Position numbers and translations under genes: made by a program
Notes under the pieces: model-generated
Database searches by the model: none
Seen by the model: only the letters and a program-made list of their open reading frames with translations
What the model was told of the DNA's origin: nothing
Assembly (NCBI GenBank): GCA_028720145.1
Contig: JAQYLJ010000027.1
Span: 1-45,006 of the forward strand
DNA: 45,006 bases
Direction: 5' to 3'
DNA from: Clostridia bacterium
GTDB taxonomy: Bacteria > Bacillota > Clostridia > Oscillospirales > CAG-272
Shown: positions 1 through 45,006 of the stretch, in pieces
How the letters are laid out: every line of letters begins with the position of its first letter
How positions within the stretch are numbered: position 1 is the stretch's first letter

Positions 1-120
1 CACACGAGATGCCATTCGGTTGAGACCAAAGACAGGGGGCTTGTGGTCCACGAGGGCGAATACTCGCTTGGCGCGGGGAGTGAATATGCAACAGATCTGC
101 ATGTCAAACTTATGTTCTGA
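1..120 (+). CDS. C-terminal fragment of a protein cut by the window edge; product uncertain (faintly GH3 C-terminal Fn3-like)
   Basis: Frame 1 is open from base 1 to TGA at 118-120: ...ETKDRGLVVHEGEYSLGAGSEYATDLHVKLMF*. It is followed by a rho-independent terminator at 224-262. Confidence 0.45.
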   Translation, partial: HTRCHSVETKDRGLVVHEGEYSLGAGSEYATDLHVKLMF

Positions 121-223
121 AAAACCCCAACGCAACCCGAACCGGACCGCAAATCAGCACCCGAAAAATCGGCGCGGAGCCCGGAAAAATAGTGCGTTCG
201 GGAATTCATGCTTGCAGTCCACC

Positions 224-262
224 AAAAAAGCACAGCCCCCAAGACGGGGCTGTGTTTTTTTT
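224..262 (+). terminator. Rho-independent terminator
   Basis: aaaaaagcacagcccc / ggggctgtgtttttttt hairpin with T-tract. Confidence 0.8.
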
Positions 263-395
263 GACGAACCCGCCGCAGACGACCCCGCGCCGGTGCGATA
301 AAAAGGGGTTGAAGACAAACGAGAATCCGGCGCCGGGGGACGCAACATTCGCGCATAGCGCGAACCCCCCATCGGGTCCACCAAGTTAAGTTTTC

Positions 396-599
396 TCGAA
401 CTGCCCGAAAGTCCTACACTGACCTTGGCGGCGCGCCGCGAGAAAGCAAATAAAAACGGAGAGTTGCTTCCGACGAGGAAGGCTCTCCGTTTTTGTCTTC
501 CTTAGTGATGGATTCGTTTGAAACACAATCAAACTCTCTTTGCCATAAAAATGCACCTCCAAAAGTTTTTTCTCTGTCCAACTTTTGGGGCGCACTTCA
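396..599 (-). mobile_element. Internally deleted IS3-family-like relic (about 204 bp)
   Basis: Imperfect terminal inverted repeats: TCGAACTGCCCGAAAGTCCTACA (396-418) and the minus-strand read of 575-599, TGAAGTGCGCCCCAAAAGTTGGACA, which is followed by AACTTTTGGAGGTGCATTTTTATGGCAAAG (RBS + ATG of a lost orfA). Confidence 0.5.
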
Positions 600-606
600 C
601 TGATTT

Positions 607-669
607 GGTATCATAAAACACAAAAGTATCAACTTAGCTATTTACACGCGGCGAACATTCATTTATATT
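607..669 (+). promoter_or_regulatory. Operator-like motif copy 1 plus promoter (TTTACA-17-TATATT)
   Basis: GGTATCATAAAACACAAAAGTATCAACTTAGCTATTTACA at 607-646; -10 TATATT at 664-669; same architecture as 5572 and 12215. Confidence 0.65.
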
Positions 670-850
670 TACGATGTAAGTAATCCGTAAACGCAGACGG
701 GCAGGGAGAACGATAAGAGCGTTTATGATAAAACGTGGATTCGTGAGATCTTTCAGCGACGTCGATACCAACAAAGAACATCATGCACCTACGAGCGGGG
801 ATTACAGACTGAGTGCCACAAGCACAACGGAACACGACCTTGTGAGACAT
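659..850 (-). pseudogene. Possible IS110-family transposase N-terminal fragment
   Basis: Minus-strand ORF contains MMFFVGIDVAERSHE, resembling the IS110 DEDD N-terminal motif (FVGIDVAK..H). The ORF stops after about 40 further residues. Confidence 0.4.
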
Positions 851-1065
851 AAGAAGATAACGGCAGAGACTGAATCGACATCCGGCTTATTCATGTAGAC
901 CCGCTGTACAAGAGGCTCTCACGCTTTTGGTGAGCAGAATCACTACAAGGAGAACGCCGAGAAACCTCTGTCTGCGAGAATATGATCTCATAAAGGCTGT
1001 GGGATAAGCCATTAAAAGTAACCAAGTTGCTTGGAATTTTATGATACAAGGAGGAAGGAAATACG

Positions 1066-1830
1066 ATGAAAAGATTTGAAGGCAAGGTAGTTATCGTGAC
1101 GGGCGCAGGCGGCGGTATCGGATCGGACACGGCGATCTCGTTCGCAGCCGAGGGCGCAAAGGTCGCTGTAGTCGATTTCAACGGCGAAACCGCGAACGAA
1201 ACGGTAAAGAAAATCACTGAAAACGGCGGTGAAGCAAAGGCTTACGTTTGCGACGTGACCGATTTTCACGCGGTCGAGAAGTGTGTAAACGATATAGTCG
1301 CAGACTTCGATGGTGTGGACGTGTTGGCGAATATTGCCGGCGGAAGCGCGAGAAAAGACCGAGCACTCTCGTACGAGCAGTCGCCGGAGGTTTTCGACAG
1401 AATTATCAAGGTCAATCTTTACGGCAGTTATTATTTCGCTCGCCAGTGCGCGAGAGTGATGATAGAAAAAGGCAAGGGCGGTAAGATCGTCAATACGACT
1501 TCGGTCGTGGGACTGAACGGACACGTCATGCACACCGAATACGGAGCGTCGAAGGGCGGGGTGCTGAGTATGACCAAGTCTATGGCGAAAGAACTCGGGA
1601 AGTTCGGGGTGAACGTAAATGCGGTTTGCCCGGGCATGATTCCCACGGCAAGCGCGACCGGCGGCGATCTTTCATACACGAACTATTTGCGCATGACTCC
1701 ATCGCCGCACGATATCACGGCGGCGGTCATGTTCCTTGCTTCGGAGGATGCGCGTTTTATCACAGGACACAATCTTGTCGTCGACGGTGGCAGATGCCTC
1801 GCGACCCGCGGTACGGAGCCGAAGGACTGA
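1066..1830 (+). CDS. SDR family NAD(P)-dependent oxidoreductase
   Basis: GxxxGIG cofactor motif (TGAGGGIG), YGASKGG active site, C-terminal FITGHNLVVDGG; RBS aaggaggaagg upstream. Confidence 0.92.
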   Translation: MKRFEGKVVIVTGAGGGIGSDTAISFAAEGAKVAVVDFNGETANETVKKITENGGEAKAYVCDVTDFHAVEKCVNDIVADFDGVDVLANIAGGSARKDRALSYEQSPEVFDRIIKVNLYGSYYFARQCARVMIEKGKGGKIVNTTSVVGLNGHVMHTEYGASKGGVLSMTKSMAKELGKFGVNVNAVCPGMIPTASATGGDLSYTNYLRMTPSPHDITAAVMFLASEDARFITGHNLVVDGGRCLATRGTEPKD

Positions 1831-2190
1831 TTGATAACGAATCGGCAAACGGAACCGTTGCGGCTTCCTCGAGTTACGGCGTAAACGACAGTGCGGTTTC
1901 GGCTCCGTCGGAGTCCGTCCGCGCGACGGCGCGGCAAAGATTTCCGAGCGCAAGACCGAGAAAAACGTGCGACAGACAATTGCACAGTGATCATCGTGCT
2001 CGCGAGCCTGTTCGTAACGACCGTACAATAACGGCGATTATGCGGGTATCTTTCCCACACCGGCAGCCGTTTGTCTTTCAACCAGACTCGGAGCCAAATC
2101 AAACTCGTACATCAGGTGGAGACAATCTGCAATTTATCAATGCGGAGCCCGGAAATATAGAGCCTTTTGAAGTCGCGCTCGCAGTCTTCC

Positions 2191-2236
2191 AAACGTGCAA
2201 AAAGCCACCATTGCGGTGGCTTTTTGCACGTTTTTG
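2191..2236. terminator. Bidirectional terminator hairpin
   Basis: 19-bp perfect stem aaacgtgcaaaaagccacc (2191-2209) / ggtggctttttgcacgttt (2215-2233), between convergent SDR and M20 genes. Confidence 0.85.
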
Positions 2237-2241
2237 AGTGT

Positions 2242-3588
2242 TTACAGATTGACGGTGACGGAACCGTCTTCCCCCCAGATGAGCAGGTCATGCTCCGCCA
2301 TGTACTTGTCCCAATCGGCAAAGTAGGCTTCCTTGTTCGGGTAGAGCGGCTCGTAGGTGTCCACCACCTTGCGCGCGAGGCGGGCATCGTCCGAGAGGAG
2401 CGCGGCGGCGAGGGAAAGCTGCCCCTCGGCGGAGACGACGCAGGCGTTCTCGACGTCCGCGATGCGGAAGTCGTTGCCGTGGCTGGCACCCGCGGCGCCG
2501 CTGATGTAGGGGTGCAGGACGGGCATCAGGCAGGAGAGGTTCCCCATATCGGTCGAACCGCCGCCGAAGTTATGCGTGATATTCAGGTTCTCCCGCCCGA
2601 CCAGTTCCGCCATGACGTCGGTCGCGATCTCCTTCAGGCACGGGGCGTTATGCAGAGGGCAGGCGCCCGGATGGTCTGTAACCGTGACCGTCGCACCCAT
2701 GGCGAGCGCACCGGATGCGATCGCGCGGTTGACCTTGCGGTTCGTGCGGGCGATGGAGGGGAGGCTGTTCCCGCGCACGAGCGTGGAGAGCGCCGCCTCT
2801 GCCGGAATCACGCTGACCGAATCCCCGCCGTTTGTCATAATGGGATGGACGCGCACATTTTCCTTGTCCGGGAACGTCTCGCGCAGGGCGTTGATAGCGT
2901 TCAGGGTGAGGGTCGCGGCATACAGTGCGTTGATGCCCGCCTGCGGGAAGCTACCGGCGTGCGCCGCCTTCCCGTGAAAAACAATATCCTTGGAGATATT
3001 GCCGTTGCACCCGTCGTGGATATCCAGTTTGCTGTGCGGATTGGTGCCGGTGTGGAACATATAGGCGAGGTCTACGCCGTCAAAGTAGCCGCGGAAGAGA
3101 AACTCGTCTTTCCCACCGCAGTAGCGGATGGTACCCGCGCGGCGCAGCTCGTCCCGGAAGTCCAGTTGGATCTCCTCCTCGGCGGGTACCGCCGCGAGAC
3201 GAATTGAGCCCGAAAGCCCGTCGAGCGCACCCGGCTCCCGGAGCGCGAGCGCGATCCCTACCATGGCGGCGCACTGCGCATGATGCCCGCAGGCGTGTGC
3301 ACAGCCGTCCACCGCCGCGAAATGGTGCGGCATGGCGATGGCATCGAGCTCACAGATGATGAGGAGCCTCGGTCCCGGTCTGCCGGTATCGATGTCGGTA
3401 TAGAAACCGGGGATATTCCCGGCTTTCGTCAGCGTGTAGCCCGCGTCCTCGAAGATCTTCTCGAGGTAGGCACCGGTCTGCCATTCCTTGAACCCTGTCT
3501 CCGGGTGCTCCCAGATGTATTTCTCCGCCGCGACGATCGCTTCTCTGTGTCGGGCGACGAGAGCCGCGTATTTGTCGGTATGAAACAT
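2242..3588 (-). CDS. M20 family metallo-peptidase/amidohydrolase
   Basis: 448 aa; DGCAHACGHHAQCAAMVG metal-binding motif and overall M20/AbgB-like layout. Confidence 0.88.
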   Translation of the reverse strand: MFHTDKYAALVARHREAIVAAEKYIWEHPETGFKEWQTGAYLEKIFEDAGYTLTKAGNIPGFYTDIDTGRPGPRLLIICELDAIAMPHHFAAVDGCAHACGHHAQCAAMVGIALALREPGALDGLSGSIRLAAVPAEEEIQLDFRDELRRAGTIRYCGGKDEFLFRGYFDGVDLAYMFHTGTNPHSKLDIHDGCNGNISKDIVFHGKAAHAGSFPQAGINALYAATLTLNAINALRETFPDKENVRVHPIMTNGGDSVSVIPAEAALSTLVRGNSLPSIARTNRKVNRAIASGALAMGATVTVTDHPGACPLHNAPCLKEIATDVMAELVGRENLNITHNFGGGSTDMGNLSCLMPVLHPYISGAAGASHGNDFRIADVENACVVSAEGQLSLAAALLSDDARLARKVVDTYEPLYPNKEAYFADWDKYMAEHDLLIWGEDGSVTVNL

Positions 3589-3669
3589 GGCGATGCTCCT
3601 TTATTATTCCGTTTTGCTCCCCACCCGGAGAAGAGGCCTCCCCGGGCATGAGGGCTTCAATTCACCGCC

Positions 3670-3698
3670 ATTCTATCCGAAACGGCACACAAAGTCAA
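3670..3698 (-). promoter_or_regulatory. Sigma70-type promoter for the M20 gene
   Basis: Minus strand TTGACT-17 bp-TAGAAT. Confidence 0.6.
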
Positions 3699-3801
3699 CT
3701 GTTTTGCACAAAAATCGCAATAAAAATATTGTTTCTTTTGTCCAAAATGATACTTTTATCCGTTCTGATAACAAACCCAAAAGAAGGAAGCATCGCACAC
3801 C

Positions 3802-3831
3802 TTGCCAACAATCGTGCGCACATGTTACAAT
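3802..3831 (+). promoter_or_regulatory. Putative promoter for the ABC ATPase operon
   Basis: TTGCCA-18 bp-TACAAT. Confidence 0.45.
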
Positions 3832-3916
3832 ACAAAGGAAAGAAATTGCGCGCTTTTTCGACAAAGGTGTCGGAGGAGGGACGCACAAATCCCGATGCAG
3901 GGCAGGGAGGATCACA

Positions 3917-4633
3917 ATGCCGGATATTAAGGTAAAGAATCTGACAGTGACCTATATTGATAAGAAAAAGAACGAGACGGTTGCCGTCCGGGGGCTCTCG
4001 GCACGGTTTGACGCCGGCACGCTGAACGTCGTCATGGGCTTTTCCGGGTGCGGGAAGACCACGCTGCTCAAAGCGATTGCCGGTTTCTTCGCCTTTGACG
4101 GCTATATTTACTTTGACGGTAAGGACGCCGATACCATTCCGACGCGGAAGCGAAACCTTGCCTATGTCTCACAGGATTATGTCCTGTATCCGTCACTGAC
4201 GGTTTTTGATAACATCGCCTTTCCCTTAAAAACCGCGCGCCTGAAGCGCGACGAGGTGACGGAACGGGTCAAGGCGATCGCCGAGACCTTCGGGCTCACC
4301 GACTGCCTCACGCGCCTGCCGAAACATCTCTCGGGCGGTCAGCAGCAACGTGTGGCGATCGCCCGCGCCATGGTGAAGCACCCGAATCTCATTCTCATGG
4401 ACGAGCCGCTCTCCAATGTGGACACCGAGAGCCGCGAAATGCTCCGCCGTTATATCCGCCATGTGCAGACGTCAGAGGGGGTCACGGTCATCTATGTCAC
4501 GCACGACTATCGCGAGGCGCTCGAACTCGCCGACCGGATCTACGTCATGGACGAGGGGCAACTGGTCTTTGAGGGGACGCCGGACGAGGTTCGTATGTCC
4601 GAGAACGAGACGGTCGCTCTGCTCCGTCAGTAA
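3917..4633 (+). CDS. ABC transporter ATP-binding protein
   Basis: Walker A GFSGCGKTT, signature LSGGQQQRVAIARA, Walker B LILMDEPLS, H-loop VTHD. ATG at 3917 after agggagg RBS; the track ORF at 3587 is over-extended. Confidence 0.93.
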   Translation: MPDIKVKNLTVTYIDKKKNETVAVRGLSARFDAGTLNVVMGFSGCGKTTLLKAIAGFFAFDGYIYFDGKDADTIPTRKRNLAYVSQDYVLYPSLTVFDNIAFPLKTARLKRDEVTERVKAIAETFGLTDCLTRLPKHLSGGQQQRVAIARAMVKHPNLILMDEPLSNVDTESREMLRRYIRHVQTSEGVTVIYVTHDYREALELADRIYVMDEGQLVFEGTPDEVRMSENETVALLRQ

Positions 4634-4645
4634 GGAGGAAACCGC

Positions 4646-5503
4646 ATGAAAGTCAAACGCGCCGCCACCGATTTTACCGCCGATGCTCTGCCCGCGACAA
4701 GACCTGCTGTCTTTTGGGACTGCTGGCGCGTCCGGCACCGTCTGCTTTTCGCGCTCGGCGGCATTCTGCTCCTCTTCCTCCTTCCGCTCCTCATCTCGCA
4801 TCTCTCGCGTGACGTCCTGTGTGCGTCCGTCGCTGTCTCCGATGCCGGAGACGAGGCGGCTCGCGCCGCCGCCGTCGCCAATCTGCGCTTTTGGTTTCGC
4901 CTCATCGACATTCCGTGCTGGCTGATCCTTTCCGTGGGGCTCGCCGGTACGGTGCGCGTCGTGCGGCAGCTGGTCTTCGGCGAGGGCGTGTTCCTCCGCG
5001 AGGACTTCTTCACCGGCGTGCGGCAGAACGGTGGGGCGTATGCGGGGGTATTCCTCTTCACGTCTCTGTGGCTCCTGCTCACCGAATACGCCGGCACGCT
5101 CCGAGGGAACACCGGGGGACTTGCCTATCTGCCGATCATCAGTGGGATTCTGCTCCTTTTGCCCATCGGGCTTCTGCTCCTTGCGGAAGTGGCAGTGTAC
5201 CGCGCGACCGTCGGAGGGCTCCTCAAGAATGCCATGATCCTGTATTTCCGCACCGTGCCGACGACGCTTGCGGCGACGGCGGCGCTGTTGCTCCCGCTCC
5301 TCGTCTGTTTCGTTCTGGACATCGCGGGCGCCATGCTCTTCGTCAAATATGTGTTTCTGGTTGCGTATGCCGTCCTGCTTCTGCCCTCGACGGTCATGGG
5401 GGAATTCTTATACTGCGCCTACGTCTTTGATAAGCATATCAACCGCAGGTATCACCCGGAAGAAGTAGACAAAGGTATTCATCGACGTGAACAATCCAAA
5501 TAA
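4646..5503 (+). CDS. Multi-pass membrane protein of unknown function
   Basis: 285 aa, about 6 hydrophobic segments, RBS aaggagga, immediately downstream of the ATPase. Confidence 0.75.
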   Translation: MKVKRAATDFTADALPATRPAVFWDCWRVRHRLLFALGGILLLFLLPLLISHLSRDVLCASVAVSDAGDEAARAAAVANLRFWFRLIDIPCWLILSVGLAGTVRVVRQLVFGEGVFLREDFFTGVRQNGGAYAGVFLFTSLWLLLTEYAGTLRGNTGGLAYLPIISGILLLLPIGLLLLAEVAVYRATVGGLLKNAMILYFRTVPTTLAATAALLLPLLVCFVLDIAGAMLFVKYVFLVAYAVLLLPSTVMGEFLYCAYVFDKHINRRYHPEEVDKGIHRREQSK

Positions 5504-5516
5504 CCTGTTTTTGTGA

Positions 5517-5548
5517 GAAACCGACAACAAAATTGTCGGTTTCTTTGC
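5517..5548 (+). terminator. Rho-independent terminator
   Basis: gaaaccgaca-acaaaat-tgtcggtttc followed by a T-rich tract. Confidence 0.75.
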
Positions 5549-5571
5549 CTTTTTGGCGATTTTTTGAAATG

Positions 5572-5634
5572 AGTATCAAATCTGACAAAAATATCATTAT
5601 CGACATTTACAAAAAAAGAGTTCGCCAATATCAT
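5572..5634 (+). promoter_or_regulatory. Operator-like motif copy 2 plus promoter (TTTACA-17-TATCAT)
   Basis: AGTATCAAATCTGACAAAAATATCATTATCGACATTTACA at 5572-5611; 34/40 identical to the copy at 12215. Confidence 0.75.
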
Positions 5635-5668
5635 AATTTGTGAAGAATACCTAAAACGGAGGACGGCC

Positions 5669-6577
5669 GTGAAACTGACGTTTGACGGAGGCCGTTCGCA
5701 GGGTGACCCGTACGTCATCCGGCACGGCGATACGTATTATATGTACGCGACGGGCGCAAAAGGGGTGCAACTCTATACCGCCCGGGACAAATACCATTGG
5801 CACTACGCCGGTATCTGCTACTCGCTCGAGGGCGAGAAAGAATACTGGGCGCCCGCGGTGCTTTTCCATGAGGGTCGCTTCTGGCTCTATTATTCGTCCA
5901 TGGGCGAGTGGGAGACGGACACGCACCGCCAGCGTATGTGCGTCGCGGTCAGCGACCGTCCGGACGGAAGGTTCGCTTTCGTTGGGGAACTGATCGCGCC
6001 GTTTTCCATCGACGCGCATGTGGTCGAGTCGGGGGGAGACCTCTATATGTACTACTCCACGAACGATTACGAAGCGGAGCGGGCAGGGACGCTGATCGTC
6101 GTCGACAAAATGCTCTCGCCAACCAAAATGTGCGGACATCCGCAGGTGGTGGTGCGCGCGACGCTGGACGAAGAGATCTTCATGCGCGACCGTTTCAGGA
6201 AAGGGCAGCATTGGCACACCCTCGAGGGCGCGTTCTACTTCCGTGTCGGTGACGATCATTTCCTCACCTATTCCGGGAACTGCTATCAGAACGAAACCTA
6301 TTATATCGGGTACGCGGTGGCACACGGGCACACCGACGACCTGACGGAACTGCACTTCCATAAGTACCCGGACGACAACACCTATTGCCCGCTCGTCGCG
6401 AAGAACGACGTCGAAGAGGGGACGGGGCACAACAGCGTGCTTGCCGAGGGTGGGTACCTCTACCTCTTCTACCACGGCAGAGATTACGGCACCCGCGGCA
6501 CCGCCGCGGACGTGCGGACGGCGCGCATCTGCGAGATTGCGGAGCGCGACGGGAAACTCGAAGTCGTCAGTCGCTGA
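5669..6577 (+). CDS. Glycoside hydrolase family 43-like protein
   Basis: Five-bladed-propeller style repeats: GDPYVIRHGDTYYMYAT, EYWAPAVLFHEGRFWLYYS, DLYMYYSTND, TGHNSVLAEGGYLYLFYHG. GTG start after ggagg. Confidence 0.85.
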   Translation: MKLTFDGGRSQGDPYVIRHGDTYYMYATGAKGVQLYTARDKYHWHYAGICYSLEGEKEYWAPAVLFHEGRFWLYYSSMGEWETDTHRQRMCVAVSDRPDGRFAFVGELIAPFSIDAHVVESGGDLYMYYSTNDYEAERAGTLIVVDKMLSPTKMCGHPQVVVRATLDEEIFMRDRFRKGQHWHTLEGAFYFRVGDDHFLTYSGNCYQNETYYIGYAVAHGHTDDLTELHFHKYPDDNTYCPLVAKNDVEEGTGHNSVLAEGGYLYLFYHGRDYGTRGTAADVRTARICEIAERDGKLEVVSR

Positions 6578-6592
6578 AAAATAAAAAAATCG

Positions 6593-6636
6593 GAGGGGGA
6601 TCCCCCTCCCGCCGGGCAGGTTCCCTGCCCGGCGGG
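6593..6636 (+). repeat. Two adjacent strong palindromes in the intergenic region
   Basis: ggagggggatccccctcc (6593-6610) and cccgccgggcag-gttcc-ctgcccggcggg (6608-6636); no T-tract. Confidence 0.7.
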
Positions 6637-6710
6637 AACAAGAAGACAACAAAAGGAACTGTTAACCGAGGCGGGTCGCCCCCGCAATAACCGAAAAAGG
6701 AGATCAGCCT

Positions 6711-8945
6711 ATGAAAGCAAAATGGTGTATGACATTTCTTCTGGCGCTCGTGACCCTGCTGTCCGTTGCGCTCTTGACCGCCTGTGGCTCAGAAAAGGAG
6801 ATGAAAAAAACCTTCATGAAGATGGAAATTGATTCGTCGGGGGTCGGACAACTTACGGACGGGGATCTTTTCGACCCGAAAACGCTCCGTGTCACCATGA
6901 CCGCCGACCGCGGTGCTGATGGTGTTCTCGACCTTGCTAATGCCACCGTCACGGTGGACGGTGCCGCCTATACCGGCTCACCGATCGAGGTGCATGAACC
7001 GTCCTGCACGGTGAAGATCGTATATGAACAGGGAGAGGGAAAGCCGACGCTTACCGGCGAGGTGACGCTGGACGTCGCGAAAAAGACGACTCCCACGCCG
7101 GAGCCCACACCGACAGGAAAAGCCAAGGTCATCATCATGGCAGGGCAGAGCAACATGGTCGGGCACAGCATGGTGGACAGTCTGACGCCGGAACAGTTGG
7201 CGAAGTATCAGGCGGGTTTCAAAAATGTGCTGATCTTCAATTCCTGCAATCCGTATAACCCCAAAACCGACAAACGGAATTTGACGACGAACTTCATTCC
7301 CGTCAAGACGGGCATGGGCAGGATCCCGGACGATACGACCAACTGGCCGAACTGGTGCTTCGGTCCCGAGCTCGGGCTCGCCGAGTATCTCTCGGAGACC
7401 TATCCCGACGAGACATTCTACATCATCAAGGACGCGACGGGCGGCACGACCCTGCACGACAAGTGGTATTCGCCCTCCTCGCTCGCCTATCTCGGGAAGG
7501 AAACCCTCGCAGAAAACAGCCTGTACACCCATCTGCTCACCCGCGTGGACGAAGGCATGGGGCTGCTTGAGGAAAATCAGATCGACGCGGAGATCGTCGC
7601 CCTCCTCTGGATGCAGGGCGAAAGTGATACCCACCAATATACCACTGATTACGCGGTTCTCTGGTCGAACTTTATCGGAGACCTCACGACAGAGCTGGAG
7701 AGCCGGGGCTATGTGACGGAGAACGGGCTCGCTACGATCGACGGCGGCATCACCGAATACTGGGCAAACTACGAAATACTCAACGCCGTCAAGGAAATTT
7801 GGGCGGCAGAACACTCCAAAGGGTACTATGTGGATGTCCTCGGCGCGGGTCTGACCCGTAAGCCGAGCGACCCCGCCCATCTGGATTCTCCCTCGATGCT
7901 CCGCCTCGGGCGGCTCTTCGGAGAGAAACTCTCGCTCGCGATCGCCGACCTTGGGAATGCGGCGACCGTGACACCCGTCACGCTCCGCGGTACGGGTACG
8001 GCGGACGATCCGTATCTCATCGGGTCTTATGCCGAATGGTTGCGCCTGACGCATACGGCATTTGTCGACACAGACGCGCTCACGGGCAAGTATATCAAAC
8101 TGACATCCGATATCGGGAGCGCCAATATGCCGGTGCGCGCATCGCTCGGTGTCACCTCCGTGAGACCCTTTGCCGGTACGATCGACGGCGACGGACACAC
8201 CATCTATGTGAACCTCCGCAACCGACAGTATAAGACAGAGGGGCGCGCCATGGGGCTCATCGGCTACGCGAACGGCGCGACGCTCGAGAATCTCACGGTC
8301 GCGGGCGATGTGACCCTGACCGTCGGTAACTTCTACGCCGCCGGTTTCATCGGGATGGTGCAGTGGGCGAACGGCGCCGTGACCACCATCAGGAATTGTG
8401 TCAATATGGCGACGATTAACGTGACCGGCGCGTCGAACGCCGCGGGCTTCGTCGGGCGGATGCTCGGCAACCTCACGATTGTGAACTCGGAGAACAAAGG
8501 TAATGTGACAACAGCCGGTAACTATGCCGCAGGCATTGTCGGCTACATTAACAACTCGACTGTTGCGGGTGCCGGTGCGCCCTCCCTCACCGTCATCGGT
8601 ACGGTGAACTCGGGGAACATCACGGGTCAGACGGGCGTCGGCGGTATCGTCGGTCTGTTCATGACCGGGGCTTCCGGCGGGAAGCACATGCTGACGGATG
8701 TCTCGAACACGGGGGCCCTCACGGGCGAGGAGCAGGTTGGCGGCATCATCGGTGTCGTGACGAGCCAAGCGGCGAGCGGCTTCGATATCACGGTCATTTA
8801 CCTCGAGGCGGGATTGAAAGACGCCGAAGGAGCGGACATCGTGATCGGCTCAGACGGCAACAAGCAGACGACCGCCGTCACGAAGCGACTCTCCGGGGGC
8901 GATCCCGACGGAGGAGATTTCGGAGGATTCATTCCGTTCGTATGA
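6711..8945 (+). CDS. Lipoprotein: SASA/sialate O-acetylesterase-type SGNH hydrolase domain plus C-terminal GLUG repeats
   Basis: Lipobox LLTACGS; SGNH blocks IIMAGQSNMVGHS, LLWMQGESDTH, DPAHLD; Pro/Thr linker PTPEPTPTG; GLUG-like GGIVG/AGFVG repeats. Confidence 0.88.
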   Translation: MKAKWCMTFLLALVTLLSVALLTACGSEKEMKKTFMKMEIDSSGVGQLTDGDLFDPKTLRVTMTADRGADGVLDLANATVTVDGAAYTGSPIEVHEPSCTVKIVYEQGEGKPTLTGEVTLDVAKKTTPTPEPTPTGKAKVIIMAGQSNMVGHSMVDSLTPEQLAKYQAGFKNVLIFNSCNPYNPKTDKRNLTTNFIPVKTGMGRIPDDTTNWPNWCFGPELGLAEYLSETYPDETFYIIKDATGGTTLHDKWYSPSSLAYLGKETLAENSLYTHLLTRVDEGMGLLEENQIDAEIVALLWMQGESDTHQYTTDYAVLWSNFIGDLTTELESRGYVTENGLATIDGGITEYWANYEILNAVKEIWAAEHSKGYYVDVLGAGLTRKPSDPAHLDSPSMLRLGRLFGEKLSLAIADLGNAATVTPVTLRGTGTADDPYLIGSYAEWLRLTHTAFVDTDALTGKYIKLTSDIGSANMPVRASLGVTSVRPFAGTIDGDGHTIYVNLRNRQYKTEGRAMGLIGYANGATLENLTVAGDVTLTVGNFYAAGFIGMVQWANGAVTTIRNCVNMATINVTGASNAAGFVGRMLGNLTIVNSENKGNVTTAGNYAAGIVGYINNSTVAGAGAPSLTVIGTVNSGNITGQTGVGGIVGLFMTGASGGKHMLTDVSNTGALTGEEQVGGIIGVVTSQAASGFDITVIYLEAGLKDAEGADIVIGSDGNKQTTAVTKRLSGGDPDGGDFGGFIPFV

Positions 8946-8976
8946 GAACGGTGGATTATTGGGAAAGGAGAGAATC

Positions 8977-9129
8977 ATGAACGATCGGAAACCTATCTGG
9001 ACACCGCCGGTGACGGAGATTATTTACCTCGGCGCGGACGATGTGATCCGCACCTCCGACACCCACCGCCAAGAAGAAGGTGTCGGCGACAAAACGACCT
9101 GGAATGACCTGTTCGGCGACGGTCAATGA
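8977..9129 (+). CDS. Uncharacterised small protein (50 aa)
   Basis: MNDRKPIWTPPVTEIIYLGADDVIRTSDTHRQEEGVGDKTTWNDLFGDGQ*; RBS gggaaaggag upstream of ATG; sits between two genes with matching orientation. Absent from the ORF track because of its length. Confidence 0.75.
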   Translation: MNDRKPIWTPPVTEIIYLGADDVIRTSDTHRQEEGVGDKTTWNDLFGDGQ

Positions 9130-9169
9130 TCGCCGGGAACTATCAGAACGAAACGAAAGGGTTACTAAC

Positions 9170-11137
9170 ATGAAAAAGATTACTTCGCTTATCCTCTGTA
9201 TCGTTTTGACCGTGGTGGCACTGACCGCGCTCTCGGTGGCTGTGTTCGCCGATGAGGGGGAAACGCCTGCGGTCAGCGATATCACGCTCGCCGGGTATCA
9301 GAACAAGAACGGCGGCTTCGATATCCGTATCGTCGGTAAGATCGCGAATGAGACGAACTACCGCGAGGTCGGTTTCGTCTTCTCGAACGGCACGACCTCA
9401 AAGGAGTGCGCCGCGAAATACATGTTCAAGACGTTGCTCGCGTCCGATGGGGAAAACACCTACGAGGCGCTGACAGCCGGTGAGGGCGAATACCTCTATG
9501 CCTATATCATTGAGGGCATTGAAGAAACCGCCGCTCTGACGCTCAGCGTCAAGCCATATGCCGTGAATAACGACAACGAGAAGATTTACGGCGAGGAAAA
9601 AACGCTCGTCAAGGAAGCGGGCGGACAGTTTGCGCAGGAGACGGTACATACCCACGCGCCGATTCACCACGAGGCGACCGTCGCCACCGCGGCAAGCTAC
9701 GCAACGGCATGGAACACGGAATACTGGTCCTGTGAAGGCTGCTCCAAGCTGTTTAGTGACGCCGCTTGCACGACCGTGGTCGAGGCAGATGCGGTCATGG
9801 CACCGGCGCAGAAAGACAATGCGGACTTTGTCAACAGCGAAACGAATCCTTATCTGCTCGCGAACGTAGCAGACTGGCAAGCCTATGCGGAAGCCGTCAA
9901 CGGCGGTGACAACATGAGCAGCAAATATGTGAAACTGACTGCCGACATCGGCACCGAAGAAGCACCTGTGACGACGGCAATCGGTACATCCTCTAATAAC
10001 CCGTATTGCGGCAATTTTGACGGCAACGGCAAGGAGGTATATGTGAACTTAAGCAGCACTTCTGCCATTGGTGTGTTTGCTTATTATAGGGGCGGTAGCA
10101 TCAGCAATCTGACCGTTCGCGGAACTGTCGCGTATACAAATACAACAACAACTGATCATTCCACGGTTGGTGGTGTGGTAGGCATGATTCTGCAGAATGC
10201 TACGGCAACCATCACAAACTGCAAAAACTATGCGAACATTCAGGCACCCGATAACTGCAGTGCGGGGGGAATCGTCGGGAAGAACAACGGCGGCGTTACC
10301 ATTTCCGGGTGCACGAATTACGGGAATGTCAATGGCGGAAAACTTGGCAAAAACCGCAGTATTGGTGGTATTATCGGGTGGATCAATCAGGTTGATACCA
10401 GAATTGAGAATTGCATAAACAACGGTGCGGTCAGCAGTACAGGCGATACGGCTACGACTGCCGGTACGGGCGGTATTGTTGGTATATCGGGAATGAGTCG
10501 TTCCGTGATTGATGGCTGTATCAATAACGGCACGGTCAGCGGTTATCGCTTTATCGGCGGTATCATCGGGTATGTCGTCCAGAATGCTACCATAACGAAT
10601 GTCAGCAATACTGCTGCCATTAGCGGTACGCGTGATATCGGCGGTATCATCGGCGGCACAGACAATACAAAAACGTCATCCACTTTTAACGAACTGTATG
10701 TGACAGGCGCGACAAACAGCGGCGCCGTCACCGGTACCGGTGACTTCATCGGCGGTATTGTCGGATATATCAACAGTACGGGCAACGTGCTGACCGATTG
10801 CACCAACACCGGCAACATCACCGGTGCAAAGAGCGTCGGCGGTATCATCGGACTGGTGAACGTGAGCAAGACCGCGACGGTGGACAACGCGACCGTGCGT
10901 GACTGCACCATTTCCGGCTCGCAGTCCGTCGGCGGCTGGATCGGCAGAATCGTTTCCAAGGCGACCGCGACCTACAAGAATTATACGGCACCGACCGGTG
11001 TTGCCTATGTGCTGGGCGGCACGGAGACGGAAGCCGTCGCAGGATTTGACACTGCGGGGCGTACGGACGGCGCAACTGCCGCACCCGGTGAGGCGTTCGG
11101 TACCTGCCCCGGCACGGCGACCAACGTCACCGAATAA
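9170..11137 (+). CDS. Secreted GLUG-repeat protein
   Basis: Signal peptide MKKITSLILCIVLTVVALTALSVAVFA; many GGIIGyv..a.itn..N.g.isG repeats. ATG at 9170 with RBS; the track start at 9080 is over-extended. Confidence 0.85.
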   Translation: MKKITSLILCIVLTVVALTALSVAVFADEGETPAVSDITLAGYQNKNGGFDIRIVGKIANETNYREVGFVFSNGTTSKECAAKYMFKTLLASDGENTYEALTAGEGEYLYAYIIEGIEETAALTLSVKPYAVNNDNEKIYGEEKTLVKEAGGQFAQETVHTHAPIHHEATVATAASYATAWNTEYWSCEGCSKLFSDAACTTVVEADAVMAPAQKDNADFVNSETNPYLLANVADWQAYAEAVNGGDNMSSKYVKLTADIGTEEAPVTTAIGTSSNNPYCGNFDGNGKEVYVNLSSTSAIGVFAYYRGGSISNLTVRGTVAYTNTTTTDHSTVGGVVGMILQNATATITNCKNYANIQAPDNCSAGGIVGKNNGGVTISGCTNYGNVNGGKLGKNRSIGGIIGWINQVDTRIENCINNGAVSSTGDTATTAGTGGIVGISGMSRSVIDGCINNGTVSGYRFIGGIIGYVVQNATITNVSNTAAISGTRDIGGIIGGTDNTKTSSTFNELYVTGATNSGAVTGTGDFIGGIVGYINSTGNVLTDCTNTGNITGAKSVGGIIGLVNVSKTATVDNATVRDCTISGSQSVGGWIGRIVSKATATYKNYTAPTGVAYVLGGTETEAVAGFDTAGRTDGATAAPGEAFGTCPGTATNVTE

Positions 11138-11156
11138 AAACAAAAAATCAACAACG

Positions 11157-11193
11157 CCCCCACACGGATTTGATCCGCGTGGGGGAATTTTTC
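11157..11193 (+). terminator. Rho-independent terminator
   Basis: cccccacacggat-ttg-atccgcgtggggg then aattttt. Confidence 0.8.
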
Positions 11194-11203
11194 CGGGGCA
11201 TGA

Positions 11204-11238
11204 CAAAGAGAGCCACCGCGCCGCGGTGGCTCTCTTTG
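11204..11238. terminator. Near-perfect palindrome, likely terminator of the convergent AraC gene
   Basis: caaagagagccaccgcg / cgcggtggctctctttg. Confidence 0.6.
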
Positions 11239-11332
11239 ATTGGTTTTTGGGGGGTCGCTGTTTGGCGGCGCTGTCGTACTGCCTCGTCGGGTCGGGGGCG
11301 TGCGGTGCTGTGACCGGGCGCGCCCCGGCGCG

Positions 11333-12136
11333 TCAGCGGTGGTTGCTGAAATATTCTTTCGCGTACTCGGTCGGGGAGACGCCCGTTTCGAGCTTAAACA
11401 TCTTGGAGAACGTGTAGACCGAGGAGTATCCCGTCATCTCGGCAATTCTCCCAATCGAGGCATCGTCGCCGATGAGCAGTTCCTTCGCTTTTTTAATACG
11501 GACGGTACGCAGGTACTTGATAGGTGACTCCCCGTAGACACGGGTGAACACCTTGCGGAAATATACCGTCGAGATACCCGCCATGGCGGCGAGGCTCTCG
11601 TTCGTGATATGTTTATCGAAATAGCGTGTGCGGATGTAGTCAATTACGGGTTCGAGCATATGCCGGTAGGAGCTCGGCAGATAAGTTTCTTTATGCTCCG
11701 TCACCGTGGCTTTATCGAGGATCTTATAGAACATGGACTTGCATTTGAGCAAATAATTGTCCTTTTTGAGATCCCACAGGTTCGCTACGTTCAGGAGCAT
11801 CGTGGCAATCTCCCGGCTGACTGCGTCGGAGAGCGCAAACTCATAAAAGTCGAACGGCTCGCCTTCCAGCTCCCCCTCGAACTCGATCGTGATGCACTTC
11901 CCCTGCTGCCCGAGCTGCCACTGATAGCGAGCATCCTTTGAGATGAGGAGCAGATGGTGCGGGTCGGTGACATAGGTCTTGCCGCCCGCGTAATAGTAGG
12001 TAAGTCCCTCGACCTTCAGCGTCAGGGCATAAGTCGAGCGGTCGTTGCGCGTGATGCGCTTCGTCTCATATCGGTAGATGGTGTTGACGGCAAGGATCCG
12101 GTGGAGGATCAGCTTTGAAATCGTTTTAGCATCCAT
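11333..12136 (-). CDS. AraC family transcriptional regulator
   Basis: C-terminal double HTH: ITNESLAAMAGISTVYFRKVFTRVYGESPIKYLRTVRIKKAKELL...IGRIAEMTGYSSVYTFSKMFKLETGVSPTEYAK. Start MDAKTISK at 12136. Confidence 0.93.
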   Translation of the reverse strand: MDAKTISKLILHRILAVNTIYRYETKRITRNDRSTYALTLKVEGLTYYYAGGKTYVTDPHHLLLISKDARYQWQLGQQGKCITIEFEGELEGEPFDFYEFALSDAVSREIATMLLNVANLWDLKKDNYLLKCKSMFYKILDKATVTEHKETYLPSSYRHMLEPVIDYIRTRYFDKHITNESLAAMAGISTVYFRKVFTRVYGESPIKYLRTVRIKKAKELLIGDDASIGRIAEMTGYSSVYTFSKMFKLETGVSPTEYAKEYFSNHR

Positions 12137-12145
12137 AGTAAGGCT

Positions 12146-12174
12146 ATTATAAAGCATATTGTACAAAAAAACAA
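12146..12174 (-). promoter_or_regulatory. Promoter of the AraC gene (TTGTTT-17-TATAAT)
   Basis: Minus-strand boxes at 12169-12174 and 12146-12151. Confidence 0.55.
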
Positions 12175-12190
12175 CCGCGTTTTTGATTTT

Positions 12191-12207
12191 TGCTAAATAT
12201 TTTAGCA
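12191..12207. promoter_or_regulatory. Perfect palindrome TGCTAAATATTTTAGCA in the divergent promoter region
   Basis: 7-bp arms around TAT, 7 nt upstream of operator copy 3. Confidence 0.6.
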
Positions 12208-12214
12208 CGGGTTC

Positions 12215-12278
12215 AGTATCAAAACGGACAAAAATATCACAATGGGCATTTACACCTTTTCGGGCATCCTCCTATAAT
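12215..12278 (+). promoter_or_regulatory. Operator-like motif copy 3 plus promoter (TTTACA-18-TATAAT)
   Basis: AGTATCAAAACGGACAAAAATATCACAATGGGCATTTACA at 12215-12254; TATAAT at 12273-12278. Confidence 0.78.
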
Positions 12279-12333
12279 AAAAATGTAGAACGGGCGCGCC
12301 CGCGCGCCTGCACCATTTCGAGAGGACAGAATC

Positions 12334-13383
12334 ATGGCGGAAAACGGAAAACTTCGCATCGGCATCTTCGGTATCGGGCACAATCATGCGGCGGCTGCCA
12401 TCGCCGCACTGAAAGCGCGTGAGGACGTGGAGATCGTCGGACTATGTGAGCCGGACGACGCGATGCGGGAAAAACGACTGAAGGAGAACCCCGCCGTCTA
12501 TGGTGACATTCCCGTGATGAGCGAGGAGCGCCTCCTCGCCTCGGGTATCCGCGCCGCAATGGTCGAAGCCTCTGTCCCCGACCTTGTACCGACTGCGCTC
12601 CGCTGTGCGGAAGCCGGACTTCATATCCACATGGATAAACCCGCCGGTACCGACCTTTCGCTCTATCGCACGTTCCTGGATGTCGCTCGGGAGAAGCATC
12701 TTGTCTTTCAGACCGGGTACATGTACCGCTACAACGCCGGTGTGCGCTACGTACTGGAGCGCGTCCGCAACGGGGCGCTCGGGCGTATCTACAATATCAC
12801 GGCGGAGATGTGTACCAAGCATCCGGGCTGGTTCGAGCGGCAACTCATCGGTTACGGCGTCAAGGCGCCGGTCATGTACATCTTCGGCGGGCATCTCATC
12901 GACCTCTGTATGCAGGTCAAAGGAGTCCCCGCGGATCTGACCGCTTTCCACACCGAGTCGGGCGACGGAGACATCCACTTTGAAGATACCTCTCTCGCGG
13001 TTCTGACTTATCCCGACGGGATCGCGACGGTGCGGGTCTCCTCCTGCGAGGTCAACGGTTGGGGTCTGCGCGAGTTTACGGTCTTTGGAGAGCAGGGCAC
13101 GATCACGGTGAGCCCGCTGGAAGCCCCAATGCGCGTCCGCGAGACGACGCTCGCAGAGCAGGAGCCGTGGAAAGACCGCTACCACACGGTAGACGTCCCC
13201 GAAGTCGGGCGGTACGACGTCATGATGCACGATTTCGTGTACATGGTGGAGGGGAAGATCCCCTACGACGTCGATTTCACCCATGAATACCTGCTACAGA
13301 AACTGACCCTCGAGGCATGCGGTTACACGGCGGAGGAAATGAATGCCAACGCTTCCATCACTGCCCGTGCGTCAGATGATTGA
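12334..13383 (+). CDS. Gfo/Idh/MocA family oxidoreductase
   Basis: N-terminal RIGIFGIGHNHAAAAIAAL Rossmann; HIHMDKPAGTD (EKP-like motif). Confidence 0.9.
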   Translation: MAENGKLRIGIFGIGHNHAAAAIAALKAREDVEIVGLCEPDDAMREKRLKENPAVYGDIPVMSEERLLASGIRAAMVEASVPDLVPTALRCAEAGLHIHMDKPAGTDLSLYRTFLDVAREKHLVFQTGYMYRYNAGVRYVLERVRNGALGRIYNITAEMCTKHPGWFERQLIGYGVKAPVMYIFGGHLIDLCMQVKGVPADLTAFHTESGDGDIHFEDTSLAVLTYPDGIATVRVSSCEVNGWGLREFTVFGEQGTITVSPLEAPMRVRETTLAEQEPWKDRYHTVDVPEVGRYDVMMHDFVYMVEGKIPYDVDFTHEYLLQKLTLEACGYTAEEMNANASITARASDD

Positions 13384-13423
13384 CAAACGAAACGCGAAAA
13401 GAGGATAATTGAATTGAAAATAA

Positions 13424-14575
13424 TTGACGGAAAAGTCGTCATTGAAACCGGTGCCGGCGGCAGACACCCTGCCACGCGCGGTGACGGGCCGAGGGACTGA
13501 CACGGTGACGCATTCCATCCAAACGACACAAGCGGTCACACCGCAGGCAGGTCAGCCGGACAGCACCGCCGGCACCACCCAAACGGGGGCAGAATCCGCC
13601 GGGGGCGGGAATCCTAAAGCCACGCTGACGGCAGTCGGGCTCGGTCTCATCGTCATGCTCCTCTGGGGGTCGCTGTTCCCGTTCGTCAAATACGGGTACA
13701 AGGTGTTCGAGATCGACACGTCGTTCTACCCGAACCTGATCCTCTTCGCCGGGGTGCGGTTCCTTGTGAGCGGCGCGCTCCTCTCGGCGTTCTGCCTCGC
13801 GACGCGGCGGACGTACCTCCTCCGACAACCGAAGAAGTGGCTCCCGACCGCCCTCGTCGCCCTGTTTGCCGTGGTACTTCATTATGCCTGCACCTATATC
13901 AGCCTCGGGCAGATCGACAGCTCCAAGACGGCGCTCCTCAAGCAGTCGGGCGTGCTCGTGTTCGTGTGCTTCTCGTTCCTGTTCTTCCGTGACGACCGAT
14001 TGACACCGGGGAAGATCATCGGCGCCGTGTGCGGGGTTGCCTCGGTGCTGGTCATCAATCTGGATTCCTTTAAGATCACGTTCGGTCTCGGGACGGCGCT
14101 CGTCATCGGCGCGAGCTTCTGCACTGTGATCTCCAACATCATCTTTAAGAAGAGTTTTCACGATGTCCCCGCCGTGACCGTCACGGGGTACTCGCAGCTC
14201 ATGGGCGGTCTGTTCCTGACCGTACTCGGGCTTGCCCTCGGCGGGCGAATCCCCTCCTTCGGTTGGCGCGCTGCGCTCGTCATGCTGTACATCATCGTCG
14301 CGACGGTGGTCAGCTACGGGCTGTGGTACTACGTCGTACAGAAATACGCGCTCTCAAAGCTCTTTATCATCAAGATGGCGGAGCCGCTGTTCGCGGCGCT
14401 CGTCAGCGTGCTGTTGCCGCTGGGGACGCATCTGACATGGCAGCACGCCGCCGCCTTTGCCCTCGTTGCCGTCGCCGTGTGCGTGAGCAACATACAATTC
14501 CCGAAACGAAGCAAAATCAAGAAAACCGTGTCCGCGGCAAGTAACGCCACGGAAGAAGAAGGAGAAACGAAATGA
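13424..14575 (+). CDS. EamA/DMT-family transporter
   Basis: About 10 TM segments; MLLWGSLFPFVKYGYKVFEIDTSFYPNLILFAGVRFLVSGALL; true start uncertain (TTG 13424 or GTG 13505). Confidence 0.82.
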   Translation: MTEKSSLKPVPAADTLPRAVTGRGTDTVTHSIQTTQAVTPQAGQPDSTAGTTQTGAESAGGGNPKATLTAVGLGLIVMLLWGSLFPFVKYGYKVFEIDTSFYPNLILFAGVRFLVSGALLSAFCLATRRTYLLRQPKKWLPTALVALFAVVLHYACTYISLGQIDSSKTALLKQSGVLVFVCFSFLFFRDDRLTPGKIIGAVCGVASVLVINLDSFKITFGLGTALVIGASFCTVISNIIFKKSFHDVPAVTVTGYSQLMGGLFLTVLGLALGGRIPSFGWRAALVMLYIIVATVVSYGLWYYVVQKYALSKLFIIKMAEPLFAALVSVLLPLGTHLTWQHAAAFALVAVAVCVSNIQFPKRSKIKKTVSAASNATEEEGETK

Positions 14576-15561
14576 AAGCCATGCTGATCGATGCCGACAA
14601 ACAGTTTGTCTGGAGTGACGTCGAGGAGCCCGTCCTTACGGACGAGGGCGTCATCGTCGAGATCTATGCCGCCGCGCTGAACCGCGCCGACCTCTTACAG
14701 CGGCAGGGGACCTATCCGTCGCCCGCCGGCTGGCCGCAGTGGCCTGGACTTGAGCTCGCGGGAAGAATCGTCGCGATGGGCAAGACCGCGGAGCGCGCGA
14801 GCGGGTATCACATCGGGGACAGCGTCTGCGCCCTCGTGGGCGGTGGCGCGTATGCGGAGCGCATCTCCCTGCCGTATCAGCTGCTCCTGCCGGTGCCGAA
14901 GGGAATGAGCATGGAGGAAGCCTCTACGCTCCCCGAAGCCTATACGACCAGTTACCTGAACCTCTTCGTCGAGGGGCACCTCACCGCCGGTCAGGTGCTG
15001 TACGTTGCCGCCGGGGCGAGCGGGCTCGCCAGCGCGGCAATCCCGATGGGGAAGCTCAACGGGGCTTATGTCGTGACGAGCGTACAGACGCGCGCCGCGG
15101 CAGAGAAAATCAAAAACCTCGGCGCCGATGAGATCATCATCCAGGAAGAAGAGAGTATCCCCGACGCGTTCGCGAGACTGGAGCGCGAGGGGCACCCGGT
15201 AAACGTCTGCATGGACTGCCTCGCCGGCGGAGATCTCGGTGCCGCGATGCCTTTCATGGCAAACGGCGGCTACTGGGTCATCATCTCGACGCTCGCGGGC
15301 ATCACGACGGAGGTGAAGCTCCGCCCACTCCTGACAAAGGGTTTGCACCTGGTGGGCAGTATGCTCCGCCGCCGCTCGAACGAAGAAAAACACGCACTGC
15401 TCACGGCTCTGCGCGACAATATGTGGCACTGGTTCGAGGACGGGACGCTGAAGCCGTCCGTCTATCGCATACTGGATATTTCCGAAGTGGACGAAGCGCA
15501 CGGGATCCTCGAACGGTTTGAAAACACCGGCAAGGTCGTCCTGCGTGTGAAACAATCGTAA
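14572..15561 (+). CDS. Zinc-type alcohol dehydrogenase-like / NAD(P)H:quinone oxidoreductase
   Basis: NRADLLQRQGTYPSPAGWPQWPGLELAGRIV; PIG3/QOR-like. ATGA overlap with the preceding gene. Confidence 0.88.
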   Translation: MKAMLIDADKQFVWSDVEEPVLTDEGVIVEIYAAALNRADLLQRQGTYPSPAGWPQWPGLELAGRIVAMGKTAERASGYHIGDSVCALVGGGAYAERISLPYQLLLPVPKGMSMEEASTLPEAYTTSYLNLFVEGHLTAGQVLYVAAGASGLASAAIPMGKLNGAYVVTSVQTRAAAEKIKNLGADEIIIQEEESIPDAFARLEREGHPVNVCMDCLAGGDLGAAMPFMANGGYWVIISTLAGITTEVKLRPLLTKGLHLVGSMLRRRSNEEKHALLTALRDNMWHWFEDGTLKPSVYRILDISEVDEAHGILERFENTGKVVLRVKQS

Positions 15562-15571
15562 GGGAGGCGCT

Positions 15572-17014
15572 ATGAAAAAACACCTGTTATGGACAATGCT
15601 CCTGCTATGTCTCGTCCTGCTCCTCGCGGGGTGCGGTGCGAAATACAGCTGGGACGATGAACGCCTGAACTACAATATCACCGGGGAGACGGTGGAAAAC
15701 GGGACGCTCTATGTGACGCGCAAAGGCGAAAAGGTCAAGCGCGCCGCCGAGGGCGATATCCTCTACGTCAATCTTGTCCCCGCTACGGGCTATGGGCGCG
15801 CGAGCATCACGGTCAACGGTGAGGCGATCGAGGGGTCGCAATTCACGATGCCTGCAGGCGACGTGAAAGTGGCGGCGACCGTCCGCCCCATCGTCAGTCA
15901 GATCACCGTGGACACCGCGCTCGTCGGCGGTACCGTCACGGCGGATAAGACAGAAGCCATGTACGGCGAAACCGTTACATTGACCGTCACGCCCGAGGCC
16001 GATTACACGCTCATCGAGCGCAGTCTGACCGTGAACGGGGCGGAGATCTATCGAGGACAGGCGGCGGAGGCGACGCAGGTCACGTTCCGTATGCCGCCGC
16101 ATGACGTCCGCATCACCGCCCGCTTCCGGGATACGACCCTGCGGATCACCACGATGGATGAATATCGCGCGTTTGCCGCCCTCGTCAACGGCGGGACGGA
16201 TTTTCGCGGTCGCCGCGTCATCATCGACGCGGATATCGGCTCCCCCGAGGCGCCGGTCGACGTCATGATCGGGAATGCATCGGATAAGGCGTTTGCCGGT
16301 ACCATCGAAGGTAACGGTCATACCGTGTATCTCAATCTGACCGGCACAAAGGGCATCGGTCTCATCGGTTATTCAAACGGCGCTACGGTGAGAGACCTCA
16401 CGGTCGCAGGGCAGGTCAAGTTGACCGCAGGCAATATGTATGCGGGCGGCTTTGTCGGTCTTGTCCAATGGGCGAGCGGCAGGGTCACGACGCTCGAGAG
16501 ATGCGTCAACGAAGCGACGGTCAATGTGACGGATTCGTCCAATGCCGGTGGCTTTGTCGGGCGGACGCTCGGTAATCTCACGGTCACGGGATCGGAAAAC
16601 AAAGGCAATGTGACGACCGCCGGCAATTATGCCGCAGGCATTGTCGGTTACATCAACAATTCCGATGCCTTGGGGGCGGGCGCTCCCGCCATCACCATCA
16701 CGGATACGGTGAATACAGGCAACATCACCGCCGTGAAGGGTGTCGGAGGCATCGTCGGGCTGTTCCATAAAGGGGCGGCAGGTGCCGTGCACGTCCTCAC
16801 GAACGTCTCGAACACCGGCACCCTCACGGGGGATGAACAGGTCGGTGGCATCGTCGCCGTCATCACGAGCCAGGCGACAGGCGGCTTTGACATTACGATC
16901 ACCTACCGCGAGGCGGGACTGAAAGACGAAAACGGGGAAGACCTCGTCGTGGGCGCTGACAATAACCGGAAAACAACGGTCATCACACACATCACCGATG
17001 ACGGAAATGTATGA
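15572..17014 (+). CDS. Lipoprotein with C-terminal GLUG repeats (paralogue of the 6711 C-terminus)
   Basis: Lipobox LLLAGCGAKY; FTMPAGDVKV and FRMPPHDVRI repeats; GLUG segment closely matching the 6711 protein. Confidence 0.85.
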   Translation: MKKHLLWTMLLLCLVLLLAGCGAKYSWDDERLNYNITGETVENGTLYVTRKGEKVKRAAEGDILYVNLVPATGYGRASITVNGEAIEGSQFTMPAGDVKVAATVRPIVSQITVDTALVGGTVTADKTEAMYGETVTLTVTPEADYTLIERSLTVNGAEIYRGQAAEATQVTFRMPPHDVRITARFRDTTLRITTMDEYRAFAALVNGGTDFRGRRVIIDADIGSPEAPVDVMIGNASDKAFAGTIEGNGHTVYLNLTGTKGIGLIGYSNGATVRDLTVAGQVKLTAGNMYAGGFVGLVQWASGRVTTLERCVNEATVNVTDSSNAGGFVGRTLGNLTVTGSENKGNVTTAGNYAAGIVGYINNSDALGAGAPAITITDTVNTGNITAVKGVGGIVGLFHKGAAGAVHVLTNVSNTGTLTGDEQVGGIVAVITSQATGGFDITITYREAGLKDENGEDLVVGADNNRKTTVITHITDDGNV

Positions 17015-17025
17015 GGAGGGGAAAG

Positions 17026-18729
17026 ATGAAACAGAAACTGCTGGCACTGACTGTCCTCCTCTGTATGCTCCTGCCGCTCGCCCTCACCGGGTGCTCCGGC
17101 GGCGATAAACTCGAGTACGTCTCTTACGGTGAGGACATCAAGGAATTTGATACCTCTCTTTTCTACGGGAACGTAGAAACCATGCAGGGCGCCGACCCAT
17201 CGCTCATCTGGGTGCCGGAAGCGCTCGATGAGAACGGGCAGGTGAAGGAGGACACCGGGTACTATTACGCGTATATCACGGCGACCTCCATCATTAACGC
17301 ATGGCGCACGCGGGATATGACCAACTGGCAGTATCTCGGCGCCGTGTTCCGCCCCGACCTCGACACGTTCTGGGCGTACATGAACTTCTGGGCGCCCGCC
17401 GTTCACTATGATGCCGAGGACGGCGTGTACTATATGTATTACAGCGCGACGTCGAAGAGCGTCTCGGAATACAAGACGCATTACATCTCACTCGCCACCT
17501 CAACTTCTCCGATGGGGCCCTTCACCGAATGGGGCAGCATTTCGGAGCCGCTCATCGACTTTTCGAAGATGCCGAAAGATCATCCGCTCTATGAAGCGCA
17601 CGGGGAAGGCACCACCTGGGCGGACGGCTATTTTGCCGCCATCGATGCCGAGCCTTTCGTGGACGTGAACGGGGATATTTACCTGCTCTTCACGCACGAT
17701 AAGGGCGCGGGGTACTCCTCCAGCTCCACCTATATCATGAAGATGAAAGAATGGTGGGAGCCGGACTACGAGAGCATTACCTGCATCTCCCTCACAGGCT
17801 CCTGTGAGGTCGGCGGGAGCGAGAAGATGGATGAGGGCACCGTCAACGAGGGGCCGTTCATGCTCTATCACGAAGGGCTTTACTACCTAACGTTCTCCGT
17901 CCACACCTACGATGAATCGTCTTATCAGGTGCGGCAGGCGGTCAGCACCTCGCCGATGGGTCCCTTCCACAAAATTGCGACCGAGAAGGGCGGTACGGTC
18001 ATCACGACCGACGGGCTGAACGCCTACACCAACTCCGCCGGTCACCATTCGTTCATCACCGTGGGGGATGAGATCTACATCAGCTACCACACCTTCAAGA
18101 ACGACAAATCCATTTCACAGGCGCGGAAGATCCGCTTCGACAAGGTGTCCTTCGTCACCAATGACGACGGGATTCCCGTCATCTACGCGAACGGTCCCAC
18201 CGTGACGCTCCAGCCGCTCCCCACCGCCATCAGCGGGTACGAGAACAAGGCGACCTCGGCGCAGGTTACGGCGACAGGGCTCCGCGAGGGCAGCAGCCCT
18301 TACTGGCTGAACGACGGTACGCTCAAGATCCACGAGACGCCGAACATCGTCGACGAGACCTACTTTAACGTAGGGAAGAAAGCAAGTACCGTGACGCTGT
18401 CATGGGAGGACTACATTTCGGCAAAAGCCATCATGGTGTACAACAGCAATCTGTATGACACCTCTTTCACCAAAATTGACAATATCCGCATCTGGTACCG
18501 CGTCGGTGACACCGAGGGCGTGTGCGAGACGGGCGAGATCGCTTTCAGCTACGACCAGTATTCGCTGGTGCCGAAACATTATAACTGCATCTTCGCCGGC
18601 GCGTCCTGTACAATCCAGTTCGCGGACATGGATATCAGACAAATCGAAATTACCGTATCGGAATCCCGCGGCGGCGAGGTCTTCGCCATCTCGGAGATCG
18701 CGGTACTCGGTAAAAAGGAGGGAAGATGA
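17026..18729 (+). CDS. GH43-like lipoprotein
   Basis: Lipobox LALTGCSGG; GADPSLIWVPE, NFWAPAVHYDAEDGVYYMYYSATS, NEGPFMLYHEGLYYLTFS, SAGHHSFITVGDEIYISYHT. ATG at 17026 has RBS ggagggg. Confidence 0.83.
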   Translation: MKQKLLALTVLLCMLLPLALTGCSGGDKLEYVSYGEDIKEFDTSLFYGNVETMQGADPSLIWVPEALDENGQVKEDTGYYYAYITATSIINAWRTRDMTNWQYLGAVFRPDLDTFWAYMNFWAPAVHYDAEDGVYYMYYSATSKSVSEYKTHYISLATSTSPMGPFTEWGSISEPLIDFSKMPKDHPLYEAHGEGTTWADGYFAAIDAEPFVDVNGDIYLLFTHDKGAGYSSSSTYIMKMKEWWEPDYESITCISLTGSCEVGGSEKMDEGTVNEGPFMLYHEGLYYLTFSVHTYDESSYQVRQAVSTSPMGPFHKIATEKGGTVITTDGLNAYTNSAGHHSFITVGDEIYISYHTFKNDKSISQARKIRFDKVSFVTNDDGIPVIYANGPTVTLQPLPTAISGYENKATSAQVTATGLREGSSPYWLNDGTLKIHETPNIVDETYFNVGKKASTVTLSWEDYISAKAIMVYNSNLYDTSFTKIDNIRIWYRVGDTEGVCETGEIAFSYDQYSLVPKHYNCIFAGASCTIQFADMDIRQIEITVSESRGGEVFAISEIAVLGKKEGR

Positions 18730-20282
18730 TGAAGAAAAGGCTTATGCTCCCTCTCATCGCCTGCCTTCTGCTCCTGGCGGCGAGCCTCACCGCCTGCGGC
18801 GGCGGTTATACGTTCGCGCCGTACTCCTACACAAATAAGGCGCCGATCCCCGCCGATATTCATGATTTTACGTCGGTGGACGGCATGACGGTAGACGGCG
18901 TGCGCGATGCGCAGTACGGCGACGCTGCACAGCACCGGCTTTATTACAAGAACAACGTCAACAGCGATATTTACGTCGACGCGTATCTGTACTTCGGTGA
19001 TGAGGGGATTCACTGCTTCGTGTCCGTCAAGGATAATATCCTCTCTTTCAATGCCAACCGCTCGGTCTATCTCAATTCCTCGGTGGAACTCTTCTTCAAC
19101 GCGACGCAAACCAAGAGCGGCAGGCAGAAGACCTCGATCGATAATGCCACCTGTCAGTGGCGCATCGACTGCGGCGGGAAGTCTGCGAAGCTCTGCGGCA
19201 TCGGTGGCAGAAACGCCTACACCGGCTCCTACTTTGACGGTCAGTTCGCCGTCAATCTGAACGGTGAACTCAATTCGCAGGACGCGACGGGCTTCGACGT
19301 CGAGACGTTCATTCCGTGGTACGAACTCGGCTTCACCCCGGACGAAAACGGGGACTACGGGGTCACGGAACTCATGTTCAACGTGGCGTACAACCACAAG
19401 GACGACCCGTACGGGGCAGAGGACAATACCTCCCGCGCCCGTTCCATGAAGACCTTCAGTTATCAGGCGACCCCCTATACATGGGTGCCTCTCGCGAAGA
19501 ATGCGGACGGCACGGCGCGGAACCTGACCTCGCCGGACGGCAACTTCTTCGGCACGCTCATCGTCGAGGGCGGTCTGCTCGCCGGGGTGTACGAGCCAAC
19601 GTACCTTGTTGATCTCTCGCAGGATAACGACGAGGGCGGGAACAAGATGTTCATTCGCTCGGATTCTCCCACCGCTTACGCGGTCGTGAAGAACAGCACC
19701 TCCTCGCACTTCTACTATGAAGCGTATCTCAGCGGCATCTCGGGTGAGCAGAGCAACACGCCGAAAATCGGTATTACGGTGCTGTTCCCCGCCAACCGGA
19801 TTACGCTCTACATCAAAATGTACGACGGCGCTAATATCGCCGACGGGATATGCGGTGTGGTACAGCGGACGATCACCAACGGCGGCTACAACTGGTCGGA
19901 GGCGGCAGACCCCAACGACGACACAATGAACTGGGGCTACTATACCAACAGTAAGTTCCCTGATCCGGACAATCACTTCATCACCGAAGGTGTCAAACTC
20001 GCCATCTACCGCGAGGACGACATTCTGTGCTTCTTCGTCAACGACGAGTTGTATTTCGCGAACCGGGCGGCGATTGACGCCGGCTTCACCCCGCTCTGCG
20101 AACAGCCCCTGAACCTCCACGACACCGCGAGCCGTGAGATCTTCGGCACGAAAATCGTGGACGACAGCATCGTGGGCGTGTTCTCGTTCGGCGCGAACGC
20201 CACCGTTTCGGACTACACGTTCGTGAAAGGCGACGATGCCTCCGCGCGTGTGGCGTCCTACCGCACCTCACAAGGCGATTGA
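18726..20282 (+). CDS. Lipoprotein with CBM9/DOMON-like carbohydrate-binding domain
   Basis: Lipobox ASLTACGGG; MTVDGVRDAQYGDAAQH...VYLNSSVELFFNA...FDVETFIPWYELG. Confidence 0.72.
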   Translation: MMKKRLMLPLIACLLLLAASLTACGGGYTFAPYSYTNKAPIPADIHDFTSVDGMTVDGVRDAQYGDAAQHRLYYKNNVNSDIYVDAYLYFGDEGIHCFVSVKDNILSFNANRSVYLNSSVELFFNATQTKSGRQKTSIDNATCQWRIDCGGKSAKLCGIGGRNAYTGSYFDGQFAVNLNGELNSQDATGFDVETFIPWYELGFTPDENGDYGVTELMFNVAYNHKDDPYGAEDNTSRARSMKTFSYQATPYTWVPLAKNADGTARNLTSPDGNFFGTLIVEGGLLAGVYEPTYLVDLSQDNDEGGNKMFIRSDSPTAYAVVKNSTSSHFYYEAYLSGISGEQSNTPKIGITVLFPANRITLYIKMYDGANIADGICGVVQRTITNGGYNWSEAADPNDDTMNWGYYTNSKFPDPDNHFITEGVKLAIYREDDILCFFVNDELYFANRAAIDAGFTPLCEQPLNLHDTASREIFGTKIVDDSIVGVFSFGANATVSDYTFVKGDDASARVASYRTSQGD

Positions 20283-20309
20283 TTGAATGTAAATAAAGGA
20301 GACAAACAC

Positions 20310-22256
20310 ATGAAAAGATTTGTTGCCATCGCTCTCATGCTCGTGATGATGACGGCGCTCCTCGTGCCCCTGCTCAGCGGGTGTAAAAAGCGCGGGAGCG
20401 GCGTGGATATCTCGTTCGATGAGAACGGTAATCTGCTGCCGTCCTCCGGCACCACGATCCATGTCACCTCGTACTCCGAGGGGGACGAAGAAAAGCGTTT
20501 CTACCAGTTGTGCGACGCCTTCAATGAAAAGTATAAGGAATACAACATTCAGGCGATCTACGAGCCGAGCGACTCCGCCGGGTACGAGCAGACGATGAAG
20601 ACCTCGCTCTCCTCCTCCACCTGCCAGGACGTCCTGCTCGTCTCCGACAGCTACTACAAGCAGTGGGCGACGCTCGGCTACCTCGAACCGCTGGATAATT
20701 ATATCAAGAGCGAATATGCCGCACTCAACTTTGAAAAGGAAATCGCGGAAATGTACGAGGGCGGTGTCGGACGATACCTCTATGACGTCGTGACGACCAC
20801 CTCGGACGGTCCGAACGCGCATTACTACGGGCTCCCGAAGGGCACCGGCGCGACCGCCATTTACTACAACAAGACCTATATGAAGAATGCCGGCATCACG
20901 GAGATCTCCGTGTATGAGGAGGACATCGACGCCTACAATAACGGCGCGACGGATGCCTACGGAAATGTCAAGCCCTTCTCCGGCAACGCCCCCAAAAAGG
21001 CATTCTTCACCGTGGACGGCAGACGCTACTTCAACAACAAGATTCCGATGAGCTGGCAGGAGTGTTCGGAACTCGCCGCCATTCTTCAGGCGGTCAATGC
21101 GGCGGCAGGCTGTAAGTACGGCTTCATCACCAGCTGGTGGTTCAATTACGGCTTCTCGGTGGGCGGCAGCTGCATGCAGTATCTGACGTCCGACGATGCG
21201 GGGCTGACCGGCGGTTACTACACCTTCACCCTCGCGGACTCGACGGTCAACTACAAAGCCAAAGAAGATATTGCCGTCAACGGTCATACCTACAAGGCGG
21301 GCGAGATCGTCTCCTACGAGGATAAGTTCTACATGAGCGACACCCTTGCCGAGAAGTGCGAGGTGCTCCCCTCCCAGCGCGAGGCGTTCGCGGAATACAT
21401 GAGCCTCGCCGGCAAGGTGGGCAACAGCCACTACCATGCCGACGTCACCTACGGCGGTAAAACCTACACCGGCGTGACGGACGCTTTCTGGTCGGTAATC
21501 CCGTATCAACTCGGTGCGACGCCCAAAGAGGCGATCGCCAAGAACGAAGAGCTGCTCCGCAGCCCGAACAACCTCGGAGATCCCGGCAGTGCCGGCGCAC
21601 TTGCTGCGGCTTCGCACGAATATGTGATCGTGCAGAACAAGGGCATCTCGGTCAACCCGGCGACACTGAACACGGACGGCCGTTTCACCCAGTTCACGCA
21701 GGGTTATACCGCCATGGTCGTTGACGTCCGCGTCAGCGTGGCGCAGGCGCGCCTGATCCGTGACTTCGAGTGGGATGTCGCCCCCATGCTCGTGTGGAAG
21801 GATTTTGACGACGAGGGCAACACGATCGCCTCCGGCGTCGAGGGCGCACACTCCGGCTCGAACGCGTGGGCGGTGTGGAGCAAATCCACGATCAAAAATG
21901 CGGCTTATCTGTTCCTCAAGTTCGCGGCAGGTGAGGAGGGGCAGAAGATCCTCGCCGAGGCGGGCACCATCATCCCGAACCAGAAGAGCATCGCGAAAGA
22001 GATGATTCAGGAAGATCTTGCGAAGGGGCTTTCTCCCCGTAACATCGAGGTGTTCGAGCGCGGGGCAGAGTACCAGACCCCTGGTGACTGGTGGTTCCTC
22101 AAGGACGGCGACTGGATCGACGGCGACGGCTGCTGGGCAAACTACCTCAACCAGACCGTGCGTAACTTCAAAGCGACCATGACGACCTTCTATACCGTGA
22201 ACGACTATCTCAAGACCTTTGATACGCTGAAAAAATACACGGCAAAAGAGGACTGA
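20310..22256 (+). CDS. Extracellular solute-binding lipoprotein of a carbohydrate ABC importer
   Basis: Lipobox PLLSGCKK; SBP family 1 layout (RFYQLCDAFNEKYKEYNIQAIYE...); followed by two permeases. Confidence 0.92.
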   Translation: MKRFVAIALMLVMMTALLVPLLSGCKKRGSGVDISFDENGNLLPSSGTTIHVTSYSEGDEEKRFYQLCDAFNEKYKEYNIQAIYEPSDSAGYEQTMKTSLSSSTCQDVLLVSDSYYKQWATLGYLEPLDNYIKSEYAALNFEKEIAEMYEGGVGRYLYDVVTTTSDGPNAHYYGLPKGTGATAIYYNKTYMKNAGITEISVYEEDIDAYNNGATDAYGNVKPFSGNAPKKAFFTVDGRRYFNNKIPMSWQECSELAAILQAVNAAAGCKYGFITSWWFNYGFSVGGSCMQYLTSDDAGLTGGYYTFTLADSTVNYKAKEDIAVNGHTYKAGEIVSYEDKFYMSDTLAEKCEVLPSQREAFAEYMSLAGKVGNSHYHADVTYGGKTYTGVTDAFWSVIPYQLGATPKEAIAKNEELLRSPNNLGDPGSAGALAAASHEYVIVQNKGISVNPATLNTDGRFTQFTQGYTAMVVDVRVSVAQARLIRDFEWDVAPMLVWKDFDDEGNTIASGVEGAHSGSNAWAVWSKSTIKNAAYLFLKFAAGEEGQKILAEAGTIIPNQKSIAKEMIQEDLAKGLSPRNIEVFERGAEYQTPGDWWFLKDGDWIDGDGCWANYLNQTVRNFKATMTTFYTVNDYLKTFDTLKKYTAKED

Positions 22257-22260
22257 GTCC

Positions 22261-23154
22261 ATGACGATCACAAAGAGTAAAAAAGCGAGATCAGACGAAC
22301 TCTGGGGTACGCTCTTCGCGGGGATCCCAGTGCTGGGGCTCATCATCTTTACCTATATACCGCTCCTCATGGCGGTCATCATGTCTTTCATGGAGGTGCC
22401 GGGGCTCACGCTGCGGGGGGCGAAGTTCTTCCCGCTGAAGCAGATCTTCACAAACTACGTCACGGTTATCAAGGATCAGTATTTCTGGAAGTCGATCCTC
22501 AATAACATCATCCTGATGATCGGTCTGCCGATCTCGATCGTTCTGTCCATCGCGATCGCGGAGCTGCTGACCAAGGGTCTCCGCGGCACCCGCTTCTTCA
22601 AGGTGCTGCTGTTTGTCCCGTATGTCTGCTCCGTGACGGCGACGACCTTCATGTGGAACTGGTTGCTCAACTACGACCACGGCGTTGTCAACAGCATCCT
22701 CGGCAAGAATATCAACTGGTTTGGTCCCGACCTGTTCATCTGGTCGGTCATGATCATGACCGTCTGGGCGACCTGTGGCTACCGCATCCTGCTCTTTACG
22801 GCGGCGATGACGAACGTCAACAGCTCGCTCAAGGAGGCGGCGGCGGTGGACGGCGCGAACAAATTGCAGATCTTCGGTCATGTCACACTTCCGTCCATCA
22901 CGCCGACCATCTTCTACATCCTCGTGATGGGCACCATCGGCGTTCTGCAGGAATTTACCCGTATCCAGGTGCTGGATCCCACGGGCGCCAAGTGCTCGAC
23001 CGTCGTGTTCTATGTCTATAAGAAGATGCTGGTCGGAACGCCGGAGGCAGGGGTCGGCTGTGCCGCGAGTATCATCCTCGCGCTCCTGGTCGCGCTCCTG
23101 ACCAAACTGCATTTCACGATTTCAAAGAAGTGGGTGAGCTACGATGCAAGCTAA
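22261..23154 (+). CDS. Carbohydrate ABC transporter permease (UgpA/LacF-type)
   Basis: EAA loop NSSLKEAAAVDGANKLQIFGHVTLPSITP; 6 TM. Confidence 0.93.
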   Translation: MTITKSKKARSDELWGTLFAGIPVLGLIIFTYIPLLMAVIMSFMEVPGLTLRGAKFFPLKQIFTNYVTVIKDQYFWKSILNNIILMIGLPISIVLSIAIAELLTKGLRGTRFFKVLLFVPYVCSVTATTFMWNWLLNYDHGVVNSILGKNINWFGPDLFIWSVMIMTVWATCGYRILLFTAAMTNVNSSLKEAAAVDGANKLQIFGHVTLPSITPTIFYILVMGTIGVLQEFTRIQVLDPTGAKCSTVVFYVYKKMLVGTPEAGVGCAASIILALLVALLTKLHFTISKKWVSYDAS

Positions 23155-24028
23155 TGAAATGACGAAAAAACCGAAAAAGAATCATAAGCATCTCGACAAC
23201 GCCCTCGTCTATACGGGTCTGATCGTCGCATCCCTCCTCGTCGTCCTGCCTTTTGCCATCGTGTTCATGACCTCGTTTATGACGGCGGAGGACGCGACGA
23301 CCGGCGGCTTCTCGCTCATCGGTCAGAGCGGCATGACGTTCCAGGGGTATAAGGAGTTCTTCAATTATAAGGACTACTATACCGGCGTGCCGCGTTTCCT
23401 CACAGGTCTCGGCAGTACCATGATCACGTCGCTCGTCCCGACCCTTGCATCCCTGTTTTTTGCGGCACTCGCTGCATTTGCTTTTGCGAAGATCCGCTTC
23501 CGCATGAGCAAGGTGTTCTTCAACATCATTCTGTTCACGATGATGATCCCCGGCACGATCCTAATGGTACCGCACTACCTGATGTATGAGTCCTTCGGGT
23601 GGATCGACACCTATCTGCCGCTTATCATCCCCGGGCTGTTCGGCGGTGCGAGCATGATCTTCTTCCTGCGTCAGTTCATGTTCGGTATCCCCGATTCCCT
23701 GATCGAGGCAGGGAAGGTGGACGGGCTCACATGGTTCGGCATCTTTATCCGCGTGGTATTGCCTCTGACGGTGCCGGCACTCCTCGCACAGGGGCTGCTC
23801 AGCTTCATCACGCATTACAACGCCTATCTCGGTCCGCGCCTCTATCTCAAGAGCCGCGATCTCGCCACCCTGCAGCTGGTGGTCGCGAACTTCAAGGACG
23901 CCGCGAAGTTCAATCAGCCTGCCATTATGGCGTGCTGTATCGTCACCATTCTGCCCATCCTCATTCTCTACACGATCTTCCAGAAGTATTTTGTGGAGGG
24001 CATCGCCACCACGGGCATGAAGCTGTAA
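23144..24028 (+). CDS. Carbohydrate ABC transporter permease (UgpE/LacG-type)
   Basis: EAA loop PDSLIEAGKVDGLTWFGIFIRVVLPLTVPAL; overlaps the upstream permease by 11 bp. Confidence 0.93.
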   Translation: MQANEMTKKPKKNHKHLDNALVYTGLIVASLLVVLPFAIVFMTSFMTAEDATTGGFSLIGQSGMTFQGYKEFFNYKDYYTGVPRFLTGLGSTMITSLVPTLASLFFAALAAFAFAKIRFRMSKVFFNIILFTMMIPGTILMVPHYLMYESFGWIDTYLPLIIPGLFGGASMIFFLRQFMFGIPDSLIEAGKVDGLTWFGIFIRVVLPLTVPALLAQGLLSFITHYNAYLGPRLYLKSRDLATLQLVVANFKDAAKFNQPAIMACCIVTILPILILYTIFQKYFVEGIATTGMKL

Positions 24029-24092
24029 CGCACAGCGGCAGCGCGAGCGGAACGCCTGTCTCATTTTTGCGGACGAATGTGAGCATATCGCA

Positions 24093-25019
24093 TTGACGGG
24101 TGACGGCACGATCGATTGTAACGGACACAATTTCGTCAAGCGGCGCCCCGCTGACAGAATCGATTGGAAGTATGAGCGGATCGACGCGCCGACACCACCT
24201 CGTGCCGTGTTTTTCACCGGCTGCCGGTATGTGAAAATCGAAGATATCCTGATGAAGAATCAACCCTCGGGGTGGTCATACTGGATTCATGATTGCGACT
24301 ATGTGACGATTGACAAGATCAAAATCCAAGCTTGCGTAGACTATCCGAACAACGACGGCATTCATGTGAATTGCTCTCGGAATGTGACCATTTCGAACTG
24401 CGATATCACCTGCGGTGACGACTGCATCGTCGTGCGTGCGAACAGCGCTTCGCTGAAAGAGAATACCGTATGTGAAAAGATTTGCGTGACGAACTGCAAC
24501 CTGACCAGTTATTCCGCGGGTATCCGCATCGCGTGGATCAACGACGGTACCATCCGAAACTGTGTGTTCTCCAATTTGGTGATGACCGATACGACCGTCG
24601 GGATCAGTCTGTTCATCCCACGAGGGAAACGACCCGAACTCACCGATGTGGGACGGGAGGAAACGGTCGTCGAAGGCCTGCTGTTCGATCACATTGTGAT
24701 GAATGAGGTGTGCTATCAGTCAATTCTTTTGAAACTGGCAGACAATGAACACGCACGGGTAAAACGCATTAAGAATTTGAGTTTTTCCGATATCCACGCC
24801 AAGGGACCGCATTTCTTTACCCTGCAAGGCAGAAAAGAATGCCCGCTTGAAAACATATCCTTTCACGACTGCCGGTTTGAAATCACGGACGGCACGGAAT
24901 TTCCCGATCCGCTTCACCACGGTGCCGCCTCCTATTGGGAGGAAGGCTATCAGCCGTGCACTGTCCATTATGTGAAGGGATGGAAGATGAACAATGTGGA
25001 GATTGATGTAGAGCGATAA
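24093..25019 (+). CDS. GH28-family (polygalacturonase-like) protein, apparently N-terminally truncated
   Basis: Beta-helix with NNDGIHVNCSRNVTISNCDITCGDDCIVVRAN and SAGIRIAW. GH28-like sequence continues in frame upstream of the TTG start (...NACLIFADECEHIALTGDGTIDCNG). Confidence 0.78.
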   Translation: MTGDGTIDCNGHNFVKRRPADRIDWKYERIDAPTPPRAVFFTGCRYVKIEDILMKNQPSGWSYWIHDCDYVTIDKIKIQACVDYPNNDGIHVNCSRNVTISNCDITCGDDCIVVRANSASLKENTVCEKICVTNCNLTSYSAGIRIAWINDGTIRNCVFSNLVMTDTTVGISLFIPRGKRPELTDVGREETVVEGLLFDHIVMNEVCYQSILLKLADNEHARVKRIKNLSFSDIHAKGPHFFTLQGRKECPLENISFHDCRFEITDGTEFPDPLHHGAASYWEEGYQPCTVHYVKGWKMNNVEIDVER

Positions 25020-25020
25020 A

Positions 25021-25061
25021 ACAGACAGGGCTATCTTCCCAAACGTGGTAGCCCTGTCTGT
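25021..25061 (+). terminator. Terminator hairpin of the carbohydrate operon
   Basis: acagacagggcta...tagccctgtctgt, 13-bp stem. Confidence 0.65.
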
Positions 25062-25176
25062 CATATGTCCCATCGCCGTGGCACCGCCAAAGAATAAGAA
25101 GAGCGCATCATGTAGCGGTGCGGTATTTTCGGAAACCGAATATGAAAACCGCTATGCGAAATACATTGCTCGCCAA

Positions 25177-25212
25177 GAAAACCGCAGTCGGACGACTGCG
25201 GTTTTCTATTCG
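25177..25212. terminator. Rho-independent terminator
   Basis: gaaaaccgcagtc-ggac-gactgcggttttc. Confidence 0.7.
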
Positions 25213-25315
25213 ATTTGACGAAGATGATTGGTATGGCGACACGCAAAAAGGGGAATAAGGTTTTCCCGGCACGACAAGCAACGATGTGATCTGTCTGCTT
25301 TTGGGAGGGAGTCTG

Positions 25316-26275
25316 TCAGGTATCAAAAAAAGTCAGCAGATCGTCATAGTACGTGAATACCGTTTGGTCGTTGGAGCCGAAAATTTCGTGCTTGGCGTCT
25401 TCATAGATGCGCGTGGTACAATGCGGGAGTCGCGCGGCAAAAGCCGTCTGCGCGGAGCGGGAGACGACGGTGTCGCACGCGGCGAGCGCCATCCACACGG
25501 GGACGGTAATCTTTTCGACTGCTCCCTTTTTCATCAGCTGCCGTCTGACACGCAACGATTGATATGCCCATCCGTAGGTAGAGCAGGTGGTGTGAAAATG
25601 CGGTGTTGCCTCTTTGATGACCTCATATTCGTCGAACCGCTCGCGGCAGGTCTTGCAGGAACTCTCAAAGGTCTCTTTCCCCTCATAGGGGGCGGAGATA
25701 AAGGCGCGTTTTTTTCTCTTGCCGAACAGAGAAGCGCACCCGAGTACCGCTTTGGCAATCGGGATCGGCACGCCGTTACTTTCCGGTTGAATCATGGGAG
25801 ACGACAGGAATGCCTTTTGAAAGACATCGGGGTGCTTTTCCATCCAAAGTGCGCCGATGGCACAGCCCATGGAGTGCGCGAAGAAATACGGTTTCCCCAC
25901 AGAATGAGGCAGCACCTCGTCCATGAATGCCGTAAAGTCGTCCACATATTCTTCAAAGCGGTCTATGTGCGTGAGCGTTTGATCCGTGACGGCGCGACAG
26001 GAGCGCCCGTGCCCACGGTGTTCGAGCATCCATACCGCAAAGCCGCATTTCAGAAAGTAGTAGATCATCTCATGGTATTTTTCGACCGATTCGGTAAAGC
26101 CGTGGGAGATCACCACCGTTTTGGTAGGATTCTCGGGAGTAAACACGGCGTAATAGAGCGACTGCCCGTCGTAACCGCGCACACGACCGTCACGCCGTTT
26201 CTCTTCGAGATACGGGATGAGCGTTGCGGGGAAAAAGGCGGCTATCTCCTTGGCAGGAACATAAAAGTCTCTCAC
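25316..26275 (-). CDS. Alpha/beta hydrolase (monoacylglycerol lipase/lysophospholipase-like)
   Basis: VVISHGFTES, EHRGHGRS, FAHSMGCAIG nucleophile elbow, DAKHEIF. Confidence 0.9.
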   Translation of the reverse strand: MRDFYVPAKEIAAFFPATLIPYLEEKRRDGRVRGYDGQSLYYAVFTPENPTKTVVISHGFTESVEKYHEMIYYFLKCGFAVWMLEHRGHGRSCRAVTDQTLTHIDRFEEYVDDFTAFMDEVLPHSVGKPYFFAHSMGCAIGALWMEKHPDVFQKAFLSSPMIQPESNGVPIPIAKAVLGCASLFGKRKKRAFISAPYEGKETFESSCKTCRERFDEYEVIKEATPHFHTTCSTYGWAYQSLRVRRQLMKKGAVEKITVPVWMALAACDTVVSRSAQTAFAARLPHCTTRIYEDAKHEIFGSNDQTVFTYYDDLLTFFDT

Positions 26276-27642
26276 TGCGTATTCTCCGATTCGCCCTTGG
26301 GCTCACCCTCGTCTGTCGGCTTCTTTGCCGAGGTGATGATACCCATCACCGACTTTTCGCGATAGAAGAAGAACAGCACGGCACCGACCGCACAGCAAAC
26401 GGTGGCGATGACGGCGGTCATACGGTAACTGAACTCGGAACCGGAAACCGTGACGGAAGTAAAGATCAAAAGGGAGAGTGCCTGACCGAGTTTCATGGCA
26501 AAGGTGCGCGCCGCGAAGAACATGCCGCTGCGCTGTTCGCCGAAAGTCAGCGCGTCTGCCTCGGCAATATCGGCGACGACCGCCTGCGGGAGAATCCCGA
26601 GAATCGCCATGGGGACCCCTGCGAGGACGGCGATGAGGTAGCCCCACCAAATACCCTCTCCGCAGAACGAGGTGATGAGGAATACCGCTGCGTAGGCGAA
26701 AAAGCCAATGATGATGATGATTTTCTTGCCGAATTTCGGAGTCAGTTTATTGACGACGGGATAGAGACACAGACTGACGACCGTCATGACAACGGTCAAG
26801 AGAAAAGTGTTACCGTCGTCCGCGTGCATCAAGCGGGTGATATAGAACGCGAGACCGGTCTGAAACAGCGTGACGGCAAAGAAGTAGATGACATCCGAAT
26901 ACACAAAACGACGGAACTGCTTGTTCTGAAAGGATTTGAAAAGAGAGGAAAACGCTTTTGTCTTGACGGGTTCGGAGGCGATATAGTCGCGTTCTTTGAT
27001 GAAGAATGACGGCACCAGCATGGCGATCGCCGCGACGGCGGAAAGAATCGCGATGGCGAGACGGACGGCATTCGCTTCTCCGAGTGCTGCGGTGAACAGT
27101 CCCGCGATATTGGGCAAAAGATATGCGACCGAAAGACCCGCGATATAGGTGAACGAGATAAAGGTCGAGACATTGATGCGGTTCTTCTGCGTGTCGCCGA
27201 GTTCGGCGATCAGTGCATTATACGGTGTGCAGTACACCGTCATAAACAGATAGAAGAGCATCAGGGTGACGAACAGAATGATGTCGTTCGCGACTACGCT
27301 CTTGGTTTGGGGGAGCGCAAATACACCGACGGTGATCAAGGCAAATGGAATGGCAATCACCTTCATGAACGGGATGCGTCTGCCGCCCCGAAAACGGCTC
27401 GCGTCAGACCATCCGGCGATGAGCGGATCGGTCACGGCATCGAACAGTCGTCCGACCGCCGTAATCAGTCCGAACAGCGTGATCCCGAGAAACAGGGTAC
27501 CGCCGGTGATCGATGAGCCGAACACCGCGTTTTCGCCGGTGTAGTAATACACCATCCAACTGCTGATGATGCCCGCGAGCAGACTCCATCCGAATTGCCC
27601 AACGGCAAAAATCCACAGGACTTTATTTGTAATCTTTTTCAT
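26272..27642 (-). CDS. MFS transporter, GPH (glycoside-pentoside-hexuronide) type
   Basis: 12 TM; GRLFDAVTDPLIAGWSDASRFRGGRRIPFM. ATG at 27642 with upstream gaaaggaaat. Confidence 0.88.
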   Translation of the reverse strand: MKKITNKVLWIFAVGQFGWSLLAGIISSWMVYYYTGENAVFGSSITGGTLFLGITLFGLITAVGRLFDAVTDPLIAGWSDASRFRGGRRIPFMKVIAIPFALITVGVFALPQTKSVVANDIILFVTLMLFYLFMTVYCTPYNALIAELGDTQKNRINVSTFISFTYIAGLSVAYLLPNIAGLFTAALGEANAVRLAIAILSAVAAIAMLVPSFFIKERDYIASEPVKTKAFSSLFKSFQNKQFRRFVYSDVIYFFAVTLFQTGLAFYITRLMHADDGNTFLLTVVMTVVSLCLYPVVNKLTPKFGKKIIIIIGFFAYAAVFLITSFCGEGIWWGYLIAVLAGVPMAILGILPQAVVADIAEADALTFGEQRSGMFFAARTFAMKLGQALSLLIFTSVTVSGSEFSYRMTAVIATVCCAVGAVLFFFYREKSVMGIITSAKKPTDEGEPKGESENTQ

Positions 27643-27679
27643 GGGGATTTCCTTTCCGAACACATGAAATTGCCTTTTT

Positions 27680-27708
27680 ATTATAAATCTTATACAAAGA
27701 ATTGTCAA
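27680..27708 (-). promoter_or_regulatory. Consensus sigma70-type promoter of the MFS/hydrolase operon
   Basis: Minus strand TTGACA-17 bp-TATAAT. Confidence 0.75.
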
Positions 27709-28071
27709 CTTTTACGGGAGAATGTATTCAAACAGACCGTTATTTGTGCAGCGGCATCTTCCAAGAATTGTTCTCGTCATATCGGCAGCGTCGGAACGGG
27801 TAACCGAAACGGAGCCGGCGGGCGCAAGAGAGCCGCGTAGCGTCAAGCGTGACGGAAACGGATGAGTCGGTTGCCAGTCACTCGCGAACATCGGTGAATG
27901 TCTTTGAATGATTGACTTATCGATACGGCGGCGTTACAATAGAGTATCCGCGCGCGGGCGGAGGGCTCGCAAGGATTCGTGGACGGAGCCGTTCGGGGGA
28001 GCGGGTGCTCCCGCTAGCGAAGAAGACAAAAAGTCGGGGAGAGTCCGCGGGGACGGAAATGAGGCACTGCG

Positions 28072-28974
28072 ATGGAGAAGAGGTCAACCCAAACGGGCAT
28101 TATGCTCGCGTTGCTGGCGGCGGCGTTTTACGCCGTCAGTTCGCCGCTGTCGAAAATACTGCTTTCCTATATGCCGTCGACGCTGATGGCGGGGTTTTTG
28201 TATCTGGGCGCGGCGCTCGGTATTTCGGCAGTCGCCGCCGTTCGGAAACTGCGTCACGGTGAAACAAAGGAAACAAAACTGACGAAAAGAGAACTCCCCT
28301 ATACGCTGGCGATGATTGTGCTCGATATCGCCGCCCCCATCTGTTTCCTCTTCGGTCTCAAATCGACGACCGCGGCGAATGCCTCTTTGCTCAACAACTT
28401 TGAGATTGTCGCCACGGCTGTCATCGCGCTGGCTATTTTCAAAGAGAGGATCAGCCCGCGTCTGTGGTGCGGGATTCTGTTCGTCACGCTGTCTTGCGCC
28501 CTGCTGTCTATCGAAGACCTCGGCAGTCTGCGGTTCTCGTACGGCTCTCTCTTCATTCTGCTCGCCTGTGTTTGCTGGGGGTTTGAGAACAACTGCACGA
28601 GAAAGCTGTCCTCCAAAGACCCGATGCAAATCGTGCTGTTAAAAGGCATCTTTTCGGGACTGGGCTCTGTTCTCATCGGTCTTTGTATCGGAGAGCGAAT
28701 CACCGTTTTGTGGAGCGTATTTGCCGTTCTGGGGGTCGGATGCGTCGCCTACGGTCTCAGCATATTCTTCTATGTATACGCGCAGAGACTCCTCGGCGCG
28801 GCGAGGACCAGTGCCTATTACGCCGTCGCGCCGTTCATCGGGACTGCGCTGTCCCTGATCATTTTCCGCACGTTGCCGCATTTTACTTATTTTATCGCCC
28901 TTGCCCTTATGGCGGTCGGCGCGTGGCTGTCGTCCGGGGACAAACCGTTATTCCGAAGAAAGCATACCGAATAG
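28072..28974 (+). CDS. EamA/DMT-family transporter
   Basis: About 10 TM; two EamA halves (MLALLAAAFYAVSSPLSKILL...; LFILLACVCWGFENNCTRKLSS). Confidence 0.9.
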   Translation: MEKRSTQTGIMLALLAAAFYAVSSPLSKILLSYMPSTLMAGFLYLGAALGISAVAAVRKLRHGETKETKLTKRELPYTLAMIVLDIAAPICFLFGLKSTTAANASLLNNFEIVATAVIALAIFKERISPRLWCGILFVTLSCALLSIEDLGSLRFSYGSLFILLACVCWGFENNCTRKLSSKDPMQIVLLKGIFSGLGSVLIGLCIGERITVLWSVFAVLGVGCVAYGLSIFFYVYAQRLLGAARTSAYYAVAPFIGTALSLIIFRTLPHFTYFIALALMAVGAWLSSGDKPLFRRKHTE

Positions 28975-29073
28975 CATCTTCTTCTCTTCAAAGTACCGAT
29001 ACAACCGAGTCTTCGTCGGGTGAAACCAACCATCTTTTGCCCGCGGACAAAAGAGCACTTCGTTTTTAAACAT

Positions 29074-29110
29074 AAGTTCACGGAAAAACGCCCGTGAACT
29101 TTTTATTTTT
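29074..29110 (+). terminator. Rho-independent terminator
   Basis: aagttcacgg-aaaaacgc-ccgtgaactt then tttatttttac. Confidence 0.75.
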
Positions 29111-29311
29111 ACATTTTTCGACATGCTAAATGCATAAAATAAGACAAGAACGAAAAATCGAAACGGCGTTCAGAAGATGACTAACGGCTTTTTTATGTAA
29201 ATGGTTTTCGCCAAAACGAAAAGCGTGTCGGAGTCCACATGATCGGAATCGGTCTGTTCGATACCATATCGGTTTGCTTATCAACAGTCTACATAATAAG
29301 GAGAGAAAACA

Positions 29312-31342
29312 ATGAAACAAAAAACAAAATGTATGCTTGGGAGTCTTTGGCGTTTGCTGTTCGGGATTGCGCTTGTATTGGGTGCGATGCTCAGCGGCAG
29401 CTTCATGACGGTTTCTGCGTCGGAAGAGGAGCATACGCACTGTATTTGCGGCGGAGGCGGTGCATCAGGCGAGCATACCGAATGCAGCGGCGCGACGTTT
29501 TCACCGTACAGCGGCGGTGACGTCTGGGTGAAGGGGTCCTTTACGATGTACGATGGCAATCTGAAAAACAGCAACGGTCTGAAAAACGGCGGCGGGCTGT
29601 ATCTGACGGGAAGCGGCAATGCAACGATGTACGGCGGTACGATTTCCGATAACTTCGCATCTGCTGACGGCGGCGGTGTGTTTTTGGATGGCACCTCCGT
29701 CTTTACCATGTACGGCGGCTCTATTTCGGGCAACAGAGCCACCGACGAGGGGGGCGGCGTTTTTGTGAAAACGGGTACAAAATTCATCATGAACGGCGGT
29801 GTCATCGAGAATAATGAAAACGGCTCGAACGGTGGTGGCGTGTTCGTCAGCGGCGGTGAGTTTATTATGAACGGCGGCAGTATCAAAGGGAATACCACGG
29901 CGGGGCGCGGTGGCGGCATCGGCGTGGAGTCTTACGGTAAAATGACGATAAACGACGGCGTCATTGAGGACAACATCGCTTACGGTAACGGCGGCGGCAT
30001 CTCCGCCTGTTGGGGCGCCACCTTTACGATGAACGGCGGCGTTGTGAAAAACAACGAAAGCAAGTTCAACGGCGGCGGAATATTCCTGTTCGGCAACGGC
30101 GGATGGAAGGATGCCACCAGTACATTTGTCATGACGGGCGGTACGGTAGAAAAGAACAAGGCGGGCGGCGTTGGCGGCGGCATCTATTTCTACGAGTACA
30201 CCAATTTTACGATGAACGCCACCACCGCTGACATCATCATCACGGAGAACGAGGGTTCTAACCTCTATCTCACCGATAACAAGAATTATGTGATCACTTT
30301 GACAGCCCTGACGGAGGGCTCGCGCATAGGCGTCAGTGCCATGCGCAACCCGTGGTACATTTCAACGGCGAACGATACCGACTACAGCCACTTGTTCAGC
30401 GCCGACAGCGACGATTACCACATCGGGTACAACCCCGCCGACAAGAAGCTGGCGCTGACATCCGATTTCACCAAATTGACGGTCAGATATGACCTCAACG
30501 GCGGCGATGGCACCGTTGCCGACAGTATCTGCAAAACCTTTTCGTCCGACGGCAGCGTGCAAGTCACATCCGTGCTGCCGACCCGCAAATGCCATGTGTT
30601 CCTCGGCTGGGCAGATAGCGCAGACGCAACCTCGGCTGCCTATACGGCAGGCGATACCGTGGACCTGACGGGCGACAAGACCCTTTACGCTGTATGGAGC
30701 TTGTCTCATGATTTGACGAATGTGGATAGGGTCGAACCCGATTGCACCCATGACGGCAAAGAGGAATACCGGTTCTGCGCGTGCGGCAAATATTTTGAAG
30801 ACGCCATGGCTACCGTCGAGATTGCGGAGATTACCACATGGGGCATTCTGCCCGTACGGCATTCGTTTACGGACTTTGTTGCAGAGGTTCCCGCAACTTG
30901 CGTAAGCGAAGGCGTGAAAGCACACAAAGATTGCGAAATTTGTCATAAACACTTTGACGCGGACGGCAACGAAATCGCCGATTTGTCAGTTGCAGTCGAT
31001 TCCAGCGCGCACCGCTTTGGCGAATGGATAGAAGAACTTCCGGCAACCGAAGACGCCGAAGGCGTAAAGGGACACAAGGATTGTGCTTTCTGTCATAAAC
31101 ACTTTGGCGCAGACGGCAAGGAAATCACCAACCTGACGATAGCAAAATTAACGACCGACGGAGAAGAACCCGACAAAGAACCCGAAAAGGGCGGGCTTTC
31201 GGACGGAGCGATTGTGGGCATTACGGTCGGAGTCGTTGCGGTCGCAGAAACCGCCGGATTCTCGATCTTTTGGTTTGCTATCAAGAAAAAGAGATTATCA
31301 GACCTTTTCGCGGCAGTCAAAGGCAGTCCCAAAAAGAAATAA
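29312..31342 (+). CDS. Cell-surface protein: beta-helix repeats, InlB-type B-repeat, C-terminal TM anchor
   Basis: Signal peptide; tandem GGGVF...F.M.GG.I..N repeats; YDLNGGDGTVADS...FLGWAD...YTAGDTVDLTGDKTLYAVW; C-terminal TM then KKKR. Confidence 0.82.
   Translation: MKQKTKCMLGSLWRLLFGIALVLGAMLSGSFMTVSASEEEHTHCICGGGGASGEHTECSGATFSPYSGGDVWVKGSFTMYDGNLKNSNGLKNGGGLYLTGSGNATMYGGTISDNFASADGGGVFLDGTSVFTMYGGSISGNRATDEGGGVFVKTGTKFIMNGGVIENNENGSNGGGVFVSGGEFIMNGGSIKGNTTAGRGGGIGVESYGKMTINDGVIEDNIAYGNGGGISACWGATFTMNGGVVKNNESKFNGGGIFLFGNGGWKDATSTFVMTGGTVEKNKAGGVGGGIYFYEYTNFTMNATTADIIITENEGSNLYLTDNKNYVITLTALTEGSRIGVSAMRNPWYISTANDTDYSHLFSADSDDYHIGYNPADKKLALTSDFTKLTVRYDLNGGDGTVADSICKTFSSDGSVQVTSVLPTRKCHVFLGWADSADATSAAYTAGDTVDLTGDKTLYAVWSLSHDLTNVDRVEPDCTHDGKEEYRFCACGKYFEDAMATVEIAEITTWGILPVRHSFTDFVAEVPATCVSEGVKAHKDCEICHKHFDADGNEIADLSVAVDSSAHRFGEWIEELPATEDAEGVKGHKDCAFCHKHFGADGKEITNLTIAKLTTDGEEPDKEPEKGGLSDGAIVGITVGVVAVAETAGFSIFWFAIKKKRLSDLFAAVKGSPKKK
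29580..30220 (+). repeat. Coding tandem repeat (about 26-32 aa units)
   Basis: Repeated GGGVF/IFxxxGxxFxMxGGxxxxN units in the 29312 protein. Confidence 0.75.
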
Positions 31343-31385
31343 GCGAAAAGTCATAAAACAAATAACCGTCAACAAAGCAAGAAAA

Positions 31386-31410
31386 CAGGCGTGGCATCAT
31401 GCCACGCCTG
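31386..31410. terminator. Strong hairpin between convergent genes
   Basis: caggcgtggc-atcat-gccacgcctg. Confidence 0.55.
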
Positions 31411-31519
31411 ACTCTGCATCTGCGACCTACCGAAAAATTCCGTCGGGGAAACACGGGAATCCGCTCGGCGGTTTGGCTTTGGTGATTGCGGAATATTTGC
31501 GATAGAATGCCCCGCTCAA

Positions 31520-32086
31520 TCAGTTCTTCTTATATCCGCATTTCGGGCATACGCCGTTCTCGTTCAGCGCGATGCCGCACAGCGGGCAGCGGTCGATGGT
31601 CTTTGTCGTCTCGTATTCCTGCGATGCCGCATTGACGCCGCTCGTGAAGGTGATCTTGGCGATATTCAGTTTGTCCTTCAGAAGATCGTATACGATCTTG
31701 ATCATGCCCTCGACGGTCATGGTCTCTTTGGTCACCACCAAACGGCAGTCGGGATAGGCGGTCGCCAGTTCCGTGTGGAAAGCCGGACCTTTCATCTTGT
31801 TCGTCGGTGCGCCGTTCTTAATCCCCTGCGCTTCATACACGGCAAGAATCGCGGGCAAGAGGGGATCGTCTTCTCTCAAAATCAACGCATGGTCGAAGTT
31901 TTTGAGCACCTCCCAGGCAGTTTTCTGAATCTCGTTACAGGGGAAAACCATATTTACGCCCGGCTCGACCGAATCCTCGACCTCGATGGTCAGAACGCCG
32001 GTATGTCCGTGCAGGTACTGTGCCTCTCCTTTGAATCCGTAGAAACGGTGTGCGTATTGCAGGTCAAGTGTCGTGATATTTCTCAT
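31520..32086 (-). CDS. 6-pyruvoyl-tetrahydropterin synthase/QueD-like protein with C-terminal zinc ribbon
   Basis: LQYAHRFYGFKGEAQYLHGHTG, DFxx-type core; C-terminal CPLCGIALNENGVCPKCGYKKN. Confidence 0.82.
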   Translation of the reverse strand: MRNITTLDLQYAHRFYGFKGEAQYLHGHTGVLTIEVEDSVEPGVNMVFPCNEIQKTAWEVLKNFDHALILREDDPLLPAILAVYEAQGIKNGAPTNKMKGPAFHTELATAYPDCRLVVTKETMTVEGMIKIVYDLLKDKLNIAKITFTSGVNAASQEYETTKTIDRCPLCGIALNENGVCPKCGYKKN

Positions 32087-32173
32087 AGTAATTCTCCTTA
32101 TTTTTATGTTATATTAGCGGGTATATGCGCCCGTTTACGCCTTGATGGAAGAATTGTCCGCTTGCGCTTTTCT

Positions 32174-32590
32174 CTATTCGGTCGTCTTTTGGCAGTCGGG
32201 GCAAATCCCCCGAAACAGGATATCGTAGCCGGTAAATGCGAATCCGTGGGCATCCCGAATCCCTCTCTCCAGGTCGGAGACAAAATCCATATCCACATTG
32301 AAGACCCGCCCGCACCGCTCGCACTTGACATGGCAGTGGTCGTGGCACAGATGGTCGAAGCGGTCGGCACCTCCCGGGATTTCCATTTTGCGAATCTCAC
32401 CCATCTCGGACAGCACGCGGAGATTCCGATACACCGTCGCCCGACTCATGCTCGGGTAGTCCTTCTTGATTTCATCGTAGATTTCGTCCGCCGTGGCATG
32501 GCACTTCAATTTGTTGACAGTTGCCAATACCAGCGAGCGCTGAATGGTGTGACGCTGCTTCATTTTCGTTTTTCCAATCGTTTCTTGCAT
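32174..32590 (-). CDS. Fur family transcriptional regulator
   Basis: MSRATVYRNLRVLSEMGEI, HCHVKCERCGRV...GICPDC. Confidence 0.93.
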   Translation of the reverse strand: MQETIGKTKMKQRHTIQRSLVLATVNKLKCHATADEIYDEIKKDYPSMSRATVYRNLRVLSEMGEIRKMEIPGGADRFDHLCHDHCHVKCERCGRVFNVDMDFVSDLERGIRDAHGFAFTGYDILFRGICPDCQKTTE

Positions 32591-32698
32591 CTTAATGATA
32601 TTTTATATCAATAAGGATTCAATGCCAATAGTTTTCAAAAACTTACAAAAATCATTTGTTGTTCGTCGTTTACCGCGTCCTCTTGTTTCCTTACGCAA

Positions 32699-32734
32699 AA
32701 TGCACCCCATCACGGGGTGCATTCTCTTTTTTGC
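32699..32734 (+). terminator. Rho-independent terminator hairpin
   Basis: aatgcacccc-atcac-ggggtgcatt followed by ctctttttt. Confidence 0.65.
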
Positions 32735-32821
32735 TGTATTTCGGACTGCAGGCATATTCGCTTTTTGCGTATTTTTTCGACGGGGCGAAGCCGCGTCCAC
32801 AGGCGGCACGCCGTCCGTGCG

Positions 32822-33721
32822 TCAGCCGAGGTCGCGGGCGAGCAGGCGGTATTCTTCCACGAGATCGCGCAGAATATCGCTCCCCGAAAAGGTCTTGTGA
32901 TAGACGACATTGATTTCGCGAATCATGCTGAAATTCTCGATGGGGAGCGCGGTGAGACTTCTCTTCTTGACCTCCCGCTCGCAGGCACTTCCCGCGAGGA
33001 TGGAGACTCCGAAATCTTTGCGTACCAAATCTTTGATGGTCGCGATGTTGTCCACTTCGATGGCAATATCGAACGAGCGGATGCTCTCGTCGATGCTTTC
33101 GAGCGTCGATTCAAACAGGCGCCTCGTCGCCGAGGACGGCAGGCGTAGAATGAGTTTCTCTTTTTTGAGTTGTCCGATGGTGATGGCGGGACTCTTCGCG
33201 AGCGGGTTGTCGTTGCTCATCACGCAGACGAGTTTATCGGTGTCGAGCAGGGTGGAGTTCAGGTCGGGACTTTGGTTTTTCCCCTCAACAATCGCGAGAT
33301 CCAATTCAAAATTCGCGAGCATCCTATAAAGATTATTTATCGTATCAGTAATAATTGTTATGTTTAGTCCCGGGTTTTTGGTACCGATTTTTGCGAGCAC
33401 CTGCACAATCAGATTGCTCTCTGCGGTGTGGGTGATCCCCACCGTGATCTTCTGTACACGGTGCTTCGAGTCCTCGATTTCCTCGATCATTTTCTCCTCA
33501 ATCGCCCGCATCCGCTCGGCGAATTTCAGCACGATCTCCCCCTCGCGGGTGAGCGTCAGCTCATGCCTGCCGCGCAAGAAAAGCGGCGCGTTCAGTTCCG
33601 CCTCCAACTGGCTGATATGATGGCTAACGGCGGGCTGGGTGAGCGAGAGGACCTTCGCCGCTTTTGTAAAACTCTTCTGCTCCGCCGCCGTGAGAAAAGT
33701 CAGGATTTTCGGGTCAATCAT
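32822..33721 (-). CDS. LysR family transcriptional regulator
   Basis: N-terminal FLTAAEQKSFTKAAKVLSLTQPAVSHHISQLEAELNAPLFLR HTH. Confidence 0.95.
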   Translation of the reverse strand: MIDPKILTFLTAAEQKSFTKAAKVLSLTQPAVSHHISQLEAELNAPLFLRGRHELTLTREGEIVLKFAERMRAIEEKMIEEIEDSKHRVQKITVGITHTAESNLIVQVLAKIGTKNPGLNITIITDTINNLYRMLANFELDLAIVEGKNQSPDLNSTLLDTDKLVCVMSNDNPLAKSPAITIGQLKKEKLILRLPSSATRRLFESTLESIDESIRSFDIAIEVDNIATIKDLVRKDFGVSILAGSACEREVKKRSLTALPIENFSMIREINVVYHKTFSGSDILRDLVEEYRLLARDLG

Positions 33722-33765
33722 AGCTTGTCTGCGCTCTCCTATTATAGAATTTTATGACACTCTAA

Positions 33766-33786
33766 ATAAATATAAGTTGTATTTAT
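33766..33786. promoter_or_regulatory. Inverted repeat, candidate LysR operator in the LysR/MATE divergent region
   Basis: ATAAATA-TAAGTTG-TATTTAT. Confidence 0.5.
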
Positions 33787-33888
33787 GTCACGCATATTAT
33801 ACCATAAACATATAAGAAAGCAAGAGGCAATCCCACAGTTTGCGAAAAAAGCCGACCCGTCACGGAGTCGGAAGAAAGGAGGTCCCAC

Positions 33889-35448
33889 ATGCAGGAGATG
33901 GTTTCATGCGGAGAAAACGCGAGCGGCACGGTCAAAAATACCGAACTCTTCGAGAACTGCCCAATCCCGAAAGCGGTTTTGCGCCTTGCGCTCCCCACCA
34001 TCATCAGCCAGATCATTCTCGTGGTCTACAACATGGCGGACACCTTCTTCATCGGGCTGTCGGGCAGCGACGCGAAACTGACCGCCGCCACCATCTGTAT
34101 GCCGGCGTTTATGATTCTCTCTGCCATCGCAAACCTGTTCGGCATCGGCGGTGCGAGTGTCATTTCTCGCGCGCTCGGGAAGAATAAGATGGAAAAGGCG
34201 CGGGGAGCCGCCTCGTTTGCCTTTTGGGGATGCCTCTCGGTCGTCATCTGCTACGCTTGTCTGGTCTATTTCCTGCGCGACCCCATTCTGAACGCCCTCG
34301 GCGGGCGGGACCCATTCGTCCACGCCTACGCCTCGACCTATCTGCTTTGGGCGGTCGTCATCGGCGGGACGGTGACCTCGCTCAACTCCCTGTTCGGGCA
34401 TCTCATCCGCTCGGAGGGCAGAGCGCTCCACGCGGGGGTGGGGATTGTCCTCGGCGGGGTGCTCAATATGGCATTCGACCCGCTCTTTATGTTTGTGATT
34501 CTCCCGCGGGGACAGGAGGTCCTCGGCGCGGCGATCGCGACTTTCCTCTCGAACCTCATCGCGACCGTCTATTTCCTCGTCGTGCTGTGGCGGCATCGGA
34601 AACAATCCGTCCTGCGTCTCGCGCCCTCGCGTGCCATGTTCGGAAAGAGTATTGTCGCAGGGGTGCTGCTGACCGGTCTGCCCGCGTGTCTGATGACCCT
34701 TTTTGAGAATATCTCCTACGCGGTGCTCGATAACCTCATGTCGGGGTACGGCATCGACTATCAGGCGGGGGTCGGGGTCGCGAAAAAAATCAATATGCTC
34801 GCACACAGCATCGTCCGCGGGATGTCACAGGGCGTCCTCCCCCTCATCGCGTACAACTACGCGAAGAAGAACCTGAAACGCATGAACCACACGCTGTATC
34901 TCTCTGCCCTGTCCTCCATCACCATCGCGACGGTCTGCATGGCAGTCAGCATGATTTTCTCGAACGGACTTGTTTCGCTCTTCATCAAGAGCGGCTCGGA
35001 CGCGGTCGTTTTCGGCGGGAGATTCTTAAAGATTCTCGCGCTCGGCGCGCCTTTCTCCGCTTGGGCATACGCCGTGATCTCCTACTTTCAGGCGACCAAA
35101 CGCAGTATGCGTTCCTTTGTCCTCGCCATCATGCGGAAAGGGGTTCTCGACATTCCGCTCATGTTCCTCCTTGATCTCCGACTCCCCGTCTACGGCATCG
35201 TCTGGGCGACCCCCATCGCGGACATCGCCTGTGCCGTCGCCGCGTTGGTTCTCTTCCTGGTCTTCCGCACCGCGATGCGCCGCAAATATGGCACAACGCC
35301 GTCCGATGGCACCTCTCTCTCAAACGGCACAACCTCGTCTGCGACCTCACTTTCTTTCGACGGCTCCGCCTCGTCTGATACAGTGCTCCCCTCCGACGGC
35401 GGAAAAACTGCGATTCTCTCCCCGCACAGCTTGTCTGCCGACTCGTAA
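33889..35448 (+). CDS. MATE family efflux transporter
   Basis: 12 TM; ALPTIISQIILVVYNMADTFFIGLSG; Ser/Thr-rich C-terminal tail. Confidence 0.93.
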   Translation: MQEMVSCGENASGTVKNTELFENCPIPKAVLRLALPTIISQIILVVYNMADTFFIGLSGSDAKLTAATICMPAFMILSAIANLFGIGGASVISRALGKNKMEKARGAASFAFWGCLSVVICYACLVYFLRDPILNALGGRDPFVHAYASTYLLWAVVIGGTVTSLNSLFGHLIRSEGRALHAGVGIVLGGVLNMAFDPLFMFVILPRGQEVLGAAIATFLSNLIATVYFLVVLWRHRKQSVLRLAPSRAMFGKSIVAGVLLTGLPACLMTLFENISYAVLDNLMSGYGIDYQAGVGVAKKINMLAHSIVRGMSQGVLPLIAYNYAKKNLKRMNHTLYLSALSSITIATVCMAVSMIFSNGLVSLFIKSGSDAVVFGGRFLKILALGAPFSAWAYAVISYFQATKRSMRSFVLAIMRKGVLDIPLMFLLDLRLPVYGIVWATPIADIACAVAALVLFLVFRTAMRRKYGTTPSDGTSLSNGTTSSATSLSFDGSASSDTVLPSDGGKTAILSPHSLSADS

Positions 35449-35454
35449 TGTGCT

Positions 35455-35724
35455 ATGATCAATATGACTTACACAGACGAAAAGAGAAATACCATGATGG
35501 ACTCCTCTCTTACCGAACAAGAGATATCTACCCCCACAAATGAAGACCTCTATCGGCGGCAGATGGCTCTGCTCCGACAGTTTCTCTCGACGGGTGCCAT
35601 CACGCAGGCACAGTACGACAAGAGCGCGGGCGACCTGACCCGTAAGATGGGCTTTACCCCATCGGCTTCCTCATCCGCTCCCTTATCGGTCGCCCCATCG
35701 GCACCGCCCGAGATACAAGTCTGA
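35455..35724 (+). CDS. Small SHOCT-like domain protein
   Basis: YRRQMALLRQFLSTGAITQAQYDKSAGDLTRKMGF. Confidence 0.65.
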   Translation: MINMTYTDEKRNTMMDSSLTEQEISTPTNEDLYRRQMALLRQFLSTGAITQAQYDKSAGDLTRKMGFTPSASSSAPLSVAPSAPPEIQV

Positions 35725-35932
35725 CGCTCTCGTCGCGTCAGCCGTAACAATGTCTCGTTTTGCGCGAACTTCCTCGCCGTCAGACGGTATGTCATCTGCC
35801 CCCGCACGGTGTTTTATCCATTCGTCGAAGGTCATACAGCCGCTTGCGGCTGATGCCATGCCCGACTCCGTCGGGATTCCATCCGCGCTTTCGGCGCGAT
35901 GACATACCCATTCGCCTTCGTCGAATGGGATA
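35721..35932. repeat. Array of short hairpins joined by ATGNCAT-like linkers
   Basis: ctgacgc..gcgtcag (35721-35741); cagccgc tt gcggctg (35837-35852); cccgac tcc gtcggg (35861-35875); cgcgc tttcg gcgcg (35884-35898); cccattcg..cgaatggg (35907-35929). Confidence 0.75.
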
Positions 35933-35933
35933 G

Positions 35934-35963
35934 AAAAAACGCAGTCATTCGACTGCGTTTTTT
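35934..35963. terminator. Bidirectional rho-independent terminator
   Basis: aaaaaacgcagtc-attc-gactgcgtttttt. Confidence 0.85.
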
Positions 35964-36122
35964 CTTGGTGGAAGATATGGGATTTGATTGGGACTTAATA
36001 ACCTAGTTTTTTCAGTCAATAGTTCCTCAAAAAAACAAAGAGCGTGATTATCTCACGCTCTCAATCGGAATGATGATTCCAAAACCGTTTTTCACAAAGA
36101 AAAGGTTCGGAATCGTCGGTAA

Positions 36123-36198
36123 TGGTGGAGCATACGGGATTCGAACCCGTGACCTCAACACTGCCAGTGTTACGCGCTACCAACTGCGCTAATGCCCC
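36123..36198 (-). tRNA. tRNA-Ala (GGC)
   Basis: GGGGCAT...CTGGCAG anticodon loop...GGTTCGAATCC...ATGCTCCACCA; G3:U70 pair present, encoded CCA. Confidence 0.95.
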
Positions 36199-36565
36199 GT
36201 TACTCATGTATGTTATCATGTTTTCGGGTGGTTGTCAATCTTTTTTCAAACAATTTGTCGGGAATGCGGCAAGCAGGGCGGAGAGAGACGCGGGAATGAG
36301 TCGGGAGCGTGATGGGAACAACAAATCGGGGATGCGTTGCGAGGGTGCGGGTGAGGTTGGAGACCGGAAACCGCGCAGGAAACAGGAACAGGGGGAAAGG
36401 AAAAACATAAACGGCGCGGACACTCTGCGGAACAGGGAAACGGGGTGAAAACAAACGAAACGGGGCATCCGGTTGACTTCACGAGGTGTTTTGTTTATAA
36501 TGAGTGAGGTAGGTAAAATTTAAGTTAGATTTTATTCTGAATGATGATCAGAAAGGAGTGGGGTC

Positions 36566-38020
36566 ATGCGGGAACAGTGCAGAGCGTTTTTTGACCGCAA
36601 CACCGGGGTCGGGTGGATCCGCCGACTGACAGAGAGTCCGCTGTATCCCGCGTTTTTCTGTCTTCTTGTATTCATGTCGTTTTGCTCCAAGGTGGAGGTG
36701 GTCTTTGCCACGGTTATGATCGCCGTAGGGGCGGTAACCCTCGTAGTGGCACGGGATCTCAAACCGCTGATTCCTCCGCTCTTTTCGGCGTATTTTTTGG
36801 TGCCGCTTGTCCATGCGCCACAGCGCCCGACCTACTCCATCTACTATACTTCTCCCACGGTGCGCGTCTGTATCGTCGTTCTCATGGCGACGCTCATCGT
36901 GGCGCTCATCATCCACTTTTGGCTGTGGGGCGGGTTTGTCGAGATGTTCACCCGCAAGACGCGCATGACATGGTTCATTCTCCCGCTCGCGGTCGCGCTG
37001 CTCTTAAACGGCTTGTTCGCCGAGGGATATGCGCCCATCAACATCGGGTTTTCCCTTGTCACGATATTCAGCTGGATTATCCTCTACCTGATATTTATGT
37101 TCGGTCTCCCGCACGGGAAAGAGACCGTGCGCTATGTCGCCAACACCTGTCAATGGGTGGCGATTCTGCTTATCCTCGAACTGCTCTATGTCTATATCAC
37201 ACAGGATGTGCTGGAAGACGGCACCATCATGGAGGCGCGCATCCTGTTCGGATGGGGTATCAATAACAACTTCGGCGCCATCTTAACCGTCATGCTCCCG
37301 CCGCTCTTCTACCTCGCGGGCACACGGCGTAACGGCTGGATACAGTTCCTGCTCGCCGTCGCGGCATACGCAGCGATTGTCGCGTCTCTTTGTCGTGCCG
37401 CCATCCTGGTGGGCACCGTGGTGTTCGGGGTTTGTCTGATCGCGCTCTGCGTCTCGGGGAATAACCGAGGACTTTACCGCGTCGCGACTTTGTCGGTCTT
37501 CTTCTTTCTTTGCGTCAGCGCGATTTTCTTGCGCGACGAACTCGCGGAACTGTTCAGCTCGCTTGTCACCAAAGGGTTTTCCGGTGAGGGGCGGCTCGAA
37601 CTCTGGAAAGGCGGGTTCCGAATCTTCATCGAGAATCCCATTTTCGGAGGCGGCTTCAACAGCGTTTCCTACTATGACCTGTTCCATTCCTTCGCAGGTG
37701 GGGCGATGCCCGGTCTGTGTCACAACACCGTGATTGAACTCTTCTGTGCTGCGGGCGCATTCGGCGGGATTTCCTATCTCGCGTACCGTGCACGCACGGC
37801 GCAACTCGTCGTATCTCACATGACGTTCGATCGCTTCTTTCTCGGGATGATTCTCTTCACCCTGACGGCAATCGGACTGCTCGACAATGTGATGTTCAAT
37901 GTCTATCCGATGTTTTTCGGCAGCGTCGCTCTCGCACTCATTGAGGGGGATTACAACGAGACGCTCTCACACCTGCCGGTAAAAGAGAAGAAAAAACTGT
38001 GGAAATTCTCCCGTGCATAA
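36566..38020 (+). CDS. O-antigen ligase/Wzy-like polymerase family membrane protein
   Basis: About 12 TM; GEGRLELWKGGFRIFIENPIFGGGFN...HNTVIELFCAAGAFG Wzy_C-like region. Confidence 0.82.
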   Translation: MREQCRAFFDRNTGVGWIRRLTESPLYPAFFCLLVFMSFCSKVEVVFATVMIAVGAVTLVVARDLKPLIPPLFSAYFLVPLVHAPQRPTYSIYYTSPTVRVCIVVLMATLIVALIIHFWLWGGFVEMFTRKTRMTWFILPLAVALLLNGLFAEGYAPINIGFSLVTIFSWIILYLIFMFGLPHGKETVRYVANTCQWVAILLILELLYVYITQDVLEDGTIMEARILFGWGINNNFGAILTVMLPPLFYLAGTRRNGWIQFLLAVAAYAAIVASLCRAAILVGTVVFGVCLIALCVSGNNRGLYRVATLSVFFFLCVSAIFLRDELAELFSSLVTKGFSGEGRLELWKGGFRIFIENPIFGGGFNSVSYYDLFHSFAGGAMPGLCHNTVIELFCAAGAFGGISYLAYRARTAQLVVSHMTFDRFFLGMILFTLTAIGLLDNVMFNVYPMFFGSVALALIEGDYNETLSHLPVKEKKKLWKFSRA

Positions 38021-38036
38021 GACCGGAGAAAAAATG

Positions 38037-38066
38037 AAAGAGGAGCCGCAAACGCGGCTCCTCTTT
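38037..38066. terminator. Terminator hairpin between convergent genes
   Basis: aaagaggagccgc-aaac-gcggctcctcttt. Confidence 0.8.
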
Positions 38067-38102
38067 GTCATCTATATCACGGATGGAGACAGTCCTCCGA
38101 AA

Positions 38103-39512
38103 TCAGAGAAGAAGATTCGCCTCCGCCTCGTCACGGAGACGGCAGACGACCCATAGAGAGAGGAAGAACCAAATGCCGCCCACGCTCCATACCACGAGAG
38201 GGAACCAGTCGAGGACGGGGAGGGTAAGGAATCCGGTGGTGTACTCCGAATCGATCCGCACGGTGGCGGTATTCCCGAGAGTGAGTTCGTAGACGAAAGA
38301 CGCCACTGCCGTCAGGCATGCGAATACCGTCATGATGACAGACTGCACGGTCAGCGATTTCTTGGTCTTTTGCATGACGGGCGCGAAGTGGGGGTCTATG
38401 TCGGGGGAGAAGATGTCGTTCTTGATGACTTTCAAGAACATGAGGAAAAGCAATATGGATGAGACCGCCATGAGGACCTCATTTGCAAACGCGGAGAAGA
38501 GTACATGGTTGTAAGCGACTCGGGCAGATTCGATCCGCTCGGAGGCACCCAAAGCAAATTCGTCGAAGAAATGCTGGAAGAGGATGGTGTGACTGAGGGC
38601 AGCTACCCCCCAGATGAGCGGGACAATCCATGCCCACTTCGCCTTTTTCTCGCCGGTGAAGCGGACGAGGGTAACCCCAGACGCGCAGAAGAACAACGCG
38701 GCGATGATGTCGGGCGTATAGTTCATGCCGTCGAGATAAATGTCGAAAGTCGCGGCGGCACCGAGCAGGTAGAGCAGGGTCGCCGATTTGAGGGTGACGA
38801 AACGACTGCGGCGGGTCGCCTGTTGGTTCACACTCATCTCCGAGAGGAGTGTGTCGGTCTCGGCGACGCTCGCCATGCGGCGGATATAGGCGGCAAAATA
38901 GCAGAACCAGACAATGCCGAATACAAGAACGATGACTGCCGCAATGAGCATGAGAGGTATGTAGAGGGTATTCCAGTTGACCGAATATTCGACCGTGCCG
39001 TCATTCAGAGGTACAAGAGCCATCTCGGGCAGACACGAGAGCGCCTGCCGCACACAGAAGAATACGATGGTCATGAGTTCGAGTTTTTCGGGGGCGATCC
39101 GAAAATGCTTTCCCGTTGTTTCCAACGCGGCGTTACAGCCGTACTGTTCCCCGAGACGGTAGAACGCCGAGAACAGCCGCCTGACCCAAGGGATCAGATA
39201 GCATAGCTCAATGACGGCAAATACCAGACAGCACACCGCGATGAGCGCCCGTTGATTCGCGTATTTGCCCCAAATTCCGAGCATGATAAACAGCGCGGGG
39301 ATGCGGAGTGCCGTCACCAAGAGCAATTTGTTCCCCGTATCCAGGACATCCTCAAAAGAGGGCATGATCGATGCGACTCTCCGCAGGGCGAATCGCAAGA
39401 GGAGAAAACCGATGACATCCGGCAAAAGATCGATGAGCATGGGCGAGGGGTTCAGAAGAAAGACCCCCGCTGCGAGGATGAGTCCCCACCCGATGACGGT
39501 TTTTCGTTTCAT
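38103..39512 (-). CDS. Multi-pass membrane protein of unknown function
   Basis: 469 aa with many hydrophobic segments; ATGA overlap with the upstream gene. Confidence 0.75.
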   Translation of the reverse strand: MKRKTVIGWGLILAAGVFLLNPSPMLIDLLPDVIGFLLLRFALRRVASIMPSFEDVLDTGNKLLLVTALRIPALFIMLGIWGKYANQRALIAVCCLVFAVIELCYLIPWVRRLFSAFYRLGEQYGCNAALETTGKHFRIAPEKLELMTIVFFCVRQALSCLPEMALVPLNDGTVEYSVNWNTLYIPLMLIAAVIVLVFGIVWFCYFAAYIRRMASVAETDTLLSEMSVNQQATRRSRFVTLKSATLLYLLGAAATFDIYLDGMNYTPDIIAALFFCASGVTLVRFTGEKKAKWAWIVPLIWGVAALSHTILFQHFFDEFALGASERIESARVAYNHVLFSAFANEVLMAVSSILLFLMFLKVIKNDIFSPDIDPHFAPVMQKTKKSLTVQSVIMTVFACLTAVASFVYELTLGNTATVRIDSEYTTGFLTLPVLDWFPLVVWSVGGIWFFLSLWVVCRLRDEAEANLLL

Positions 39513-40240
39513 TGTTTTTTTCGGCTTCCTTTCGCTTTTTGCTTTTCATCCCATTCTTTTTTCCGCCGCTTGCGGTATTCTTCCTGCTTTTTGCGGGATG
39601 CTTCACGCGCGGCGGCTTCTTTCTCGTCTGCACGGGCGCGCGCCTCGTTGACAAAGCCGAACCGTGAGGGTTTCCGCGGCATATCGAGGTCTTCCGGCAT
39701 ACAGATATTCGCGTATGCACGCCAGATGAGCAGACCGTTTAAGAAGAAGACGACCAGCCCGAGTACGATTATGGCGAGCGAGGCACCATGGAGAATCTCG
39801 ACGGCAAGATCGGGGAGGGGAACACCGTCGATCGCCGTGAGCAGAATGGCGGGAACATAGTATAGACAGGCGTATATTTTGTTGCGGAGTGCCCGCTGAC
39901 GGAGCAGGGGCAGTCCCGTCTCGGCAGAGACCCATTCAAGACCGGTCAAAACGAGAATATGCCAGACCAAAATGACCGCGAGGGCGATGGCTTCCGGATA
40001 GGATGCGTGTTCCTTCAGCGCGGGGAGACGGAACAGTGCGGCGACCCCGCCCGCGACCCCTAGGAGAATCGCGCAGAAGAAACTCTTACCGAACGGGCGG
40101 TTGACCCGTGCGAGTTTCCATCCCGCGATAGCGAAGAAGACAGCGGATACGGGAACCGTGTAGAAGAAGCCGATAGAAACCGGCACCAAGAGCAGGTAGC
40201 CGATGAACAAAAGTCCGAATCCCATCACTTCACACCGCAA
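39509..40240 (-). CDS. Membrane protein of unknown function with charged C-terminal tail
   Basis: 243 aa, about 6 TM, Lys/Glu-rich tail; overlaps the secA 3' end by 16 bp. Confidence 0.75.
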   Translation of the reverse strand: MRCEVMGFGLLFIGYLLLVPVSIGFFYTVPVSAVFFAIAGWKLARVNRPFGKSFFCAILLGVAGGVAALFRLPALKEHASYPEAIALAVILVWHILVLTGLEWVSAETGLPLLRQRALRNKIYACLYYVPAILLTAIDGVPLPDLAVEILHGASLAIIVLGLVVFFLNGLLIWRAYANICMPEDLDMPRKPSRFGFVNEARARADEKEAAAREASRKKQEEYRKRRKKEWDEKQKAKGSRKKQ

Positions 40241-43200
40241 CAGTATTTATACTTCTTGCCGCTCCCGCAGGGACAGGGGTCGTTCGGTCCCGTTTTGGTG
40301 ACGCGACGGGGGGCAGCGGGAGTGTTTCCTTTCGGCTGGGGGACGGGCACGGGGCGTTTCTTCGCGACAGGCGCTTTCTTTTCAGGGCGCGCCGTCAGGA
40401 CGATGCGTACAATCTCCCGTTTGAGTTTGGCGACCATCTCGTCAAACGCTTCGCCACCGATCAGACGGTATTCCACGATGGGCTTTCTTTGGGCGTAGGA
40501 GTTTAAACCGACGCTCTCTTTGATGTCGTCCATGTCTTCTAGGTGCTTCATCCAGTTGCGGTCGATGGCGGACAGGACGGCGGAGCGGACAAATTCTTTG
40601 CCCGGGATGTTCAGCGTGCTCTCGACCGTTTCCAGGGTGATTTTTTTCAGTTCTCCCGCGCGGTCGAGCAGGAGCGAGAGCAGTTCGTCCTCGCGCATTC
40701 CCTCGATTTCGTTTTTGTCTTTCAAAAGGAAAGGCAGTTCTTCCGTGACGGCACGCGGGTTCTTCCCGCCGTCCCATGCAGCGACCTGTTCGGAAAGGTA
40801 ATCCCGCACCATGCGCTCCGCGATGGATACCGGGTCGTCGGAGGTCAGCACTTCCTGCCGTTCCCCATAGATGACCTCGCGCTGCTGGTTCATGACATCG
40901 TCGTATTCGAGGACGGTTTTGCGCGCTTGGAAGTGGCGGCTCTCCACCGACTTCTGTGCGTTGCGGATAAAGCCCGAGAGCATCTTGAATTGCAGGGGAT
41001 AATCCTGATTGCCCGTCAGACGCGAGAACCGCTGCGCGGCGGTCTCCCCACCGAAGAGGCGGAGCAGGTCGTCTTCGAGTGAAACGATGAAGAGGGATTC
41101 CCCGGGGTCGCCCTGTCTGCCGCTGCGCCCGCGCAACTGGTTGTCGATGCGGCGGCTCTCGTGCCGTTCTGTCCCGAGGATGAAGAGCCCGCCTGCCTGC
41201 CGCACTTTCTCGGCGGCGGGGGCAATTTCTTCTGCATATTTTTTGCGCTTCTCCGCGTAGTCCGCCCGTACTTTCAAAACTTCCGGGTCTTCGGTCGGCA
41301 GGACGCTGTCGCAGACGGCGATGAGTTCATCCGACACGCCCTCGCGTTTGAGCGCGTCCTTGGCGAGGTATTCGGGGTTCCCGCCGAGCAGAATGTCGGT
41401 CCCGCGCCCCGCCATGTTGGTGGAAATGGTGACGGCGCCGGGGGTACCCGCCTGCGCGATGATATGCGCCTCGCGCTCGTGGTTTTTGGCGTTGAGAACT
41501 TCGGCTTTGATGCCGTTCTTTCTGAGATATTTGTCGAGGAGTTCGGACTTCTCGACCGACGCGGTACCGATGAGGACGGGTTGTTCTTTCGCCTGACATT
41601 CTTTGACGATCTCGACTACGCGTTTGTATTTGCTCTCTTGGGTGCAGTAGACGATATCGGGATGATCCACGCGAATCATGGGTCGGTTGGTGGGGATTTC
41701 CACCACATCGAGGCAGTAAATATCGCGGAACTCTTCTTCTTCGGTCAGCGCGGTGCCGGTCATGCCGGAGAGTTTTTCATAGAGGCGGAAGAAGTTCTGA
41801 TAGGTGATGGTGGCGACCGTCAGGTTCTCGCCCTGAATCGCGACATTCTCCTTGGCTTCGAGTGCCTGATGCAATCCGTGATTGAACCGTCTGCCGGGCA
41901 TGATGCGCCCCGTGTAGTGGTCGACAATCAGGACCTTCCCGCCCTGTACCACATAGTCTCTGTCGCGCTCCATGACACCGTGCGCTTGGAGCGCCTGTTT
42001 GATATAGGGGAGCAGCTCCGCGAGTTCTTCGCTGTCTTCGCCGACCGCGCCTTCTCCGTCTTCACTGCCGAAACTGATGCCGAAATACGCCTCCGCCTTG
42101 CGGATGCCCGCGCTCGTCAGGGTCGCGACGCGGTTCTTCTCGTCCACCATGTAGTCGAATTCGAGGCGGATGCCGTGCTTCGCGCCGAGTGCATAGAGCA
42201 CTTCCACATCTCCGCCCTCATTTTTGAGCGCATTATGGAATGCGTAACTGACCGGCACGACTTCATCCCGCTGAATGCGGTAGTCCCGTCCGAGGTCCCA
42301 GCGGGTGTATGCTTCTTCGGCATAGCGGACGAGACGGATGATCTCGTTTTTCAGAGCGGGGTCGTGCAGATCGGTTTCAAATCTCTTTTCGACTTTTTCC
42401 CGTCCGCGGCGGGTGAGGTGTCCCGCTTTCCCGTCCGCACCGTGCACGAGGTCATAGGCGGTCTCGTCGACGGGTTTCTCTTTGGTCGGTGCAGGGGAGA
42501 TTGCCATAGTTCCGAAGAGTTCCGCGAGTTCCATGCGCTTTTCGGCGGTATACTCTGCGGGAATATTCGCGTCTTGCGTCTGCTCTTGGTAGTCCTTTTC
42601 CGCCTCATCGAGCACATATTTTTTGAGGGAGCGCACGAATGCGTCTGCCTTTTTATAGGTGTCTGCGGATTCCCCGCGCGCGCCGGAAATGATGAGCGGC
42701 GTCCGCGCCTCGTCAATGAGAATGGAGTCCACTTCGTCGACGATGGCAAAATGGAGCGGTCTCTGTGCGAGGTCCTCGCGGCGGTGCTTCATGTGGTCGC
42801 GCAGGTAGTCGAAGCCAAATTCGCTGTTCGTCCCGTAGGTGATATCCGCCTGATAGGCGGCCTGCCGCTCGGAGGTGGTCATGCTTTGGGTGATGAGCCC
42901 CGTGGTGAGTCCCAGGAACCCGTAGACCCGTCCCATCTCTTCCCAGCCGCACTTCGCGAGATACTCGTTGACCGTGACGATATGCACGCCTTTCCCGGTC
43001 AGCGCGTTGAGATAGGCGGGGAGGGTCGCCACAAGGGTCTTCCCCTCACCGGTCTTCATTTCCGCGATTCTGCCTTGATGCAGGACGATACCGCCGAGGA
43101 GTTGGACATGGAACGGGCGTTTCCCGAGAATGCGGTCGTCGGCTTCCCGCACGGCGGCGAACGCGTCGGGCAGAATGTCGTCGGTGGTCTCGCCGTGCGC

Positions 43201-43356
43201 GAGCCGCGCACGCAGGGTATCGGTCACCCCGCGCAGTTCCTCATTCGTCATCGCTCGATAGGTGTCGGCGAGTGCTTCAATCTTCGCGGCGATGCGTTCC
43301 AGTTTTTTGACTTCTCTTTGGCTGTATGTGCCGAAGATGGATTGCAGTAGTCCCAT
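40225..43356 (-). CDS. secA: Preprotein translocase subunit SecA (unusually long, 1043 aa)
   Basis: MKTGEGKTLVATLPAYLNAL Walker A, VDEVDSILIDEARTPLIISG, TNMAGRGTDI, C-terminal CPCGSGKKYKYCCG SEC-C motif. Confidence 0.98.
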   Translation of the reverse strand: MGLLQSIFGTYSQREVKKLERIAAKIEALADTYRAMTNEELRGVTDTLRARLAHGETTDDILPDAFAAVREADDRILGKRPFHVQLLGGIVLHQGRIAEMKTGEGKTLVATLPAYLNALTGKGVHIVTVNEYLAKCGWEEMGRVYGFLGLTTGLITQSMTTSERQAAYQADITYGTNSEFGFDYLRDHMKHRREDLAQRPLHFAIVDEVDSILIDEARTPLIISGARGESADTYKKADAFVRSLKKYVLDEAEKDYQEQTQDANIPAEYTAEKRMELAELFGTMAISPAPTKEKPVDETAYDLVHGADGKAGHLTRRGREKVEKRFETDLHDPALKNEIIRLVRYAEEAYTRWDLGRDYRIQRDEVVPVSYAFHNALKNEGGDVEVLYALGAKHGIRLEFDYMVDEKNRVATLTSAGIRKAEAYFGISFGSEDGEGAVGEDSEELAELLPYIKQALQAHGVMERDRDYVVQGGKVLIVDHYTGRIMPGRRFNHGLHQALEAKENVAIQGENLTVATITYQNFFRLYEKLSGMTGTALTEEEEFRDIYCLDVVEIPTNRPMIRVDHPDIVYCTQESKYKRVVEIVKECQAKEQPVLIGTASVEKSELLDKYLRKNGIKAEVLNAKNHEREAHIIAQAGTPGAVTISTNMAGRGTDILLGGNPEYLAKDALKREGVSDELIAVCDSVLPTEDPEVLKVRADYAEKRKKYAEEIAPAAEKVRQAGGLFILGTERHESRRIDNQLRGRSGRQGDPGESLFIVSLEDDLLRLFGGETAAQRFSRLTGNQDYPLQFKMLSGFIRNAQKSVESRHFQARKTVLEYDDVMNQQREVIYGERQEVLTSDDPVSIAERMVRDYLSEQVAAWDGGKNPRAVTEELPFLLKDKNEIEGMREDELLSLLLDRAGELKKITLETVESTLNIPGKEFVRSAVLSAIDRNWMKHLEDMDDIKESVGLNSYAQRKPIVEYRLIGGEAFDEMVAKLKREIVRIVLTARPEKKAPVAKKRPVPVPQPKGNTPAAPRRVTKTGPNDPCPCGSGKKYKYCCGVK

Positions 43357-43567
43357 AGAGGCTCCTTTGGATGGATATATCTTTTCAAGTTACTATTCTA
43401 TCATACCATCCGCGAAATTACCAGTATGAAAGGTAAAAAATCTATATTTATGTGTACTACAGCGCACGCGAGGGCGCACGGAGGAGTAGATCGCGACCGC
43501 GTTGCGGCTTCTCCTGCTTGACTTTTTCAGGAGAACTGCTACAATGGATAGGCAAGGAGAAAAACGA

Positions 43568-44059
43568 ATGATTCATATTGTTTTGCATTGCCCGGAGATT
43601 CCGCAGAATACCGGGAATATCGCCCGCACCTGTGCGGCGACCGGCGCGGCGCTCCACCTGATTCGCCCGCTGGGATTTGAGATTGATGATAAGAAACTCA
43701 AACGCGCGGGGCTCGACTATTGGGACAAACTGAATATTACCTATTATGACGACGAGGAGGCGTTTTTTCGGCTCCACCCCGATGTTTGCATCCGCTATTT
43801 TTCCACCAAGGCACCCCGTGCCTATACCGAGGTGACCTATCCCGAGGATGTCTGGCTCATGTTCGGACGGGAGACGGCGGGACTGCCCGAGCGGCTGCTC
43901 GCCGCACACCCCGAGGACTGCGTCCGCATCCCGATGAGAGACGGCTTGCGTTCTCTCAATCTCTCGAACAGCGTTGCGGTGGCAGTCTATGAGGTGCTCC
44001 GTCAGCGGGACTTCAAGGACCTGCGCTCCGACGGACACCCGACGACCTTCGACTGGTGA
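43568..44059 (+). CDS. trmL: tRNA (cytidine(34)-2'-O)-methyltransferase, SpoU/TrmH family
   Basis: IVLHCPEIPQNTGNIARTCAATGAALHLIRPLGFEIDDKKLKRAGLDYW, LMFGRETAGLPE, RIPMRDGLRSLNLSNSVAVAVYEVLRQ. Start ATG 43568 after aaggag. Confidence 0.95.
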   Translation: MIHIVLHCPEIPQNTGNIARTCAATGAALHLIRPLGFEIDDKKLKRAGLDYWDKLNITYYDDEEAFFRLHPDVCIRYFSTKAPRAYTEVTYPEDVWLMFGRETAGLPERLLAAHPEDCVRIPMRDGLRSLNLSNSVAVAVYEVLRQRDFKDLRSDGHPTTFDW

Positions 44060-44262
44060 CAGGGGAGGAACTTTGCAAATCGGCTTCACCGCTTTGTCTC
44101 CCGTCTTTCTCCCCATGATTTCTCTCTCGATTGCCCTTGCCCTATCGCGCGGCATGGTTTCCGACGCACGGAATCGAGACCCGAATCTCCCGTGAGCGAG
44201 GGTTCTCGTCCCGCCCGCGGGAGGGATTTCACAAAAAAGTTGAGAAAACAGTGAAATTTTCC

Positions 44263-44291
44263 TTGACAAGGCGGTATGCTTTCTGTATAAT
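44263..44291 (+). promoter_or_regulatory. Consensus promoter of tRNA-Leu
   Basis: TTGACA-17 bp-TATAAT; 14 bp before the tRNA. Confidence 0.9.
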
Positions 44292-44304
44292 GGTAAGCGT
44301 CCAC

Positions 44305-44388
44305 GCGAGAGTGGCGGAACTGGCAGACGCGCACGTTTGAGGGGCGTGTGGTTTATCCATACGGGTTCAAGTCCCGTCTCTCGCACCA
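44305..44388 (+). tRNA. tRNA-Leu (GAG)
   Basis: GCGAGAG...TTGAGGG anticodon loop, long variable arm, GGTTCAAGTCC, CTCTCGCACCA with encoded CCA. Confidence 0.95.
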
Positions 44389-44735
44389 CGAAAAGGCGAT
44401 CCAACAGGGTTGCCTTTTTCTCTTTGTAAAAACGCCTTTTGCGTAGGTCGAGACGGGACAGCGCTAGGTATAACCTAGCGCTTCGGGCTAAAAACACCAC
44501 ACCGTGGTGTTTTCTTCACGCCCGACATCTCTCGCACCATTGGGGAGAGATGGGACAGTGCAAGGTGGAACCTAGCGCTTCGGGCATCGCTCCGTAAACG
44601 GAGCGAACGAGACCTCACCTCCGCTGTCGGTTCGGTCTTTTGGCTACGCAACCGTCCACCGGAAGGTTGCGTAACGCCAAACATCTCTCGCACCGTCAAA
44701 GACGGAGCAATCCGAAAGGGTTGCTTTTTTGTTTT
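44377..44735 (+). repeat. tRNA-Leu 3'-tail repeats with dispersed hairpins
   Basis: TCTCTCGCACC at 44377, 44528 and 44684; a 39-bp unit GAGAYGGGACAGYGC...CCTAGCGCTTCGGGC occurs at 44450 and 44547. Confidence 0.75.
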
Positions 44736-44959
44736 CGCGTGGCTGGCAGTCGAGGGAACCCGCTTTGTGCAAGGTAACAGTCGGTGATTTCGGAAGTTTT
44801 CGAGAGTATTCTTTTGCCCGAAGTGCTCACGGGAAGCGAAACCCACCTCGGGGCGGTTTGCTTATGAAAGCGCCCTTGCGCATCTCGTAATACAAGAATG
44901 AAAACACAATATCATATATTCCATAAAATGGCAAGCATTTCGACAAAATTAGAGAAAAA

Positions 44960-45006
44960 ATGACAGAAAAATTTGAGAGAAGAGCGCAAAAAACCGTGAA
45001 AGACGG
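44960..45006 (+). CDS. Possible N-terminus of a CDS running off the window
   Basis: ATG-initiated MTEKFERRAQKTVKDG... open to the window end; weak RBS. Confidence 0.3.
   Translation, partial: MTEKFERRAQKTVKD

Follow-up and report, generated by a model that had tools for sequence, protein, structure and literature searches.

At the araBAD promoter the AraC half-sites I1 and I2 are about 21 bp apart and adjoin the -35 box. XylS recognizes at Pm the operator TGCA-N6-GGNTA-N6-TGCA-N6-GGNTA, MekR recognizes CACC-N5-CTTCAA-N6-CACC-N5-CTTCAA, and in Pseudomonas fluorescens a dimer of MtlR binds AGTGC-N5-AGTAT-N7-AGTGC-N5-AGGAT at PmtlE, upstream of the -35 box and with a strong upstream and a weak downstream unit (PMC4514859).

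Here we analysed a window of 45,006 nucleotides (the whole stretch of DNA shown above), in which a 40-bp motif recurs at three promoters. As for XylS and MekR, two consecutive two-box monomer sites form a direct repeat upstream of and adjoining the -35 box, and as for MtlR, the upstream unit in the window is nearer to the consensus than the downstream unit. The sequence, however, is unrelated to the XylS and MekR operators, and the half-sites repeat every 18 bp in the window and every 18 or 19 bp in relatives, whereas the period is 21 bp for XylS and MekR (counted from their formulas) and 22 bp for MtlR, which also differs in boxes, phylum and pathway. The period of 21-22 bp is typical of such sites but not strictly defining. 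Unlike AraC at araBAD, the AraC protein encoded in the window has no match to the arabinose-binding domain. It resembles the curated NCBIfam models of the AraC family (Btr, AryK, PocR, AraC, RhaS, MelR and others) in the helix-turn-helix domain; none of these models is a named equivalog for it, all scores being far below the cut-offs (best 71.6 versus 900 bits).

Predicted operator sites and promoter geometry

607..646, plus strand: operator/promoter site 1, two RTATCA-N5-GAYAAA units with a period of 18 bp, abutting the -35 box TTTACA at 641-646; -10 box TATATT at 664-669
5572..5611, plus strand: operator/promoter site 2, -35 box TTTACA at 5606-5611; -10 box TATCAT at 5629-5634
12215..12254, plus strand: operator/promoter site 3, -35 box TTTACA at 12249-12254; -10 box TATAAT at 12273-12278
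3730..3771, minus strand: fourth site, TTATCA...GTATCA...GAAACA, with two good units of 18 bp and a third that is degenerate
3670..3698, minus strand (3698 down to 3670): M20 promoter TTGACT-17-TAGAAT; the last units of the fourth site lie 37-55 bp upstream of it
2242..3588, minus strand: M20-type amidohydrolase gene (TIGR01891), predicted to be served by the fourth site
11336..12136, minus strand: AraC-family regulator, divergent from site 3

The sequence-only reading had placed the motif at three promoters. Coordinates and strand of all three copies are correct, and recounting by eye gave the same identities of 28/40 and 34/40. A degenerate 40-mer matches the window three times at 0-1 mismatches, compared with a mean of 0.00 matches over 100 dinucleotide shuffles. 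With a weight matrix built from the sites of other genomes only, sites 1-3 rank first in the window (49-56 bits). The next-best scores, 26 and 22 bits, belong to the fourth site, and the reversed control reaches at most 13.4 bits. Shuffles and matrix scan together reject a chance similarity. The set of three was incomplete, as the fourth site with its different geometry had been overlooked. Its sequence is TTATCAGAACGGATAAAAGTATCATTTTGGACAAAAGAAACA, a tandem arrangement running from 3771 down to 3730.

The proposed -35 and -10 boxes agree with consensus matches of 17 bp spacing at sites 1 and 2 (TTTACA-17-TATATT, 641-669; TTTACA-17-TATCAT, 5606-5634) and 18 bp at site 3 (TTTACA-18-TATAAT, 12249-12278); all three score with the best promoter-like sites in the first 13 kb. 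The direct repeat of RTATCA is likewise borne out: across 16 sites the self-match peaks at offset 18 (0.52 versus about 0.3). In 31 of 34 AraC-linked sites, 8 bases separate the second RTATCA from ATTTAC, and a TATACT/TATAAT-like -10 box follows after 17-18 bp. Tandem half-sites that abut or overlap the -35 box of a sigma-70 promoter with a 17-18 bp spacer are thus found at sites 1-3, but not at the fourth site, whose spacing to the M20 promoter is not that of class II. The class II assignment made earlier therefore holds for the geometry of sites 1-3, while the half-site period departs from the 21-22 bp of XylS, MekR and MtlR. At the M20 promoter the units are farther upstream and could work from a class I position.

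Each unit RTATCA-N5-GAYAAA fits one AraC monomer, whose two helix-turn-helix motifs would contact TATCA and GAYA, 10 bp apart.

We searched the organism's own 1.9-Mb genome with patterns and a motif model. Only six sites are significant (E<1e-3), with sites 1-3 as the top three: the four sites of the window, C37:8385 and C5:32180. The model thus does not hit random intergenic regions, as all six are at regulator-linked or pathway genes. On contig C37 the operator is retained before a decayed gene. The motif is also conserved in relatives: 11 further genomes within the family carry it, as do 8 from different families within the order (reversed control 0). The family scan located it 17 times, in 12 genomes (controls 0), and most of these sites adjoin an AraC homologue, nearly all divergently. 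Two weak-looking matches with no AraC homologue nearby, in G102 (L043, 3 mismatches) and G259 (L048), were excluded from the model.

The AraC regulator and its link to the motif

The regulator gene has the divergent placement beside site 3 that had been proposed, as in relatives. Its start is likely ATG 12136 and not GTG 12208, since the longer open reading frame shows homology only from about residue 24-31 onwards. The C-terminal double helix-turn-helix (PF12833/PF00165; HTH_18 6.4e-22, HTH_AraC 4.7e-15) places the protein in the AraC/XylS family. This domain is matched in 13 of 13 subfamily members, and its profile matches the solved chains of AraC, SoxS, MarA and Rob. The roughly 160 residues N-terminal to it are partly conserved. 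AraC_binding_2 is weakly matched in 2 of the 13 members and not in the window protein, for which domain profile comparison found no recognised effector domain.

Close AraC homologues were chosen on protein score alone in a blind test. The motif lies divergently upstream of 31 of these 33 genes and of 0 of 20 distant homologues; the p-value (below 1e-11) is only nominal because the homologues are related. In the subfamily the recognition helix S-T-V-Y-F-R-K is nearly fixed (T in 30/36, V in 34/36), whereas outgroup AraC proteins mostly carry E or other residues there. Identity of the window AraC to its relatives is only 33-41%, and a scan of named genomes for close homologues gave only distant AraC proteins. 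The own genome encodes two further subfamily paralogues (C5:31338 and C52:44960), 36-37% identical to the window AraC, so that cross-talk is possible. The C52 protein is the sole subfamily paralogue without a site, and it departs in both helices (STSYFRK, VYYFD).

Predicted target genes and the core operon

1066..1830, plus strand: SDR dehydrogenase, 48% identical to SDR2 of the core operon in genome G257
5669..6577, plus strand: GH43 glycosidase, first gene after site 2
6711..8945, plus strand: SASA-family carbohydrate esterase
9080..11137, plus strand: GLUG-motif protein, with weak similarity (28% identity) to a protein under a site in genome G292
12334..13383, plus strand: Gfo/Idh/MocA oxidoreductase (GIGHNH); the Gfo/Idh that follows this operator in other genera shares about 44% identity with it
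13424..14575, plus strand: EamA (DMT) transporter, belonging to the conserved operon
14572..15561, plus strand: PIG3-like quinone oxidoreductase, sharing 58-72% identity with the operon members of relatives

In relatives the motif nearly always has an AraC homologue, the same enzymes or both as neighbours, and four further families within the order have the same operon behind it. This core operon encodes a DHquinase_I-like protein, SDR, MDR and Gfo/Idh dehydrogenases, an amidohydrolase, an epimerase, a PIG3-like oxidoreductase and an EamA transporter. The SDR, Gfo/Idh, PIG3 and EamA genes of the window are homologues of core-operon genes. The window is a dispersed form of the operon, with the SDR under site 1 and Gfo/Idh-EamA-PIG3 under site 3. 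Co-occurrence of the motif with a homologous regulator and a common gene set across genomes is what is expected of a regulon, and together with the blind test the shared operon supports the AraC regulon that had been put forward.

Not every window target is a conserved target in relatives. SDR, Gfo/Idh, PIG3 and EamA are, but M20 and GH43 are not: no site lies within about 1.5 kb of their homologues elsewhere, and the evidence for these two targets therefore comes from the own genome alone. Of the targets first claimed, the SDR and Gfo/Idh-EamA genes are thus conserved as targets, whereas the GH43 promoter is apparently lineage-specific. The genes GH43/esterase/GLUG behind site 2 and the M20 gene appear, from this distribution, to be lineage-specific recruits. 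Site 1 precedes the SDR start by about 390 nt; this leader has no Rfam match to a structured RNA and no obvious long open reading frame in the three forward frames.

We considered quinate/shikimate-like, cyclitol and 3-keto-glycoside chemistry. As the family models stay below cut-off for the core enzymes scanned, except for the broad PIG3 subfamily, we name no substrate. Open-access papers yielded nothing relevant on the operon or regulon.

Proposed regulation and its alternatives

We suggest that the motif is the predicted operator of the AraC protein at 11336-12136(-), acting as class II activator of the SDR, GH43 and Gfo/Idh units with a conserved oxidoreductive core (probability roughly 0.88). 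Two monomers would bind in tandem, the promoter-proximal unit running into the non-consensus -35 box TTTACA, so that AraC, once it has bound its effector, probably brings in RNA polymerase from the class II position. It would then switch on the SDR gene, the GH43/SASA/GLUG operon and the Gfo/Idh-EamA-PIG3 operon. The regulated core, conserved across the order, is probably an oxidoreductive catabolic pathway; this organism has scattered it and apparently supplemented it with extracellular polysaccharide enzymes. The sites, their conservation and their linkage to the AraC subfamily and its genes are what the computation shows; that AraC physically binds them, that it activates and does not repress, its effector and the chemistry of the pathway are inferred.

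Three near-copies inside 12 kb of one contig might instead reflect a recent duplication of promoter segments or the end of a mobile element, and not a protein site. Yet the similarity is limited to the 39-bp site and the promoter hexamers, the variable positions differ freely, and the same bases are conserved in genomes of many genera and families. This cross-family conservation refutes such an origin, to which we give practically no credence. It is also very improbable that AraC is a repressor which blocks the -35 box until an effector releases it. Occlusion is geometrically possible because the proximal unit touches the -35 box. However, the -35 boxes are non-consensus (TTTACA versus TTGACA), the spacing N8-ATTTAC is constant and activator-like, and XylS, MekR and MtlR, with comparable tandem sites beside the -35 box, are all activators (PMC4514859).

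Slightly less improbable, though still unlikely, is a single regulon whose main regulator is the C5 or the C52 paralogue, or which several AraC proteins control jointly. The paralogues are similar enough to the window AraC to raise this point, and the C5 paralogue comes with a related site of its own before a Gfo/Idh gene. The period of that site, however, is 19 bp versus 18 bp in all four window sites, C52 has altered recognition helices and no recognisable site, and it is the window AraC which lies divergently beside site 3, just as in relatives.

We return to the window AraC as class II activator. Site, regulator and partner genes are found again in many related uncultured Clostridia, and we therefore take them for a genuine gene switch of an ordinary kind. 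Going further, the evidence is evenly balanced on whether these uncultured Clostridia possess an AraC subfamily not described before, with compact 18/19-bp sites, that controls an uncharacterised oxidoreductive pathway and, in the own lineage, recruited polysaccharide-degrading genes. In this proposal the period of about 1.7-1.8 helical turns, and not 2, would set the two monomers on different faces of the DNA. The compact repeat offers a test of the flexibility of AraC-type activator geometry.

Sequence alone, with a blind test included, thus yielded a regulator and its predicted operator and target genes in lineages known mostly from metagenomes. The operator marks a conserved, unnamed operon that several families of the order share, and makes its biochemistry accessible to experiment, the question being which compound induces it. 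Rewiring of the regulon is visible as well: operon genes are scattered to separate promoters, polysaccharide enzymes are apparently recruited, and one operator persists before a decayed gene.

The repeated sites and their promoters

Three 40-bp sites, each abutting a promoter, had been proposed by the sequence-only reading to form the regulon of an AraC-family protein. On re-reading the sequences we find these sites exactly where they had been placed. A degenerate 40-mer matches the window three times with 0-1 mismatches and not once in 100 shuffles. The promoter hexamers are true consensus matches (TTTACA at 641, 5606 and 12249), and the recomputed period of the direct repeat is 18 bp at the sites.

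Sites and associated genes in the window
607-646, + strand: site 1, -10 box TATATT, spacer 17 bp, ahead of the SDR gene
5572-5611, + strand: site 2, -10 box TATCAT, spacer 17 bp, ahead of the GH43/SASA/GLUG genes
12215-12254, + strand: site 3, -10 box TATAAT, spacer 18 bp, ahead of the Gfo/Idh-EamA-PIG3 genes
11336-12136, - strand: AraC-family regulator gene, divergent from site 3
3730-3771, - strand: fourth site, upstream of the M20 promoter
3588-2242, - strand: M20 amidohydrolase gene, promoter TTGACT-17-TAGAAT

About 390 nt (670-1065) separate the promoter of site 1 from the SDR start; this stretch has no Rfam match and no obvious long forward open reading frame.

The fourth site emerged as two overlapping minus-strand matches when the own genome was searched allowing mismatches. 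It reads TTATCAGAACGGATAAAA-GTATCATTTTGGACAAAA-GAAACA, a pair of good 18-bp units followed by a third that is degenerate. Its last units start 37-55 bp ahead of the -35 box, a geometry unlike that of sites 1-3.

The genome scan suggested earlier as a check bears out the specificity of the motif. Searched with a sequence-only model made from 16 sites, the 1.9-Mb own genome has six matches at E<1e-3, namely sites 1-3, the M20 site and one site on each of two other contigs (C37:8385 and C5:32180); the next best match has E=0.09. Because this model contains the window's own sites, we made an independent matrix from 13 sites of other genomes only. With it sites 1-3 score 56, 53 and 49 bits and the M20 units 26 and 22 bits, against at most 13.4 bits anywhere in the reversed window.

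Conservation and linkage to one AraC subfamily

Conservation in relatives, another check that had been named, is likewise found. The full pattern occurs with up to three mismatches at 17 places in 12 of 298 family genomes, and with up to two mismatches at 10 further sites in eight of 397 genomes sampled from the order (families f16, f17, f19 and f20); both reversed controls gave none. Beside most sites is a gene for an AraC homologue, transcribed away from the site just as in the window.

In a blind test AraC homologues were gathered on protein score alone, and the 450 bp upstream of each were searched for RTATCA-N5-GAYAAA, 1-2 bases, RTATCA. A divergent site with at most three mismatches, mostly 0-1, is present in 31 of 33 close homologues (E<=~1e-39) versus none of 20 distant ones (E>=1e-34). 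As exceptions, L092 (genome G162) has its site immediately downstream of a co-directional AraC gene, and L110 falls short of the threshold by one mismatch. A slightly harsher table (31/34 versus 0/20) gives a Fisher p <1e-11, which is nominal since the proteins are related. The recognition helix S-T-V-Y-F-R-K is nearly fixed in the site-bearing subfamily, not among other AraC proteins; an own-genome paralogue outside the test table, on contig C52, has an altered helix and no site.

Genes behind the predicted operator

In relatives the operator precedes a strongly conserved operon with variable gene subsets. Its core members are a DHquinase_I-like protein, SDR, zinc-type MDR dehydrogenase, Gfo/Idh, amidohydrolase, NAD-epimerase-like protein, PIG3-like oxidoreductase and EamA transporter; none of these enzymes is given a precise name by the family models. 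The window's SDR (48% identity, to SDR2), Gfo/Idh (44%), PIG3 (58-72%) and EamA (41-48%) are homologous to operon members, so sites 1 and 3, as predicted operators, would serve core genes that are now scattered. The DHquinase_I-like family, first gene of many of these operons (L085:10251-11093 and homologues), scores 37 bits, far below the AroD cut-off of 139, and possibly catalyses a different reaction.

On C37 (L079:8384-9901) an operator and promoter with two mismatches lie ahead of a decayed DHquinase_I-like gene with a broken reading frame, followed by an MDR dehydrogenase gene whose reading frame is open; the locus appears to be a core-operon remnant with the switch still in place. C5 (L080:9326-11339), with a paralogous AraC, its own 19-bp-period site and divergent Gfo/Idh and epimerase genes, looks like a second copy of the switch.

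The GH43, SASA esterase, GLUG and M20 genes are outside the core, and no operator accompanies the GH43 and M20 homologues of other genomes. Sites do precede a SASA-like esterase gene in G182 and, in G292, the gene of a protein with weak similarity to the GLUG protein, so extracellular polysaccharide genes may have been recruited more than once. Two related SASA-like esterases of the window (15572-17014 and 6711-8945; 63% identical over 266 residues) are each close to a GH43 gene, and the GLUG protein (9080-11137) has ~32-33% identity to both.

Geometry of the predicted operator and proposed mechanism

At the AraC-linked sites (n = 34), eight bases separate the second RTATCA from ATTTAC or a variant of it, and in 31 of them a TATACT/TATAAT-like -10 box lies 17-18 bp further on. 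From this geometry the predicted unit reads as a box A (TATCA) and a box B (GAYA) at a distance of 10 bases, the layout to be expected if a single AraC-type monomer with its two HTH motifs occupies it, and two putative tandem monomers would end at the -35 box. The unit period is 18 bp in 13 subfamily members and 19 bp in 22, shorter than the 21, 21 and 22 bp that we count from the published formulas of the XylS, MekR and MtlR operators (PMC4514859). Over the regulator tree (loci L067-L140) the two forms cluster unevenly, needing five changes versus about 11 when shuffled; no single regulator residue explaining the choice was found among these loci.

The most probable mechanism is that the AraC protein, with its effector bound, occupies two tandem units and would activate from a class II position at the promoters of sites 1-3. 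The AraC-regulon interpretation is thus supported by the computed sites, conservation, regulator linkage and geometry, while we infer binding, effector and sign of regulation. None of the named family models fits the window AraC protein, and we found no description of this regulon in the open-access literature, which is weak evidence of novelty. An AraC-family regulon is an already known kind of system; added here are the fourth site, the conserved core operon and the compact period.
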